Positions 1-58,030 of a stretch of 58,030 nt of DNA are shown piece by piece; within the stretch, counting starts at the first letter, position 1; each line of letters begins with the position of its first letter. A program made the position numbers and the translations under genes. The DNA is from Desulfovirgula sp. (GTDB lineage Bacteria; Bacillota; Desulfotomaculia; Desulfotomaculales; Desulfovirgulaceae): the NCBI GenBank assembly GCA_020725525.1, contig DYEX01000028.1:1-58030 (forward strand). The letters run 5' to 3'. The notes under the pieces are model-generated. The model was given only the letters and a program-made list of their open reading frames with translations. It was not told where the DNA came from and did no database searches.

Positions 1-25
1 ACCCACTATTTGGCGAATATTTAGC

Positions 26-85
26 ATGAGACCTCACACTCCTTTAGCTTGATTTTTGGTGTTTTTTGGGCGCGCGAGGTCTCAT
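26..85. repeat. 10-bp perfect inverted repeat
   Basis: ATGAGACCTC (26-35) is repeated in inverse orientation at 76-85, separated by 40 bases and followed by a T-rich stretch (TTTCTTTTT). It may be a long-loop terminator of a gene left of the window or a mark of a rearrangement, since a gene relic lies close by. The loop is long for a normal intrinsic terminator. Confidence 0.4.
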
Positions 86-226
86 TTCTTTTTCAGGGGG
101 CTGATCCCCTTCTGGTGCCTACTGAAATTTTACACGGCCGTTCTAAAAAATGGTGCCCGGGGAATATGCTGTAGTGTCCTGTCCAGTCGTACAGGCGGCA
201 TAAACGGGGGAACTTTTGCGGTCGGG

Positions 227-907
227 GTGAGGGGTTTGACTTTCGGCATTACCCATTTATCGGCCTTTGGCCTGGGTCTCCTGCATGCCCTGGAACCGGG
301 ACACGGCAAGAGCATCATGGGGGCCTACCTCGTCCTTTCCCGGGGCCGGGCCATTGATGCGCTGCTTTTAGGGCTGATCACGGCGACCACCCATACCCTG
401 GTGGTGCTGGTCCTGACCATGGGTGCCCGCTGGGTTACCTGGCTTACCGTAGCGGCGGCGGGAATGCCCCGGCAGGAACTGGGGGTATGGCTGCAGCTGA
501 TCTCGGGAGTGCTCATTGCTTTTATCGGCCTGCGGCTGCTTTTTATGCGGGGTGGGTGCTGCCCCCACTGCGGCCGGCCGGGACACCTGCCGGTAGGGAC
601 CGGGGTGCGCCTGGACCGCTGGGGGCTGCTGCTGGTAGGCATTACCAGCGGCCTGGTGCCCTGCCCGGGGGCCCTGACGGTAATGCTGCTCTCCATCGGC
701 AGCGGCACACCCCTGGCGGGGTTAAGCCTGGTCCTGGCCTTTGGGCTGGGAGGGGCACTGGCCCTGGTGGGGGTGGGACTGCTTTTTGTGAAGCTTTCCG
801 CTCTGACCCAGCGCCTTTTGGGGCGGCGCAGCTGGCGCTGGCTAACGGTGACCAGCGGCCTGCTGATCATTTTCACCGGTGTGCTCACAGCGTGGAAGGC
901 CTTTTAA
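227..907 (+). CDS. NicO-type nickel/cobalt (metal ion) permease
   Basis: Polytopic membrane protein of about 226 residues. It opens with the family signature HALEPGHGKS in the first helix and a second conserved His in a TTHTLVV helix. Later segments include GITSGLVPCPGALTVML, also typical of NicO/RcnA-like permeases that move Ni2+ or Co2+ across the cytoplasmic membrane. A small loop holds a CCPHCGRPGH metal-binding-like motif. An open frame extends upstream to 56, but those 57 residues look unlike a membrane protein N-terminus, so I prefer GTG 227 (TTG 236 is possible). There is no strong ribosome site at any of these. Direction of transport and metal are not shown by the sequence. The gene sits alone on the plus strand and its stop is followed, in the same frame, by a SecB relic. 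Confidence 0.65.
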   Translation: MRGLTFGITHLSAFGLGLLHALEPGHGKSIMGAYLVLSRGRAIDALLLGLITATTHTLVVLVLTMGARWVTWLTVAAAGMPRQELGVWLQLISGVLIAFIGLRLLFMRGGCCPHCGRPGHLPVGTGVRLDRWGLLLVGITSGLVPCPGALTVMLLSIGSGTPLAGLSLVLAFGLGGALALVGVGLLFVKLSALTQRLLGRRSWRWLTVTSGLLIIFTGVLTAWKAF

Positions 908-1282
908 AATTTTCCAGACCGCCCCCCGGACACTCCCACCGGAGACGACGTTGTTGAGCTAGATGTCGAGTTCAGCGTTCAACATGAACTGGATTTAGAA
1001 ACCGGCTCTGCAGCGGTTGAACTGACTTGCAGGGTTTTTAAAGAACTTAAAGAAAACCATCCGTTTACATTGAATATAGAAGTGGTTGGTTTCTTCAAGT
1101 TTGAGGGCTTTAGAGAAGAAAGTGGAATGCCATATGAAAACCTCATAAAAACTAATGCCACTGCAATTTTATTCCCTTATGTAAGAGCAATTATAAGTAT
1201 AGTTACAGCCAATTCAGGTTTTCCTCCCCTGGTATTGCCTGTGGTTAATATCAACGAGCTACTTAAAAAACTTGACAAGTAA
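908..1282 (+). pseudogene. 5'-truncated SecB-like chaperone remnant
   Basis: Directly after the NicO stop the same frame stays open to 1282 and encodes a SecB-like C-terminal part: VVELDVEFSV, then FKFEGF, ATAILFPYVRAIIS and TANSGFPPLVLPVVN, the last being the hallmark of SecB-type export chaperones. The first residues of the SecB fold and any start codon are missing. The only ATGs are internal (1070 and later), where translation would lose half of the beta sheet. I read it as a 5'-truncated gene, cut by the event that placed it behind the NicO gene. Intact SecB-like proteins are export chaperones and, in some bacteria, partners of toxin-antitoxin pairs; no such partner is visible here. Confidence 0.6.
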
Positions 1283-1295
1283 GATGTAATCTACT

Positions 1296-1322
1296 ACCCG
1301 GCATCAAGCCGGGTTTTGCTTT
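1296..1322 (+). terminator. Intrinsic terminator after the SecB remnant
   Basis: ACCCGGC / GCCGGGT stem with a 5-base loop (ATCAA), followed by TTTGCTTTT on the plus strand. It closes the plus-strand pair before the convergent prmC. Confidence 0.75.
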
Positions 1323-1362
1323 TCACGAAGTTTTCATGTGAGCGGACGCGGCAAGCCTGATA

Positions 1363-2280
1363 TTACACAGGGGGAGAAGCCACGGGCTGCGCCACCACTT
1401 GCGCCACCACCAGCCGCTCCCGGCCGGCCAGGTCCCGCCGCACCCGGTAACGCCAGACGCCTTCCGGGAGCAGCCGGGCCATCAGAGGGACCTGGGAGGG
1501 GTCGATCTCCATGAGCAGGTACCCTCCCGGCACCAGCAGTTCCCGGGCCTGGGGAACCAGGCGCCGGTAGAGCTCCAACCCGTCACGGCCGCCGTCTAAA
1601 GCCAGGCGCGGCTCATAGCGGGCTACGTCGGGCATCAACTGGCCAATGGCAGCCGAGGGTATATAGGGCAGGTTGGCGGCCACCAGGCACAGGCTGCCGG
1701 GTGGAAGGATTTTTTGCAGCGGGGACAGCAAATCCCCGGCCAAAAAGATGATGCGGCCGGCTACCCGGTGCCGCCGGGCGTTTTCGGCGGCCAGCGCCAG
1801 GGCCGCCGGGGAAATGTCGGTGGCGTAGATGGTGCCCTTGCCCAGATAGTAAGCCAGGCTGACGGCAATGGCCCCGCTGCCCGTGCCCACATCGGCCATT
1901 AGAGGGGGCCGGTCCTCCCGCCTGCCCCCGGGGGTTACCGGCACCACGCCGCCGGTCAACAGTTCAAGGGCCGTCTCCACCAGCAGTTCCGTTTCCGGCC
2001 GGGGAATGAGCACATCACGGGTGACCGCAAAAGAAAGCCCCATAAACTCCCGCTGGCCCGTCAGGTAGGCCACCGGTTCCCCGGCAGCCCGTCTTTGCAG
2101 AAGCTCCTGAAATTTTTCTTCTTCCTCCCAGGTGAGGGGGCGGTTGGCATCCCGGTATAAACCCACCCGGTCCGTACCGGTAACATGGGCCAGAAGCACC
2201 TCCGCCTCCAGGGGGGCGGCGGCAATACCCTTCTGGTGCAAGAAAGCCCTGGCTTTGGCCAGGGCGGTGGCAATATCCAT
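1363..2280 (-). CDS. prmC: Peptide chain release factor N5-glutamine methyltransferase
   Basis: Uses SAM to methylate the glutamine of the GGQ motif in release factors RF1 and RF2, which raises termination efficiency. Of 305 residues, the N-terminal helical part binds the release factor, IPRPETE is at 92-98, the SAM-binding loop DVGTGSGAIAVSL at 130-142, and the catalytic NLPY at 203-206. Length is normal for the family (about 280-300). It lies 17 bases downstream of prfA, its substrate, which is the usual pairing. The start ATG follows a modest GAGGAG-like site. Confidence 0.95.
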   Translation of the reverse strand: MDIATALAKARAFLHQKGIAAAPLEAEVLLAHVTGTDRVGLYRDANRPLTWEEEEKFQELLQRRAAGEPVAYLTGQREFMGLSFAVTRDVLIPRPETELLVETALELLTGGVVPVTPGGRREDRPPLMADVGTGSGAIAVSLAYYLGKGTIYATDISPAALALAAENARRHRVAGRIIFLAGDLLSPLQKILPPGSLCLVAANLPYIPSAAIGQLMPDVARYEPRLALDGGRDGLELYRRLVPQARELLVPGGYLLMEIDPSQVPLMARLLPEGVWRYRVRRDLAGRERLVVAQVVAQPVASPPV

Positions 2281-2297
2281 AAAAAACTCTCCTCAAT

Positions 2298-3371
2298 TTA
2301 TGCGTTATCCACCTGCTGCAGGCGCCGGGCCTGATCCGTGGTAACCAGGGCGTCGATAATTTCATCCAGCTCGCCCATGAGCACTTCCGGGAGACGGTGA
2401 ATGGTCAAACCTATGCGGTGATCCGTCACGCGATTATGCGGAAAGTTATAAGTACGGATCCGTTCGCTGCGGTCCCCGGTGCCCACCATGGAGCGGCGGG
2501 CGGAAGCAATCTTTTGCTGCTGCTCCTCCTGCAGCCGGTCCAGCAAACGGGCCCGCAGGACCCGCATGGCCTTTTCCTTGTTTTTGTGCTGGCTTTTTTC
2601 ATCCTGGCAGGAGACCACGATTCCTGTGGGCAGGTGGGTAATGCGCACCGCGGATTGGGTCGTGTTCACCGACTGGCCGCCCGGCCCGGTGGAGCAGAAG
2701 ACATCTATGCGCAGGTCGTTGGGGTTGATCTCCACATCCACTTCCTCGGCTTCCGGCAGGACGGCCACCGTCGCGGCAGAAGTATGGATGCGCCCCCCCG
2801 ACTCGGTAGTGGGCACCCGCTGCACCCGGTGCACGCCGCTTTCAAACTTCAACTTGCTGTATGCCCCCCTGCCCTCGATGAGAAAGATGACTTCCTTGAT
2901 GCCGCCCAGATCGGTGTAGCTGGTATTCATCAAATCAATCTTCCAGCCCTGGCGCTCGGCATACCGGGTGTACATGCGAAACAGGTCGGCGGCAAAAAGG
3001 GCGGCCTCCTCCCCCCCGGTACCGGCGCGTATTTCCATGATGACGTTCTTCTCGTCATTGGGGTCCCTGGGCAGCAGCAGCACTTTTAATTTGTGCTCCA
3101 GTTCCTCTTTCTTCTCCTCCTGCGCCTCAAGCTCCGTCTCCACCAGCTCCCGGAAATCCGGCTCCAGCTTTTCCCGCAAGAGTTCTTTTGCTTCCCGGAT
3201 GTCCCGGCACACCTTTTTATACTCACGGTACACGCCGACTATTTCTTCCAGCTCCGCATGGGCCTTGACATATTGCTGCCAGCGCACCCGGTCGTTAATT
3301 ACTTCCGGATCGGCAATCAGGTTGCTCAATTCTTCATAACGCTGTTCCAGGCTGTCCAGTTTGTCCAGCAT
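2298..3371 (-). CDS. prfA: Peptide chain release factor 1
   Basis: Recognises UAA and UAG stop codons and triggers release of the finished peptide. It has 357 residues with an N-terminal coiled coil (about 1-100), a codon-reading segment [13 protein letters not shown] near 186-198 that contains the RF1-type PxT motif, and GGQ at 231-233. A GTG lies 12 bases upstream in frame, but AGGAGGTGAGG is placed ideally for ATG 3371, so I use that. The start overlaps the end of the DUF1385 gene by 38 bases, which suggests translational coupling. It forms an operon with prmC. Confidence 0.97.
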
Positions 3372-4236
3372 GGTTATCCTCACCTCCTAGCACCGCTCCC
3401 AGGGCGGAGATGGCCACTTCTACCTGGTCATTATCCGGCTCCCGGGTGGTCAGGCTCTGCAGCCACCGGCCGGGGATGATGAAAAGCCGGCACAGGAAGA
3501 AATCAGGATATCTGGCCGATAATTTTAACAGTTCATAGGAAACTCCCGCCAGCACGGGCAACAACAGTATCCGTGAGGTTATGCGCCACCAGAGCACCTG
3601 CTCGCCCAGCAGGGAGAAAAGGAATATGCTTACCACCAGTACAATGAGAATAAAACTGGTCCCGCACCGCGGGTGAAAGGTGGAATAGCGCTGCACCCCG
3701 GGCACGGTGAGCTCTTCGCCGGCCTCATAGGCGTTAATCACTTTATGTTCCGCCCCGTGGTACTGAAACACCCGCCGGATATCGGGCAGCTTGCCGATCA
3801 AGGCCACATAAAGCAGAAAAACGGCCAGACGAATTACGCCCTCAATAAAATTCTGGAGCAGAGCCCCCCGCATGAAGCCGGCCAGAAAATGAGCAAGACC
3901 GGCGGGCAGGATCACGAACAAAAATATCCCCAGAGCCAGAGCCACTGCCAGGGTTATGACAATATCCCGGGTGCTCAGTTCCTCCTCTTCCCCTAAGGCC
4001 TGGTTGGCCGAAAAGGAGAGGGCCTCCAGGCCCATGATCAGGGATTCAATCAAAACCACCACTCCCCTGACCAGGGGCCACTTTAAGACGGGGAACCGGG
4101 AGGTCAGGGAACCCACGGGCCGGGTATCCAGTATAATGGTTGTATCGGGACGCCGCACGGCGACCGCCCGCAGGGCCGGCCCGCGCATCATCACTCCCTC
4201 GATGACGGCCTGCCCGCCGTATTCAAAACGGCCCAT
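3334..4236 (-). CDS. DUF1385 (YqhQ-type) membrane protein
   Basis: A 300-residue protein starting [20 protein letters not shown], the diagnostic opening of the DUF1385/YqhQ family, with further conserved HGAEHK (near 190) and FHPRCGTSF (near 207). At least four hydrophobic segments follow ([46 protein letters not shown]). The biochemical function is unknown. Sitting between rpmE and prfA-prmC is the common Firmicutes arrangement. The C-terminal coding part overlaps the prfA start. Confidence 0.9.
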
Positions 4237-4328
4237 AAATGATACTCTCCCCTTATTACGCAGGTAAAACCGTTCTGCCGCCGCCCATGTGCCTCATAAG
4301 GATTTTGGGCACAGTATTTCCAAGCAAA

Positions 4329-4350
4329 TAGCAGAGCCCCCGCTCTGCTA
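4329..4350 (-). terminator. Terminator after rpmE
   Basis: TAGCAGAGC / GCTCTGCTA, a perfect 9-bp stem with a CCCC loop, three bases past the rpmE stop. On the minus strand it is followed by TTTGCTT, a weak U-tract, so some read-through into DUF1385-prfA is likely. Confidence 0.7.
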
Positions 4351-4352
4351 CC

Positions 4353-4553
4353 CTACTTCAAGCCGTATTTTTTGCGGAACCGGTCCGCCCTTCCCCTGGT
4401 CTCAACAGTCCGCTGGGACCCGGTAAAGAAGGGGTGACACCTGGAACAGATTTCCACTCTAAGCTCCTTTTTGGTTGAACCGGTCTCAAAGGTATTACCG
4501 CAGACACAAATTACCCTTGCCGGCCCGTATTTCGGGTGAATGCCTTCCTTCAC
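4353..4553 (-). CDS. rpmE: 50S ribosomal protein L31 (zinc-binding form)
   Basis: A 66-residue protein starting MKEGIHPKY. The Cys pairs in VICVCGN and [10 protein letters not shown] mark the zinc-containing (C+) type. It ends in the typical basic tail [13 protein letters not shown]31 helps bridge the ribosomal subunits. An ideal sigma-A promoter lies upstream at 4606-4634 and a terminator directly downstream. Confidence 0.97.
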
Positions 4554-4605
4554 TGGAAAATCACCTCACTTATAACCTCATTGCATCTTAATCGCATACT
4601 TTGTT

Positions 4606-4634
4606 ATTATAACATAGGAGATAATAAGGAGCAA
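4606..4634 (-). promoter_or_regulatory. Sigma-A-type promoter of rpmE
   Basis: On the minus strand, TTGCTC (-35), a 17-base spacer and TATAAT (-10), about 55 bases before the rpmE start. Perfect -10 and spacing; the -35 matches the consensus at four of six positions. Confidence 0.75.
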
Positions 4635-4748
4635 GATTCGTCAGTCTTGAATTGAGCGAAACTTCATGATAAGGTAATGATGTGGTATTCTGGTTGTTGT
4701 TTTGCATCACCGAACTCATATTCCTCGTTAACAGGAGGTTTTTTTAAT

Positions 4749-6065
4749 TTGACAGGCCCTGTTTTTCGCCCGCTGGTATTGTTGCTGTCCGGCAGCCGCG
4801 AAACCATCACTGCCGTGGCTTCACAGCTGGATTACGAGCTGTTTAATTTGCTCATCACCACCCTGGAAGAGGAGGCCATTGAGGCCATCCGCCGGGGGTG
4901 GTCCGATGTGCTCATTTTTGAGCCTTTAAGTCCTCCTCATCAATCCATTTGCCTGTGCTCTTTTTTACAGGAGCAGGGGGACACCCTGCCGGTGATTCTC
5001 ATCACCAGTTCCCAGGACCTTTTCCCCGAATTCCCGCGGTTACGGGTGTACGAGGTATTGCACAAGCCCATTAACAGGCTGGAATTGTCCGCGCGATTAA
5101 AATCAGTAATTACCCTGCGCCAGCTGGAAAAACAGCTCGCCGACCAGCCGCTGGCACACAGGGAAGCAGCCCGGGTACTCCTGGTGGAAGACAGCTCTTT
5201 ACAGCGGAAGATTCTGGCCGGGTACCTGGCAGGGGAAGGCATCGAAGTAATTACCGCCGCTGACGGAGAGGAAGCACTGCGTGTGGCGGAGCATAAAAGG
5301 CCCGATTTGATCCTTCTGGATGTCATTTTACCCGGCATGAACGGCTTCGAAGTCTGCAGGCTCCTGAAGGAAAACCCAGCCCTGAAGGATACCCCGGTTG
5401 TTTTCATCACCTCTCGCCAGGGACGGGAAGAAAGAATCCGGGGCCTGGAATGCGGAGCCGACGATTTCCTGACTAAACCAGTGGATAAACGGGAGTTGTT
5501 AATCCGTACCCATTCCCTGATCCGGCGCAAGCAGTTGATGGACACCCTGGTAAACCAGGCCAGCCGGGACCCCCTGACCGGCCTGTATAACCGGCGCCAG
5601 CTGGCCCTTGACCTGCAGCGAGAGCTTTCCCGGGCCAAACGCTACTCCACCCCCCTGTCCTTAATTATGGCCGACGTGGATTTCTTTAAACATTATAACG
5701 ATACCAACGGGCACCTGGCCGGGGACGAAATCCTGCGGCAGCTGGCCGGCCTGTTTGTTTCCAATACCCGGGACGTGGATACCGTCTACCGCTATGGCGG
5801 GGAGGAATTTATCATCCTGCTGCCCCAGACAGACCTGGCCGGGGCGATTACCGTGGCTGAAAAACTGCGTCAAAAGGTGGAAAAACACTCCTTCCCCCAC
5901 GGCGAAAAGCAGCCAGGGGGACGACTGACCATCAGCCTGGGGGTGGCGGCTTACCCGGATCACGCCCGGGACGCTGAAGGTTTAATCCTGGCCGCTGACC
6001 GGGCCCTGTACCGGGCCAAGCAGAGTGGTAAAAACAGGTACGCCACGGCTATACCTCCCGGGTAA
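4749..6065 (+). CDS. Response regulator-diguanylate cyclase (PleD-like)
   Basis: Cytoplasmic two-REC-plus-GGDEF protein that makes cyclic di-GMP from GTP. In the 438-residue reading, 1-120 is a degenerate receiver, 142-260 an intact receiver (VLLVEDSS, phospho-acceptor D191 in LLDVILPG, TKP lysine), and 268-438 a GGDEF domain with active-site GGEEF at 350-354. RDVD at 341-344 is a product-inhibition I-site five residues before the active site, so feedback control is likely. ATG codons exist 72 bases upstream, but AGGAGG sits properly before TTG 4749, which I take as the start. It is the only plus-strand gene between 1.4 and 58 kb. It overlaps the convergent radical SAM gene by 17 bases. No cognate histidine kinase is adjacent. 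Confidence 0.92.
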   Translation: MTGPVFRPLVLLLSGSRETITAVASQLDYELFNLLITTLEEEAIEAIRRGWSDVLIFEPLSPPHQSICLCSFLQEQGDTLPVILITSSQDLFPEFPRLRVYEVLHKPINRLELSARLKSVITLRQLEKQLADQPLAHREAARVLLVEDSSLQRKILAGYLAGEGIEVITAADGEEALRVAEHKRPDLILLDVILPGMNGFEVCRLLKENPALKDTPVVFITSRQGREERIRGLECGADDFLTKPVDKRELLIRTHSLIRRKQLMDTLVNQASRDPLTGLYNRRQLALDLQRELSRAKRYSTPLSLIMADVDFFKHYNDTNGHLAGDEILRQLAGLFVSNTRDVDTVYRYGGEEFIILLPQTDLAGAITVAEKLRQKVEKHSFPHGEKQPGGRLTISLGVAAYPDHARDAEGLILAADRALYRAKQSGKNRYATAIPPG

Positions 6066-7293
6066 AATTCCCAACCAGAAGACCCGGCACCTTCTTCAAC
6101 CGGGTAATGAACTCCCCTATACCTGTCAAGTCCCCCCGGGCCGGGGGCAGGCGACCGAAGAGGTAGTCCGGGTCGATGTTCAAATTGCGCAATTGTACCA
6201 TCTGAACCCCGGTCTCCTGGATAAAGGCCAGGAGGCTTTTCATCTCTTCCTCGCGGTCGGTCAGGCCGGGCAGAACCAGGAGGTTCAGGGAAACAAACAC
6301 CCCCGCCTGCCGGGCCAGCACGATGGAGCGGCGCACATCATGGAGATCGTAATTATGGGGCCGGTGGTAGGCGCGATAAATATCAGGTCTGGCGCTGATT
6401 AAACTCACCCTTATGGAGTCAACCCCACTGGCGATGATTTTTTCCATGCCGGCAGTATGGCCGGCATTGGTGTTTATATTGATGGTCCCCCGGGATACCA
6501 GCCGCCGCACCCGGGCAATGGCAGTGGCTATAGTATCGGCAGCCAGTGCCGGTTCTCCCTCGCATCCCTGACCGAAGCTGACTATAGCCCCCGGAGCGGT
6601 CCTTAAGTGTTCCTCCATTACCTCCACCACTGCTTCTACCGGAGGGACAACAGAGATCCGGCTCTGGGGAGAAGGACAGCATTCAGCGGGCTGTTTGGAG
6701 ATACACCCCAGGCAGCGGGCATTGCAACCGGGGGAAACGGGAATCCCCCCCTCCCAGCGGCGGTAAAAAATATTCTGGGCGGTAAAACAGGAGTACTCCC
6801 GGGCGCAACGGGCCAGCTGAGCCAGGATGGGATTTTGGGGGTGGCGGTCCAGGCGCCCGGAAATCAACTGCGCCAGCTCCGGGGTGTTATAATGCCGGGG
6901 GTCCCAGCGATGGGGGTTATCTGTTTGCCGCGCGGCCACCCACATCCCATCCTTATGCCAGGCCACCGCTGCATAGCCGAAAAGGGGCAGGGGCTTTTCC
7001 CCTGCCGGCCGGCGGTAGGCCGGTAAAAGGGTGCGGGTGTAGCCCTGGGGTAAAAGGGCGGCCACGGCAAAGACGGGAACCTCCCGCACCCTTTCCACCA
7101 GAACAAAATTACCCCGCCGGTCGAGCCCCACCGGGCTCCCGGCCGGAATGAGCACCAGGGAAGCCCCCCGGGGCAGGGGCATCATATCGGAAGGGGTTAC
7201 TTCCACAAACCGGTCCCCCGTCCGTCCAACCGCGGCCAGCCCGGGATGATCGTAAAAACGACCCCCGGTATCGGCATAAACCAGACAATACAC
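6049..7293 (-). CDS. Radical SAM protein of unknown substrate
   Basis: About 414 residues. The N-terminal 175 residues form a separate domain that I do not recognise, opening YCLVYADTGGRFYDHP. A radical SAM domain follows, with the CX3CX2C cluster CNARCLGC at 190-197, FGQGCEGEP as the GGE-like SAM-contact segment, ININTNAGH and VSLNLLVLPGLTDR. It should bind a [4Fe-4S] cluster and cleave SAM. Extra cysteines near the cluster (CISKQPAECCP) are notable. An upstream ATG at 7365 would add a hydrophobic 24-residue leader; GTG 7293 or TTG 7299 fits the domain boundary better. No partner gene indicates the substrate. Its 3' end overlaps the convergent diguanylate cyclase gene. Confidence 0.8.
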   Translation of the reverse strand: MYCLVYADTGGRFYDHPGLAAVGRTGDRFVEVTPSDMMPLPRGASLVLIPAGSPVGLDRRGNFVLVERVREVPVFAVAALLPQGYTRTLLPAYRRPAGEKPLPLFGYAAVAWHKDGMWVAARQTDNPHRWDPRHYNTPELAQLISGRLDRHPQNPILAQLARCAREYSCFTAQNIFYRRWEGGIPVSPGCNARCLGCISKQPAECCPSPQSRISVVPPVEAVVEVMEEHLRTAPGAIVSFGQGCEGEPALAADTIATAIARVRRLVSRGTININTNAGHTAGMEKIIASGVDSIRVSLISARPDIYRAYHRPHNYDLHDVRRSIVLARQAGVFVSLNLLVLPGLTDREEEMKSLLAFIQETGVQMVQLRNLNIDPDYLFGRLPPARGDLTGIGEFITRLKKVPGLLVGNFTREV

Positions 7294-7404
7294 GACCAAA
7301 ACCCCCGTAATATACAATCCCAAAACTACTCCCCCATTATAAGCAATGAGGCCGGGGACGGTCAATGATAAAGCCCCGGCTTATACCCATTTTGCAGGCG
7401 AACG

Positions 7405-7431
7405 AAAGGCCCGCTTTGTTCGCGGGCCTTT
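7405..7431 (-). terminator. Terminator after the LysM-M23 peptidase
   Basis: AAAGGCCCGC / GCGGGCCTTT, a perfect 10-bp stem with a 7-base loop that begins inside the stop codon of the peptidase gene. The A/T ends supply the U-tract. Confidence 0.7.
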
Positions 7432-8332
7432 ACACCCGGGTGCGGGCAAGGCATAACAGGGGGTCATAGGGTATGCCGTTCAAGCGCACCTCCAGGTGCA
7501 GGTGGGGACCGGTGGAACGTCCGGTGCTGCCCACCAGGGCAATGACCTCCCCGGCCTCCACCCACTGCCCCGGCTCCACCAGCACCTGGAGGGCGTGGGC
7601 GTAAAGAGTTTCCAGGCCGCCGCCGTGATCAATAATGACCGTGTTGCCGTAGGTGCCCCGGGGGCCGGCAAAGGTCACCCGGCCGGAACGCACCGCCCGG
7701 ATGGGCTCGCCTTCCCCGGCGGCAATGTCCACCCCCTCATGGGGCCGGCCGTCCCGCCAGCCAAAGGGGGAGCTTACCCAACCCACCACAGGCCAGGCCA
7801 GCTGGTCCACCGGCAGGGCGACCATGGCGGCTGCTGCCGGTAACTCATCCCCGTATCTGCCCGGAATGATCATCTGCTGTCCCGGAACGAGCCGGTCCGG
7901 GTTCAATAAATCGTTGACCGCCACCAGCCGGGCCAGCGGCACCTGGTAGCGGCAGGCAATGTCCGAAAGGGTTTCCCCTGGCGCCACCGTATGTTCGATC
8001 ACTCCGCCGGGGATTTGTAATACCTCACCCGTCACGATCAGGTTAGCGTCTTTTATCCCGTTTGCTTCCTGCAGGGTGATCACCGGCAGACCAAAACGAC
8101 CGGCAATGGCCGCTAAAGTGTCCCCGGGCTGTACCCGGTATATGTACCGGTCACCCGCGGGCCGGTCTGTTTCCACCCGGGGGAGGTTGCCGTATGAGAA
8201 ATTGGTGATAATTGCTTCATCGGGTGCGGCAAACAGAGGCACCCTGCCGGGCAGCAGGCACACCGCCAGTACGGCCCAAACCGCGAGCAATATGGTTAAT
8301 TTGCGCAGACGCTTTTTAACTAACCTGCCCAT
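7430..8332 (-). CDS. LysM-M23 peptidoglycan endopeptidase
   Basis: Exported cell-wall hydrolase of 300 residues. It has a basic start and hydrophobic helix (about 10-35), LysM 1 at 64-107 (YRVQPGDTLAAIA), LysM 2 at 113-157 (HTVAPGETLSDIA), and an M23 zinc peptidase domain from about 180. Metal ligands are visible: H198 and D202 in HEGVD, and the HLH pair at 277-279 in TGPHLHLE. LysM binds glycan and M23 cuts cross-link peptides. Similar proteins act in growth, separation or sporulation; context does not decide which. It is downstream of rho with a hairpin between. Confidence 0.93.
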   Translation of the reverse strand: MGRLVKKRLRKLTILLAVWAVLAVCLLPGRVPLFAAPDEAIITNFSYGNLPRVETDRPAGDRYIYRVQPGDTLAAIAGRFGLPVITLQEANGIKDANLIVTGEVLQIPGGVIEHTVAPGETLSDIACRYQVPLARLVAVNDLLNPDRLVPGQQMIIPGRYGDELPAAAAMVALPVDQLAWPVVGWVSSPFGWRDGRPHEGVDIAAGEGEPIRAVRSGRVTFAGPRGTYGNTVIIDHGGGLETLYAHALQVLVEPGQWVEAGEVIALVGSTGRSTGPHLHLEVRLNGIPYDPLLCLARTRV

Positions 8333-8360
8333 GTGCAGTCCTCTCCTTCAGCTGCTTTAT

Positions 8361-8383
8361 GGCGGGGGAATAAAAACCCCGCC
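8361..8383. terminator. Hairpin between rho and the M23 peptidase
   Basis: GGCGGGG / CCCCGCC, 7-bp stem with a 9-base loop. The T-run (ATTTTTTATC) lies on the plus-strand side, so it is a poor terminator for the minus-strand rho transcript and may only slow or process it. Confidence 0.35.
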
Positions 8384-8469
8384 CCATTTTTTATCAGGCA
8401 GTCTAAAAAAGAGGATTGCCCCAAAGCGGGCTGTTTTATACATGGTGGGAGGGCACATTACACGAACTG

Positions 8470-9786
8470 TCACTGGCCTTCGGGGGTAATATCCCGGCGC
8501 ACATCGGGGGGCCTGTCGGGGGGAACCACCGGACCGCTCTTGCGGGCAGTGCGGAAGAGGCGCAGGAGCTCTTCGTTGGTTTTGCTTTTTTTCATGCGCT
8601 CGGTAAGCATCTCCATGGCCTCCCAGGGAGCCATACCCGCGGTGGCCTTGCGGAAAAACCAGATCCACTCCAGTTCATCCCGGGACAACAGCAGTTCTTC
8701 CTTGCGCGTGCCGGAACGCTGCACATCAATGGCCGGGAACAGGCGCCGTTCCGCCAGGCGGCGGTCCAAAATCAGCTCCATATTGCCTGTACCCTTGAAC
8801 TCTTCAAAGATCACGTCATCCATCCGGCTGCCGGTTTCAATGAGGGCGGTGGCCAGGATGGTCAGGCTGCCCCCTTCCTCCAGATTGCGGGCGGCACCGA
8901 AGAAACGCTTGGGCTTGTGCAACGCTGCCGGGTCGACGCCTCCGGATAGAGTGCGCCCGCTGGGGGGGATCACCAGGTTGTGCGCCCGGGCCAGACGGGT
9001 AATGCTGTCCAGCAAGATGACCACATCCTGCTTGTGTTCCACCAGGCGCTTGGCCCGTTCCAATACCATTTCCGCCACTTTTACATGGTTATCCGGCGGC
9101 TCATCAAAGGTAGAACTGACCACTTCCCCGTCCACCGAGCGCTCGATATCGGTAACCTCTTCCGGCCTTTCGTCAATGAGGAGGACTATTAAGTAAATTT
9201 CCGGATGATTTTTGGTGATGCTGTTGGCAATTTCCTTCAATAGCATGGTCTTACCCGCCTTGGGCGGGGCGACAATCAAACCCCGCTGTCCTTTGCCGAT
9301 GGGGGCAACCAGGTCGATAATCCTGGTGGCAATCCGGTCAGGCTGGGTCTCCAGGCGGATCCGCTCCTGGGGGTAGAGGGGGGTAAGGCCGTCGAAATGC
9401 AATCTCTCGGCGGCTTTCTCCGGATCGACGCCGTTAACCTGTTCCACACGCAACAGGGCATAGTAGCGCTCGTTTTCCTTGGGCCCGCGCACCTGGCCGG
9501 CAACCAGATCGCCGGTACGCAGGTCAAACCGGCGGATCTGCGAGGAGGATACGTAGATGTCATCGTGGCTGGGCAGGTACTGGAAGGGTCGCAGGAAACC
9601 GTAGCCGTCGGGGAGGATTTCCAGTACCCCTTGAGTGTAAATGAGACCGTTTTTTTCCGTCTGGGCTTTGATGATTTCAAAGATCAGCTCCCGCTTGCGC
9701 AGGCGGGAGTACCCGGTGAGTTCCAGCTCCCGGGCTATTTTGTACAACTCCGGCATGGTTTTGCCTTCTAATTCCGAATAATTCAC
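8470..9786 (-). CDS. rho: Transcription termination factor Rho
   Basis: Hexameric RNA-dependent ATPase that releases RNA polymerase. In the 438-residue reading, a Rho_N SAP-like segment is at 5-45 ([16 protein letters not shown]), the RNA-binding cold-shock fold at about 50-125 ([14 protein letters not shown]), Walker A APPKAGKT at 173-180 and Walker [15 protein letters not shown] near 255. The R-loop/Q-loop region around [21 protein letters not shown] is intact. The open frame begins at TTG 9807, but AAAGGA is placed for GTG 9786. Rho lies among carbon and cell-wall genes with its own upstream gap. Confidence 0.97.
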
Positions 9787-9915
9787 ACTGCATCCTTTCC
9801 TTTCCAAAGATGAATAATGGGTAATTTGTACCCGGGTTAGCTATGTGGGAGACCAGACAAGGCCGTCTGGGGCAGGTTAAAGGGGTAAAAGTTAACTTAT
9901 ATATGGTAAGGTAAG

Positions 9916-9942
9916 GGGAAACCCACATGATGAGGGTTTCCC
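9916..9942 (-). terminator. Possible terminator after the DUF2062 gene
   Basis: GGGAAACCC / GGGTTTCCC, 9-bp perfect stem with a 9-base loop, 35 bases past the DUF2062 stop. The following minus-strand sequence (CCTTACCTTACC) is only moderately U-rich. The gap between rho and DUF2062 otherwise shows nothing clear. Confidence 0.5.
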
Positions 9943-9976
9943 TCCTGACTCGGGGATCCACATGGGGGGGGGTGAC

Positions 9977-10432
9977 TTATGAACACTTCCTGGCCCGTCG
10001 TATTTCCAGCAGACGGCGCACGGGGAAATAAATCAACAACCACGCCAGGGCAGCGTCTATGGCTGCACCAATAAAAAATGGGTATCCCACTTCCTTGAGG
10101 GTGGAAAAAGACCCTCCGGCCGGAACCACCAGACTGTCCCCTACGACGGTACTACCCACCAGGTAATTCAAGGTGTAAAAGAAAGGTACGGCCCACTTAA
10201 AAAAGGTGGCCGAAAGAGCGGCGGCAATAGCGTTTACCCGTAAGAACCGGGCCAGCAGGTAGGCTGTGGGTATGCTGATCAGTGGAATGGGGAAAAAGTC
10301 CAGAGCCGTACCCAGGGCAACCCCGTGGGCAATTTTATGTGGGGCGTCGGGGAGGTCCATTACCTGATTATATTTTTCCCTCAGATAGTTCTTCCAGCCT
10401 GAAAGCTTTGCCTTCACTCGCACTATGAACAT
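9977..10432 (-). CDS. DUF2062 membrane protein
   Basis: A 151-residue protein with the DUF2062 pattern: PHKIAHGVALGTALDFFPIPL, then transmembrane segments around ISIPTAYLLARFL, FFKWAVPFFYTLNYLVG and FIGAAIDAALAWLLIYF. Function is unknown; homologues often sit beside glycosyltransferases, which is not the case here. It ends 18 bases beyond the fsa start region and could be co-transcribed with rho or stand apart. The high content of Pro/Gly in the first loop is typical. Confidence 0.8.
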   Translation of the reverse strand: MFIVRVKAKLSGWKNYLREKYNQVMDLPDAPHKIAHGVALGTALDFFPIPLISIPTAYLLARFLRVNAIAAALSATFFKWAVPFFYTLNYLVGSTVVGDSLVVPAGGSFSTLKEVGYPFFIGAAIDAALAWLLIYFPVRRLLEIRRARKCS

Positions 10433-10450
10433 GTTTTTTCGTCTTTGAGG

Positions 10451-11098
10451 TTACTTCCTGGGAACCGTAGCCCAGTCGACCAGGAATTTCTCGATTCCCA
10501 GGTCCGTTAAGGGGTGCTTGAGCATTTGCATGAGTACCTTGTAAGGAACGGTGGCAATGTCCGCACCGGCCCGGGCCGCCATGGTGACATGCACTGGATG
10601 GCGGATACTGGCCGCAATGACCCTGGTCGGGAAGTCGTAATTGCTGTAAATGGCCATAATGTCCTGGATCAATTCCAGCCCATCGTGACCAATATCATCC
10701 AGACGACCTACAAAGGGACTGACATAGGTAGCCCCGGCCAGGGCGGCTAAAAGGGCCTGGTTGGCCGAAAAAACCAGCGTAACATTGGTCTTGATCCCCC
10801 TGGCGGACAGGGCTTTAACTGCTTTAAGCCCTTCAGCGGTCATGGGGATCTTAACCACGACGTTGGGATGAATGGCTGCCAGATCTTCTGCTTCTGCAAT
10901 CATGCCTTCAGCTTCGGTGCTCACCGCTTCAGCGCTGATGGGCCCGTCCACAATGGCGGTGATTTCCCGCACCACCTCGGCAAAATCGCGGCCTTCCCGG
11001 GCAATAAGGGAAGGGTTGGTGGTTACGCCACTGATTACCCCCAGGGCATAGGCTTTTTTGATTTCTTCCACATTGGCCGTATCGAGAAAAAGCTGCAT
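10451..11098 (-). CDS. fsa: Fructose-6-phosphate aldolase / short transaldolase
   Basis: Single-domain TIM-barrel class I aldolase of 215 residues. It either cleaves fructose-6-phosphate or acts as transaldolase in the non-oxidative pentose phosphate route. The start [16 protein letters not shown] is diagnostic; the Schiff-base lysine is K83 in VVVKIPMT; other conserved pieces are SGVTTNPSL and [16 protein letters not shown]. An upstream open frame adds 62 unlikely residues; ATG 11098 has AAAGGAGG at correct distance. It lies 40 bases after fba, so both are probably co-transcribed for glycolysis/gluconeogenesis. Confidence 0.95.
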
Positions 11099-11138
11099 TG
11101 AAAAGTCCTCCTTTTGGGCACGACAGTATCTCTTAAAT

Positions 11139-11999
11139 TTATCCCCTGGCCTTTCCGGAGCTACCAAAGACCCGGATTTTCTCCCGGATAATCTCAATGG
11201 CCGCTTCCCGGGCCGGTCCCAGAATCTTACGGGGGTCAATTTCCTGCGGATTCTCCACCAGCACGCGCCGGGCTGCCCCAACAAAGGCTTCCCGGATATT
11301 GGTATCTATATTTACCTTGCGTACTCCACGACGGATGGCTTCCCGGATGGCCTCGTCGGGTACGCCGGAAGCACCGTGCAGCACCAGGGGAATGCGCACC
11401 AGCTCTTTAATCCTGGTCAGGCGGTCAAAGTCCAGCCTGGGTTCCCCTTTGTAGCGGCCGTGGGCCGTGCCGATGGCCACCGCCAGGGAATCCACTCCCG
11501 TTTGTTCTACAAAATAACGGGCCTCGTCCGGGTCGGTAAAAAAGGCCTCCCGGTCGTTAACCGCAATGTCATCTTCCACACCGCCAATCCTGCCCAGCTC
11601 AGCCTCCACGGAAACTCCCACCGGCCTGGCCGCTGCCAGCACCTGCCGGGTAAGAGCAATATTTTGCTCCAGGGGTAAATGGGAACCGTCTATCATCACC
11701 GAGGAAAATCCTGCCACAAGGCAGCGCATGACCTGATCAAAGCTGGTACCATGGTCCAGGTGCAGGGCCACCGGTACCCTGGTGCCACGGGCGGCCACCC
11801 GTGCCATGGCAACAATATAGTCAACACCGGCATATTTGATGGCCCCCTGACTGGCCTGCATAATCACCGGTGCATTTTCGGCCTCGGCTGCAGCCACAAT
11901 GGCCTGCACTATTTCCAGGTTATTGCAGTTAAAGGCTCCAACGGCATAGCCCTGCACCTCGGCTTCCCTGAGCAGTACACCTGCCGGTACAAGGGACAT
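11139..11999 (-). CDS. fba: Class II fructose-1,6-bisphosphate aldolase
   Basis: Zinc-dependent aldolase converting fructose-1,6-bisphosphate to dihydroxyacetone phosphate and glyceraldehyde-3-phosphate. In the 286-residue reading, the catalytic D82 and zinc ligand H83 lie in HLDHG, with further zinc ligands H180 (GTAHGRY) and H208 (VLHGASG). The phosphate-binding NIDTN is near 230. Start ATG 11999 follows AAGGGTGGG; a GTG 12 bases earlier is less well placed. It is followed closely by fsa. Confidence 0.96.
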
Positions 12000-12119
12000 T
12001 TTAGTTCCCACCCTTCTTTTTTCCCATTATCCCCCGGGGAAAAATTTTTAGTACTTTCCGGTTCATGCCGGCACCACGGGCCTTTTACCGTAACAGCAGC
12101 TTTACCAGATACCTGCTTT

Positions 12120-12737
12120 CTACGGTTGCGGTGGCGTTTCTTTAGTTTTTAAGAGATCCGGGAAAGTCTCCCCAACCAGCTCTATTGTCCACATACGCCG
12201 GACAGTATTCAGGTCTTCCTTTGTTTCCGCATATATTATGCAAAGGTTATTGCAACGGCTGCAGTGCAATTCCAGGCGATCGGGGAAGATATCCACTTCA
12301 ATCCGGTGATTTCCACACTGGCAGTAAAGCCTCCCCGCTTTGCCCAGGTTGTGCACATGGCTTAAGACCGCATACATTATCTCCCGGTTATGAAAAAAAC
12401 TGTCGCCCATAAACTCAATCCGATCCAGGGCTTCATCCAGACAGGCCTGGTCCCGCACCCGGTCCTCCGCCCCCAGGTGCCCCAGTTCCAGGCCGGTAAC
12501 CTGGCAAAACAACTCGATATACCCGCGAGACCAAAAAGTACGGGCGTTAACTGAACAGGCGTGCCTCGACCCGCAGACCACGCAGGGTACCTGCAGGTTT
12601 ACTTTTTTACCCCGGAAAGTGAGCAATAATTTAAGGGCACCGCAGGAACAGTTGATCTGCAACGAGGAACCTCGACCCGCCAGAGTAAAGCGGGATATCC
12701 CGTGCCGTTCCAACCTGCCGCATTCCGGACAACGCAT
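12120..12737 (-). CDS. Cysteine-rich putative zinc-binding protein, unknown function
   Basis: About 205 residues that I do not recognise. Four cysteine pairs are visible: CPECG (start), CSCG (about 30), CVVCG (about 52), and near the C-terminus CQCG and CSRC, like several zinc ribbons in series. The middle (FFHNREIMYAVLSHVHNLG) is helical, with two His that might add metal ligands. The start could be GTG 12740 or ATG 12737 behind GGAG; an earlier TTG is unlikely. It lies 84 bases downstream of the spo0F-like gene and probably shares its transcript, so a link to sporulation or stress signalling is possible but unproven. Confidence 0.65.
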   Translation of the reverse strand: MRCPECGRLERHGISRFTLAGRGSSLQINCSCGALKLLLTFRGKKVNLQVPCVVCGSRHACSVNARTFWSRGYIELFCQVTGLELGHLGAEDRVRDQACLDEALDRIEFMGDSFFHNREIMYAVLSHVHNLGKAGRLYCQCGNHRIEVDIFPDRLELHCSRCNNLCIIYAETKEDLNTVRRMWTIELVGETFPDLLKTKETPPQP

Positions 12738-12820
12738 CACTAAAGTTGTCTCCGTACAGATGAGCACGCAAGCCAAACCTCCACGCGGCTACCGCTGCAA
12801 AACTTGTGACCGGCTCCCTT

Positions 12821-13228
12821 TTAACCAATTACCCCCAGGTATCTCCTGGCTGGACGTTTATCGGCCAGAAGGGCGCGGGCAAGATAACGCACTTCCTGGA
12901 GATCAAAGGGCTTGCTGACATAATGCCGTATACCAAGATTCCTGGCTTCAGCTACCAGCTCCAGCTCTCCGTACGCGGTCATCATAATCACCGGTAGGTC
13001 TGGATTTAGTTTGCGAATCTCCCGCAGGGTGTCCAGTCCGCTCATCCCGGGCATTTTCATGTCCAGCAGCACCAGGTCTATACCACCATTTCTGATCTTC
13101 TGGAGCGCCTCGGTTCCGGAAACAGCCAGTTCCACTTCAAAACCGTCATCGCTAAAAGCCTCCAGGAGCATCCGTCGCACTCCGGCCTGGTCATCCACCA
13201 CCAACAGGTGATACCTGCAACTAGACAA
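12821..13228 (-). CDS. spo0F: Single-domain response regulator, Spo0F-like
   Basis: A 135-residue stand-alone receiver. Acidic pocket D12-D13 (VVDDQAG), phospho-acceptor D56 in LLDMKMPG, the TAYGE switch region and SKPFD with the conserved lysine are all present. It has no output domain, so it should pass phosphate on, as Spo0F does in the sporulation phosphorelay from sensor kinases to Spo0B/Spo0A. Placement shortly before fba and fsa in transcription order matches the spo0F-fba arrangement of Bacillus and relatives, which supports the name. No kinase is nearby. Confidence 0.8.
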   Translation of the reverse strand: MSSCRYHLLVVDDQAGVRRMLLEAFSDDGFEVELAVSGTEALQKIRNGGIDLVLLDMKMPGMSGLDTLREIRKLNPDLPVIMMTAYGELELVAEARNLGIRHYVSKPFDLQEVRYLARALLADKRPARRYLGVIG

Positions 13229-13333
13229 CCCCCTTACCCCCTTTCCCCAGAACCGGTTTCACCCCCACGGTTCGATTTACAGAAGTGTTTCGGCAGGGGG
13301 TAAAAAATCCCTTCTCCTCCAGGGGAAAATTTT

Positions 13334-14071
13334 TTACCAGGGAGAGCCGTTCAGGGGGAACAGGGAAGCAATGCCCGCAGCAAAAAGTACCAGCAAAACA
13401 ATGCCGCACAGGATAAACACGGCAGGTGGTAAAAGTACCGTCAGTAAGGCACGACTGGCCGAAAAATGATATACTTCCATAAGCCCCAGGACTACCAGCA
13501 CCACACCCCAGACCAGAACCGCCAGTCCCAGAGACGCCGTGATCACGGTCAGGGCCGTCCCCCGGATATCCAGCAGCAGGAGCAACAGGTCAACCGGTAC
13601 CATTACCAGCGCCGGTAATGCGGCCAGGGCGGTTACGCTTAAGATTCCTTTCGCCGAGCCCTTTCCGTCCAGCAGACCGGCAGTCAGGTGCAGGAGGGCG
13701 CTCACCACCACCCACTTCACATACTGAAAAACCAGGCCTCCCGCCGCCACCAGGGGGGCGGCCGGCGCAGGCCAGTTCATGCCCATGGATGGATGGCCGG
13801 GCGGCAGGGTCAGGCGGTACCCCACCAGGGCTCCCATGAGGGTGCCGGCCAGGTTGACCAGGGTAAAGATCAAAATCGCCAGGCCAAAGGGCGGGCGGGC
13901 GGCAAGCCGCCGGAAAGTAGCCCGGGGGTCAAAAAAGACCCCGTAAATGATATCCAGAAAGCCCATCGGGGGCTCCGGGGGAGACGTATTTTCCGCCGGG
14001 ACGCCATGAACATCTTCACCGGGGGGGAAGACCCCGCCGGGAGTCTGGGTGCGCTCTTCCACCTTGACCAC
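13334..14071 (-). CDS. Yip1-family membrane protein
   Basis: 245 residues. The first 40 are Pro/Gly-rich and cytoplasmic, then MGFLDIIYGVFFDPRATFRRLAARPP, a typical entry to bacterial Yip1 domains. About five transmembrane helices follow (GLAILIFTLVNLAGTLMGAL, FQYVKWVVVSALLHLTAGLL, ILSVTALAALPALVMVPVDL and others). Function in bacteria is unknown. The gene follows sppA by 21 bases and likely shares its transcript. Confidence 0.75.
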   Translation of the reverse strand: MVKVEERTQTPGGVFPPGEDVHGVPAENTSPPEPPMGFLDIIYGVFFDPRATFRRLAARPPFGLAILIFTLVNLAGTLMGALVGYRLTLPPGHPSMGMNWPAPAAPLVAAGGLVFQYVKWVVVSALLHLTAGLLDGKGSAKGILSVTALAALPALVMVPVDLLLLLLDIRGTALTVITASLGLAVLVWGVVLVVLGLMEVYHFSASRALLTVLLPPAVFILCGIVLLVLFAAGIASLFPLNGSPW

Positions 14072-14092
14072 CTCCGTTTTAAAAATGCCCCC

Positions 14093-15061
14093 TTAAGAAC
14101 CGGGAAAGCGTAGCGTATCGCCCCCCGAACCAGGGGGGAGGCAGGGGGGACAGATCAGCCAGATGGCTGTTTTATTGTCCGGGAAAGCGCTGCCAAACCC
14201 CTCGGGTAAAAGCGTCCCGGACAGGATTTCGGACCAGAAACCGCGGGGACCCAGCTCGGTGGTCACGGGGTCGGGACCCAGCCCGGCCAAACGACCGGCC
14301 AGGCGCACGGCATCCCGCAGGTTGCCCAGCTCATCCACCAGCCCCAGTTTTTGAGCCTGCCGCCCGGTGTAGACCCGGCCATCGGCCAGTTTTCTCACCC
14401 GGTCCAGCTCCATCTTCCTGCCCTCAGATACGGCACGCAGAAACTGGTCGTAAATGTCATCAACCATACCCTGAAAGATGTTCCGTTCCTCGGGGGTTAC
14501 CGGCCGGCTTGGCGAGCCCATGTCTTTGTAGGGGCCGCTTTTGAAGGTACGGGTATTGATGCCCAGCTTGTTGTACAAACCCTGCAGGTCCTGGGTCTGC
14601 ATGATTACACCAATGCTGCCGGTAAGGGTGCCGGGATTGGCCACAATTTTATCTGCCCGGCTGGCAATCCAGTAAGCCCCTGAGGCCGCGGCATCCCCCA
14701 TGGAGACCACCACCTTCTTGCCGCTTCGGCGCAGGTTATCCACCTCCGCGGCAATCTCCTGGGCGCCGGCGGCGGTACCTCCCGGACTGTTCAACCGTAA
14801 AACTACGGCCTTAACCGCCGGATCCCGCGCCGCCTGGCGCAGCCGCTCCATCACCTCTTCCGAACCGGTCCCCGGGCTAAAGAGCCCCGGGGTAACCCGG
14901 CCGCTGACTATGGTGCCGGTTATGGGAATTATGGCCACCGTACCGGCCCCATGGCTAACCTTCAACCCCCCGGCGGGGCGGGAAAACACGCTCACCAGCC
15001 CGGCACCCAGGGAAAGCAGCACCGCCATACACACCACGGCGGCCACCAGCCTTTTCTTCAC
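14093..15061 (-). CDS. sppA: Signal peptide peptidase SppA (S49 serine protease)
   Basis: Membrane-anchored protease that degrades cleaved signal peptides in the membrane. Of 322 residues, 5-25 form the N-terminal anchor, VVLRLNSPGGTAAGAQEI is near 86-103, the nucleophile S127 is in AAASGAYW and the general base K179 in SGPYKDMG, i.e. the Ser/Lys dyad of the short one-domain form found in Firmicutes. The C-terminal tail after about 290 is Pro/Gly-rich and not conserved. It is adjacent to the Yip1 gene and downstream of pyrG. Confidence 0.93.
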   Translation of the reverse strand: MKKRLVAAVVCMAVLLSLGAGLVSVFSRPAGGLKVSHGAGTVAIIPITGTIVSGRVTPGLFSPGTGSEEVMERLRQAARDPAVKAVVLRLNSPGGTAAGAQEIAAEVDNLRRSGKKVVVSMGDAAASGAYWIASRADKIVANPGTLTGSIGVIMQTQDLQGLYNKLGINTRTFKSGPYKDMGSPSRPVTPEERNIFQGMVDDIYDQFLRAVSEGRKMELDRVRKLADGRVYTGRQAQKLGLVDELGNLRDAVRLAGRLAGLGPDPVTTELGPRGFWSEILSGTLLPEGFGSAFPDNKTAIWLICPPCLPPGSGGDTLRFPGS

Positions 15062-15119
15062 GCCAGGAAACCTCCCTCCCCCTGTTTAAAATCATAGACC
15101 TATTCTTTGCCCGGCAGGT

Positions 15120-16757
<1,638 letters not shown>

Positions 16758-16842
16758 TCAAACATTATTGCTGTATTTTTTACGACATCGGTATATAATA
16801 CCTACCCTATTCTAGCCGTGGCAAGAGGACATGTCAACAGAT

Positions 16843-17007
16843 CTAACGGCTCATAAGGCGGGCCACCACAAGGTAGCCCAGGAAAAGGCCCAGCACCCCC
16901 ATGACTCCCGCCAGGGTCGGGGGTGCGGGCACGGGCAACTTTAACCAGGCAAAGGCCGCACCGGCCACAAAACCCGTGATCAATGCCAGAACAGGTTCCT
17001 TCAACAA
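16843..17007 (-). CDS. XapX-domain small membrane protein
   Basis: A 54-residue protein ending in LVVARLMSR. Its body GFVAGAAFAWLKLPVPAPP, TLAGVMGVLGLFLGYLV is the XapX domain: two membrane helices around a PVPAPP turn. The name comes from xanthosine-related genes, but function is unknown. Start is TTG (17007 or 17004), behind a G-rich GGGGGGAG site. It fits between argS and pyrG. Confidence 0.7.
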   Translation of the reverse strand: MLKEPVLALITGFVAGAAFAWLKLPVPAPPTLAGVMGVLGLFLGYLVVARLMSR

Positions 17008-17041
17008 AGAGGCGCACTCCCCCCAAACGGACTATCTACAA

Positions 17042-18718
17042 TCACATCCTCTCCGGGGCGGAGAGGCCCAGCAGGCGCAGGCCGTTCCGCAGGACGATGC
17101 GGGTGGCGTCCACCAGCACCAGCCGGGCGGCGGTCAGGGCCTCGTCCCCGGTAATCACCCGGTGGCTGTTGTAAAAGCTGTGCAGCAGTCCCGCCACTTC
17201 ATGCAGGTAGCGGGCCATACGGTGGGGGGCCAGGTCCTTTGCCCCCAGGGCCACCTCCTCGGGGAAATCGGCCAGCTTGCGGGCCAGGGCCAGTTCCGCC
17301 TCTTCCTTTAAAAGCCCCAGGTCCACCTGCTCCGGCAAAGGGGCTTCCCGGTCCAGCTGGCGCAAAATGCTGCAAATGCGGGCGTGGGCGTACTGGATGT
17401 AATAGACCGGGTTCTCGTTGCTTTGCTCCTTGGCCAGGTCCAGGTCAAAATCCAGGTGGCTGTCGGCGCTGCGCAGCACAAAGAAGTAGCGGGCTGCATC
17501 CTTGCCCACCTCCTCCACCAGCTCCTCCAGGGTGACAAACTGGCCGGAGCGCTTGCTCATGCGCACGAGCTCCCCGCCCCGGTACAAGCGCACCAGCTGC
17601 ATGATTACGATCTCCAGGGCATCGGGGTTGTAGCCCAGGGCGGCCACCGCCCCCTTCATGCGGGCCACATGGCCGTGGTGGTCCGCCCCCCAGATGTTTA
17701 TAACGCGGTCAAAGCCGCGGCGGAATTTGTCCAGGTGGTAGGCAATATCCGCCGCAAAGTAGGTGGGCACGCCGTTGCTGCGCACCAGCACCTCGTCTTT
17801 TTCCACCCCGAATTCCGTCGCCTTAAACCAGAGCGCCCCTTCATATTCGTAGAGGTAGCCCCGGCGGCGCAGGATGTCGATGGCCTCCCTTACCGCGCCC
17901 GATTCGTGCAGGCTCTTCTCGGAAAACCATACGTCATAATGTACGCCGAAATCCTCCAGGGCCTTCTTGATGGCACCCAGTTTCTCTTTCAGGGCGTAAT
18001 CCACCAGAGCCCGGCGCCTCTCTACCTCCGGAGCGTGCAGGTATTGATCGCCGAAGCGCTCCACAAAGCCCCTTACCGTGTCGATAATATCTTCCCCGTG
18101 GTAGCCCTCCTCGGGCACTTGAGCCGGCCGGCCGAGAAGCTGGAAGTAGCGGGCTTCCAGGGATCGCCCGAAATTTTCGATCTGGTTGCCGGCATCATTG
18201 ATGTAGTACTCCCGGGTGACCCGGTAACCGGCAAAATCTAAAATGGCGGCTATGCTGTCCCCCAGGGCCGCTCCCCGGGCGTTGCCCATGTGCAAAAGCC
18301 CGGTGGGGTTGGCGCTGACAAATTCTACCTGCACCCGGGAACCGTTGCCCAGGTTCACCCGCCCGTAGTCCTGATCCGCCGCAATAATGCGGGGCAGCTC
18401 GGCCAGCACCCACTGGGGAGCCAGGTAGAAATTAATAAAACCGGGTCCGGCTACTTCCACCTTTTCCACCGAAATCCCGGTCAGGTCTAAATGGGCCACC
18501 AGGGCCTCGGCAATCTTGCGGGGTGCGAGACGGACCGGTCTGGCCAGGAGCATGGCCAGATTGGTGGCAAAATCTCCGTGCTCCTTTTCCCGGGGCACCT
18601 CCACCACAAAGGCCGGGGGAGTGACCGCGGGCAGCAAACCCCTGTTTACAGCAGAAGCCAGTGCCCTTTCCAGAGCACCGGCCAGGTGTTCCCGTACCTC
18701 CTGGACTAGACCTTTCAT
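17042..18718 (-). CDS. argS: Arginyl-tRNA synthetase
   Basis: Class I synthetase charging tRNA-Arg. In 558 residues, the Add1 N-terminal tRNA-binding domain covers 1-90, the HIGH-type motif is HMGN within NPTGLLHMGNARGA (near 137), and the KMSKS-type loop is MSKRSG (near 393). The DALR anticodon-binding helix bundle forms the C-terminus, ending LLGLSAPERM. Complete length. It is followed by XapX and preceded by the DUF1934 gene only 10 bases away, a common Firmicutes pair. Confidence 0.97.
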   Translation of the reverse strand: MKGLVQEVREHLAGALERALASAVNRGLLPAVTPPAFVVEVPREKEHGDFATNLAMLLARPVRLAPRKIAEALVAHLDLTGISVEKVEVAGPGFINFYLAPQWVLAELPRIIAADQDYGRVNLGNGSRVQVEFVSANPTGLLHMGNARGAALGDSIAAILDFAGYRVTREYYINDAGNQIENFGRSLEARYFQLLGRPAQVPEEGYHGEDIIDTVRGFVERFGDQYLHAPEVERRRALVDYALKEKLGAIKKALEDFGVHYDVWFSEKSLHESGAVREAIDILRRRGYLYEYEGALWFKATEFGVEKDEVLVRSNGVPTYFAADIAYHLDKFRRGFDRVINIWGADHHGHVARMKGAVAALGYNPDALEIVIMQLVRLYRGGELVRMSKRSGQFVTLEELVEEVGKDAARYFFVLRSADSHLDFDLDLAKEQSNENPVYYIQYAHARICSILRQLDREAPLPEQVDLGLLKEEAELALARKLADFPEEVALGAKDLAPHRMARYLHEVAGLLHSFYNSHRVITGDEALTAARLVLVDATRIVLRNGLRLLGLSAPERM

Positions 18719-18728
18719 CTTTCAGAAA

Positions 18729-19157
18729 CTAGACCTCCTGCACGGTAATGGATAATTCGTTGTAACCGATCCTTTGCCGGCATAATTCCAGCTCGTATTC
18801 CAGATTAATACTTCCGCCCACCTCTGTCAAGTCCACCTCTACTTTCCAGGGCAGAACCCGGATCCACATGGACCCGTAAGGCGTCACGTAACTGGTTTCA
18901 TGGTGAATTCCTTCTTCAAAGACCTGCTTTACTTCGGCCGTACCCATGCGGTTTAAGGTAACCCGGCTGGGTTCAGCCTTCAGAGAGGTAGTGGTTCCGG
19001 CCAGGCCGGAAATTTCAGACTCATTGTAAACAATGTAAAAAGAACTGTTTTTCTGATAATAGTTGGCTTTCGTCACCAGTTCGATGGTTTCCCGCTCCCC
19101 CAGGTCATTGGTCTGCGTTCCACGGATGGTTACCAGCACCTCTTTGCGCAATACCAA
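18729..19157 (-). CDS. DUF1934 (YwiB-like) beta-barrel protein
   Basis: A 142-residue cytoplasmic protein with the DUF1934 pattern: VLVTIRGTQTND, YYQKNSSFYIVYNESEISG, and NRMGTAEVKQVFEEG. The family has a calycin-like fold and unknown function. It directly precedes argS in the same direction, as in Bacillus (ywiB-argS). Confidence 0.85.
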   Translation of the reverse strand: MVLRKEVLVTIRGTQTNDLGERETIELVTKANYYQKNSSFYIVYNESEISGLAGTTTSLKAEPSRVTLNRMGTAEVKQVFEEGIHHETSYVTPYGSMWIRVLPWKVEVDLTEVGGSINLEYELELCRQRIGYNELSITVQEV

Positions 19158-19298
19158 TCATCCTTTCACCTTAAGAGCCGGGCAAGGGCATCTTAACTAA
19201 ATTTTAAATATTATATCCTGTTTTCCGCCGGGCAAAAAGAGGGTATTTATTTTTTCCATCAGAAAAATTGGCTGCCCCGGCCGGTTGGGGGAAATAAA

Positions 19299-19326
19299 AA
19301 ACAGGCCCTTAATCAGGTGCCTGTTT
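19299..19326 (-). terminator. Terminator after the 57-residue membrane protein
   Basis: AAACAGGC / GCCTGTTT, 8-bp stem with a 12-base loop, followed on the minus strand by TTTTATTTC. It lies 32 bases past the stop at 19358. Confidence 0.75.
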
Positions 19327-19357
19327 CGCGGTACCCTGCGCAAATATAGATGTGCCC

Positions 19358-19531
19358 TTACCCGAAAAGAAAGGCCACAACGCTATTGTAAAAATCATTC
19401 ATAAACACTTTGACTACCAGCACCGCCGTCAGGTTGATAATGGCGCCGACTCCCAGGATGTCTACCGCCAGGCCCAGGTTTTCCAGCCAACGGGGTTCCT
19501 CCCTTAAAGACGGTAATTGACCCTTGTTCAT
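19358..19531 (-). CDS. Small single-span membrane protein, unknown
   Basis: 57 residues, MNKGQLPSLREEPRWLENLG then one hydrophobic stretch (VDILGVGAIINLTAVLVVKVF) and a short polar-aromatic tail. I do not recognise a family. ATG 19531 follows GGGGGG by 8 bases; the open frame upstream has no support. It has its own terminator and, upstream, a TATAAT box plus two copies of the GTAGTGAC-type motif. It could therefore be co-regulated with the TauE block rather than with argS. Confidence 0.55.
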   Translation of the reverse strand: MNKGQLPSLREEPRWLENLGLAVDILGVGAIINLTAVLVVKVFMNDFYNSVVAFLFG

Positions 19532-19580
19532 TTTATACCCCCCGCTTAAAATTAAAGTGGGGCTTTTCCTGGCAAAAGGA

Positions 19581-19641
19581 TTGTGGTGACAAAACAAAGG
19601 TTTGTATGTAGTGACAAATTGTGCGAATTATAACAAGCTCC
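19581..19641 (-). promoter_or_regulatory. Promoter-operator candidate with GTGACAA repeats
   Basis: Plus-strand text shows GTGGTGACAAAA (from 19584) and GTAGTGACAAATTGTGC (19608-19624). On the minus strand a TATAAT box (19629-19634) sits just upstream of the latter, so the site would lie at the start of transcription toward the 57-residue protein, a position typical for a repressor. No good -35 is visible. The rest of the gap 19598-19829 holds nothing else clear. Confidence 0.45.
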
Positions 19642-19829
19642 ATATAATCGCCCTGTTGATATTATTATAGTCCGTAATTTTCAGAAATCAACAGGTAGAT
19701 GACAAAAAGATTGAATTCACAAACACAAAATGCCTTGTCCACCCCTAGTTTAACATCTATAATAATATTTGAGAAATAAACGGCAGGGTGGCCAGCCACG
19801 CCCCCAGGAGAATCCGGGTAAAATAAAAA

Positions 19830-19860
19830 ACAGGCGGTGCCTGTTGAAGGCGCCGCCTGT
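19830..19860 (-). terminator. Terminator of the TauE/SafE transcript
   Basis: ACAGGCGG / CCGCCTGT stem with an internal 15-base loop and, on the minus strand, TTTTTTATTTT directly after. Strong intrinsic terminator 75 bases beyond the stop at 19935. Confidence 0.85.
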
Positions 19861-19934
19861 TGAAAGCGGTTTTTCACCGGACCCCTGCCGGTGCAGCCGT
19901 CCACACTGCAGGGGGTTTCCGTAACAGCCGGGTA

Positions 19935-20642
19935 TCAGGCCTCTGCCTTTTCCCCGTGGGCGGAGGCCGAAATGCCCAGGCCCTCGAAGATGAACATCAT
20001 GGCAAAGCCGTACCACATGGTATAGATGACGTAAAAGGCGAGCATGAAGGTGGTCATGCCTGCTTTATCGGCTACCCTGGCCGCCTGGATCCCTTCAAAG
20101 TTATATGCGGGCTCCAGGGCCTTGGTCATCACCGATCCCGCAAAGGACATCTCGCTGGCGCGGGCTTCCAGTTTGTACTGCTTCTGGAGGGCGTTGAAAA
20201 GGTTCCACCAGTAATAGATCGCTTCCCGCGACTCCAGGCCGTAACGACTTTTGATCTGATCGCCTTTGTTATTAAACTCCGCATCCGCATCGGTCAGCGC
20301 CGCGCTGGCTACCTTACCCAGATCCCCGCTGACCATTAGTTTTTGCCCCTGTGCCACCACTGTGGCACCGGCGGCGGTAAAGAGCCCCGTCATTTTCTCT
20401 GCTTCTTCTTTATCTCCGGCATCCAGGGTTACCTGGAAACTTTGCCCTTCAAACTTTTTCGCCTTGCTCATGATACCGGGAATGTAGTAGGTTGAACCCT
20501 TGGTTAACTCGTTAAACAGGTCGTCGGCATAGCCGATGACCGTTCTGCCGTTCATTACCGGGCTCATCAATACTGCCAGAATCACGAAGAAGGAAATGAG
20601 CAGCACCATTCCGATAAAGAATTCCCTTTTCCGTATAATCAT
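19935..20642 (-). CDS. Two-span membrane protein with extracytoplasmic domain, TauE partner
   Basis: About 235 residues. A first membrane helix (FFIGMVLLISFFVILAVLM) is followed by about 160 residues outside, rich in Lys/Glu/Ala, then a second helix (TTFMLAFYVIYTMWYGFAMMFIFEG). I do not recognise a named domain. The external part includes VIGYADDLFNELTKGSTYYIPG and a segment predicted to be alpha/beta. It is 32 bases downstream of the TauE/SafE gene and before its terminator, so it is in the same operon and may form a complex with the permease. ATG 20642 has GGGGGTGA ahead of it. Confidence 0.65.
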   Translation of the reverse strand: MIIRKREFFIGMVLLISFFVILAVLMSPVMNGRTVIGYADDLFNELTKGSTYYIPGIMSKAKKFEGQSFQVTLDAGDKEEAEKMTGLFTAAGATVVAQGQKLMVSGDLGKVASAALTDADAEFNNKGDQIKSRYGLESREAIYYWWNLFNALQKQYKLEARASEMSFAGSVMTKALEPAYNFEGIQAARVADKAGMTTFMLAFYVIYTMWYGFAMMFIFEGLGISASAHGEKAEA

Positions 20643-20674
20643 ACCGGAATTCACCCCCTTTTTTGCGAACTACC

Positions 20675-21994
20675 TTAGTGCCCCACGCCCGTACCGCCGG
20701 CCGTGAGAGCCTGCCGCTCGGCTTCCCGGATCTTGCCGGCGCCCTTGAAGAACACGGCCAGGATCCACACCGAGAAGATACCTACCAGGGCAAAGAAGAT
20801 CACCGTACCCACACTGTTGATCATGGCCGCCGTGGCCTTGTTCATGCTGATCCAGCCGACCTCGTTCAGCTTGCCCGGCAGGGCGCAGATCCGGTTCACA
20901 AAACCGGCCAGGATGGTCAGGGCGTAGAAGGCTCTGATGGTAATCCCCTTCACCATCCTGGTCACCAGGGCACCCATCTGCACGCCCACCAGCGATCCCA
21001 GGAGCATGCCCATGGCCACGGTGTAAAATACGTAGCCGTAAATGGCATACTGGGTGATGGAGGAGTAGCCGGTGGTAAAGATGATCTGCAGAATGTCGGT
21101 ACCCACAGTGGTAAAGGTGGATACGCCCAGGCCGTAAACCATCATCGGGAAGGTAAGGAACCCGCCGCCCACACCCATGATGGCGGCAACAAAGCCGACG
21201 ATGAAGCCGCAGATGATGATCGGGTACACGGCAATGCTCCGGCCGCCGGGGACAATGTGCTCGTCGAACTTCACCCGGGGCTTCAAGGGAAGGGACTGCA
21301 GCCAGCGGGCAAAATTGGTCGTGGTGTCGGTACCGGATGTCCTGGCACCGCCGGCGGTACCTTTGCGCATGCGGAGCCAGTCGGCCAGGGCGTAGAAGCC
21401 CAGAATGCCCAGCATGAACACGTATACCGCACTGATGAAGGCATCGCTCAAAGCGGGGCTTTTCTGGTAGATGGCCCTGTTCAGCACGCCGCCCACGGAC
21501 GCGCCGGTTACCGAACCCAGGACAAACCACACGGCAATCCAGAAGTTCACGTTACCCATCTTGCGGTGGATGACCGTACCCATGATTGCTTTGGCAAAAA
21601 GGTGGAACTGGTCGGTACCCACGGCCATGATCCCCTTCACCCCGATGCTCATCAGCGCCGGGGTAAGGACGTAGCCGCCGCCTGCACCAATCACGCCGGT
21701 AATCAACCCGGCCATGAAGCCTACAAAGATCGAACCAATAAACATCTCGGTGGTGGCGAAGCTGGGCATGTAGGCCTTGTGCCCGCCCAGGTGCTCGGGC
21801 AGGCCGGCGGCCACGGCCATCTCCATCCCCAGGCCCAAAAGGACGGGGAACAGGGCCACCAGCAACAGCTTCCAGCGCCGGCCCAAAATTACCCGGCTCA
21901 TTTCCAGCTCCCACTGGGCCTGCTTCCTGGACAGGGCGGTCAGGAATTCACCGGCAGCCAGGCCGCCCCCGGCAACCCTTCTAAAAATGCTCAT
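20675..21994 (-). CDS. TauE/SafE-family anion (sulfite/organosulfonate) permease
   Basis: About 439 residues with 8-9 membrane helices. The two TauE/SafE repeats are visible: GFMAGLITGVIGAGGGYVLTPAL near 85-107 and GFIVGFVAAIMGVGGGFLTFPMMV near 255-278. The family exports sulfite or related anions or imports sulfonates. The long soluble N-terminus (about 50 residues) and the loop between repeats are larger than in the minimal family. In a sulfate reducer sulfite or sulfonate traffic is plausible but not proven. AAGGAGGT precedes ATG 21994, favoured over 22024. Upstream lies a GTCACTAC/GTAGTGAC palindrome. Confidence 0.85.
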   Translation of the reverse strand: MSIFRRVAGGGLAAGEFLTALSRKQAQWELEMSRVILGRRWKLLLVALFPVLLGLGMEMAVAAGLPEHLGGHKAYMPSFATTEMFIGSIFVGFMAGLITGVIGAGGGYVLTPALMSIGVKGIMAVGTDQFHLFAKAIMGTVIHRKMGNVNFWIAVWFVLGSVTGASVGGVLNRAIYQKSPALSDAFISAVYVFMLGILGFYALADWLRMRKGTAGGARTSGTDTTTNFARWLQSLPLKPRVKFDEHIVPGGRSIAVYPIIICGFIVGFVAAIMGVGGGFLTFPMMVYGLGVSTFTTVGTDILQIIFTTGYSSITQYAIYGYVFYTVAMGMLLGSLVGVQMGALVTRMVKGITIRAFYALTILAGFVNRICALPGKLNEVGWISMNKATAAMINSVGTVIFFALVGIFSVWILAVFFKGAGKIREAERQALTAGGTGVGH

Positions 21995-22137
21995 AGGTGA
22001 TACCTCCTTAATTAAATCCCCCAAAGTGACTTTTTGACAGCTACACCTGAGTGCACTTGCTCTTTTTCCAGTTTTCCCGGCCCGGTCAGTTATTTTGGAC
22101 CCGTCGCCGTGCCGGCCTTATCACCCCCTTTTCTGCT

Positions 22138-22158
22138 GTCACTACAGCCTGTAGTGAC
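22138..22158. promoter_or_regulatory. Palindromic operator candidate upstream of TauE
   Basis: GTCACTAC (22138-22145), AGCCT spacer, GTAGTGAC (22151-22158): perfect 8-bp dyad about 145 bases before the TauE start. The right half continues as GTAGTGACAAC, which is matched inversely at 24660-24670. The form suits a dimeric repressor; a transposon end is the alternative. Confidence 0.55.
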
Positions 22159-22243
22159 AACTCTGGTCGATAACAGCCCTGAAGCACAGAACCTCAGCCT
22201 TAAGCGATTAGTGAAATGTTTCACATGCTTGGGTAATTTTTTT

Positions 22244-22268
22244 GTCACTACCCCGTGGTGGTAGTGAC
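22244..22268. promoter_or_regulatory. Second GTCACTAC/GTAGTGAC dyad at the end of the CBS gene
   Basis: GTCACTAC (22244-22251) and GTAGTGAC (22261-22268) separated by 9 bases. The dyad overlaps the last codons and stop of the CBS gene. A GTGAAATGTTTCAC palindrome lies 20 bases away at 22211-22224. Confidence 0.5.
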
Positions 22269-22814
22269 CCTGGCCTTCCGGCGGAATTGGTCGGCAAAGA
22301 TGACCTTGCTTTTCGGTCCATTGCCGGCACCTTCCAGCTCCCGTATCATTTCCGTAAAAATTTCTTTAATTCCCACCATACCCACCAGCCGGTCCTCCTG
22401 CCAGACAGGCAACGCTTCCTGCCCGCTGCCGGCAATGATGTGTGCGGCCTTAATGATGGTGTCCTGGGCTTTCAACTGGCGTGGCAGTGGCGCCATGATT
22501 TCTTTAACCGCTCGTTCGGCCAGGGCCGCGCAACGCTCGTGGAAATCACCCGCTATCACCACGGGCTCTTTCCAGTCGGGGTTGATGGTCCAGCCGCCGT
22601 AGGTGGCTCTTTTGAACATCACCGGATCCAGGGCCCGCATTACTTCTTTCAATCCGACCATCCCTGCTACTTTATCATCTTCCATGACCAGTACCACCTG
22701 GCAGCCCTGCCGGGCTCTGGCCAGGGCGGTTACCGCTTCTTTAACCGTACAGTCAGCGGGCACCGTGGCAAATCCCATGATCGGTACCATGATGTCCCCA
22801 ACCCTCTTTTCCAT
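22248..22814 (-). CDS. Two-CBS-domain protein
   Basis: About 188 residues with two CBS motifs: VGDIMVPIMGFATVPADCTVKEAV to VAGMVGLKEVM (about 4-65) and VKEIMAPLPRQLKAQDTIIKAA to LVGMVGIKEIFTEMI (about 108-170). CBS pairs bind adenine nucleotides and act as energy sensors. There is no fused enzyme or transporter, so it likely regulates a partner in trans. ATG 22814 has GGGAGGAGG in front. It lies between the TauE gene and the transposase-like gene, 37 bases after the latter. The C-terminal tail is basic (FRRKARVTTTTG). Confidence 0.85.
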   Translation of the reverse strand: MEKRVGDIMVPIMGFATVPADCTVKEAVTALARARQGCQVVLVMEDDKVAGMVGLKEVMRALDPVMFKRATYGGWTINPDWKEPVVIAGDFHERCAALAERAVKEIMAPLPRQLKAQDTIIKAAHIIAGSGQEALPVWQEDRLVGMVGIKEIFTEMIRELEGAGNGPKSKVIFADQFRRKARVTTTTG

Positions 22815-22851
22815 TGGTCTACCTCCTCCCATCAGGTGGTTGGCGCCGGGC

Positions 22852-24504
22852 TCAAACTACAACCGCCCTGGGGTTTTGCACCCCGATGGCGCGCAGGATC
22901 TCTTCCTGGGTTTTTTCTATGCTCGTCACCGACTTCATTTCCACGTCGTCCACCCGGTTGATGGCTACCTTCACTTCCTCCAGCAGTTCCAGGGCCTGGC
23001 GGGAGCTTAAGGAAAGACCGGCACGACGGAGCAACCCCTCCAGAGTTTTTTCCAGCATGGCGGCCAGCACGCACACAAAAATGCTGGCGGAAAGATTGCG
23101 CTCGCGATAAAATTCCTTTGGTCTGGCCTCGAAACTCCTGATTTCTTTAAAGGACTCCCCCAGTTGCCCGAGGCGTGTGTAGGCCAGCACCAGTTCCCGG
23201 CCGTCCATCAAGGTGGTGTTGGTTTCCAGCAGGAAGGATCCTGCCGTTTTTTCCTCCCGGGCAATTACTTCCTCCCGGCGGCGCCAGGTCAGTTCCCCGG
23301 TGGCCTCACTGTAGTGCCAGTCAAAATAGCGGCGGCAGTATTTGTCTTTCAAAATCGCAGCGCCTCTGGAGATGGCCCTTTTGCCGAACCGGTAGTCGGA
23401 CGCAGCAACCTTTTGCAGCCTGCGTAATTCTTCCTCTACGGCATCCAGACGCTCCGCCAGGGCAATCACCTTTTCCTTTGCCACCGCCGGACTGTAGCAC
23501 ACCAGGAACCGCACCCCCCCTTCCGTGACTTCTTTGTACCAGAGATCCCCGTCGACTTCTTTAAACTCCGCCCTGTTCTCCGTCAATTCCCGCTCACACA
23601 ACCGCAGTTCCCGTTCCGACTGGACCTTGCGGCGGACCAGGTACTGGTAACCATGGGACATCAGTACCTCCAGGTGGGTACCGGCCACCAGCCGGCGGTC
23701 ACCCACAAAGATACACTGCTGTGTACCGTGCTCGGCCTGCAGGTAGTGCATAATTTCCCGGAAATCGCCCTCGTCGGGTACCTCCTGCAAAATGCGGTGG
23801 CCAAAGGGCATGCCCTCGTAGCTGACCAGAATGCCCAGGTACACCACCTGCTCTTCCAGTGGCGCTTCTAAAATATACCGGCCATAGGGTGAATGACTAA
23901 ACTCACTGCGGGGAGCCGGTTCGACTGTGGCAGTGGTTAACAGGCAAAAAGTGTTCTCCCGGCTCACGCGGGTAATGGTGGACAGCCTCTGGAAAATTTC
24001 TTTTTCCAGCCTTTCTTTGACGCCGGCCACGCTGTCCAGCGCCCGGTAAAAATGGTGGTCTAAAAACTCCTTGCCCTGCACCTCCGGGAAGTACAGGCAC
24101 CGGTACCAGTCGCTGATGGCCTGCTTATTGGGGGGCTTGATGATCTGGTTGATGGCCATCAGCTCCAGCAACAGGGCGGTGTCCGGATCGTACCTTTCAC
24201 CGGAAAAAGCGGCCTCCACGGCCCCGCCTATATCCAGCAACTCCCATATCCGGTGAATGGCCAGAACCTCGCCGTAGCGCAGAACCTTCTTTGCTTCGAT
24301 GTTTGCCGGCCGGCGGGAGAGACCGCATATCCGGGCCAGACCGTCAATGAGGCCCTCTACCTTTTCCGGAGTCAGGTTCTCCAGGTTGCCCAGGTTGGCG
24401 ATTACCCTTTGCTTAACCTTGTTCCCTTCCCGGTAGTTTTCAATCAGTTTCAGGTAGGTGTACTCTTTTCCCCCACTGCGGCTGGTAACTTTACGGAAAA
24501 ACAC
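22852..24504 (-). CDS. IS1634-like transposase homologue lacking catalytic residues
   Basis: Intact 550-residue protein with the layout of IS1634/IS4-type DDE transposases: N-terminal YTYLKLIENYREGNKVKQRVIANLGN (typical), a central RNase H-like fold and the C-terminal RPKEFYRERNLSASIFVCVLAAML region. Compared with what I know of the family, the first catalytic Asp (usual YDVTT) is replaced by CLLTT (L188). The second is kept (VGDRR, D269). The Glu of the LWQVERAF-like motif is Gly (LGQLGESF, G449). The RIRAH motif also lost its His, and the conserved FPGN segment is gone. This pattern suggests loss of transposition but retained selection for the protein, i.e. a domesticated gene. The start is GTG 24504 behind GGGGGTGA. 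It is followed by the CBS gene. Confidence 0.75.
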   Translation of the reverse strand: MFFRKVTSRSGGKEYTYLKLIENYREGNKVKQRVIANLGNLENLTPEKVEGLIDGLARICGLSRRPANIEAKKVLRYGEVLAIHRIWELLDIGGAVEAAFSGERYDPDTALLLELMAINQIIKPPNKQAISDWYRCLYFPEVQGKEFLDHHFYRALDSVAGVKERLEKEIFQRLSTITRVSRENTFCLLTTATVEPAPRSEFSHSPYGRYILEAPLEEQVVYLGILVSYEGMPFGHRILQEVPDEGDFREIMHYLQAEHGTQQCIFVGDRRLVAGTHLEVLMSHGYQYLVRRKVQSERELRLCERELTENRAEFKEVDGDLWYKEVTEGGVRFLVCYSPAVAKEKVIALAERLDAVEEELRRLQKVAASDYRFGKRAISRGAAILKDKYCRRYFDWHYSEATGELTWRRREEVIAREEKTAGSFLLETNTTLMDGRELVLAYTRLGQLGESFKEIRSFEARPKEFYRERNLSASIFVCVLAAMLEKTLEGLLRRAGLSLSSRQALELLEEVKVAINRVDDVEMKSVTSIEKTQEEILRAIGVQNPRAVVV

Positions 24505-24660
24505 GGGCCCATCACCCCCAAGTCAACCACGGTGTGAAAAGGCGCGACCGGTGCGGTGCCTGCCGGCAATCCTGAAAGTCAGCTGACTGTAATCCCCGCC
24601 CCAAAACCCGACCACCGGTAGAGAGCAGGTAATATGGACCGTTCGGCAACAGGGCGCATG

Positions 24661-24670
24661 TTGTCACTAC
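24661..24670 (-). promoter_or_regulatory. GTAGTGACAA site in the leader of the transposase-like gene
   Basis: TTGTCACTAC on the plus strand; with the preceding G it is the exact inverse of GTAGTGACAAC at 22151-22161. It is either the outer terminal repeat of an old IS or an operator within the 5' leader. No direct target duplication flanks the pair (AGCCT versus ATAAC). Confidence 0.5.
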
Positions 24671-24863
24671 ATAACGGGGTCTCTTTTCAAGAATGTTACG
24701 TTGTTCACATGCTCCACTTATCCCTTTTTTAGCATCCATCTGGGAACAGCCAGAACCCTCTTCTTAACTGGTTTTTCACCACGTCTGTTCACTACAAAAT
24801 TGTCCGGCCATCACAGGTTGTGCACTTGTTCACATTCCCGTCTCTGTACCCTCGTTTTTTTCA

Positions 24864-24892
24864 AGTATAGCACAACACTCAAGATTGTGCAA
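24864..24892 (-). promoter_or_regulatory. Promoter and dyad upstream of the transposase-like gene
   Basis: On the minus strand TTGCAC (-35), 17-base spacer, TATACT (-10). A dyad GCACAA-N9-TTGTGC (24870-24890) covers the spacer. This predicts a leader of about 350 bases; that stretch (24505-24863) also has three GTGAACA words (near 24710, 24790, 24830) and another TTGTGC (24818), but no gene I can recognise. Confidence 0.6.
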
Positions 24893-24968
24893 TAATTCAC
24901 GTTGTTATTTTATAAAATAAAAATTTTCTGACATTGACTCCTGTGGAAAAGGTTGATAACTTAAGATT

Positions 24969-26486
24969 TTACCAGACTCCCAGCACGTGCCACCAGAAAC
25001 CGCCAAGAAAGGTAACGGTAAGTACCAGGGAGATGAGAAAAAGAACGCCACCGGCCTTTAAAAAATCCTGTGCCTGCAAAAAACCGGGACCGTAAACGAT
25101 GGCGTTGGCAGGGGTGGCAATCACCAGCAGGTAGGCAAAGGCCGAAGCCAGGGAAGTGGCCACGCCAATGACCAGGGGTGAGGTCTGGGACAGCTCGGCC
25201 ACCTTTAGAAAGATCGGACCGAGAACGGCCACCGTGGGACCGTCGGCCATGGTATTGGTCACCAGGGCGGTGATCACGGCGGTAACTGCCAGCAGGGAAA
25301 CGCCCTCGGTTACCTCGGCGGCAGCGGCCAGACGTAGAAGCTGCCCGGCCAGCCAGGAAGCGGCCCCGGTGGTAATGAGCATCTTGCCCATGGAAATGGC
25401 CCCGGCGTAAAGCAAAACTACTCCCCACTGGGTTTTTTGTTGCAGGTAGCTCCAATCGATCAGGCGCAGGACTGCCGCCAGGAGAATGCCCACCATGGCA
25501 ATGTTGCCCACCCCAAGGCGGTGGCCTGCCAAAATCCAGCCGACCACCACGGCCAGAAAAATGGCCAGGGCCATCCGGGCCTGGTTGGTCATGGGACCGT
25601 CGGCCTCCATCTCCTCCCTGATGGCCTGGATTGCCCCGGCCAGGTCTGAAATCTCCGGGGAAAAGAGATTTAACAACCAGTAAGTGACGATGGGGATCAT
25701 GATCAGGGTAAAAGGCATGACCATAAGCATCCACTGGCCGTAGCCCACATTGATACCCAGGCTGTTTAAGAGGCCCAGCATCAGGGCATTGCGGGCGCCC
25801 CCCGATGGTGCAGAGACACCACCAATGATCACGCCGTAAGAAATGGAAAGCATGATCAGCTTGGCCAAATTGGGCACCTTTTTGTAGCCACCGCTCAGGG
25901 AAACAATACCCACCCCGATGGGCAGCATGATCATCACTGCGGCGTGCTCCGTAATGAACCCGGCGCTGATGGCACAAAAGGCCACAATGCCCAGGATCAC
26001 TCTCTCAATGCGGGTACCGCACAGTTTGAGCATAAAAAGGGCCACCCGGTTGTGGATATTGTATTTCATCAGCATGGCGCCCATCATCAGCACGCCCATG
26101 ATGAAAACCACGGCATCGTCCATAAAGGTGCGGGGAGCCTCTCTAAAGCTGGCGATGCCGGCGAAAACCTGGTAGGAGCCGATAATCATGGCGGTCATGG
26201 GCAGGGGCACCGCTTCGGTCAGAAAACAGACGATGACGAAAGCCCACAGGCCCAGGGCATACTTTCCCTGCACCGTAAGACCATGGGGGGTGGGCAACAG
26301 GCAGATGACGGCCATTAAAAACAGCGCCAGCAGAAGCCACTTTCGCTCCCTCAAAAACGTCTTTAACTGCCCCAGGGGTGCATGGAAACGGTCCCGCCCA
26401 TCCCCGTCGTCCAGGGGTTCAAAGCCCGGTGCCGTCCTCTCCTTCTTTCGATATTCATTTAGCTTTAAAACCTTTTGCTTGCCCAT
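24969..26486 (-). CDS. SLC13/DASS-family anion:sodium symporter
   Basis: 505 residues: a soluble N-terminus of about 45, then around 11-12 membrane helices. Family features are TEAVPLPMTAMIIGSYQ, AFCAISAGFITEHAAVMIMLPIG, a first binding loop GGVSAPSGGARNALML and a second ALVTNTMADGPTVAVLGPI. Members carry dicarboxylates or sulfate with Na+. The usual SNT/SNTxxT loops are changed here (APSGGARN and VTNTMADGP), so the substrate cannot be read. In a sulfate reducer sulfate uptake is an attractive guess. It stands alone between iorB and the transposase-like gene and reads toward the latter; no strong terminator is seen at its end. Confidence 0.85.
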   Translation of the reverse strand: MGKQKVLKLNEYRKKERTAPGFEPLDDGDGRDRFHAPLGQLKTFLRERKWLLLALFLMAVICLLPTPHGLTVQGKYALGLWAFVIVCFLTEAVPLPMTAMIIGSYQVFAGIASFREAPRTFMDDAVVFIMGVLMMGAMLMKYNIHNRVALFMLKLCGTRIERVILGIVAFCAISAGFITEHAAVMIMLPIGVGIVSLSGGYKKVPNLAKLIMLSISYGVIIGGVSAPSGGARNALMLGLLNSLGINVGYGQWMLMVMPFTLIMIPIVTYWLLNLFSPEISDLAGAIQAIREEMEADGPMTNQARMALAIFLAVVVGWILAGHRLGVGNIAMVGILLAAVLRLIDWSYLQQKTQWGVVLLYAGAISMGKMLITTGAASWLAGQLLRLAAAAEVTEGVSLLAVTAVITALVTNTMADGPTVAVLGPIFLKVAELSQTSPLVIGVATSLASAFAYLLVIATPANAIVYGPGFLQAQDFLKAGGVLFLISLVLTVTFLGGFWWHVLGVW

Positions 26487-26536
26487 ACGTCCCGACCCCA
26501 GGCATTTTCGTAGCTACTCAATTCGAGAACATTAAC

Positions 26537-27130
26537 TCAAAGGGCATAACCGCTCTGAAAGGCGGCCCGGTTGACCTCCAGGTAACGGGCGGGGACACAG
26601 GCCTCTATGGCATTGAGCCAGGAGGAAAGCGGAATGGGCATCTGCCTGGCCAGGGCACCAAGCAGCACTGCGTTTGCCGCCCGGGCATTGCCGCACTCCA
26701 GGGCCTTACCCAGAGCATCCACCACCAGGGTGTGGACCCGGCGGGAAAGGTGGGTGATAATATTTTCGGGATAGCGGGCACTTCCGGCCAGTACGGGAAC
26801 CGGAAGGATGATCTGGCTACTGACAATGATTGTACCCCCGCCCTTCAGATATTCCAGCCAGCGCAGGGCCTCCAGTTGTTCAAAAGCCAGAATGATATCG
26901 GCCTGCCCTTCGGGAATGAGGGGAGAATAAACCCTTTCCCCCAGGCGCACCTGGGTAACCACACTGCCGCCCCGCTGGGCCATACCGTGTATTTCCGATA
27001 CTTTAATATCGTACCCGGCCGCCCGGGCAGCATGAGCCAGGATCCTGCTCGCCAGGATGATTCCCTGGCCCCCTACACCGACCATCAGTATGTCCACCGG
27101 CGCCAGGGCCGCACCTGTTGCCTCAACCAT
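26537..27130 (-). CDS. iorB: Indolepyruvate:ferredoxin oxidoreductase, beta subunit
   Basis: 197-residue gamma-type domain of 2-oxoacid:ferredoxin oxidoreductases. ILMVGVGGQGIILASRIL starts the fold; KVSEIHGMAQRGGSVVTQVRLG and the FEQLEALRWLEYL segment are typical. Together with IorA it interconverts aryl pyruvates and aryl-acetyl-CoA plus CO2, with ferredoxin as electron carrier. It overlaps the 3' end of iorA by 8 bases, so the two are translationally coupled. Confidence 0.93.
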   Translation of the reverse strand: MVEATGAALAPVDILMVGVGGQGIILASRILAHAARAAGYDIKVSEIHGMAQRGGSVVTQVRLGERVYSPLIPEGQADIILAFEQLEALRWLEYLKGGGTIIVSSQIILPVPVLAGSARYPENIITHLSRRVHTLVVDALGKALECGNARAANAVLLGALARQMPIPLSSWLNAIEACVPARYLEVNRAAFQSGYAL

Positions 27131-28916
27131 TGATCTCTCCCCCTTCCTTCAGGGCGCCAAACTTGCACACCTGCACGCACAGCCCGCAGCCGGTGCAGAT
27201 AATGGCATCGACGGCTGCCTTTTTGTCCTGCACGGAAATGGCCGGGCAGCTTAATTTCAGGCAGGTCTTGCAACCGGTACAGAGTTCACCTTCCACCCGA
27301 ACCGGCGGGCGGGTTTCCCTTTTTAAGAGCGCGCATGGCCGGCGGGCGATAATCACCGACGGGGCGCCGGCGGCAATTTCTTCCTGAATGGCCTCAGTCA
27401 ACCGGGCCATGTCCAGGGGATCCACCACCCGTACCCGGCCGACCCCCAGTGCGCGTACCAGGGCTTCCAGATCCACCTCCGGGGCGTTCCTGCCCATCAG
27501 CGTTTTGCCCGTACCGGGGTGATCCTGATGGCCGGTCATGGCCGTGGTGCGGTTGTCCACAATGATTACTGTACCCTGGCCCCCGTTGTAAACCATATGC
27601 AAAAGGCCGGTGATGCCGGAATGGAAGAAAGTGGAGTCGCCGATTACGGCCACGGTACGGCGGGCCAAAGAGGAATCGGCCAGTTCGCAGCCGTGGGCCA
27701 TGCCGATGCTGGCCCCCATGCAAACGCAGCTGTCCATGCCCTCCAGGGGCGGCAGGCCGCCCAGGGTATAGCAACCGATGTCCCCGGTGACCAGAAGCTT
27801 TAGTTTGTGCAGCACATAAAATACTCCCCGGTGGGGACACCCGGGACAGAGCACGGGCGGACGCCCCGGGGCAGGAGGTAATTCCTCCACTTCACCCTTT
27901 GAGTCCAGGGGGCAGACACCTGCGCCGGAAGTTTCGGGAGACAAAGATACCGGTATCCCCGCTTCATTTAGTTTGCGGCGGATCAGACCGGGGGAGAACT
28001 CATGGCAGGCCGGGAATATCTTTTTGCCCGTCACCTCCAGACCAAGGCCCCGGACAAATTCTTCAATGTAGGGGTCCAGCTCTTCCACCACCAGAAGCCT
28101 TTCCACTCCGGCGGCAAACTGGCGGATCAGCCCCTCGGGCAAGGGAAAGGTCATCCCCAGCTTAAGTATGGAGGCTCCGGGCATAACCTCCCGCACGTAC
28201 TGGTAGCTGATGCCGCTGGTGATCACTCCCACCCGGCGGTCGCCCCAGGAGATGAAGTTCACCGGCGTGGTTTCGGTGTAGGCCCTGAGCCTTTGCAGCC
28301 GTTCTTCCAGGACCTGGCGGCGCAGGCGGCCGAAGGCCGGCACCATGAGCCATTTTTTCGGGTCCTTGCGGTAGGGCCTTAAGGGTACCTCTCTGCGCTC
28401 CTTAAGCTCCACCATACTCTGGGAATGGGCCACCCTGGTGGTGGTGCGCAGGATGACGGGCAGGTCAAACTCCTCGCTCACCTGGAGGGCCAGGCCCACC
28501 ATGTCCAGGGCTTCCTGGCTGTCCGACGGTTCAAACATGGGCACCCGGGCAAAGCGGGCGTAAAAGCGGTTGTCCTGCTCGTTCTGGGAGCTGTGCATCC
28601 CGGGGTCGTCGGCGGAAACCAGCACCAGCCCGCCGTTAACGCCCGTATAAGCCGCGGTCATCAGGGGGTCGGCCGCCACGTTTACCCCCACGTGTTTCAT
28701 GGTCACCAGCACCCGGGCCCCGGCCATGGAAGCCCCAATGCCCACTTCCAGGGCCACCTTTTCATTGGGTGCCCACTGGGCAGTAATCCCCGGGTAGCGG
28801 GCGAAGTTTTCCAGTATCTCGGTGCTGGGCGTACCCGGATAGCCAACTCCCACGGTCACCCCGTGTTCATAAGCCCCCCGGGCGATGGCTTCGTTACCCG
28901 TCATTAGTTCCTTCAT
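27123..28916 (-). CDS. iorA: Indolepyruvate:ferredoxin oxidoreductase, alpha subunit
   Basis: About 597 residues. It starts MKELMTGNEAIARGAYEHGV, has the pyrimidine-binding half with GYPGTPSTEILE and a TPP-binding half with MGASIGMAHG and GDSTFFHSGI, and ends in two 4Fe-4S motifs (CTGCKTCLKLSCP and CTGCGLCVQVCK). Catalyses the CoA-dependent oxidative decarboxylation of aryl pyruvates, or the reverse reductive carboxylation. ATG 28916 follows GGAGGT; the longer open frame from 29012 runs into the repeat region and is not credible. The neighbouring aminotransferase, PaaK and symporter fit aryl-acid/aromatic amino acid metabolism. Confidence 0.95.
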   Translation of the reverse strand: MKELMTGNEAIARGAYEHGVTVGVGYPGTPSTEILENFARYPGITAQWAPNEKVALEVGIGASMAGARVLVTMKHVGVNVAADPLMTAAYTGVNGGLVLVSADDPGMHSSQNEQDNRFYARFARVPMFEPSDSQEALDMVGLALQVSEEFDLPVILRTTTRVAHSQSMVELKERREVPLRPYRKDPKKWLMVPAFGRLRRQVLEERLQRLRAYTETTPVNFISWGDRRVGVITSGISYQYVREVMPGASILKLGMTFPLPEGLIRQFAAGVERLLVVEELDPYIEEFVRGLGLEVTGKKIFPACHEFSPGLIRRKLNEAGIPVSLSPETSGAGVCPLDSKGEVEELPPAPGRPPVLCPGCPHRGVFYVLHKLKLLVTGDIGCYTLGGLPPLEGMDSCVCMGASIGMAHGCELADSSLARRTVAVIGDSTFFHSGITGLLHMVYNGGQGTVIIVDNRTTAMTGHQDHPGTGKTLMGRNAPEVDLEALVRALGVGRVRVVDPLDMARLTEAIQEEIAAGAPSVIIARRPCALLKRETRPPVRVEGELCTGCKTCLKLSCPAISVQDKKAAVDAIICTGCGLCVQVCKFGALKEGGEING

Positions 28917-29004
28917 GATAAACCTCCATAAACTGCTGTTCTGAAAATAGTATTTGCCTGCCGTTTGCACGCGCTCGCTCCGTTCGCCTCGCAGGCCAAA
29001 ACTA

Positions 29005-29189
29005 CCCAGCACTCACCCAGCACTCACCGGACCCAGGTACCTTTGCAGGGACTAAAGCAGCATATGGTTAGCAGTATTACTATCAGAGAACCAGGTTACG
29101 GTGAGTGCTGGGTACCTGCGCAGGTGTTTAAACTGCATATAGTCAGCACTCATCCCATCAGAGAACTCCAGTTGCAGTGAGTGCTGGGT
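29005..29189. repeat. Tandem imperfect 76-bp repeats upstream of iorA
   Basis: Two units, 29036-29113 and 29111-29189, share GGTACCT.GCAGG, GCATAT.GT.AGCA, CATCAGAGAAC or TATCAGAGAAC, and end in GTGAGTGCTGGGT. Two direct CCCAGCACTCA words precede them (29005 and 29016) and are the inverse of the unit ends, so long hairpins can form (for example a 15-bp stem between 29016-29030 and 29099-29113). No ORF. The gap 28917-29254 separates paaK from iorA. It may be a structured leader RNA or a dispersed intergenic repeat. Confidence 0.7.
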
Positions 29190-29254
29190 CGCTTCGTGCA
29201 AAACGGCGGCCATTTTCATCCTCTTGTTGGTAGCGCTGAAAGCGTCATGAGTGC

Positions 29255-30559
29255 CTACTGCTTTTTAGGTCGCTTATCAATAACCCGTTTGGCTTTGCCC
29301 TGGCTGCGTTCGATGGAGTGGGGTTCCAGCAGGCGCACCCGCGGGCTGATGGAAAGCACTGTCTGGAGCCGGCGGCGGATTTTATCTTCCATGGCCTCCA
29401 GATCCCGGAAGCTACCGGTAAAGGCCTGTTCCGTCATTTCCACCTGCACTTCCAGGTAATCCAGATAGCCCTTCTTATCCACCACAATCTGGTAGTGAGG
29501 GGATATGCCTTCGATTTCCATCAATACGCTTTCAATTTGGGAGGGGAAAACATTTACCCCGGAAATGATCAGCATGTCGTCGGTGCGCCCGGCAATCCGG
29601 CGCAGGCGGGCGGTGGTGCGCCCGCAGGGACAGGGTTCCGGGTTAATTAACGAAATATCACGGGTACGGTAACGGATTACGGGAAAGGCTTCTTTGGTCA
29701 GGGTGGTGATCACCACCTCCCCTTCCTGGCCGTAATCCAGGGCCTCGCCGGTTTCGGGATCGATAATTTCCACCAGGAAATGGTCTTCGGCAATGTGCAG
29801 GCCGGGGGCTACCGTGCATTCTCCGCACACTCCCGGACCCATCACTTCCGAAAGGCCGTAGTTGTCGGTAGCCTTCATGCCCCACATTTTCTCCAGTTCC
29901 CGCCGCATTTCCTCGCTCCATGCCTCGGCACCAAACAGCCCCAACCGTACCTTCAGGCTCGCAGGATCAATGCCCATGGAACGGGCAGTTTCTCCCAGGT
30001 GGAGCACATAGGAGGGGGTACCCACCAGCACTGTGGTGCCAAAATCCTGCATCAGCATGATCTGTTTTTCGCTATTGCCCACTGATGCGGGGACAATGGT
30101 GGCTCCCACCTTTTCCAGACCGTAGTGCAGTCCGAAGGCGCCGGTAAACAAGCCGTAGCCAAAGGTAATCTGCACCACATCTTCATCGGTAACCCCGGCC
30201 TGGGTGACAATCCGGGCCACCAGTTCACTCCAGGTTTCCAGGTCCCTTCTGGTGTATCCCACCACAATGGGCTTTCCCGTCGTGCCCGACGAGGCGTGCA
30301 GCCGCACCACTTCTTTTAGCGGAACAGCAAAGAGCCCGTACGGGTAGTTATCCCGCAGGGCTGCCTTGGTGGTAAAAGGGAATTTCTGGATATCGCTTAA
30401 GGTGCGCAGATCCTCAGGCAGAACACCGTGGGCGTCAAAGAGCTGGCGGTAGTAGGGTACCCGCCGGTAAACCCGGTGCAGCGTCTCTTTCAATCGCTCC
30501 AGCTGCAGTGCCTGTAGTTTCTCCCTGTCCATGCATTCATGTTCTGGATCCCAGATCAT
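29255..30559 (-). CDS. paaK: Phenylacetate-CoA ligase (PaaK family)
   Basis: 434-residue AMP-forming aryl-acid:CoA ligase. The P-loop-like [21 protein letters not shown] lies near 90-110, SNYG-like [12 protein letters not shown] near 237, DISL and the C-terminal [20 protein letters not shown] near 330. It activates phenylacetate or similar aryl acids. It overlaps the symporter gene by 4 bases (30556-30559) and is followed by iorA-iorB, consistent with conversion between the free acid, its CoA ester and the 2-oxo acid. C-terminal Lys/Arg-rich end. Confidence 0.93.
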
Positions 30560-32076
30560 GCACTTTCCACTTCCTTACATTTCAGTAAAGTCTGTTTCCC
30601 CCTGACAGCACCCGGACCAAAGGCCTTTTCCACCGCCTGTGCCGGAAGGGGAGGCGTAACCAGGCTCACCACGGGTACCACCACCAGGGGAATGAGCATG
30701 GCCAGCGACCCCACCAGGGGAATAACCCCCGGATCAAGCCGGAAATAAAGGGACAGGATTACGGAACAGCCCAGTCCAGTTAAAGTTCCGGCCCAGGCAC
30801 CCGCAGGCGTGGTGCCCCGCCAGAATAAACCGTAGAGGTAGGGGGCCAGGAATGCTCCGGCCACTGTGCCCCAGGACATGGCCATCAAGCTCAGGATAAT
30901 CCCGGGCTTTACCAGGGCAATAATTAAAGAAAGGGCAATGAAAATAAAGCATAACAGGCGCATGATCAAAACGCCGTATTCTTTAGCCCAGTGGGGTCGC
31001 AGGCTCTGCACCAGATCTATGGAAATGGCCGAACTGCTCACCAGCACCAGGGACGACAGGGTGGACATGGATGCCGAGAGCACCAGCAGGAGAATGAGCG
31101 TTGCTCCGAGCTCAGGCAGTGTGTTGTGAATCAGGATCGGCATGAGCATATCGGGAGTAGGCTTGCCGCTGGCTGGATCCACGGGCAATTTGTCAAAGAA
31201 CAGGTGCGTAAGAGCTCCGGTGAAATAGGCTCCAAAGGTAATCACCAGGGCAAAAAGGGTGGACACCACCATGGCCGGGCGGATGGTACGCTCGTCCTTA
31301 ATGGCGTAAAATTTCTGCACCATTTGGGGCAATCCCCAGGGACCAAGACTGGTCAAAATAACCAGGGAAAGCAGGGGCAACCAGCGGCCCTGCGGCCCGG
31401 TCAGGCTCACCAGGCCGGGGTCAACCTGGGCCAGCCGTTGCAGTCCCTGGAACAGACCCCCCACCTGGGGAGCTTCCAGGACATAATAGAGCAATATACC
31501 CACTCCGGCCAGCATGATCATACCCTGAATCACATCGGTGAGGGCCACTGCCCGGTAACCGCCCATAATCAGGTACATTGCTGTTAAAAGGCACATTAAT
31601 AGTGCGGCATAAATGTACGGGATGCCAAAGATCTGATTAAATAAATAGCTCAACCCCATGAAAACCGAAGCGGAATATGGAACCAGGAACAGGAAAATAA
31701 CCAGGGCACCGTAAATTTTCATCGCCCGGCTCTGATAGCGGGCCTCTAAAAATTCCGGCATGGTCATGGCACCCAGCCGGGCCGTCATAACCCGGGTCCG
31801 CCGGGCCAAAACCAGCCAGGCTAACAGGCTGCCGATAAGGGTATTACCCAGAACAATCCACAGGGCGGCCATGCCAAATCCCCAGCCCACCTTACCGGCG
31901 TAACCAATAAAAATAACCGCCGAGAAATAGGTGGTGCCGTAAGCAAAGGCCGAAAGCCAGGGACCCATGGCCCGACCGCCCAGGAAGAAGTCGCCCAGGG
32001 TACGGTTACGACCCATATTGCTGTAGCCGCTGTAAAGCAACACGCCCACAAAAAGACACAACAGCAACAGTTTCAT
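30556..32076 (-). CDS. Sodium:solute symporter (SSS family)
   Basis: 506-residue permease with about 13 helices. Signature pieces: [35 protein letters not shown] (early helices), the [24 protein letters not shown] sodium-site helix near 330. SSS members include acetate, proline and phenylacetate carriers. Given paaK directly behind it, an aryl acid is a good candidate substrate, but this is inference. It is 112 bases after the aminotransferase, a gap that shows no clear terminator. Confidence 0.88.
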
Positions 32077-32188
32077 TCCTGCCGTCCTCCCATCCTGCTT
32101 TTTACTTTATTCTGGCCGGCATACCGGTTCCGGCATAATTTTTTAACATTTCTACATCAGGGCATGAAATCCTGCCGGTGCAAAAAAT

Positions 32189-33445
32189 TTAAGAGCATAC
32201 ACTGCCGGCAACGCTCACACCCGCTTCCCTGGCCGGAATAGGCCGGTGGGTAGTGGATATCACCCGCGGTTTTACGCCCCGCCGTCGAACCATCTGGGCC
32301 ATGCGCCGCATGGCCTCGCCCAGATCTTCCAGCGATGCCGCATAGGAGCAGCGTACAAAACCTTCGCCGCTGGCCCCAAAGGCGTTACCCGGAACCACGG
32401 CTACCTTTTCCTCCTGCAGCAGGGTCTCGGCAAATTCCTCTGAGGTCAGGCCGGTAACCCTGATCTCCGGAAAGGCATAAAAAGCCCCTTTTGGTTCAAA
32501 ACAGGGCAACCCCATATCCCGGAAAGCATGCAGCACCAGGTGGCGACGCCGGTTATATTCCCGTACCATGCGTTCCATCCCCGCCCGGCCGTTTTTCAGC
32601 GCTTCCAGGGCGGCCATCTGAGCGGTAATGGGCGCACACAGCATGGTATACTGGTGGATTTTGGTCATGGCGGCAATGAAGTCCCCATGGCCGCAGGCAT
32701 AGCCCACTCGCCAGCCCGTCATAGCATAGGATTTGGAAAACCCGTTCAACAGAACGGTGCGCTCCTTCATGCCGGGCAGGCTGGCCAGGCAGGTGTGCTG
32801 CCCGTCATAGGTCAACCGATCGTAAATCTCATCGGAAATAACAATCAGGTCGTGGGCTACGGCCACCTCCGCAATTTCCAGGAGGGTTTTCCGGTCCAGC
32901 ACCGCCCCGGTGGGATTGTTGGGATAGCATAACAGCAGGAGCTTGGTGCGTGGCGTGATGGCCGCCTCCACCTGGTGGGCACGGAGGCAAAAACCTTGTT
33001 CCATGCCGGTGGGCAGGGAAACCACTTTTCCCCCGGCTAAAGTCACCGTGGGGGCATAGGACACATAGGAAGGTTCCGGAATGAGCACCTCGTCACCTGG
33101 ACAAACCAGCGCTCTTAAGGCCAGGTCCAGACCCTGGCTTACTCCTACCGTTACCAGAATCTCGCTCCGGGGATCATAGGTTACGCCATAAGTTTCGGCC
33201 AGGTCCCGGGCGATGGCGCAGCGCAATTCCAGGAGGCCGCTGTTGGAGGTGTACATGGTGTAACCCTTCTCCAGGGAGTAAATGCAGGCCTCCCGGATGT
33301 GCCAGGGCGTGACAAAGTCCGGTTCACCCACACCCAGGGAGATTACCCCTTTGGTTTCGGCCACCATATCGAAAAAACGGCGAATCCCCGAGGGTGGCAT
33401 ATCCCGTACCACGGGATTAATACGCTCGCACCAGGTTCTATTCAT
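32189..33445 (-). CDS. Class I/II PLP aminotransferase
   Basis: 418 residues of the aspartate/aromatic aminotransferase fold type I. Visible: ISLGVGEPDFVTPWHIREA near the start, NPTGAVLDR (PLP-pocket Asn), SDEIYDRLTYDG (Asp/Tyr contacts to PLP), the Schiff-base Lys in NGFSKSYAMTGWRVGY (near 246), and the substrate-carboxylate Arg region FVRCSYAAS. Specificity cannot be read; aromatic or alanine transamination would fit neighbours and T-box respectively. A C-terminal extension of about 30 residues is variable. It follows the Lrp-like gene after 33 bases. Confidence 0.88.
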   Translation of the reverse strand: MNRTWCERINPVVRDMPPSGIRRFFDMVAETKGVISLGVGEPDFVTPWHIREACIYSLEKGYTMYTSNSGLLELRCAIARDLAETYGVTYDPRSEILVTVGVSQGLDLALRALVCPGDEVLIPEPSYVSYAPTVTLAGGKVVSLPTGMEQGFCLRAHQVEAAITPRTKLLLLCYPNNPTGAVLDRKTLLEIAEVAVAHDLIVISDEIYDRLTYDGQHTCLASLPGMKERTVLLNGFSKSYAMTGWRVGYACGHGDFIAAMTKIHQYTMLCAPITAQMAALEALKNGRAGMERMVREYNRRRHLVLHAFRDMGLPCFEPKGAFYAFPEIRVTGLTSEEFAETLLQEEKVAVVPGNAFGASGEGFVRCSYAASLEDLGEAMRRMAQMVRRRGVKPRVISTTHRPIPAREAGVSVAGSVCS

Positions 33446-33478
33446 CGCCTTTCCTCCCCGTCGGTTTTTGGATTTTAG

Positions 33479-33964
33479 TCAAGGAGACACCATCAGGCGG
33501 CGGTCTTCCTCGGTGTCTTCTATAATAACCCCGTCCTGTTTATAGGTTTTGAGAACGAAGTGGGTGGTGGTGCTGATCACCCCTTCAATGGTGGCCAGCT
33601 TGGTGGCCACGAAGTGGCTGACTTCCCGCATGGTACGCCCTTCGATGAAGACGGCCAGGTCGTAGGCCCCGGACATCAGGCGCACGCTGCGCACCTCCGG
33701 GAATCGACAAATCCGCCTGGCCACCCCATCAAAGCCCACATCCCGCTGGGGTGTGATGCGCACTTCAATCAGAGCAGAGACCTTCTCTTCACCCGCTTTT
33801 TCCCAGTTAACCAGGGTCATGTACTTTAAGATGGTTTTATTTTGTTCCAGTTCTTTAATGGCCCGGCGTACTTCCCCCACGTCCGCCTGCAGCATGACGG
33901 CTATCTCTTCCGGCGTCAACCTGGCATTGTCTTCCAGAAGCTCGAGCAATTCCAGCGTATTCAC
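33479..33964 (-). CDS. Lrp/AsnC-family transcriptional regulator
   Basis: 161 residues: winged HTH at 1-60 (LLELLEDNARLTPEEIAVMLQADVGEVRRAIKELE) and a RAM ligand-binding domain from about 68 (VSALIEVRITPQRDVGFDGVARRICRFPEVRSVRLMSGAYDLAVFIEG). Such proteins sense amino acids. GTG 33964 follows AGGGGTG. It is the first gene after the T-box leader and likely controls its own operon. The C-terminal 25 residues (EDTEEDRRLMVSP) extend past the domain. Confidence 0.9.
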   Translation of the reverse strand: MNTLELLELLEDNARLTPEEIAVMLQADVGEVRRAIKELEQNKTILKYMTLVNWEKAGEEKVSALIEVRITPQRDVGFDGVARRICRFPEVRSVRLMSGAYDLAVFIEGRTMREVSHFVATKLATIEGVISTTTHFVLKTYKQDGVIIEDTEEDRRLMVSP

Positions 33965-33993
33965 CTGTTCACCCCTTGTCTTTTAAAGTTAAA

Positions 33994-34235
33994 GGGCTCT
34001 CGCCCCAATGGGACGAGAGCCCGGTCTCGCGGTACCACCCAATTTGGCCGCCCAGGGAAAAAGGCGACCCCCTCCTGGCCCGGTAACGGCGGGCTGCCGG
34101 AAAGGACATACTCGGTGAAATCACCTTTGGGTCCCCGGCTCCGGGGCGGCACGGGTACTTCCCCAGCCGGGCTTGCACCCTCCCCGGCTCGCTGCATGGT
34201 TTACGCACCCATCTTCCCCTTCACGGCCTTACTGC
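33994..34235 (-). promoter_or_regulatory. T-box riboswitch leader
   Basis: On the minus strand the T-box sequence GGGTGGTACCGCG is at 34028-34040, followed by the terminator stem GGGCTCTCG/CGAGAGCCC (33994-34022) and T-rich sequence. Stem I is seen upstream: AGCGA bulge, GGTGCAA distal loop and a GTGA/GGAG kink-turn. By alignment to the glyQS-type specifier loop the codon appears to be GCC (Ala), followed by G (minus-strand GTGCCG at about 34146-34151). Uncharged tRNA would favour the antiterminator and expression of the Lrp-aminotransferase operon. T-box certainty is high, the specifier is tentative. Confidence 0.93.
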
Positions 34236-34294
34236 CATATCAAGTTAAGCAAAATACTAACATGCGCGCGCCCCGCTGTCAACAGGTAATTGGT

Positions 34295-35659
34295 TTACAG
34301 CGTCAAAATGCCCTCCGGGTTGCGTACCACCCGCAGCACCCGGGCTTCGCTGCCGTCCACGGCGTCTATGTAGATCAGGAAGAGATCCCTGTCCAGCCGG
34401 GCCTGAAATTCATAGGCCAGCTTTTCTTTGTCCGGGGACACCGGGATGAGGGCCAGCCGGCCCCCCCTTACCTCCTTCAGCCGGGAGTTGAGCTTTTTCC
34501 GGGCTTCCTGCGGGCTAATCCGGGGGCGGGGCAGTTCGCGGCGGGTGTGGTTCATCAAATAGCCCGAGGCCTCCACACCCAGGATCTGGCCGTTGTCCAG
34601 GGCTACGGTCACCTTAATTTGATCCGGGTAGAGGATCACCCGGTCCTGGGTGGCGGCAAAGTTGAATACGGCAACGCCGTTCTGCTGCTCATGATACACC
34701 GCCACCATGTTGTTGAAGCCCAGGGAAGCCAGGTATTCCCGGGCCTTTTGCCTGGCCTTTTCAATGCTCCAGGCGGGGCGGCCAATCTGGCGACCGTTGG
34801 TCATCCAGTTCAGGTGGCCGCCCTGCCGGGTAATGGCCACGGTAATGTTGCCTCCCCCATCGCCGTTTTGAGGGCGCAGTTCCACCAGGTAAGAGGGAAT
34901 TTTGCCCCGGGTTTCCCCCACCCGTTCCACCGTGTAATTATCCCTGCCTTCCACCAGCTTCAGCGCCCGCCTGCGGGCCTCGTCCCTGTTAATGGTCTTC
35001 CCGGTGAGGCCCCGGGCCGTTCTTTTTTCCAGATGGTCGGAGAAAGGGCCATCGTATATCAGTGTGGGAAAATTCTCCATGTGCTTCTCAATGGTCTGGA
35101 AGTTGGCGTTGGCCAGGCGCGGGCCCTGCCGGCCCAGGGTGCGGCTGCCTTCCCGCACCAGTTCGTTCAGGTAAAGCCGCCCATCGGCAATGCGCCCTTC
35201 CAGGTCGTGCAGGGCCAGGTTTAAATCGGCGGACTGCCGGTAAAGGCGGTTTAAGGTTTCCCACTGCCGGTCGGACTCCAGCTGCCCCCTGGCCGCCTGC
35301 TGCAACAGGGAATGGGCGTAATCCCCCACCTGGGTGAGGAACCTGGACGTGCGCCCGGTGAGGGCATCGGCCACCGGCAGCTGGTTTAAATCCGCCTGGG
35401 CCGCCGTGGCCCGTTGCCAGAGTTCCATAAAAAGGGTGCTTTGTGCTTCCGGCGTGCCGGCCACCAGGCTCTTGGAAAGCAGTACTTCCATATTCTGGAC
35501 GTTTTCCGTCAGGTCATAGAGGGCCCGGTAGTACTTGTTATTTAAAGCCGTTTCCAGGCGCTGGCGCACGGTGAACTGCTGGTAGCCCCAGTAACCTAAA
35601 GCGCCCACCAGCAATACCCCGGCCACCAGGGGCAATAGCCAAAACCTCTTATTGTTCAT
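34295..35659 (-). CDS. ypeB: Germination protein YpeB
   Basis: About 454 residues. One N-terminal membrane helix (FWLLPLVAGVLLVGALGYWGY) is followed by a long helical region and three PepSY-like domains in the C-terminal half (DEARRRALKLVEGRDN, SIEKARQKAREYLASLGF, SPQEARKKLNSRL). YpeB is needed for SleB localisation and stability in spores. ATG 35659 is preferred; the longer open frame overlaps sleB. It lies 19 bases after sleB, the standard pair; a sigma-G promoter would be expected before sleB. Confidence 0.95.
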   Translation of the reverse strand: MNNKRFWLLPLVAGVLLVGALGYWGYQQFTVRQRLETALNNKYYRALYDLTENVQNMEVLLSKSLVAGTPEAQSTLFMELWQRATAAQADLNQLPVADALTGRTSRFLTQVGDYAHSLLQQAARGQLESDRQWETLNRLYRQSADLNLALHDLEGRIADGRLYLNELVREGSRTLGRQGPRLANANFQTIEKHMENFPTLIYDGPFSDHLEKRTARGLTGKTINRDEARRRALKLVEGRDNYTVERVGETRGKIPSYLVELRPQNGDGGGNITVAITRQGGHLNWMTNGRQIGRPAWSIEKARQKAREYLASLGFNNMVAVYHEQQNGVAVFNFAATQDRVILYPDQIKVTVALDNGQILGVEASGYLMNHTRRELPRPRISPQEARKKLNSRLKEVRGGRLALIPVSPDKEKLAYEFQARLDRDLFLIYIDAVDGSEARVLRVVRNPEGILTL

Positions 35660-35678
35660 CGTCAACTCCCGACCTCCT

Positions 35679-36398
35679 TTAGCGGGCAAAAACGTGACGA
35701 CCGATCTGGGTGACAATGTTCCGGGTCCAGATCCACGGGTTCACCGGCTTGGCGGGGTTCCAGAAGTAAAGGCTTCCCCCCGTCGGGTCCCACCCGCTCA
35801 TGGCCAGCATGGCTGCCCGCAGGGACTCCTCGCTCACCGGGCGGTTGTACTGGCCGTTGCTCACCGATTCAAAGGCATGGGGCTGAAAGATGACTCCCGC
35901 CAGGCTGTGGGGAAAGGCCGCACTCCTGGTGCGGTTCAAAATCACCGCTCCCACGGCCACCTTGCCCTCAAAGGGCTCGTCGGCTGCCTCCCCTTCAATA
36001 ACCCTGGCCAGCAGGTAAACCGCATCCCGGTTGGTTACCCCCCGGGAGACTGCCGGTGGTTCTGGGAATGGTGCTGCCGCGGGCGCCGGGGGAAAGCCCA
36101 GGGCGGCCCAGGTATCCGGGCCGACCACGCCGTCGGGAACAAGGCCGTTGTTTAGCTGAAAATCCACCACCGCCTGCTGGGTTTTGCTACCGTAGAAGCC
36201 GTCCACCGGCCCATCATAGAATCCCCAGTCCAGCAGGCGCTGCTGCACCCTGATCACATCATCCCCACTCAGTCCCCAGTAGAGGGTGCGCTCCTGGGCC
36301 GGGGAAAGCCTGGTAGCCACCATCAGTCCCGTGGTCAGTATAACCAGGGTCAGCAGCAATAAAATGGAACGGCGGAATAAAGCGAGCGCCAGTTTCAT
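35679..36398 (-). CDS. sleB: Spore cortex-lytic enzyme SleB
   Basis: 239 residues: membrane helix/signal (about 8-30), PG_binding_1 domain at 38-100 (LSGDDVIRVQQRLLDWGFYDGPVDGFYG), and the Hydrolase_2/SleB catalytic domain at 125-239 with the glutamate in LLARVIEGEAADEPFEGKVAVGAVILNR. It is a lytic transglycosylase that opens the cortex during germination. Upstream, 36399-36616 contains the dsrN terminator and possible promoter elements that I cannot assign. Confidence 0.95.
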   Translation of the reverse strand: MKLALALFRRSILLLLTLVILTTGLMVATRLSPAQERTLYWGLSGDDVIRVQQRLLDWGFYDGPVDGFYGSKTQQAVVDFQLNNGLVPDGVVGPDTWAALGFPPAPAAAPFPEPPAVSRGVTNRDAVYLLARVIEGEAADEPFEGKVAVGAVILNRTRSAAFPHSLAGVIFQPHAFESVSNGQYNRPVSEESLRAAMLAMSGWDPTGGSLYFWNPAKPVNPWIWTRNIVTQIGRHVFAR

Positions 36399-36551
36399 CG
36401 TGCCTTATCCCCTTTTTGGTCAAATTGCATGTATAGTATTAACCCTACCCCTAAAAAACATGACTGGAAAAATTCCTCGCCCCTATTTGCCAAAGAATGG
36501 CTACCGGTTCACTCCAGGCATGCCTGCCGGAAGACCCCCATAAAAAGCGTC

Positions 36552-36577
36552 GCGCCGCAGAGTCACCTCTGCGGCGC
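36552..36577 (-). terminator. Terminator of the dsrC-dsrN end of the dsr locus
   Basis: GCGCCGCAGAG / CTCTGCGGCGC, perfect 11-bp stem with TCAC loop, then GACGCTTTTTATG on the minus strand. It lies 40 bases past the dsrN stop and separates the dsr locus from sleB. Confidence 0.9.
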
Positions 36578-36616
36578 CGTACCGCCTCTCCCTTATCCCC
36601 GCTTTCTCTCCTAAGT

Positions 36617-38020
36617 CTAAACCATCCTGGACCTGCGCCATTGCCGCGCCCGCCCTACCAGGGCTTCCGCCCACTGGGGTACGGCCAGCGCATGGATGTG
36701 GTTGTATGCCGCCAGAACTCTTTTGCAGGTAAGGCCGTCTCTCTCTCCATCTATGCCGCAGCCCCGCACCACTCGAAAAGCGCAGCGCAATTCCGGATCT
36801 ACGTTGACCAGGCGGGAGTGATGAAATTCATGCCCCCGGATAACACTGCCCGTGGGGAAAAAGGGATTTTCCCCGGTTACTTCCACCACTTCATACCCGT
36901 GTCCACAGGGCCTGCCATCCATGACCACATCAAAGGGCAGTGCACCGCACATCTGGTAGGTGCGACCCTGCCAGGTCAGCCGGCGGCCCAGGTACATTAA
37001 CCCGCCGCACTCGGCGTACACCGGCAGGCCGGCTTCAACGGCCAGGCGTACGTCCTGGCGTAAACCCTCATTGGCCTCCAGTTGCGCGGCAAATACCTCG
37101 GGAAAACCGCCTCCAATGTACAGGGCATCCACTTCCGGAAGGGCTGTATCCTGCAGCGCGTCGATATAAACCAGCCTTGCTCCGGCCCCTTCCAGAGCCT
37201 CCAGGTTTTCAGGATAGTAGAAGGAGAAGGCCCGGTCCCGAAATACGCCGATCACTGGCCCGTCCGTATCTGGCCTTTCCCCGGCAGCCTCCACTCCACC
37301 GGCAATATCCACCAGGGGTGGAGCCTGGCGGGCAACGGCTAAAAGTCCGTTCAGGTCTAAACATTCCCGGGCCACCCGGGCTATTTCTTCCAGCGCCTGC
37401 TGCAGTTCGTCCCGTTCCCCGGCAGGGATAAGTCCCAGATGCCGGTCGGGAATGACCAGCTTCTTCCCCTTGGGCACTGCACCCAGCACCGGAATTCCGC
37501 AGTACTTTTCCAGGGCCTGGCGCAACATCTGTTCGTGGCGCGGGCGGGCCACCTGATTTAAGATTACCCCCGCAACAGTCACCTGGGGGTCGAAATGCAT
37601 AAAGCCCTGCACCAGGGGCGCCACACTACGGGTCATCCGGGTAGTATCCACCACCAGAATTACCGGTGCGGCAATTGCTTTGGCGATTTCCGCTGTACTG
37701 CCGCTCCCTTCCAGGTCGACGCCATCAAAAAGGCCCATGGCCCCTTCCACGACGGCTACGTCCGCATCCCGGCTGTGGCGAATAAAAGAAGACCGGATTG
37801 TTTCACGGGACATGAGAAAACCATCCAGGTTGCGGCAGGCCCGGCCGGTTACCCGGCTCAGCCAGCTGGGATCAATAAAATCCGGTCCTTTTTTAAAGGA
37901 CTGTACTACCTTTTTTGCACCATAAACCAGGGCAGCCAGCAGGCCAATTGTTACCGTGGTCTTTCCAGAACGGCCCCGGGGTGCACCGATTACCAGCCGG
38001 GGTATATAGAGTCGCCGCAC
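36617..38020 (-). CDS. dsrN: DsrN, siroheme amidase (cobyrinate a,c-diamide synthase family)
   Basis: About 467 residues with an ATP-binding P-loop domain (GAPRGRSGKTTVTIGLLAAL) and a C-terminal glutamine amidotransferase whose nucleophile is in PVYAECGGLMYLG. The family includes CbiA/CobB of cobalamin synthesis and DsrN, which amidates siroheme to the siroamide used by DsrAB. Position next to dsrC, with no other cobalamin gene in the window, favours DsrN. GTG 38020 follows AAGGA; a longer frame starts at 38059. Terminated by a strong hairpin. Confidence 0.82.
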   Translation of the reverse strand: MRRLYIPRLVIGAPRGRSGKTTVTIGLLAALVYGAKKVVQSFKKGPDFIDPSWLSRVTGRACRNLDGFLMSRETIRSSFIRHSRDADVAVVEGAMGLFDGVDLEGSGSTAEIAKAIAAPVILVVDTTRMTRSVAPLVQGFMHFDPQVTVAGVILNQVARPRHEQMLRQALEKYCGIPVLGAVPKGKKLVIPDRHLGLIPAGERDELQQALEEIARVARECLDLNGLLAVARQAPPLVDIAGGVEAAGERPDTDGPVIGVFRDRAFSFYYPENLEALEGAGARLVYIDALQDTALPEVDALYIGGGFPEVFAAQLEANEGLRQDVRLAVEAGLPVYAECGGLMYLGRRLTWQGRTYQMCGALPFDVVMDGRPCGHGYEVVEVTGENPFFPTGSVIRGHEFHHSRLVNVDPELRCAFRVVRGCGIDGERDGLTCKRVLAAYNHIHALAVPQWAEALVGRARQWRRSRMV

Positions 38021-38259
38021 CTTGTTCACTTCCTTCACCGCACTGATACCACGCGTCACGCAGAGCGCCCCGTACCAGGGAACCAGGCACAGCCATAAGC
38101 TCCACTGCGGGGCACCCCGTCACCTGCCCGCATTTACTGCTTATGTCCGTGCCCCAAAGCGGTTCGCAGATACGTTGGTCGCCCTGGCCGGGCGACCCAT
38201 TAATCGAACCACAGACAAACGCACATTTTCGGCACTACAGGTTTCGGTGCTATGGGGTA

Positions 38260-38577
38260 TTACACGCAACCGGTCGGCTTGGGCAATCCGGCCACTTTAC
38301 AGGCACCTTTAGCAGGGCCGGAAGGGAACAACTCGTAGATCTTCTTCAGGCTGAAACCGGTCTCTTTGCAGAGCTTGCGGATCATGGGGGCAATCTGGAA
38401 CTGCAGGTAGTAGTTACGCAGGTAGTTGACCACCTTCCAGTGCTCCTCAGTCAACTCGGAAATCCCTTCCTGAGCTGCCAGCGCCTTGGCTACGTCCTCA
38501 TTCCACAGATTCGGATCAACAATGAATCCGTCCTCGTCCTGCTCGATTTCCACGCCATTTACATTGATGGATGGCAT
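38260..38577 (-). CDS. dsrC: DsrC, sulfur-carrier substrate of sulfite reductase
   Basis: 105 residues. The C-terminal arm GACKVAGLPKPTGCV carries both conserved cysteines, C93 and C104, separated by 10 residues, exactly as in functional DsrC that forms a trisulfide on DsrAB. EHWKVVNYLRNYYLQFQIAP is the conserved helix. The DsrC trisulfide is reduced by DsrMK. It has its own promoter at 38717-38745 and a start behind GGAGGTG. The 238-base gap to dsrN contains GTCGCCC-type hairpin sequence without a U-tract. Confidence 0.97.
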   Translation of the reverse strand: MPSINVNGVEIEQDEDGFIVDPNLWNEDVAKALAAQEGISELTEEHWKVVNYLRNYYLQFQIAPMIRKLCKETGFSLKKIYELFPSGPAKGACKVAGLPKPTGCV

Positions 38578-38716
38578 GCAATTAACACCTCCACTAAGGA
38601 TCAGTATGTGTTTAGCATATAGCTTTCCCTTGGCCCTAAAAAATTCATCCGGCCTTTATGAATGGCCCAACCCGGGCGCCTGCGGAGCCTTGCGCGAGCT
38701 CGACCACCCCCTTAAA

Positions 38717-38745
38717 AGAATATCATTCCTCGATAAACAAGTCAA
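38717..38745 (-). promoter_or_regulatory. Sigma-A-type promoter of dsrC
   Basis: Minus strand TTGACT, 17-base spacer, TATTCT, about 140 bases before the dsrC start. It implies that dsrC(-dsrN) can be transcribed apart from dsrMK, matching the usual high DsrC level. Confidence 0.75.
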
Positions 38746-38775
38746 TGATTTAAGAAAACTCGCTGTCACTCCAGC

Positions 38776-40158
38776 TTACTTCCAAACCAGGGCCATACCA
38801 ACCAGATCGATCAAACCTTTTACTTCCACTCCCAGTTCGTGCTCTTCCACCATGGGATAAAGCTGGGCTTTGCAGATGGAGCACGGTGCACACAGGATGC
38901 CGTTCCCGTCCCTGCCCACCCCGGTAGCCCGAACCTGCTCGGCTTTTTTAGACGAAAACTTGATGCGTAACTGGTACATTTCCGGGTCGTCAAAGAGGAT
39001 GGCCGAACCGCCGCCACAGCAGAAGTTGTTTTCTTTGTTTGGATACATTTCCCGGAAATCGGCCACACATGCCCGGATCACCGTACGCATGGTTTCAGCC
39101 AGGCCGCAGGCCCGCACGTAGTTGCAGGGGTCGTGAAGGGTCACCGGCCGGCCGATTTTGTAGGGATCCAGCTTTAGCTGGTTGGTGCGAATGTAGTAGG
39201 CCACTTCGTCGTGAATGTGGGTGATGGGCCAGCGGATGGGCAAATCGGCCATACCCGGGAAATACATCTTCCATGCCCGCCAGCCGTGACCGCATTCGCC
39301 CCAGACGATCTTCTTGACGCCCAGTTTTTGAGCCGCATGGAGCAGGCGGGTGAAATTATGCCGCATGGTGTGCTGCTGGTCGAAAAGCAGGCCGAAGTTA
39401 CCCGCCTCGGTAATGGTGCTCGGTATGGTCCAGTTGGCGCCGATATACGTGAAGAACATCCCTGCACCCATCAGCGTATACGGGTTGAGCAAAAAGTCGG
39501 CGGAGGAAGGCACGTACATGATGTCTGCCCCTTCTTTATCCACGGGGAATTCCACGTCGACGCCGAACTCATCTTTAATTTCCTCGGAAAGGAACTCCAG
39601 GGTATCCACAATGGCCGGCTTGGTCAGGCCGGTATGGTTGCCCGTCCTTTCCATGGCCGCCCCCACACTGGCGTGCAGTTTGGGCACAATGCCGAGCCAG
39701 TGCAGGATCTGGCGTCCGATCATGGTCACCTCGCAGGTATCAATCCCAAAGGGGCAGACGTGGCCACAGCGCCGGCACTCGTTGCACTGGTAAAAGTAAG
39801 AATACCACTGCTCTATGATGTCCAGATTCAGGTCCTCCGCTCCCACCAGTTTACCGAACCAGCGCCCTTCCAGGGTAAAGTAACGCCGGTATATTTTCCG
39901 GATCAGTTCCGCCCGGTTGGTGGGAATATTGTTCGGATCCCCGGTTCCCAGATAGGTATGGCAGTTTTCGGCACACAGCCCGCACTTGACACACGATTCC
40001 ATGGCCAGGACGAAAGAACGGAACTTCTTGCGCATTTCGTCCAGGTACTGGATGGCCTTTTCAACCTTTTGATCATCGGGCACCGGCTCGATGTGGATTT
40101 GACGCATCTCCTCGGCAGTGGCTTTTGCCGGCATTTTCCAACCCTTATATTCTGGCAA
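38776..40158 (-). CDS. dsrK: DsrK, catalytic iron-sulfur subunit of the DsrMK complex
   Basis: 460 residues related to HdrD of heterodisulfide reductase. Two ferredoxin-type clusters are C56/C59/C62/C66 (CVKCGLCAENC) and C125/C128/C131/C135 (CNECRRCGHVC). Two CCG-type regions follow (WGECGHGW and HDPCNYVR; then NNFCCGGGSAIL and CAPCSICK), which hold the non-cubane catalytic cluster. It reduces the DsrC trisulfide with electrons from menaquinol via DsrM. The gene follows dsrM by 14 bases. No dsrJ, dsrO or dsrP is near, as is usual in Gram-positive sulfate reducers. Confidence 0.96.
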   Translation of the reverse strand: MPEYKGWKMPAKATAEEMRQIHIEPVPDDQKVEKAIQYLDEMRKKFRSFVLAMESCVKCGLCAENCHTYLGTGDPNNIPTNRAELIRKIYRRYFTLEGRWFGKLVGAEDLNLDIIEQWYSYFYQCNECRRCGHVCPFGIDTCEVTMIGRQILHWLGIVPKLHASVGAAMERTGNHTGLTKPAIVDTLEFLSEEIKDEFGVDVEFPVDKEGADIMYVPSSADFLLNPYTLMGAGMFFTYIGANWTIPSTITEAGNFGLLFDQQHTMRHNFTRLLHAAQKLGVKKIVWGECGHGWRAWKMYFPGMADLPIRWPITHIHDEVAYYIRTNQLKLDPYKIGRPVTLHDPCNYVRACGLAETMRTVIRACVADFREMYPNKENNFCCGGGSAILFDDPEMYQLRIKFSSKKAEQVRATGVGRDGNGILCAPCSICKAQLYPMVEEHELGVEVKGLIDLVGMALVWK

Positions 40159-40172
40159 CTGTTACACCCCCT

Positions 40173-40979
40173 CTAAGCCACATCTGAGCTGCTGGCGGAT
40201 GGAAGACCGGCTCCCCTGGCCCGTGCGGCGGCCACGTCCACGTTGGGCAAACCGGGAGCGGGTTCCTTGTAGACCCGGTTTTCAATCCAGCGCATGCCGA
40301 ACATACCAAACAGGTGCATCAGCTTGCTGAAGGGGAGGATCATAATCAGGACCTGGGCCAGCAACAGGTGAATAATGAAGAAAGGATTACCTTCGGGAAT
40401 CGCTGCCGGCTGGAACAGGATGAGAGTGGTAAAATACTCTTTCACCGGTTCGTAGTGCATACCGTATTCCGGAACCAGGCGCATGAAGTTACCTACAGAT
40501 ACAATGGAAATGAGCAAAAGCAGCATGAGATAATCACTCGGATTTGATACCTGCCTCACCTTGTCCAGGGCAACCCGACGGTAAAGGAGGTACAGCAACC
40601 CGGCTAACAGGATTATTCCAAAAACGGTTCCCAGCAGGTTGGACAAATTCTTACTCAGGGCTTCCGAAGCCCCCAGGTAAACAAACTGCTTGCCCAGGAA
40701 ATAAAAGCCCACCACGTGACCGCCAATCACGTTAAGCAGGGCGATATGCATGGGCCAGGCTCCTACCCACAGCGGACGGTCGAAGTTGAAAACGTTGCGA
40801 AAAAGCAGGATTTCCCGGAGGTAAATGCCCAGTACCTCCGTTTTGGTCTGGGGAAAGGGCGAAAGGGTAATGTTGTGCACGATCCGCGATGCCGTCCAGC
40901 GCCAGAGCCGGTAAAGGACTCCAAGAATAAAAACGGTAACCGTAATATACGGCAAAATTTGGGCAATAAAGTAGGTCAC
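40173..40979 (-). CDS. dsrM: DsrM, membrane cytochrome b subunit
   Basis: 268 residues of the NarI/DsrM type with about 5-6 helices: LPYITVTVFILGVLYRLWRW, the helix with PMHIALLNVIGGHVVGF that supplies His heme ligands, FGIILLAGLLYLLYRR, and FFIIHLLLAQVLIMILPFSKLMHLFG with further His. It oxidises menaquinol and passes electrons to DsrK. GTG start at 40979 lies behind GAGGAGGTG. It is somewhat shorter than DsrM from DsrMKJOP complexes (around 330). The 190 bases upstream separate it from the HEAT-repeat gene. Confidence 0.94.
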   Translation of the reverse strand: MTYFIAQILPYITVTVFILGVLYRLWRWTASRIVHNITLSPFPQTKTEVLGIYLREILLFRNVFNFDRPLWVGAWPMHIALLNVIGGHVVGFYFLGKQFVYLGASEALSKNLSNLLGTVFGIILLAGLLYLLYRRVALDKVRQVSNPSDYLMLLLLISIVSVGNFMRLVPEYGMHYEPVKEYFTTLILFQPAAIPEGNPFFIIHLLLAQVLIMILPFSKLMHLFGMFGMRWIENRVYKEPAPGLPNVDVAAARARGAGLPSASSSDVA

Positions 40980-41172
40980 AATTTGACACCTCCTCGTTTA
41001 CTTCTTCCCCCGCAGCCCGGCATCTGCCTATCTAAAGACCCTCCATTTAACCACTCCCTTTCTATTTTGGATGACTTTTTAGCCTGTATATAGAAAAAAA
41101 TAACTTTCACGTTTGATTATTCGGCATACCTTTTGCGATTCCTGCTCACGGAAAAAATTACTTGTAGCCAGT

Positions 41173-42273
41173 TCATATCCTTTGCAGGGCTTCTGCAGCG
41201 AGCCGGCTGATCGATTTTTTGACTAACTGGCCGTTCTCGTAAATGACGATTTCCGCCTCGTCGTCCCTCAGACATTCCAGTTCTTTCTTTGCCTCCGTTA
41301 CCCCCAAAAGACCGAGGATCAAAACTGCATAACCCCGTACTTCCGGATCGGTATCTGTAAGCAGGGAGAGCAGGCGGGACGAGCATTTCCGGACCAGGTC
41401 CGGTTTTACGGCAGCAATTCTTTGCAGGGCTCGTAAAACATCTGCCCGCAAATGTTCTTCGTTTAAAAGTTGAAGTAAGATCGGAAGATAGCCGGCAAAT
41501 TCTTCCATAGAACTGGCTATAATTTCCCCTACGGCATCCATTGCTCCCCAGCTCGCTGCACCCGTGTCCGCAAGGGAATTGATTAAAGCTTTCAAAAGCT
41601 CGGGTACCCTACCCGGGTTTTCCAGGTTAACTATTCTTGCCGCCTTACCCATCAGCTCTGCCGCCCGAAAACGCAGGAGCCGGTCTTCCGCACAGAGCAA
41701 CCGCCTTAATAACCAGAGAATCTTGTGATCCTGATGGGCAGCTTGCAACACGCTTTCTACCCGGTACTCTTTTACCCATGTCTCCAATTCCTTTTTGGAA
41801 ATTTTCTTCTTTTTGCTATAGTCCGCCTCTTTCTTTGATACAGAAGAAATAGCCGGTTTGTCAAGCAACTTCTCGACACTCTGGCGGTTAACCCCAAGCA
41901 TATCTTTATTCAACCTGATGAAATAAAGGGCTCCGGCAATTTTTCTGCCCTCAAAAAAACCTCCCGGAATAATCAGATGATTTTCCAGATCGTAGTTATT
42001 GACTATATTTTCCTGATAATCCTTTTCCGGGAGCAATCCCCAGGCCATATCCCAGTCCATGTTGCACGCAAACACCAGGGCTTCGATAAAGGCGGAACCC
42101 AAGTTTTTCCCCGAGACGTCAAAGGCGTATACCGCACCGCACGTGCAGGAACCTACGGGCATAATGGACGAATTCGTTGCAGCCACCACCTCCTGGGGCC
42201 GCGCTATGTTCATACCGCAAAAAGGACATGTGGGTATCTGGACATATTCCTTTAAAGGAGGCCTTCCCCTCAT
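41173..42273 (-). CDS. Zinc-ribbon/HEAT-repeat protein of the dsr locus, unknown function
   Basis: 366 residues. The N-terminus has CPFCGMN (near 16-21) and GSCTCGAVYAFD, a zinc ribbon. About 50-110 is an unassigned alpha/beta part with FIEALVFACNMDWDMAWG. A Lys-rich linker follows (SKKEADYSKKKKISKKE). From about 185 to the end come HEAT/PBS-lyase-like helical repeats (LLRRLLCAEDRLLRFRAAELMGKAA, then LLQLLNEEHLRADVLRALQRIAAVKP and TDTDPEVRGYAVLILGLLGV). Such repeats mediate protein contacts. Its place between dsrABD and dsrMK suggests an assembly or cofactor role, but no function is established. Confidence 0.7.
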   Translation of the reverse strand: MRGRPPLKEYVQIPTCPFCGMNIARPQEVVAATNSSIMPVGSCTCGAVYAFDVSGKNLGSAFIEALVFACNMDWDMAWGLLPEKDYQENIVNNYDLENHLIIPGGFFEGRKIAGALYFIRLNKDMLGVNRQSVEKLLDKPAISSVSKKEADYSKKKKISKKELETWVKEYRVESVLQAAHQDHKILWLLRRLLCAEDRLLRFRAAELMGKAARIVNLENPGRVPELLKALINSLADTGAASWGAMDAVGEIIASSMEEFAGYLPILLQLLNEEHLRADVLRALQRIAAVKPDLVRKCSSRLLSLLTDTDPEVRGYAVLILGLLGVTEAKKELECLRDDEAEIVIYENGQLVKKSISRLAAEALQRI

Positions 42274-42293
42274 AATCGACCCCTCGCGTTTTC

Positions 42294-42539
42294 TTATTCA
42301 CCCGGCCCTGGTATTTCAATGGTCGCGCAGGTATTCCCCGGGCTGCACGACCTGGTGGCCACTTTCGGCGCGCTCCTGCCAGCTCCCGTCTTGTCCACGT
42401 AATTAACCCGGCTGATCACGCGCTCGAAGGAGTCGGACTGGCACTGGGGGCAGCGAATTTCCACCTGCTCATTGGGGTTCAAAAACAGTTTTTCGAAAAG
42501 ACCACCGCAATTCAGACATCTGAACTCGTAGATGGGCAC
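42294..42539 (-). CDS. FmdB-type zinc-ribbon protein
   Basis: About 81 residues. It starts PIYEFRCLNCGGLFEKLF and has CPQCQ about 20 residues on, the two Cys pairs of the FmdB/CxxC zinc ribbon. The rest is low-complexity with two more Cys (CSPGNTC). GTG 42539 precedes PIYEF. Role unknown; FmdB-type genes are small regulators in other settings. It is 20 bases before the HEAT gene and 26 after the TPR gene in the dsr cluster. Confidence 0.8.
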   Translation of the reverse strand: MPIYEFRCLNCGGLFEKLFLNPNEQVEIRCPQCQSDSFERVISRVNYVDKTGAGRSAPKVATRSCSPGNTCATIEIPGPGE

Positions 42540-42565
42540 AGGCAGTCCCCCCTGTAACATCCTTA

Positions 42566-43192
42566 TTATTTTTTGAGGTATGGTTCCATTTCCTTTAAAA
42601 AATCCGGATGGACTTCAAATCCCAGTTCGATGGCCCGCTGCAGATGACCGGTGGCCCTGTCCATGTCCCCTTTTAAATAGTAGGCATAGGCCAGATTATG
42701 ATGCGCCAGCGAAAATTCAGGAGCAATTTCCAGCGCCTTCTGATTGGTCTCGATGGCCCGGTCCACCTCGCCCTTTTGGAGGTAGGCATTTGCCAGGTTG
42801 CACCAGGCCTGCACCATCCTGGGATTCAATTCGATGGCCTTGTTAAGTACGTCGATGGCCTCATCGGTTTTTCCCATCTGGAGGTAAACAAAACCCAGGT
42901 TGGCATAACCCCGGGTGTAGCGGGGCTCTATTTGCACCGCCCTGCGGTTGCATTCCTCTACTTTTTCCAGGTCCCCCTGTTTGAAATAGATATAACCCAG
43001 GTTGACGTAAGCCTCAAACATCCGGGTTCCATCGGCAATGGCTTCTTCAAAGAGGGTTTTTGCTTCATCAAACCTACCCTGCTCCATGAGCAGTACCCCC
43101 AGATTATATTTGGCCGTAGCACAACCGGGGTTGCTTTGCAACATGTTCACCTGTTTTTCCACAAAGGTTTGGGAGCCGTTAGCGTTTTCCAT
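42566..43192 (-). CDS. TPR-repeat protein of the dsr locus
   Basis: 208 residues made of about five tetratricopeptide repeats (for example AKYNLGVLLMEQGRFDEAKTLFEEA, AYVNLGYIYFKQGDLEKVEE, GYANLGFVYLQMGKTDEAIDVL, AWCNLANAYLQKGEVDRAIET). There is no signal peptide, so it is cytoplasmic and likely a scaffold. ATG 43192 follows AGGGGGTG. It lies 106 bases after dsrD and reads on into FmdB and the HEAT gene, so it may assist maturation of sulfite reductase or its partners. Confidence 0.85.
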   Translation of the reverse strand: MENANGSQTFVEKQVNMLQSNPGCATAKYNLGVLLMEQGRFDEAKTLFEEAIADGTRMFEAYVNLGYIYFKQGDLEKVEECNRRAVQIEPRYTRGYANLGFVYLQMGKTDEAIDVLNKAIELNPRMVQAWCNLANAYLQKGEVDRAIETNQKALEIAPEFSLAHHNLAYAYYLKGDMDRATGHLQRAIELGFEVHPDFLKEMEPYLKK

Positions 43193-43298
43193 GGTACACC
43201 CCCTATCCGACAAAAATTAAGGCCGCTACTCGTTGCGAATAGCAAGCCGTTCTGAGCCACATCAGAACAAAAAGATCAACCAGCTCTATATAAAAAGT

Positions 43299-43535
43299 CT
43301 ATTGCTGTGGCTCGTCGGACGCGCACCGGTCCTTCAGGCCGTACATGGTGGTGCTGCCGGTGGAGAAGTAGATCAGCGTGCCCTCATTGATCAGCTCGCT
43401 GGCTGCCTTCTTAATTTCCCTGGCCTTGGCAGTGGGAACTTTTTCCTGCACGGCCTTTTCCATATCCTTGAAATAAAACCGCGTTTTTCTACTGGTGCTG
43501 GCATACTCGACAATCGCTTTTTTAATCTCATCCAT
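43299..43535 (-). CDS. dsrD: DsrD, allosteric activator of sulfite reductase
   Basis: About 78 residues of a small winged-helix fold: MDEIKKAIVEYASTSRKTRFYFKDME. DsrD does not act as a repressor here but is known to stimulate DsrAB and is restricted to reductive-type sulfate reducers, so its presence supports sulfate/sulfite respiration. It follows dsrB by 83 bases. I take the second Met (43535) as start. Confidence 0.93.
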   Translation of the reverse strand: MDEIKKAIVEYASTSRKTRFYFKDMEKAVQEKVPTAKAREIKKAASELINEGTLIYFSTGSTTMYGLKDRCASDEPQQ

Positions 43536-43618
43536 CACAGGTAATCCCACCCTTTCTCGCTATAAATAGAAGTGACCGGGGCAGGCGTTATTTAAACAAC
43601 GCCTGCCCGCTACAGAAC

Positions 43619-44806
43619 TTAGTCAATCCCACCGGCCGCCCTGGAAACGTTCCAGGCCGCTTCCGTGAACTTGAACTGGGTGCTGGTCCGGAACGTGTCG
43701 TAGGCCAGGCGGTAATCGTCAATGAGGTGCTCGGTAAACGGTATGCCGGTCTTCTCAAAGAATTTCTCCCAGCCGATGCGCTCGGCCCAGTCGCCCAGCC
43801 GCTCGTGCTTCCGTGCGTCGGCGGCATAAACCTCCACAATCTTCTTCACGGTCTGAACGACTTCCGGGTACCGCGGGAAGTTGTTGGGCTGGTAAGCCAC
43901 CACGACCTTGGAGAACTTGGGCTCGCTGATGGAGTTGGAGATCTTGCCGCCCACCAGGATGGCTACACCGTCGCCTTCCTTGTCGGCAATGGGCAGCGCC
44001 GGGCACATGGTGTAGCAGTTGCCGCAGAACATGCAGCGGTCAACCTTAATCTTGAGGGTCTTCCTGCCTTCCGGAGTCTTGTCGGGCGAAATGGCGCCCG
44101 TGGGGCAGGAAGAAATGACCAGAGGAAGCTCACAGACCTGATCAATGACCTCATGGTCAATGATCGGAGGCTTCCGGTGAATACCGAGCAGGGCGATATC
44201 CGAACAGTGGACCGCACCGCACATGTTCAGGCAGCAGGCCACCGCCAAACGCACCTTGGCCGGCAGGGTCATACCGGTGAAGTATTCAAAAAGCTCGTCC
44301 ATGACGGCCTTGACCAGGGAGGAAGCGTCTGTGGCCGGGGTATGGCAGTGCACGTATCCCTGGGTATGCACGATATTGGTGATGCTGGCACCCGTGCCGC
44401 CAACGGGGAACTTGTAGCTCCCGGAAACAAACTTGCGGCTCGACAGGTCTTTCTTCAGCGCTTCCACCTTTTCAAGGCTGTCCACGATAAACTCTATGTT
44501 GTTGCGGGTAGTGAAACGCACATAGCCGTTGCAGTACTTGTCAGCTATGTCGCAAATTTCCCGCACATGATGCACGGTCATCAGGCGGGGCGAACCGCAC
44601 CTGACGGTATAGACCTTATCTCCGGTCTCGGAAACGTGCACCAGCACGCCCGGCTCGAGAACCTCGTGATAGAGCCACTTGCCGTAGTTCTTTTGAATGC
44701 TGGGGGGGAAGAATTCCCAGTAGTGGCGCGGACCGATATCTGTAATCCTGTCCTTGGTCGGATTTTGCGGATCGTATTTACCGAACTTCCCAGTGGAAAG
44801 AGCCAT
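43619..44806 (-). CDS. dsrB: Dissimilatory sulfite reductase beta subunit
   Basis: 395 residues. The cluster ligands for the siroheme-coupled 4Fe-4S are C154 (GYVHCHTP) and CCLNMC (C191, C192, C196). A ferredoxin domain follows with C258/C261/C264/C268 ([11 protein letters not shown]). [10 protein letters not shown] is the conserved siroheme-binding Arg segment. With DsrA it reduces sulfite by up to six electrons, handing sulfur to DsrC. It lies 22 bases after dsrA. A very long antisense frame across dsrBA is a composition artefact. Confidence 0.97.
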
Positions 44807-44827
44807 CCAACAAACCCCCTTAATTTT

Positions 44828-46243
44828 TTACCTCTTGTGTCTGGCCCGGTAATCTTTAATGTCTCTGGTGAATCCGCCGGTGACGTCCTCTTCCTTCCAG
44901 AAGATGTACGGGTTGGCACGCGGCGCCTTAATCATCTGCGGAGCAGGCGGCAGGCCGATTACCTCCAGGAACTTGGGCAAACCGACACGCTGGATGAGCT
45001 CTCCAACACGCTCGCGGTTCTTTCCTTCCTCCATCCAGAATTCCCAGATTCTTTCGATTACCTCTTTGACGTTATCGTAGGGAGGCTCCGCTTTCATGAA
45101 GGGCACAATCACCTGCGAAATTTGTGCACCTTCCAGGATAGGGGCCTTGGCACCCACCAGGATGCTCACGCCGGTATCCGTACCGGGCCTGAGCGCCTGC
45201 GGCATTACGTTAATGCAGTGCATGCAGCGCACACATTCCTTGTTGTCGATCACCAGCTTGCCGTCTTCCATCCACATGCATTGGGACGGGCAGAGGTCGA
45301 TGACTTCCTTTTGAATGTCAAACTTGCCCCAATCTCTGCCCCTGTGGGCACCGCCCCTGGGAACAATGTCGCCGGCGATGTAAGCCCTCACGGCCTCCTG
45401 GTCGATACGGATGTCGTCGCGCCAGGTGCCGATGAAGGAAATGTCGGCGCGGGCAATGGAAGCCACACAGCCGTTGGGGCAGCCGTCGAACTTGAACTTA
45501 AACTTGTACGGGAAGGCCGGGCGGTGCAGCTCGTCCTGGTAATGCATGGTCATCTCGTAGCACATTTCCTGGGTGTCGTAGCAGGCCCATTCACAGCGGG
45601 CTTTACCGATACAGCAGGAGGGTGTCCGCAGGTTGGAACCCGAGCCGCCCAGGTCCTGATCCAGTTCGTGGGTCATGTCGTAGAAGATGGGCTCCAGCTG
45701 TTCGGTGGTGGTTCCCAAAAGGATAATATCCCCGGTGGAACCGTGCATATTCACAAGGCCGCTACCCCGGTATTCCCACAGATCACAAAGGGCCCGCAGG
45801 AAGTCGGTTTTATAAAACATACTGGCCGGCTGGTTGACGCGGATGGTGTGGAAATGGGCTATACCCGGGAACTTCTCCGGCACATCGGAATATCTACCGA
45901 TGACGCCGCCGCCATAGCCAAATACGCCCACGATACCGCCGTGCTTCCAGTGGGTCTCGCCGTCCTTAAAGGAAAGCTCCAGCTGACCCAGCAGATCCTC
46001 TACCACATAGCGGTCAATCATGACCCGGTCGTCGGCAAGCTTTCTCCGGCGCAGGGCTTCCTGCTTGGCATCGGCAACAAAGCTTGGCCACGGTCCTTTT
46101 TCGAGTTCTTCTAAGGCGGGAATGTCATGTTTGATTTTGAAATCTTTTAATTCTTCTTCGGAAAAGTTATTCAGTTCCTCATCGGTATAAATCCGCAGTT
46201 CTTCGTACTTTAATTCTCTTTGAGGCCTCTTCGGTTGAAACAT
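44828..46243 (-). CDS. dsrA: Dissimilatory sulfite reductase alpha subunit
   Basis: About 471 residues. Catalytic siroheme/4Fe-4S ligands are C211, C217 (CIGKARC) and C255, C259 (CPNGC). The ferredoxin cluster lies in CPSQC and CVRCMHC (318-343). FGYGGGVIGRYSD and FHTIRVNQPASMFY are conserved substrate-side segments. ATG 46243 has AGGAGG at 7 bases; the Met two codons earlier overlaps that site. A weak TTGAGG-16-TAATGC promoter may lie in the 130-base gap to the ferredoxin. First sulfite reductase gene of the locus. Confidence 0.97.
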   Translation of the reverse strand: MFQPKRPQRELKYEELRIYTDEELNNFSEEELKDFKIKHDIPALEELEKGPWPSFVADAKQEALRRRKLADDRVMIDRYVVEDLLGQLELSFKDGETHWKHGGIVGVFGYGGGVIGRYSDVPEKFPGIAHFHTIRVNQPASMFYKTDFLRALCDLWEYRGSGLVNMHGSTGDIILLGTTTEQLEPIFYDMTHELDQDLGGSGSNLRTPSCCIGKARCEWACYDTQEMCYEMTMHYQDELHRPAFPYKFKFKFDGCPNGCVASIARADISFIGTWRDDIRIDQEAVRAYIAGDIVPRGGAHRGRDWGKFDIQKEVIDLCPSQCMWMEDGKLVIDNKECVRCMHCINVMPQALRPGTDTGVSILVGAKAPILEGAQISQVIVPFMKAEPPYDNVKEVIERIWEFWMEEGKNRERVGELIQRVGLPKFLEVIGLPPAPQMIKAPRANPYIFWKEEDVTGGFTRDIKDYRARHKR

Positions 46244-46374
46244 CAGCATGCCTCCTTTATCAACCCTGAAATGTATCTTTGCCTCTTCGCATTATTCCCG
46301 AATCAAATTACCTCAAGACACAGCCAGAAAAACTTCCCCCCTCCTCTCACCCCTCTTCCGCTGTCAGTTATATC

Positions 46375-46560
46375 TTACCTTTCTTCCAGTGTCACCGCAC
46401 CCGACGGGCAAACGGAAACACATGTCTCGCATCCGAGGCAATCATCGGAATTGACCACGAACGCCTTGCCGTCCTTCATCTCCAGCACGCTGCCCGGACA
46501 GGAGTCCACACACTCGCCACAGCCTTCACACTTGTCATGATCCACAGTTACTACGTACAT
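46375..46560 (-). CDS. 2[4Fe-4S] ferredoxin preceding dsrA
   Basis: 61 residues with two clusters: CEGCGECVDSCP and CLGCETCVSVCP. Start MYVVTVDHDKC behind AAAGGAGG. Low-potential electron carrier; its position immediately upstream of dsrAB points to electron delivery for sulfite reduction or exchange with IorAB-type enzymes. Upstream, 46561-46833 is AT-rich without a recognisable gene and presumably holds the promoter. Confidence 0.93.
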   Translation of the reverse strand: MYVVTVDHDKCEGCGECVDSCPGSVLEMKDGKAFVVNSDDCLGCETCVSVCPSGAVTLEER

Positions 46561-46833
46561 CAGAATTACCTCCTTTAAATTTTAAATTTTTTAGAAAGAA
46601 AACTTGTCCTTTTACTCACGAGCCTTCTGAAAACCCTTCCTGATGCAAGGCCCCCGACACTAAATAATTCGATGCGTTTTAACCTATTCCTCCCGAAAGC
46701 CCTCAAATTAACGATAAAAAATTTTTACAAAAAAACTTAAATACCTTAAATGCTTTGTTCGCTAAAAATCGTGTTATTCCTGCTGTAATCTGGTTCCCTA
46801 TTGACTATCCAGTTCCTTTTCAATCAATATGTT

Positions 46834-47313
46834 TTAGCGATGGTATTTTTCACCACGGATAATTTTAAAGGCCCGGTATAGTTGTTCCAGCAAAATAATA
46901 CGCATTAACTGGTGTGGAAAAGTAAACCTGGAAAAGGACAGCCGCATTGAGGCATTGCTCAGGACTGTTTCGGCCAACCCCGCGCTCCCTCCGATGATAA
47001 AACACAACCTGCTTTGCCCCTGTATACCCAGGTTTTGCAGGAGGCCGGCAAATTCCCCGGAGGTAAGCATTACTCCCTTTCTATCCAGGGCTACAGTAAA
47101 GCTTTTGTCGGGAATTTTTTGTAAAAGGCGCTCTCCTTCTTTCTTAAGGACCATTTCCACTGCACCCTTTTCCCCAGCCGGAGGCAGAACTTCTTCCCTG
47201 ACTTCCACTATTTCCAGCCGGGCATATGGCTGGAGTCGCTTGACGTATTCCGTTTGGGCCAGCCGCAGAAAGTCTTCCCGCAACTTTCCAACGCACAACA
47301 ACGTAATATGCAT
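46834..47313 (-). CDS. rlmH: 23S rRNA pseudouridine-1915 N3-methyltransferase
   Basis: 159 residues, SPOUT methyltransferase. It starts [15 protein letters not shown], the knot motif is [11 protein letters not shown], and it ends [28 protein letters not shown], the canonical C-terminus with the catalytic YH. Methylates helix 69 of 23S rRNA. Complete. It stands between the dsr locus and murA, with a 53-base gap to murA. Confidence 0.97.
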
Positions 47314-47366
47314 CGTTTCTTCCCACTGCTTTTACTCATTTGTTTTTGTTCTTTTGCTTTTGTTCT

Positions 47367-48677
47367 TTAAAACGAGGCGCTTTTTTTGGCGGACTCTTTT
47401 CCGACCAGTTCATCTGATTCTAATGGAGTACGCCATACCCTGGCCCCCAGCATTTTTAGCTTACGTTCTAAATTGAAATAGCCCCGGTCTATATAGATGG
47501 TGTTGCCGATGTGAGTCTCGCCTTCAGCCATCAATCCGGCCACCACCAGCGCAGCCCCGGCCCGCAAATCCGTGGCCCGTACGCAGGCCCCCTGCAACCG
47601 CTCCACACCTTCCACCACGGCCAGGCGGCCTTCCACCTTGATCCGGGCACCCATACGTTTCAGTTCATCGGCCACTTTGAAACGGTTTTCAAAAATATTT
47701 TCCACGATCACGCTGGTGCCGGGAACGGTGGACAGCAGGGCCATCATTTGGGACTGCATGTCCGTGGGGAACCCCGGATAGGGCATGGTTTTGATATCAA
47801 TGGGGTTTAAAGGACCGGTAGCTCTGACCCGAACACGATCCTCCTCTTCTTCTACCTCTACCCCGGCTTCTCGCAGCTTGGCAATCAATGGCTCCAGGTG
47901 ACGGGGAATGACGTTTTCCAAGACCACATCTCCCCGGGTAGCCGCTGCCGCCACCATGAAGGTGCCTGCCTCAATACGGTCGGGTATAACCGCGTAGCGC
48001 AGGCACCCGCCCAGGGAATCCACTCCCTCGATTTTGATCACATCGGTTCCTGCTCCCCGCACCCTGGCACCCAGACAGTTTAAAAAGTTGGCCAGATCCA
48101 CCACTTCCGGCTCCCTGGCGGCATTCTCAATCACTGTCTGTCCCCGCGCCAGACAGGCGGCCATCATGATATTTTCCGTAGCACCTACACTGGGGAAATC
48201 CAGATACACCCGGTTCCCTTCCAGCCTGGTGGCCCGGGCAATGACCGTTCCCCGTTCAAGGGAAAGTTGTGCCCCCAAAGCAATCAGACCCTTGAAATGC
48301 AAATCCATGGGCCTGAGCCCAATATTACAGCCTCCGGGCAGGGGAATTTCCGCCCGGCCAAAACGGGCCACCAAGGGCCCCAGCAGCAAATTAGAAGCCC
48401 GCAATTGTTTCGCCAGGTGGTAAGGGGGCATTTCCTCAGGTGGACCGGTCATGAGAATGCGTAAACTGCCACCTGGAGTGCGGTGTATTTGTGCCCCCAG
48501 CGAACGGATGATCTCCACCATTACCTGCACATCCCTGATATCGGGAACATTTTCCAGGGTTACCAGTTCAGTGGCCATTACTGCCGCACACAAAATAGCC
48601 AGGGAAGCGTTTTTAGCCCCGCTAATGGCAACCCGACCCTGCAGGGATGTTCCCCCGGCAACAACCAATTTATCCAT
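47367..48677 (-). CDS. murA: UDP-N-acetylglucosamine 1-carboxyvinyltransferase
   Basis: About 436 residues. The active-site Cys is in the loop PLPGGCNIGLRPMDLH (fosfomycin target). Start MDKLVVAGGTSLQGRVAISGAKN is typical. First committed step of peptidoglycan synthesis, adding enolpyruvate from PEP. ATG 48677 is preferred over 48704. Downstream in the same direction is rlmH; upstream the gluzincin peptidase gene ends 131 bases before. Confidence 0.96.
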   Translation of the reverse strand: MDKLVVAGGTSLQGRVAISGAKNASLAILCAAVMATELVTLENVPDIRDVQVMVEIIRSLGAQIHRTPGGSLRILMTGPPEEMPPYHLAKQLRASNLLLGPLVARFGRAEIPLPGGCNIGLRPMDLHFKGLIALGAQLSLERGTVIARATRLEGNRVYLDFPSVGATENIMMAACLARGQTVIENAAREPEVVDLANFLNCLGARVRGAGTDVIKIEGVDSLGGCLRYAVIPDRIEAGTFMVAAAATRGDVVLENVIPRHLEPLIAKLREAGVEVEEEEDRVRVRATGPLNPIDIKTMPYPGFPTDMQSQMMALLSTVPGTSVIVENIFENRFKVADELKRMGARIKVEGRLAVVEGVERLQGACVRATDLRAGAALVVAGLMAEGETHIGNTIYIDRGYFNLERKLKMLGARVWRTPLESDELVGKESAKKSASF

Positions 48678-48807
48678 AGAAAACGTTTTCCTCCCGTCAT
48701 CCAAAAACTAAACCTATATTCTCGATCCCTCCCCACAATTCCTGCAAAAAATCGCCTTTTCCAGCTGAAGTATTCAGCTAACACGCTAACTTCGCTGAAC
48801 CCCAACC

Positions 48808-49743
48808 CTAAAGGGCGGGGCCTTCGGCGGCCAAAAATCGGTCAAGCCAGGACCGCATGCCGGCCGTGAACTGCTCCAGATCCCCTCCGGTGACTTCCTG
48901 CAGGGCTCCATCCATATCCCGTCCCCGTCCCAGGGCTGCTAAAATTTTATGCAGGCTTTCCTCACCATATACTCCCACCAGGTATTCCACAGCTGCCAGC
49001 GACTGCCAGTACGCCAGGGCCTGGTTGGGCAGCCGGTCAAAGTTACGTTCCATCTCCGCAAAATCATAGAGCTGTTGCTCCGGAAAATCTCCGGCTTTTG
49101 CAAGCCGAAAGCCGGTGATCTTGTATTCTTCATACTGGGCGATACCTTCAGTGAACCAGCGGGGTACGTTACCCCGTGTAATATAGTCTACCACCATGTG
49201 GGTTAACTCATGGGCTACCGGCCCCGTCGAAACAAAAATCTCTTCCACTTGTTGCGGATCCCGGCCATCTATCCAGACAGTGGGGGAAAGAACCCTGATC
49301 ACACCAGCCCAGTACACCCCCATGGCACTTTCACTGGCCGGCCAGCCAAAACTGGCATTCAGTGACTCCCGGGTGGGATGGACAACCAGGGGGATCTTTT
49401 TCTTTGAGGAAAAGCGAAAGTCCCGCACCACCAGCGGGTATAACTCCTGCGCGGTTTTTAACACCAGCCGGGCACTGTCGGCATCCCCGGGATAGTAGCG
49501 CACTACGAAATGACCGTCGGATAGAGTGAGCATATGGCGGGTGCTGATCATCACCTGCGCCCGGGCCACCTCGCGAAAGATGTTGTAAACGTACCCCCGT
49601 ATTTGCCCGGGTACCCGTATGACGAGGACAAACACGAGGGCCACAAAAACGGCCAGTATTTTTAACCAGAACCAGATAAAAAGTTGCCCCGTACCAGGGG
49701 GAGGTTGTGGAGTAATAAGGGGGCAAATGTTCACAGGTGCCAC
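48808..49743 (-). CDS. Membrane-anchored gluzincin (peptidase MA-like)
   Basis: 311 residues. One N-terminal membrane helix (FWLKILAVFVALVFVLVI) is followed by an extracytoplasmic domain. HELTH in PVAHELTHMVVDY (near 190) and a downstream Glu in WFTEGIAQYEE (about 20 residues on) make the HExxH...E zinc site of the gluzincins/Peptidase_MA family. Substrate unknown. It is upstream of murA; the 3' gap includes repeats of AGCTAACACGCTAACTTC that look incidental. Confidence 0.82.
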   Translation of the reverse strand: MAPVNICPLITPQPPPGTGQLFIWFWLKILAVFVALVFVLVIRVPGQIRGYVYNIFREVARAQVMISTRHMLTLSDGHFVVRYYPGDADSARLVLKTAQELYPLVVRDFRFSSKKKIPLVVHPTRESLNASFGWPASESAMGVYWAGVIRVLSPTVWIDGRDPQQVEEIFVSTGPVAHELTHMVVDYITRGNVPRWFTEGIAQYEEYKITGFRLAKAGDFPEQQLYDFAEMERNFDRLPNQALAYWQSLAAVEYLVGVYGEESLHKILAALGRGRDMDGALQEVTGGDLEQFTAGMRSWLDRFLAAEGPAL

Positions 49744-49796
49744 CTCCCATTAATAACATAATATTACATGGCCAATTAGCTCATTAACCAGTTAAA

Positions 49797-49827
49797 AAAT
49801 AAGGGCCTCCTCCCGGGGGCCTTATTT
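49797..49827 (-). terminator. Bidirectional terminator
   Basis: AAATAAGG / CCTTATTT with G/C-rich inner part. Flanking A-run on the left and T-rich right side give U-tracts in both directions. On the minus strand it ends the transcript from the TPR gene at 50594 before the peptidase gene. Confidence 0.75.
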
Positions 49828-49834
49828 AAAATTT

Positions 49835-50010
49835 TTCTCTTTAAAATTATAAACGTTAGCGGGGTCCTCCTCCTAGAGGAAACTAAAGGCAACCCCGCCT
49901 GGTCCGAGTTATTACGCCAGTCCCCTGATCGCCTAAACGCCGGGGCCCGGCGTTATCCGAAGCCAGTTACCGGTTGATACACATGCACCAGTCGCAGTAA
50001 GCGGTTCCCG
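49835..50010. other. Structured non-coding stretch, possible RNA
   Basis: Between the terminator and the TPR gene. It contains nested stems: GCGGGGT/ACCCCGC (49859-49898), CTGG...CCAG, the near-palindrome AACGCCGGGGCCCGGCGTT (about 49935-49953) and AAGCGG/CCGCTT at the right end. No ORF. On the minus strand it would be the 3' part of the TPR transcript up to the terminator. I cannot assign a riboswitch or RNA family. One 12-base word, CCAGTCCCCTGA, resembles a piece of E. coli 6S RNA as I recall it, but the arrangement does not match. Confidence 0.4.
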
Positions 50011-50015
50011 CTTGT

Positions 50016-50594
50016 TTACTTTTTCAACTGCGCCTTCCACTCCTCGATCATTTTACGCGCCTGGGCCACGTCATCCCCCTGACCGGTAAGCTGAATAAAT
50101 TTTTCCAGCTCCCGGATGCCACCTTCGTAGTCCCCCTTCCCCAGGGCCAGGACCTGGCCGTAATAATAGTGGGCCCGGGCATTGTCGGGGTGACGGCTGA
50201 TTTCTTCCCTGAGACTGGCCACAGCCTGATCGTATCGCCCCAGTAAAAACTGGACCAGCGCCAGCTCGATGCGAAAGTCACTGTTGTCGGGTTGCAGTTG
50301 AACGGTTTTTTCGTAGGCCTTGAGGGCCTGGTCCATTTTTCCCGCATCCAGGTAGGCCCGGGCCAGCCGGGCGGCAATATCGGCATCTTCAGGGTTGGCT
50401 TTGGCCCGGGACTCCAGATCCGCAATTATTTTTTCCGGAGACGGCGGCTCTGCCCCGGAAGGCTGGTTGGAAGAAGGAAGGTCAAAAAACCAGCCGATGG
50501 AAGTCCCCAGTAAACCCAGGGAAAGAAAAACGGTGAGGATAATAAAGGCAATCCGCTGGCGCCTTTTATTGCGTTCACGGTAAGAAATGCCCAT
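50016..50594 (-). CDS. Membrane-anchored TPR protein
   Basis: 192 residues. Basic start MGISYRERNKRRQR, membrane helix IAFIILTVFLSLGLLGTSIGWFF, then from about 50 three to four TPRs facing outward (ADIAARLARAYLDAGKMDQALKAYEK, DFRIELALVQFLLGRYDQAVASL, ARAHYYYGQVLALGKGDYEGGIREL). It resembles CcmG/CycH-like or generic TPR anchors; no specific role can be named. It stands apart from its neighbours. Confidence 0.8.
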   Translation of the reverse strand: MGISYRERNKRRQRIAFIILTVFLSLGLLGTSIGWFFDLPSSNQPSGAEPPSPEKIIADLESRAKANPEDADIAARLARAYLDAGKMDQALKAYEKTVQLQPDNSDFRIELALVQFLLGRYDQAVASLREEISRHPDNARAHYYYGQVLALGKGDYEGGIRELEKFIQLTGQGDDVAQARKMIEEWKAQLKK

Positions 50595-50596
50595 GA

Positions 50597-51049
50597 CTAT
50601 AACCCCTTTTTAAAGCAAACTGTTTTTCGACCATTATACCACAATTGTTCTTCAGGCTGAACACAACCACATATAATATATAGCGAAGAAAAAGGTGAAA
50701 ATCTAATTCTCCGATCCAAGGCCCTTGCGAAGCCTTGAGTTTGGGAACGGAAATAGTTTGTCTCCAGGTCCCCGCCCACAAATTCTGAAAGGAGCAAGGC
50801 TCGAAACAGCGAACCCGGGCGACGGGCAAACCACTTATGCACAGCAATAATCGGGCGATAATTTTGCTGAATCTGTTTCTCTCTCATAGCCAGGTTAGTT
50901 ATAAAAGGAACGTTAAAACAACGTTCAATTCCCCTATCTTGTTTTTTTCCTGGCCGGGAAAAAGGATTTAAATCATTATTATTGGGTTGCTGAATTTGGT
51001 TGTTCCGCTGATTGTCCAGCAAAGCTCGTCCCTCCAAAAATCTTAACAC
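50597..51049 (-). pseudogene. Fragment of a DUF1156-type DNA methylase
   Basis: The frame encodes NLAMREKQIQQNYRP and then HKWFARRPGSLFRALLLSEF. That reminds me of the N-terminus of large DUF1156-type adenine methylases in phage-defence islands. The similarity stops soon after (at about residue 95), and the rest (SLYIICGCVQPEEQ) is not recognisable. Full proteins are around 900 residues, so this is a 5' remnant. The following 51050-51190 is AT-rich with nothing I can identify. Confidence 0.45.
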
Positions 51050-51194
51050 ATGACAATATATTAATTATAACAAATTGATTAAAAATTTCTCGTTTAAATG
51101 GTTTTTCCCTGCAATTTTACCGCATATTTTAGCCGGAAAAAGCAAGTTGCGTGCTATAAATGGCAAATATTGGTTAATACAATGACACATAAAA

Positions 51195-51232
51195 ACACCC
51201 CTCCTCCAGGTCATCCAGTTAAGGAGGGGTGT
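51195..51232 (-). terminator. Terminator after the LysM-G5-M23 peptidase
   Basis: ACACCCCTCCT / AGGAGGGGTGT, perfect 11-bp stem with a 16-base loop, then TTTTTATGTG on the minus strand. It lies 82 bases past the stop at 51314. Confidence 0.85.
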
Positions 51233-51313
51233 GTGGTTTTAAACTGAACCGGATAATCCCTTTAAAACGCGGGATTTCGCCCTGCCAATAACCCGCGTGG
51301 CTAAAACTATACA

Positions 51314-52711
51314 TTACAGGAACCGCGCCGGGTTCACGGGCTGCCCGTTGACCAGCACCTCAAAGTGCAGGTGGGGCCCGGTGGTATTGCCGGTGCTTCC
51401 TACCCGTCCCAGCAACTGCCCGCGTTCCACCCGCTGGCCGACCCGTACCTCAATCCTGGACAGGTGGGCGTAACGGGTAACCACGCCATCCCCGTGGTAA
51501 ACGTCCACCGTCAAGCCGTAGCCTCCATTCCAGCCCGCACTGGTTACCCGTCCCGATTCAGCGGCCCGGACCGGAGCACCGGTACCGGCAGCTATGTCCA
51601 CGCCGGTATGCAACCGCCCCCAGCGGTGCCCGAAGGGTGACTCAATGGCGCCAACTGTAGGCCAGGCCAGCCGCTCTCCTGCCCCGGAACGGGAAGCCAG
51701 CAACATCCGCGAACCCACCGCCACCACCTGGCTCCGGGATTCCTTGAGAACCCGTCTTTCAAGCACCTCCCGGCCCACTTCCCGGCCGTTTAAATAGGAG
51801 ATCTGGTAAGTAACCTCCTCCAGACCGGGTTTTCCCGGCTGCAAAATGCGGGACTGGCCGCGGTACATGTTATTGTCCCGCCGCCGTTCCACCGTGAAGG
51901 GAACTTCCCGCTTTTCGATGCGCCGTGTGGTAGCCATAACATTGATCACCGGTGCAGTACGGGACAGATAGAGTTCCTGACCGATTTGCAATTTCTCGGG
52001 GGTCAAACCCGGATTGGCCGCCTGGAGCTCTTCCACCGGTATGCCGGCCCTGGCGGCTATGTCCCACAGGGTATCTCCGGACCGTACGGTATAGCGGGCA
52101 AGTTCACGCCCACCCGTCTGAATCAATGCCATGGCTTCCTGGAAACTCAAAATGGCAGAGGAAGGTACCCGGATATCTCTAAAGCTCACCTTCTCCACCA
52201 GACGCACATCTGCCCCGGGAAAACTGTACCGTTCTTTTAGTTGCTCCACCAGTTGCCTGGCTACCTGCCGGTCGGCTACCACCAGCTTAACCTCATCGTT
52301 CACCACCAGGGCGGTGCCCCGGGCCTCGGCACCCAGAGCCCGGGCGAGGTTTTCCTCCAGTTGCCGGTCCTCCAATAACAGCGGCCCTTCCCCGGCAACA
52401 GCCCGGCGAATGGTCACCCGGCGGGACATACCCCGGGTAGATTCCCCAAAATTAAATCCTTTACTGATGGCTTCCTCCAGCACCTCCCGGTTTGAACAAA
52501 CAGCCACCACCCGGTCGTCCACCAGCAAGGCCCAACCGCCAAAAGCACGCGTCAACATGGACCCATAGGTCATTACCACCACTGTAATGGCCACCAGGCA
52601 GATTACCTGGGCCGGAGTCAGGGGATCCTCGAACAGTAGGCGTCGCACCGCTTTCTTGCCGCGGTTTATGTACTCAAATACAAAAGAATTTTTAGGGCGG
52701 AGAAAAAACAC
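51314..52711 (-). CDS. LysM-G5-M23 cell-wall endopeptidase
   Basis: About 465 residues. Membrane helix near 40-60 (VICLVAITVVVMTYGSML), a 130-residue region, LysM near 225-270 (YTVRSGDTLWDIAARAG), G5 domain near 275-345 (IEKREVPFTVERRRDNNMYRG), and C-terminal M23 with HTGVD, RYAHLS and TTGPHLHFE zinc ligands. GTG 52711 follows AAAGGAG, better than 52762. It probably trims peptidoglycan in growth or sporulation. A second M23 protein is at 7.4 kb. The 265 bases to scfB show no gene. Confidence 0.92.
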   Translation of the reverse strand: MFFLRPKNSFVFEYINRGKKAVRRLLFEDPLTPAQVICLVAITVVVMTYGSMLTRAFGGWALLVDDRVVAVCSNREVLEEAISKGFNFGESTRGMSRRVTIRRAVAGEGPLLLEDRQLEENLARALGAEARGTALVVNDEVKLVVADRQVARQLVEQLKERYSFPGADVRLVEKVSFRDIRVPSSAILSFQEAMALIQTGGRELARYTVRSGDTLWDIAARAGIPVEELQAANPGLTPEKLQIGQELYLSRTAPVINVMATTRRIEKREVPFTVERRRDNNMYRGQSRILQPGKPGLEEVTYQISYLNGREVGREVLERRVLKESRSQVVAVGSRMLLASRSGAGERLAWPTVGAIESPFGHRWGRLHTGVDIAAGTGAPVRAAESGRVTSAGWNGGYGLTVDVYHGDGVVTRYAHLSRIEVRVGQRVERGQLLGRVGSTGNTTGPHLHFEVLVNGQPVNPARFL

Positions 52712-52976
52712 AGTTACTACTCCTTTGGGGAATGATTGGTTGGCCATCCAGACAACCGACAACTCAGATACAAAAAACAGGTTGTTTGTCAGGCCATGTC
52801 GATCTCTTACTAAATATATAACTGATGGGCGTATTATATCACGGTGAATTTAAACCAGTAAAACTACTTAAGCACGGGAAAATGCCAATTTTAATCCAAT
52901 TTCTCTTGTTTTCAGCAATTTATGATCTTACTTAATATCCGGGCGCGGTCCGGGAACACTGGAGTAACCGTTTATT

Positions 52977-54332
52977 TTAAAAGTGTTCGTTCGCCAGCGC
53001 GACTTTCAAATACAGGGCACATTCAATCCTCTTTTTAATCAGGGCACAGGCAATTTCGTAGGGCGTAAAGATATTGCCGTTAAAGGCATGGGCATTGGCA
53101 TGGCAGCCGCCGCTGCAGTAAAAACGCGCCCAGCAGTCCCTGCAGGCATCTTTGTTGTACACATGGGCAGCTCGAAACTCTTCCACCAGTTCGGGGCGAA
53201 CGATCCCCCGCTCCACGTCCCCCATACAGTATTCAGACCGGCCCACAAACTGGTGGCAGGGGTAAAGTTTGCCCTCGGGCGATACGGCCAGGTATTCCCG
53301 CCCGGCCCCGCACCCCGTCAAGCGCTTGGGCAGGCACGGTCCCCCGTCCAGGTCGATGATAAAGTGGAAAAAGTTGATCCGCTGGCCCTTCCGGGCGCGG
53401 CTGAGTATTTGCCGGGTTAGCTCTTCATATTCCGCACAGATGCGGGGCACGTCCTGAGGCTGTAAGGCATACTCTTCATCGCAGGCAGCCACCACCGGCT
53501 CCACGGAAATGTGCTCAAATCCCAGGTCGGCCATATGCAGCACATCCCGGGAAAAATCCAGGTTATGGCGGGTGAAGGTGCCCCGCACATAATACTCACC
53601 CCCCGGCCGGGAGGAAACGAAACGGCTGATATTGCCCAGCACCCGCCCGTAGGAACCCTGGCCGCCGGGAAAGATGCGCATGGCATCGTGGACTTCCTGC
53701 CGCCCGTCCAGGCTGAGCACCACTGCCAGATCATGATCGTTTAAGTAACGGCCTACCTCCGGGGTGAGGAGCAAAGCATTGGTGGTTACGGTAAACTTGA
53801 TTACCTTGCCCAGTTGAGCAGCCTTCTGCCGGCCGTACTCCACAAGCGCCTGCAGGACGGAAAAGTTCAACAGCGGCTCTCCCCCAAAAAAATCCACTTC
53901 CACATGCCGCCGGGAACCGGAAGCGGTAAAGAGGAAATCCAGCGCCCGCCGCCCCGTTTCCAAAGGCATCAGTCCACCGGAGCCGCCGAAGCGACCCTGC
54001 CCGGCAAAGCAGTAGCGGCAGGCCAGGTTGCAGTCATGGGCCAGGTGCAGGCAAAGGGCCTTGACCACCTCGTTACCCGCCGGTTCATAATGGCCGTTTA
54101 AAGGGTCGGGAGAAAACAACAGGCCTTCCCGGACCAGCTCTTCGATTTCGCTAACGGCCTCCTGCACTTCGGACACCGGGTAACAACGGGAGTGCTTGGC
54201 TGCTAAATCCCGGGGGCTGAGAAGGGGATAATCGTCCAGCAGGTGCCAGGTCAGTTCATCCACCAGGTGCACAGCACCGCTGTTGACATCCAGTACAATG
54301 CGGTGTTCGTCAAAGATAAATTTGTGAATCAT
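52977..54332 (-). CDS. scfB: SCIFF peptide maturase (radical SAM/SPASM)
   Basis: 451 residues. N-terminal RRE-like part (residues 1-85), radical SAM cluster CNLACRYCF (near 100-108), FFGGEPLLNF, and a SPASM/twitch region with LYPCHQF, CMGD and CRDCWARFYCSGGC. It installs thioether bonds from Cys to neighbouring residues of ScfA. It is encoded directly after scfA, separated by a terminator-like hairpin, which should keep enzyme level below peptide level. Confidence 0.95.
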   Translation of the reverse strand: MIHKFIFDEHRIVLDVNSGAVHLVDELTWHLLDDYPLLSPRDLAAKHSRCYPVSEVQEAVSEIEELVREGLLFSPDPLNGHYEPAGNEVVKALCLHLAHDCNLACRYCFAGQGRFGGSGGLMPLETGRRALDFLFTASGSRRHVEVDFFGGEPLLNFSVLQALVEYGRQKAAQLGKVIKFTVTTNALLLTPEVGRYLNDHDLAVVLSLDGRQEVHDAMRIFPGGQGSYGRVLGNISRFVSSRPGGEYYVRGTFTRHNLDFSRDVLHMADLGFEHISVEPVVAACDEEYALQPQDVPRICAEYEELTRQILSRARKGQRINFFHFIIDLDGGPCLPKRLTGCGAGREYLAVSPEGKLYPCHQFVGRSEYCMGDVERGIVRPELVEEFRAAHVYNKDACRDCWARFYCSGGCHANAHAFNGNIFTPYEIACALIKKRIECALYLKVALANEHF

Positions 54333-54352
54333 AGCCCTTCCCTCAAGAAAAA

Positions 54353-54378
54353 AACCTCATCCCGGACGGGATCAGGTT
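54353..54378 (-). terminator. Attenuating terminator between scfA and scfB
   Basis: AACCTCATCCCG / CGGGATCAGGTT (one mismatch) with T-rich arms on both sides. On the minus strand TTTTTTTC follows. It sits 6 bases after the scfA stop and about 20 before scfB. Confidence 0.85.
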
Positions 54379-54384
54379 TTTTAA

Positions 54385-54534
54385 TTACTTGTCATCCTTC
54401 ATGCAGGCCTGGTTACCCACGGTGCAGGAGGTTTTGCAGGCCGACTGGCAGGAAGTCTGGCATTCCCCGCAACCCCTGCCCTGAACAGTCTTGGCCAGGG
54501 AGGGGCGGCCGATGGTTTTGATGTGCTTGCCCAT
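54385..54534 (-). CDS. scfA: SCIFF ranthipeptide precursor (six Cys in about 45 residues)
   Basis: 49 residues: MGKHIKTIGRPSLAKTV leader, then CGEC, TSCQSACKTSC and a last Cys near the end. The six Cys are at 22, 25, 29, 33, 37 and 44, the SCIFF pattern C-x2-C-x3-C-x3-C-x3-C-x6-C. ScfB forms thioethers on it. The product is thought to act in quorum sensing or cellular control in clostridia. ATG 54534 lies 13 bases after AGGAGG, a long spacing. Too short to be obvious in routine gene finding. Confidence 0.95.
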   Translation of the reverse strand: MGKHIKTIGRPSLAKTVQGRGCGECQTSCQSACKTSCTVGNQACMKDDK

Positions 54535-54728
54535 AGGATCAAATCCGCCTCCTTATGTTAATCCTTTTTACATTATACCCCGGTCCAGGCCAGCCAGACA
54601 AGATCCTGATGCCTTTAGTTTGGCAGGAGCCACTAGCGGGCGGCATGCACCAAGAGACAGGCTCAACGCAGTGAAAGCGGCGGTTAAATGGCGTTTTAAA
54701 GCAGTCACAGGTAGATTATGGAGTCCCG

Positions 54729-55229
54729 TTACAGCATCTCGGCGATGTAATCCAAAATGTCTATCGCCCTGATGATGCCCACGGCTTTTTTACCCTCGAA
54801 CACGGGCAGGATATTCACGTTTTTGGTCATCATCAATTCGATGGCCCTGGTTACGGTATCGTCAACCTGTACGTAAGCATCGACCAGGGGCCGGATGGCC
54901 TGCCCCACCCTGGTCACGGTGAGTTCATTGAGGGGCTCCTTGCGGTAGAAAAAGGCCCAGGACATGGTGAAGAGTTCAGTATTGTCGTAAAGCATGCGGT
55001 TTTTCTTAATGGCATTCAAGATGTCCCGGGTGGTAAGAATCCCCACCAGTTGCTCCTCATTCCCTACTTTCCTGGTCTTGCTGAAGACCAGCAGGGAACG
55101 GTGCTCATGGCCGGCGGCGCGGTAATTTCTAAGCACCTTAATGGCATCCTTCAGGGTATCGGTTTCATACACCACCGGGTATTCGGACAGCGGCACCATG
55201 AGCTCCCTAACTTTTTTCGTTTCCGGCAT
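54729..55229 (-). CDS. Two-CBS-domain protein
   Basis: 166 residues. CBS 1: VRELMVPLSEYPVVYETDTLKDAI to LVGILTTRDIL; CBS 2: VGQAIRPLVDAYVQVDDTVTRAIELMM to AVGIIRAIDILDYIAEML. It binds adenine nucleotides by family. No partner domain. It differs from the CBS protein at 22.2 kb in length and loop sequence. Neighbouring satP is 263 bases away, a gap with the satP terminator. Confidence 0.85.
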   Translation of the reverse strand: MPETKKVRELMVPLSEYPVVYETDTLKDAIKVLRNYRAAGHEHRSLLVFSKTRKVGNEEQLVGILTTRDILNAIKKNRMLYDNTELFTMSWAFFYRKEPLNELTVTRVGQAIRPLVDAYVQVDDTVTRAIELMMTKNVNILPVFEGKKAVGIIRAIDILDYIAEML

Positions 55230-55450
55230 GTGTCTCCCCCCTTTTCATTTTACGTACCGCTCCTAAGCACGTGGACATACGTACCCAAACGTGATAAACT
55301 CATGTTCCGGCCAAAATTTTACCTCAAATAAGCTGCTTTTGACCGACGCCAGGCGAACGGTGATTTTAAAGTATCAAAATAAACATTAATTGTCAATCAA
55401 AAATAAAAATATAAGCAAAATCCAAATGGCTTGATGTTATCTACCAAAAG

Positions 55451-55480
55451 GGGCCTGAGCAGTAATTTCCGCTCAGGCCC
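55451..55480 (-). terminator. Terminator after satP
   Basis: GGGCCTGAGC / GCTCAGGCCC, perfect 10-bp stem, 10-base loop, then CTTTTGG on the minus strand, 13 bases after the satP stop. Confidence 0.8.
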
Positions 55481-55492
55481 ATGAATCCAGGG

Positions 55493-56077
55493 TTATTTTT
55501 TATGCCCCACCGGTAGCACCACACGCCCGAAAACTGTGTTTAAAATCCCAGCGGCGGAAGCATACCAGGCAGCAAGCGCAGTTACAATTCCCATATAACC
55601 GCCCCATGTGTGGGCAAGATGAATGCCCGCAGCTCCTATGTCCAGCAGGATAAAGGTAATAATTAACAAAGTGAATATAATAACCAGAATTTTGTTAGTA
55701 GCAAAGCTGCCTATCCACATATAAAATGTAAAGATAGTCCAAGCCACAAGGAACATCAGGACACCCTGCTTAGGGATGGTATAGATTTGCAGGGTTCCAA
55801 ACAATTCAAACAAACCAAAGGCTACCCAGAAGGCACCGTAAGAAGAAAAGGCTGTAGCACCGAAAACGTTGTTTTTCTTAAATTCCCACATGCCCGCCAG
55901 AATTTGAACTGCACCGCCATATGCCAGGGCCAAAGCAATAACGACGCCGACTGCTTCTTTTACAACGAGACCAGCGTTTACCAGGCTGAGGCAAAAGGTG
56001 GTAAGGGCAAAACAGGCCAACCCCAGCGGTCCCGGGTCAGCAACTGCTTCTCTAACTTCACAGACCTTGTCAGCCAT
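55493..56077 (-). CDS. satP: Acetate/succinate transporter, GPR1/FUN34/SatP family
   Basis: 194 residues, six helices. ADPGPLGLACFALTTFCLSL is the family NPAPLGL-type motif. GAVQILAGMWEFKKNNVFGATAFSSYGAFWVAFGLF is the second conserved part. Moves acetate and possibly succinate with protons; in an acetate-forming or acetate-using sulfate reducer it could serve either direction. ATG has GGGAGGGGAGG ahead. Upstream is a long non-coding stretch. Confidence 0.92.
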   Translation of the reverse strand: MADKVCEVREAVADPGPLGLACFALTTFCLSLVNAGLVVKEAVGVVIALALAYGGAVQILAGMWEFKKNNVFGATAFSSYGAFWVAFGLFELFGTLQIYTIPKQGVLMFLVAWTIFTFYMWIGSFATNKILVIIFTLLIITFILLDIGAAGIHLAHTWGGYMGIVTALAAWYASAAGILNTVFGRVVLPVGHKK

Positions 56078-56718
56078 CGTTTTCCTCCCCTCCCTTATCT
56101 CCGGCTGCTCATGCAGAATTTCTGTGCCGCCACCATATTTCCTTAACGTTTCAGTACCTGGTTCTCAGATGCGCTTTCACCCCCGTTATTGCTGGGTTGT
56201 AGTAACCTCATCCCGCCTTTTAAAGGGGAGACCAGCCTCCCCGCCCGGGCTGATGAAACCCTTGTCGCGGCTGCACAGGCGCTGACGGCCTTTTAATTTT
56301 GACCGCCTTTTAATCGCCGGAGGGTTTCCCCGGAGCGGCCGTCATTGCTGTGACAACCGCACCAGGTTTCCGTGCAACCCTCGGCAGTATTTCTACAGCC
56401 GCTGCTTTCACAACTACCTGGCTTAAACAATAAGGTGAGAAATTTCTCAAGGTCAAGAAAATTCCGGCTAATTGTATTTTACGGTAGCCCAAAAAAACAA
56501 ATTAGAGGATGAATGGCAAATCAGTGTATTAACAATTATTGGGGTTGTTGAGCCAGCAGTTTGTGAATTATTTCTATATCCCGAAAGACCACTCAGTTCG
56601 TTTTGTGAACCAGTCGACCGTTTGACACTACCGTCTGCGGTCATCCTGGCGATGCACCTGACTGGAGAGGCTCGAGTTTTTCTTACAGAAATTTTTCCAA
56701 GAAGCGTAACGGAGGGCA
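56078..56718. other. 640-base stretch without recognisable gene
   Basis: It holds the likely satP promoter and leader. A GGGGAG/CTCCCC hairpin (about 56225-56243) has TTT after it on the minus strand, so it might attenuate satP. The part 56430-56718 is AT-richer and shows no protein similarity in either strand that I can recognise; it starts where the truncated sensor gene ends, so it may be foreign or decayed DNA. Confidence 0.4.
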
Positions 56719-57500
56719 TCAATACCTTACGGCCTCAAAAAGCAGCCCCGCCACTGCTCTGCCATTTAAACCGAAAATTTCCTCCGCCGCCCGGTTAATC
56801 AGGTAAATACGGCCGTCACGGTGTACCACGATTATCGCATTTCTGGTATTCAAAAGGATGAGCCGGTAGACGAGGTTTTCCAGGGTTAGCCTGCGGTTTA
56901 CCAGAAAGCCGAAGATGGCACCTGTGAAAAGGATGAGCAACCCGCCGCCAAATCCCCACCAGAGAGCCTGCCTGGTGCTGAAAATAGCCTCATGCAGGGA
57001 CTCGTTCAGGTCCATCAGACGCATTTCTTGCAATTTATCCACCCGGTCGAGCATTTCCTTAATCAGAATTACCGCGCCGCTCTGCTGGGCCACGCGGGCT
57101 GCACCTTCAATGTTTCCCTGCTCTACCAGGGGAATGATTTCTTTTTCACACAGGGCGACATACTTTTGCTGCCGGACCAGGATTTCCTCTACCAGGACCT
57201 TGCGGGCCGGGCGGACCACCTGCCGCAGTTGTTCCATTTCCTGCTGGCTGAGGCGGGCATAATGGCGGAATTCTTCCCGGTAGGCAGGCTGGCGGTAAAG
57301 CATGTACCCCCTATGGCATTTGACTGTCTGAGCACATGGTCGTGCAGTTGGGCAGTCGCGATTATTTTGTTCACCACAACGGCTATCTGGTTCAGTTTCA
57401 CCGTTGTCTGAACTACCTGGAATAAAACATAGGCGGCCAGCAGGATAGCAACCAACAGCAGGCCAGCAATTTGAGCCCTGATACCAACGCGCGGACCCAT
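56719..57500 (-). pseudogene. Frameshifted, truncated sensor (four-helix sensor-PAS) gene
   Basis: N-terminal part in one frame (MGPRVGIRAQIAGLLLVAILL, TVKLNQIAVVV, up to DHVLRQSNA), then the frame changes at the C5 run 57307-57311 and the protein continues as LYRQPAYREEFRHYARLSQQEMEQLR, a periplasmic four-helix region, membrane helix WWGFGGGLLILFTGAIFGFL and a PAS start (LLNTRNAIIVVHRDGRIYLINRAAEEIFG). One extra base in the run would join both parts. It stops inside PAS with no kinase domain. So it is broken twice: a 1-base deletion (or sequencing error) and a 3' truncation. Confidence 0.75.
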
Positions 57501-57975
57501 GCTCAACACCCCCGGCAAACCAATCCCAGGCGCAAACCAAACCTTTAAACCCATAAAAATTCATTCCTGCCACTATATACCATGGACAGGAATGCTCGAA
57601 CAAAACCTCATATTATTTATGGTCAGGCTGCCAGAGCAAGCATGGTATCCCTGACTACGCTGAAAGAGTAGAGGTAGTACCCCCCCCCCCACCGAAAATG
57701 CGTTCTGCTTTCATTGCCATCTGCCTCGCCTTGATTCCAGAATGATGAGAAAATATTCGCTTTACTTATGACAATTTCATTCTTGATACTCTATCCAGGA
57801 TTAACTTTTAGTCGTCAGTCGGCCAACTTCAGCATAAAATTTCTAGAATCTGCTTTTCGTAGCCGGCCTTCATGGATTCTATGGCCCTCTACACTTCCCT
57901 GAAAAGTGTGGGGTAATTCCTTGATAACCTGGTTCTTCCGGTTCTTCCATCGATTCAGTAACCGACCAATAGAAA
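57501..57975. other. Non-coding stretch with C11 run
   Basis: No gene recognised. A run of eleven C (57680-57690) is the longest homopolymer here and near the broken sensor gene. The rest is AT-rich and has stops in all frames. Confidence 0.5.
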
Positions 57976-57999
57976 AAGGCTTCCAACCACGGAAGCCTT
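57976..57999 (-). terminator. Terminator of the tRNA-Gly transcript
   Basis: AAGGCTTCC / GGAAGCCTT, 9-bp perfect stem with a 6-base loop, then TTTTTCT on the minus strand, 8 bases after the tRNA CCA end. Confidence 0.85.
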
Positions 58000-58007
58000 G
58001 ACTTTAC

Positions 58008-58030
58008 TGGAGCGGGTGACGGGGATCGAA
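58008..58030 (-). tRNA. tRNA-Gly, 3' end only
   Basis: The complement reads TTCGATC (T loop), CCCGT stem, acceptor strand CACCCGC, discriminator T and encoded CCA. Acceptor strand pairing with GCGGGTG and U73 is the pattern of bacterial tRNA-Gly. The anticodon is outside the window. Confidence 0.8.

Follow-up and report, generated by a model that had tools for sequence, protein, structure and literature searches.

A domesticated, catalytically dead IS1634-type transposase and a probable anion-transport regulon in Desulfotomaculum-type sulfate reducers

The window analysed here, a stretch of 58,030 nucleotides from Desulfovirgula sp. (contig DYEX01000028.1), contains a transposase-like open reading frame at 22852-24504 on the minus strand. 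The frame begins with a GTG codon and encodes 550 amino acids with zero stops. A first-pass annotation of this DNA had described it as uninterrupted; the two-CBS and TauE neighbours named there are also present, at 22248-22832 and 20675-22024, respectively. The features of the locus are as follows.

22852-24504, minus strand: 550-aa protein of family F0, a catalytically dead, domesticated transposase of the IS1634 type
24322-24504, minus strand: N-terminal domain (residues 1-61), best conserved of the whole protein, candidate DNA-binding domain from conservation and predicted structure
23941-23943, minus strand: codon 188 (Leu), the first catalytic Asp in active relatives, by alignment
23698-23700, minus strand: codon 269 (Asp), second catalytic position with the Asp retained, by alignment
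23158-23160, minus strand: codon 449 (Gly), the catalytic Glu in active relatives, by alignment
24885-24900, minus strand: operator-like site GTGAATTATTGCACAA, in which TTGCAC at 24887-24892 is the -35 box
24864-24869, minus strand: -10 box TATACT, 17 bp past the -35 box
24818-24833, minus strand: second, weaker operator-like copy GTGAACAAGTGCACAA, from motif matches
24786-24795, minus strand: half-site word GTAGTGAACA, read off the sequence
24661-24670, minus strand: half-site word GTAGTGACAA, from a word search
22248-22832, minus strand: two-CBS-domain protein, same family in 25 of 32 loci
22242-22251, minus strand: a further copy of GTAGTGACAA, from a word search
22209-22226, no strand assigned: palindrome 5' of TauE with the core GTGAAACATTTCAC, from motif matches
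22136-22160, no strand assigned: two opposed half-site words 5' of TauE, given as TTGTCACTAC and GTAGTGACAG when the minus strand is read
20675-22024, minus strand: TauE/SafE-family permease (Pfam 2e-36), same family in 21 of 32 loci
19935-20654, minus strand: 239-aa TauE partner protein of unknown family, after TauE, in 18 of 32 loci
19583-19617, plus strand: GTGGTGACAA and GTAGTGACAA before a small ORF further downstream, from a word search
24969-26486, minus strand: sodium:anion symporter of the DASS family, on the upstream side of the transposase-like gene; family found at 18 of 32 loci

The NCBIfam model of the IS1634 transposase (NF033559), which represents an IS4-related DDE group, matches residues 30-542 of the protein with an E value of 6e-76 and a score of 256 bits, the cut-off of the model being 100 bits. 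The match is thus nearly full length, and the protein is as long as the transposases of that family. A Pfam search of the 550-aa protein gave no match above the cut-off. A structure model built from 9 sequences (mean pLDDT 70) is nearest to the Tn5 transposase, with a Z score of 13.0; the match covers 316 residues and begins at residue 81. The Tn5 structures 1muh and 1b7e (Protein Data Bank) are the closest solved folds found (Z scores of 13.0 and 10.2). Unlike Tn5 transposase, the protein has an extra N-terminal domain, and residues 1-75 lie outside the match. This domain is related to that of mobile IS1634 members. Modelled alone, it consists of three strands and a helix (pLDDT 77). The top two rows of a Foldseek search with it are integrase arm-binding domains at E values of about 0.2, a weak resemblance between predicted and known folds that may serve as a lead only.

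In an alignment with DDE-intact IS1634 transposases, the Asp of their [WY]DTT motif falls on Leu188 (Cys187-Leu188), the Glu of RVERAF falls on Gly449, and the second catalytic Asp corresponds to Asp269, which is kept. The FPGN segment has been replaced (VFPGNTAD has become ILQEVPDE), and the protein reads NLSAS where the active enzymes have the His of RVRGH/RVRAH. The first-pass annotation had located the dismantled site at exactly these places (187-188, 449, FPGN and the RIRAH His). The first Asp and the Glu are absent from all 34 members of the family described below, which have Leu, Arg, His, Trp, Asn, Tyr or Phe at the former position and Gly, Arg, Ala, Ser, Gln or Lys at the latter. Among the aligned IS1634 relatives, 32 of 34 have the Asp and 32 of 34 the Glu; the rows that lack one are probably fragments or misaligned. 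An alignment placing the three acidic residues elsewhere in the protein was looked for, and none restores them. A shifted alignment with the Glu at Glu450 was rejected: an indel would be required, conservation is lacking at that residue, and the first Asp would still be missing. Catalysis has been lost while the frame has stayed intact.

Stop-free orthologues (E up to 1e-60), one in each genome, were found in 32 of the 113 genomes of the class. They represent 14 genera and have 35-89% sequence identity. Thirty of them are full length and two are shorter, with 463 aa in genome G008 and 489 aa in G071. Two diverged members (G078 and G079), about 30-36% identical, were missed by the protein search and reached through the motif scan; their promoters have the same layout as those of the other members. 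The resulting 34 sequences form a single clade with a support of 100/100 and a long stem. Across the 32 orthologues, residues 1-50 are the best-conserved part. Within Desulfofundulus, the N-terminal domain hardly varies, with few replacement changes in the first 62 codons, and dN/dS, a check that the first-pass annotation had proposed, is 0.10-0.17, which indicates purifying selection. The G008 protein has a very long branch (1.29; locus L046), matches the family well in residues 1-350 alone and is preceded by an intact promoter site; it is possibly shedding the former catalytic half.

Near-identical copies at many genomic sites were looked for, and the DNA of the gene proved to be single copy in the 3.24-Mb genome. 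A comparison of its flanks for terminal inverted repeats found no inverted pair of 16 bp below 3 mismatches. The mobile IS1634s of the genus are 26-28% identical to the 550-aa protein. Genome G002, where IS1634 is multi-copy, has 12 further matches, and ACTCAAGTTTGAAACTTT-type ends are clear in five near-identical copies of that genome. Plasmid matches to the protein are ordinary Alicyclobacillus IS1634s (29% identity), and no phage match was found. The NCBIfam name, IS1634 transposase, would suit an IS copy that died recently, or is dying, and is still free of stops. The probability of this is negligible, given 34 orthologues in one clade with one copy per genome, the dN/dS values, a dead active site that all members share, conserved synteny and the lack of convincing terminal inverted repeats; orthologues, selection and synteny rule out a decaying copy. 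The gene is a domesticated (exapted) transposase: it is immobile, single copy and under purifying selection, and has lost catalysis. Domestication had been suggested by the first-pass annotation and is borne out by the single copy, the dead site, the purifying selection and the synteny, which is conserved over 32 loci of Desulfotomaculum-type genomes. The best reading of the sequences is that the ancestor appears to have lost transposition once and that inheritance has since been mainly vertical. Mobile IS1634s differ from the domesticated family in all of these respects: no member of the latter has the first Asp and the Glu, and its genes are present once per genome, appear to be inherited mainly vertically, have conserved neighbours and lack recognisable terminal repeats.

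The neighbourhood survey covered up to 20 kb of sequence at each of the 32 orthologues. The recurrent families are the CBS protein (25 loci), the TauE/SafE permease (21), an AMP-ligase-like protein (20), the DASS symporter and the 239-aa TauE partner (18 each), HdrA/B/C-like proteins (16-17) and a second anion transporter of the CitMHS family (9); the AMP-ligase-like and Hdr-like names were assigned from sequence alone. The gene order varies by lineage, but the set of neighbours persists. Three distant genomes additionally have a histidine kinase, a response regulator and a small YezD-like protein in the cluster. As to other DNA-binding candidates in the core block, Pfam detects no DNA-binding domain in the CBS, TauE and DASS genes.

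The upstream regions of the orthologues have the sequence GTGAAWTATTGCACAA in common, which is found with up to 3 mismatches at the gene's own promoter in 28 of the 32. In nearly all of these 28, TTGCAC of this site is the -35 box and is followed after exactly 17 bp by a TATAWT-like -10 box. When no word was chosen beforehand, GTGAAATATTGC was found in 8 genera, compared to 3 at most in shuffled sequences. A recognisable site is lacking at the gene's own promoter in G018, G028 and G071, and the G021 promoter is cut by a contig end. All 15 exact matches to the site in the class stand just 5' of the transposase-like gene. If one mismatch is tolerated, 25 of the 32 genomes that encode the protein have the site, against 8 of the 81 that do not (p = 3e-12, an optimistic value because related genomes are treated as independent). 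G078 and G079 are two of the eight apparent exceptions; when they are counted in, the site is found in 27 of 34 genomes with the gene and in 6 of 79 without (p = 4e-14, optimistic for the same reason). The strongest regulatory evidence is this palindrome covering the -35 box; the first-pass annotation mentioned neither it nor its overlap with the known Rex operator.

The first-pass annotation had instead pointed to IS-end-like words repeated in front of the transport genes. The enrichment is real, because GTAGTGACAA occurs exactly only 6 times in the 3.24-Mb genome and four of these copies lie within 19608-24670, a clustering of about 6e-8 for any window of such size. With one mismatch there are 7 copies in the window, of which 6 are in the transport block, and none of 100 shuffles had as many. 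The placement has to be corrected, however: the words precede the transposase-like gene, occupy the CBS-TauE interval and recur further downstream at about 19.6 kb, and the best-conserved site is the longer GTGAAWTATTGCACAA at 24885-24900.

The half-site TAGTGA(C/A) resembles TAGTGCCA, which is found before mobile IS1634 genes, and GTAGTGACAA near the transposase-like gene closely resembles the front-end words of IS1634. In the mobile IS1634s of the genus, and in related ones that belong to other families of the same phylum, T[AT]GTGCCA stands at a near-constant distance of 64-93 bp before the transposase start, and T[AT]GTG[CG]CA precedes the transposase gene in several types of mobile IS1634. 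In a wider IS1634 set, some groups have GTAGTGGCAA or TAGTGCCACG, and no TAGTGCCA words were seen in the more distant groups. The earlier suggestion that the sites before the transport genes are ancestral end sequences is upheld as far as their likeness to IS1634 front-end words is concerned; the likeness supports, without proving, that the words may derive from transposon ends.

Common ancestry and the related front-end word might also mean that the dead transposase is kept as a trans-acting repressor of mobile IS1634s, which occur in several of the genomes, in the manner of the Tn5 inhibitor and with the transport neighbours being incidental. The Tn5 inhibitor, too, derives from a transposase and does not carry out transposition. 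Unlike the domesticated protein, it is a product of the transposon and controls transposition. A repressor of mobile elements is highly improbable here, because the transport genes recur across 32 rearranged loci and carry sites, the identity to the mobile elements is merely 26-28%, and the operator differs from the IS word.

A palindrome with at most one mismatch is present 5' of TauE in 18 of 24 regions from genomes with the protein and in 4 of 26 from genomes without it (p = 4e-5), and TAGTGA[AC] in 19 of 24 and 5 of 26, respectively (p = 5e-5); these p-values, too, count related genomes as independent. Likewise, GTAGTGA was found 5' of TauE in 10 genera with the protein and 2 without, GTAGTGAC in 8 and 1, and TGGTGAAATA in 5 and none. 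The palindrome often reads TAGTGAAATATTTCAC, which is an inverted pair of the TAGTGA half-site; therefore one protein could read both words. There is thus a conserved candidate operator at the gene's own and at target promoters, and it co-occurs with the protein. A natural control is found in G007, a genome of the window's own family, which has a close TauE (70%; loci L184 and L219) that lacks a good palindrome, and in which no transposase-derived gene was found.

The palindromes could instead belong to Rex, the NADH/NAD+ repressor, in which case the domesticated protein would be a Rex target with some other role. Rex is a known repressor with the operator TTGTGAAW4TTCACAA (PMC2883068), and GTGAAATATTTCAC fits the core of this operator. 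Rex is encoded in 95 of 113 genomes, and the location of the site over the -35 box is that expected of a repressor. TTGTGAA-N4-TTCAC is found in 7 of 24 TauE regions. Rex could bind some of the TauE palindromes. However, Rex is present in nearly all genomes and the site is almost confined to those with the transposase-like protein, so Rex leaves the tracking of the protein by the site unexplained. Desulfofundulus has no exact Rex box of either known type, nor was one found at the transposase-like gene or TauE. The promoter site does not conform to the Rex operator TTGTGAA-N4-TTCACAA with its TT/AA arms: TT precedes GTGA in 4 of 28 promoter sites and the TT arm is missing in 24, and all 28 have a G in the right arm where Rex wants T, although this G could be kept by the -35 box. 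Furthermore, the palindrome and GTAGTGAC, which is no Rex word, have a half-site in common, and both are enriched 5' of TauE solely where the protein occurs. The two systems thus have similar palindrome cores, but the proteins are unrelated and the flanks, half-site and distribution differ. Rex as the sole binder is disfavoured, and the Rex explanation as a whole is unlikely. The neighbours of exact Rex boxes included no clear classical Rex targets. In G059 and G061, both without the transposase-like protein, an exact TTGTGAA-N4-TTCACAA lies over a -35 box near position 1501 of loci L260 and L261, with TATAAT about 17 bp further on, and adjoins a threonine-synthase-like gene; these boxes are possibly true Rex targets.

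The next-best site in the window's genome (one mismatch) is located before a YezD-like gene on contig C188, at 9415-9430 of locus L124 (G000:C188:3000-13149). This locus contains a TauE-like permease, another permease-like protein, a kinase, a receiver-length gene and the YezD-like gene, as well as two more partial site matches. In other species the same gene families sit inside the transposase-like cluster, and the C188 locus is likely to be part of the regulon. The response regulator of C188 was considered as a DNA-binding candidate and, judging by its length, is an improbable one, as its 121 aa would be taken up by a receiver. Elsewhere, sites precede unlinked TauE-partner operons (G022, G030, G031 and G038), YezD/two-component genes (G001), CBS and DASS genes (G020, G022 and G024), a TctA transporter (G021) and a carbonic-anhydrase-like gene (G020 and G031). 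In G021 the transporter frame, TctA plus TctB-like (L157:2902-5044), has its site about 30 bp upstream and lies beside a LysR-like gene. The carbonic-anhydrase-like protein has 180 aa and an upstream site in two genera (L159:3176-3721 and L161:2514-3053); the L161 copy matches Pro_CA just above the cut-off. Several motif matches lie before off-theme genes or inside coding sequence, and several of the remaining ones, inside coding sequence in G023 and G038, look like chance.

The domesticated IS1634-type (DDE) transposase is probably an autoregulated DNA-binding transcription factor whose regulon, in the Desulfotomaculum-type (Gram-positive) sulfate reducers, serves the transport of anions/sulfur compounds. 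The N-terminal domain, presumably the end-recognition domain, and the folded core appear to have been retained, and binding would occur through the former. The protein most likely binds TAGTGA(A/C) half-sites, either single, as in GTAGTGACAA, or paired, as in TAGTGAAATATTTCAC and GTGAAWTATTGCACAA. An occupied site at its own promoter would cover the -35 box and so should block RNA polymerase, resulting in autorepression. Similar sites should control the TauE operon, the DASS symporter, the CBS protein and the YezD/two-component genes. In sulfate reducers, the candidates for sulfate transport include DASS and TSUP proteins (PMC5840216). The substrates of the transporters could be sulfate, sulfite, thiosulfate or other anions. 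Sulfite as the substrate and a CBS protein that senses the energy state, both put forward in the first-pass annotation, are conjectural. A role in DNA architecture or repair with no control of transcription would account for the retention of the whole transposase core beyond the binding domain. It would not account for promoter sites, their fixed spacing to the -10 box at the protein's own gene and the single theme of the genes concerned, and has a very slim chance of being correct. Returning to the transcription factor, we give an even chance to a more specific history, in which a DDE transposase was converted once to a master regulator of sulfate/anion transport, keeping its end-recognition domain, while operators evolved from the end words as these built up both at its own gene and before unlinked transport operons; a mobile element and its ends would thereby have become a metabolic regulon.

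Transposase-derived transcription factors are well known in eukaryotes, and FHY3/FAR1 are such regulators, domesticated from DDE-type transposases. ALP1/ALP2 (PMC7282668) and CSB-PGBD3 (PMC3459987) are also domesticated DDE-type transposases with a host regulatory role. All of these differ from the bacterial metabolic regulon proposed here in being eukaryotic and in belonging to other transposon families. In bacteria, the described transposon-to-regulator route found in the literature is that of the RNA-guided TldR proteins, which PMC13418256, citing Wiegand 2024, presents as nuclease-dead, TnpB-derived transcription factors. As characterized there, they resemble the present family in that a transposon-encoded enzyme has lost catalysis, has been domesticated and acts on adjoining non-transposon genes. 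However, TldR is RNA-guided and TnpB-derived, whereas the 550-aa protein matched IS1634, a DDE transposase, and its sites look like operators read by a protein. Extracts of a 2022 review of prokaryotic mobile-element recruitment (PMC8987985) describe transcription factors of the phage and antitoxin types and do not mention a DDE transposase under this heading. No described bacterial case of a DDE transposase turned regulator was found among open-licence papers, which is weak evidence.

The family is rich in species and its operators are conserved, so it lends itself to testing by which steps the binding of transposon ends turned into the control of genes. The transporters of sulfate reducers have been catalogued already (PMC5840216), and the protein is a candidate regulator for their sulfate/sulfur-anion transport. 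Annotation by family models would mislabel such host regulators as 'IS1634 transposase'. True mobile IS1634 remnants occur in the window's genome at G000:C67:180-1379 and 6490-6981 (L024, L038 and L039), and one of the remnants on this contig has two internal TGA stops, as expected of decaying copies. In G120 (L183), a mobile IS1634 appears to lie at or in a CRISPR-like array, whose repeat GTTTGTAGGGTGCCTATGAGGAATCGAAAC is found upstream of the IS1634 gene.
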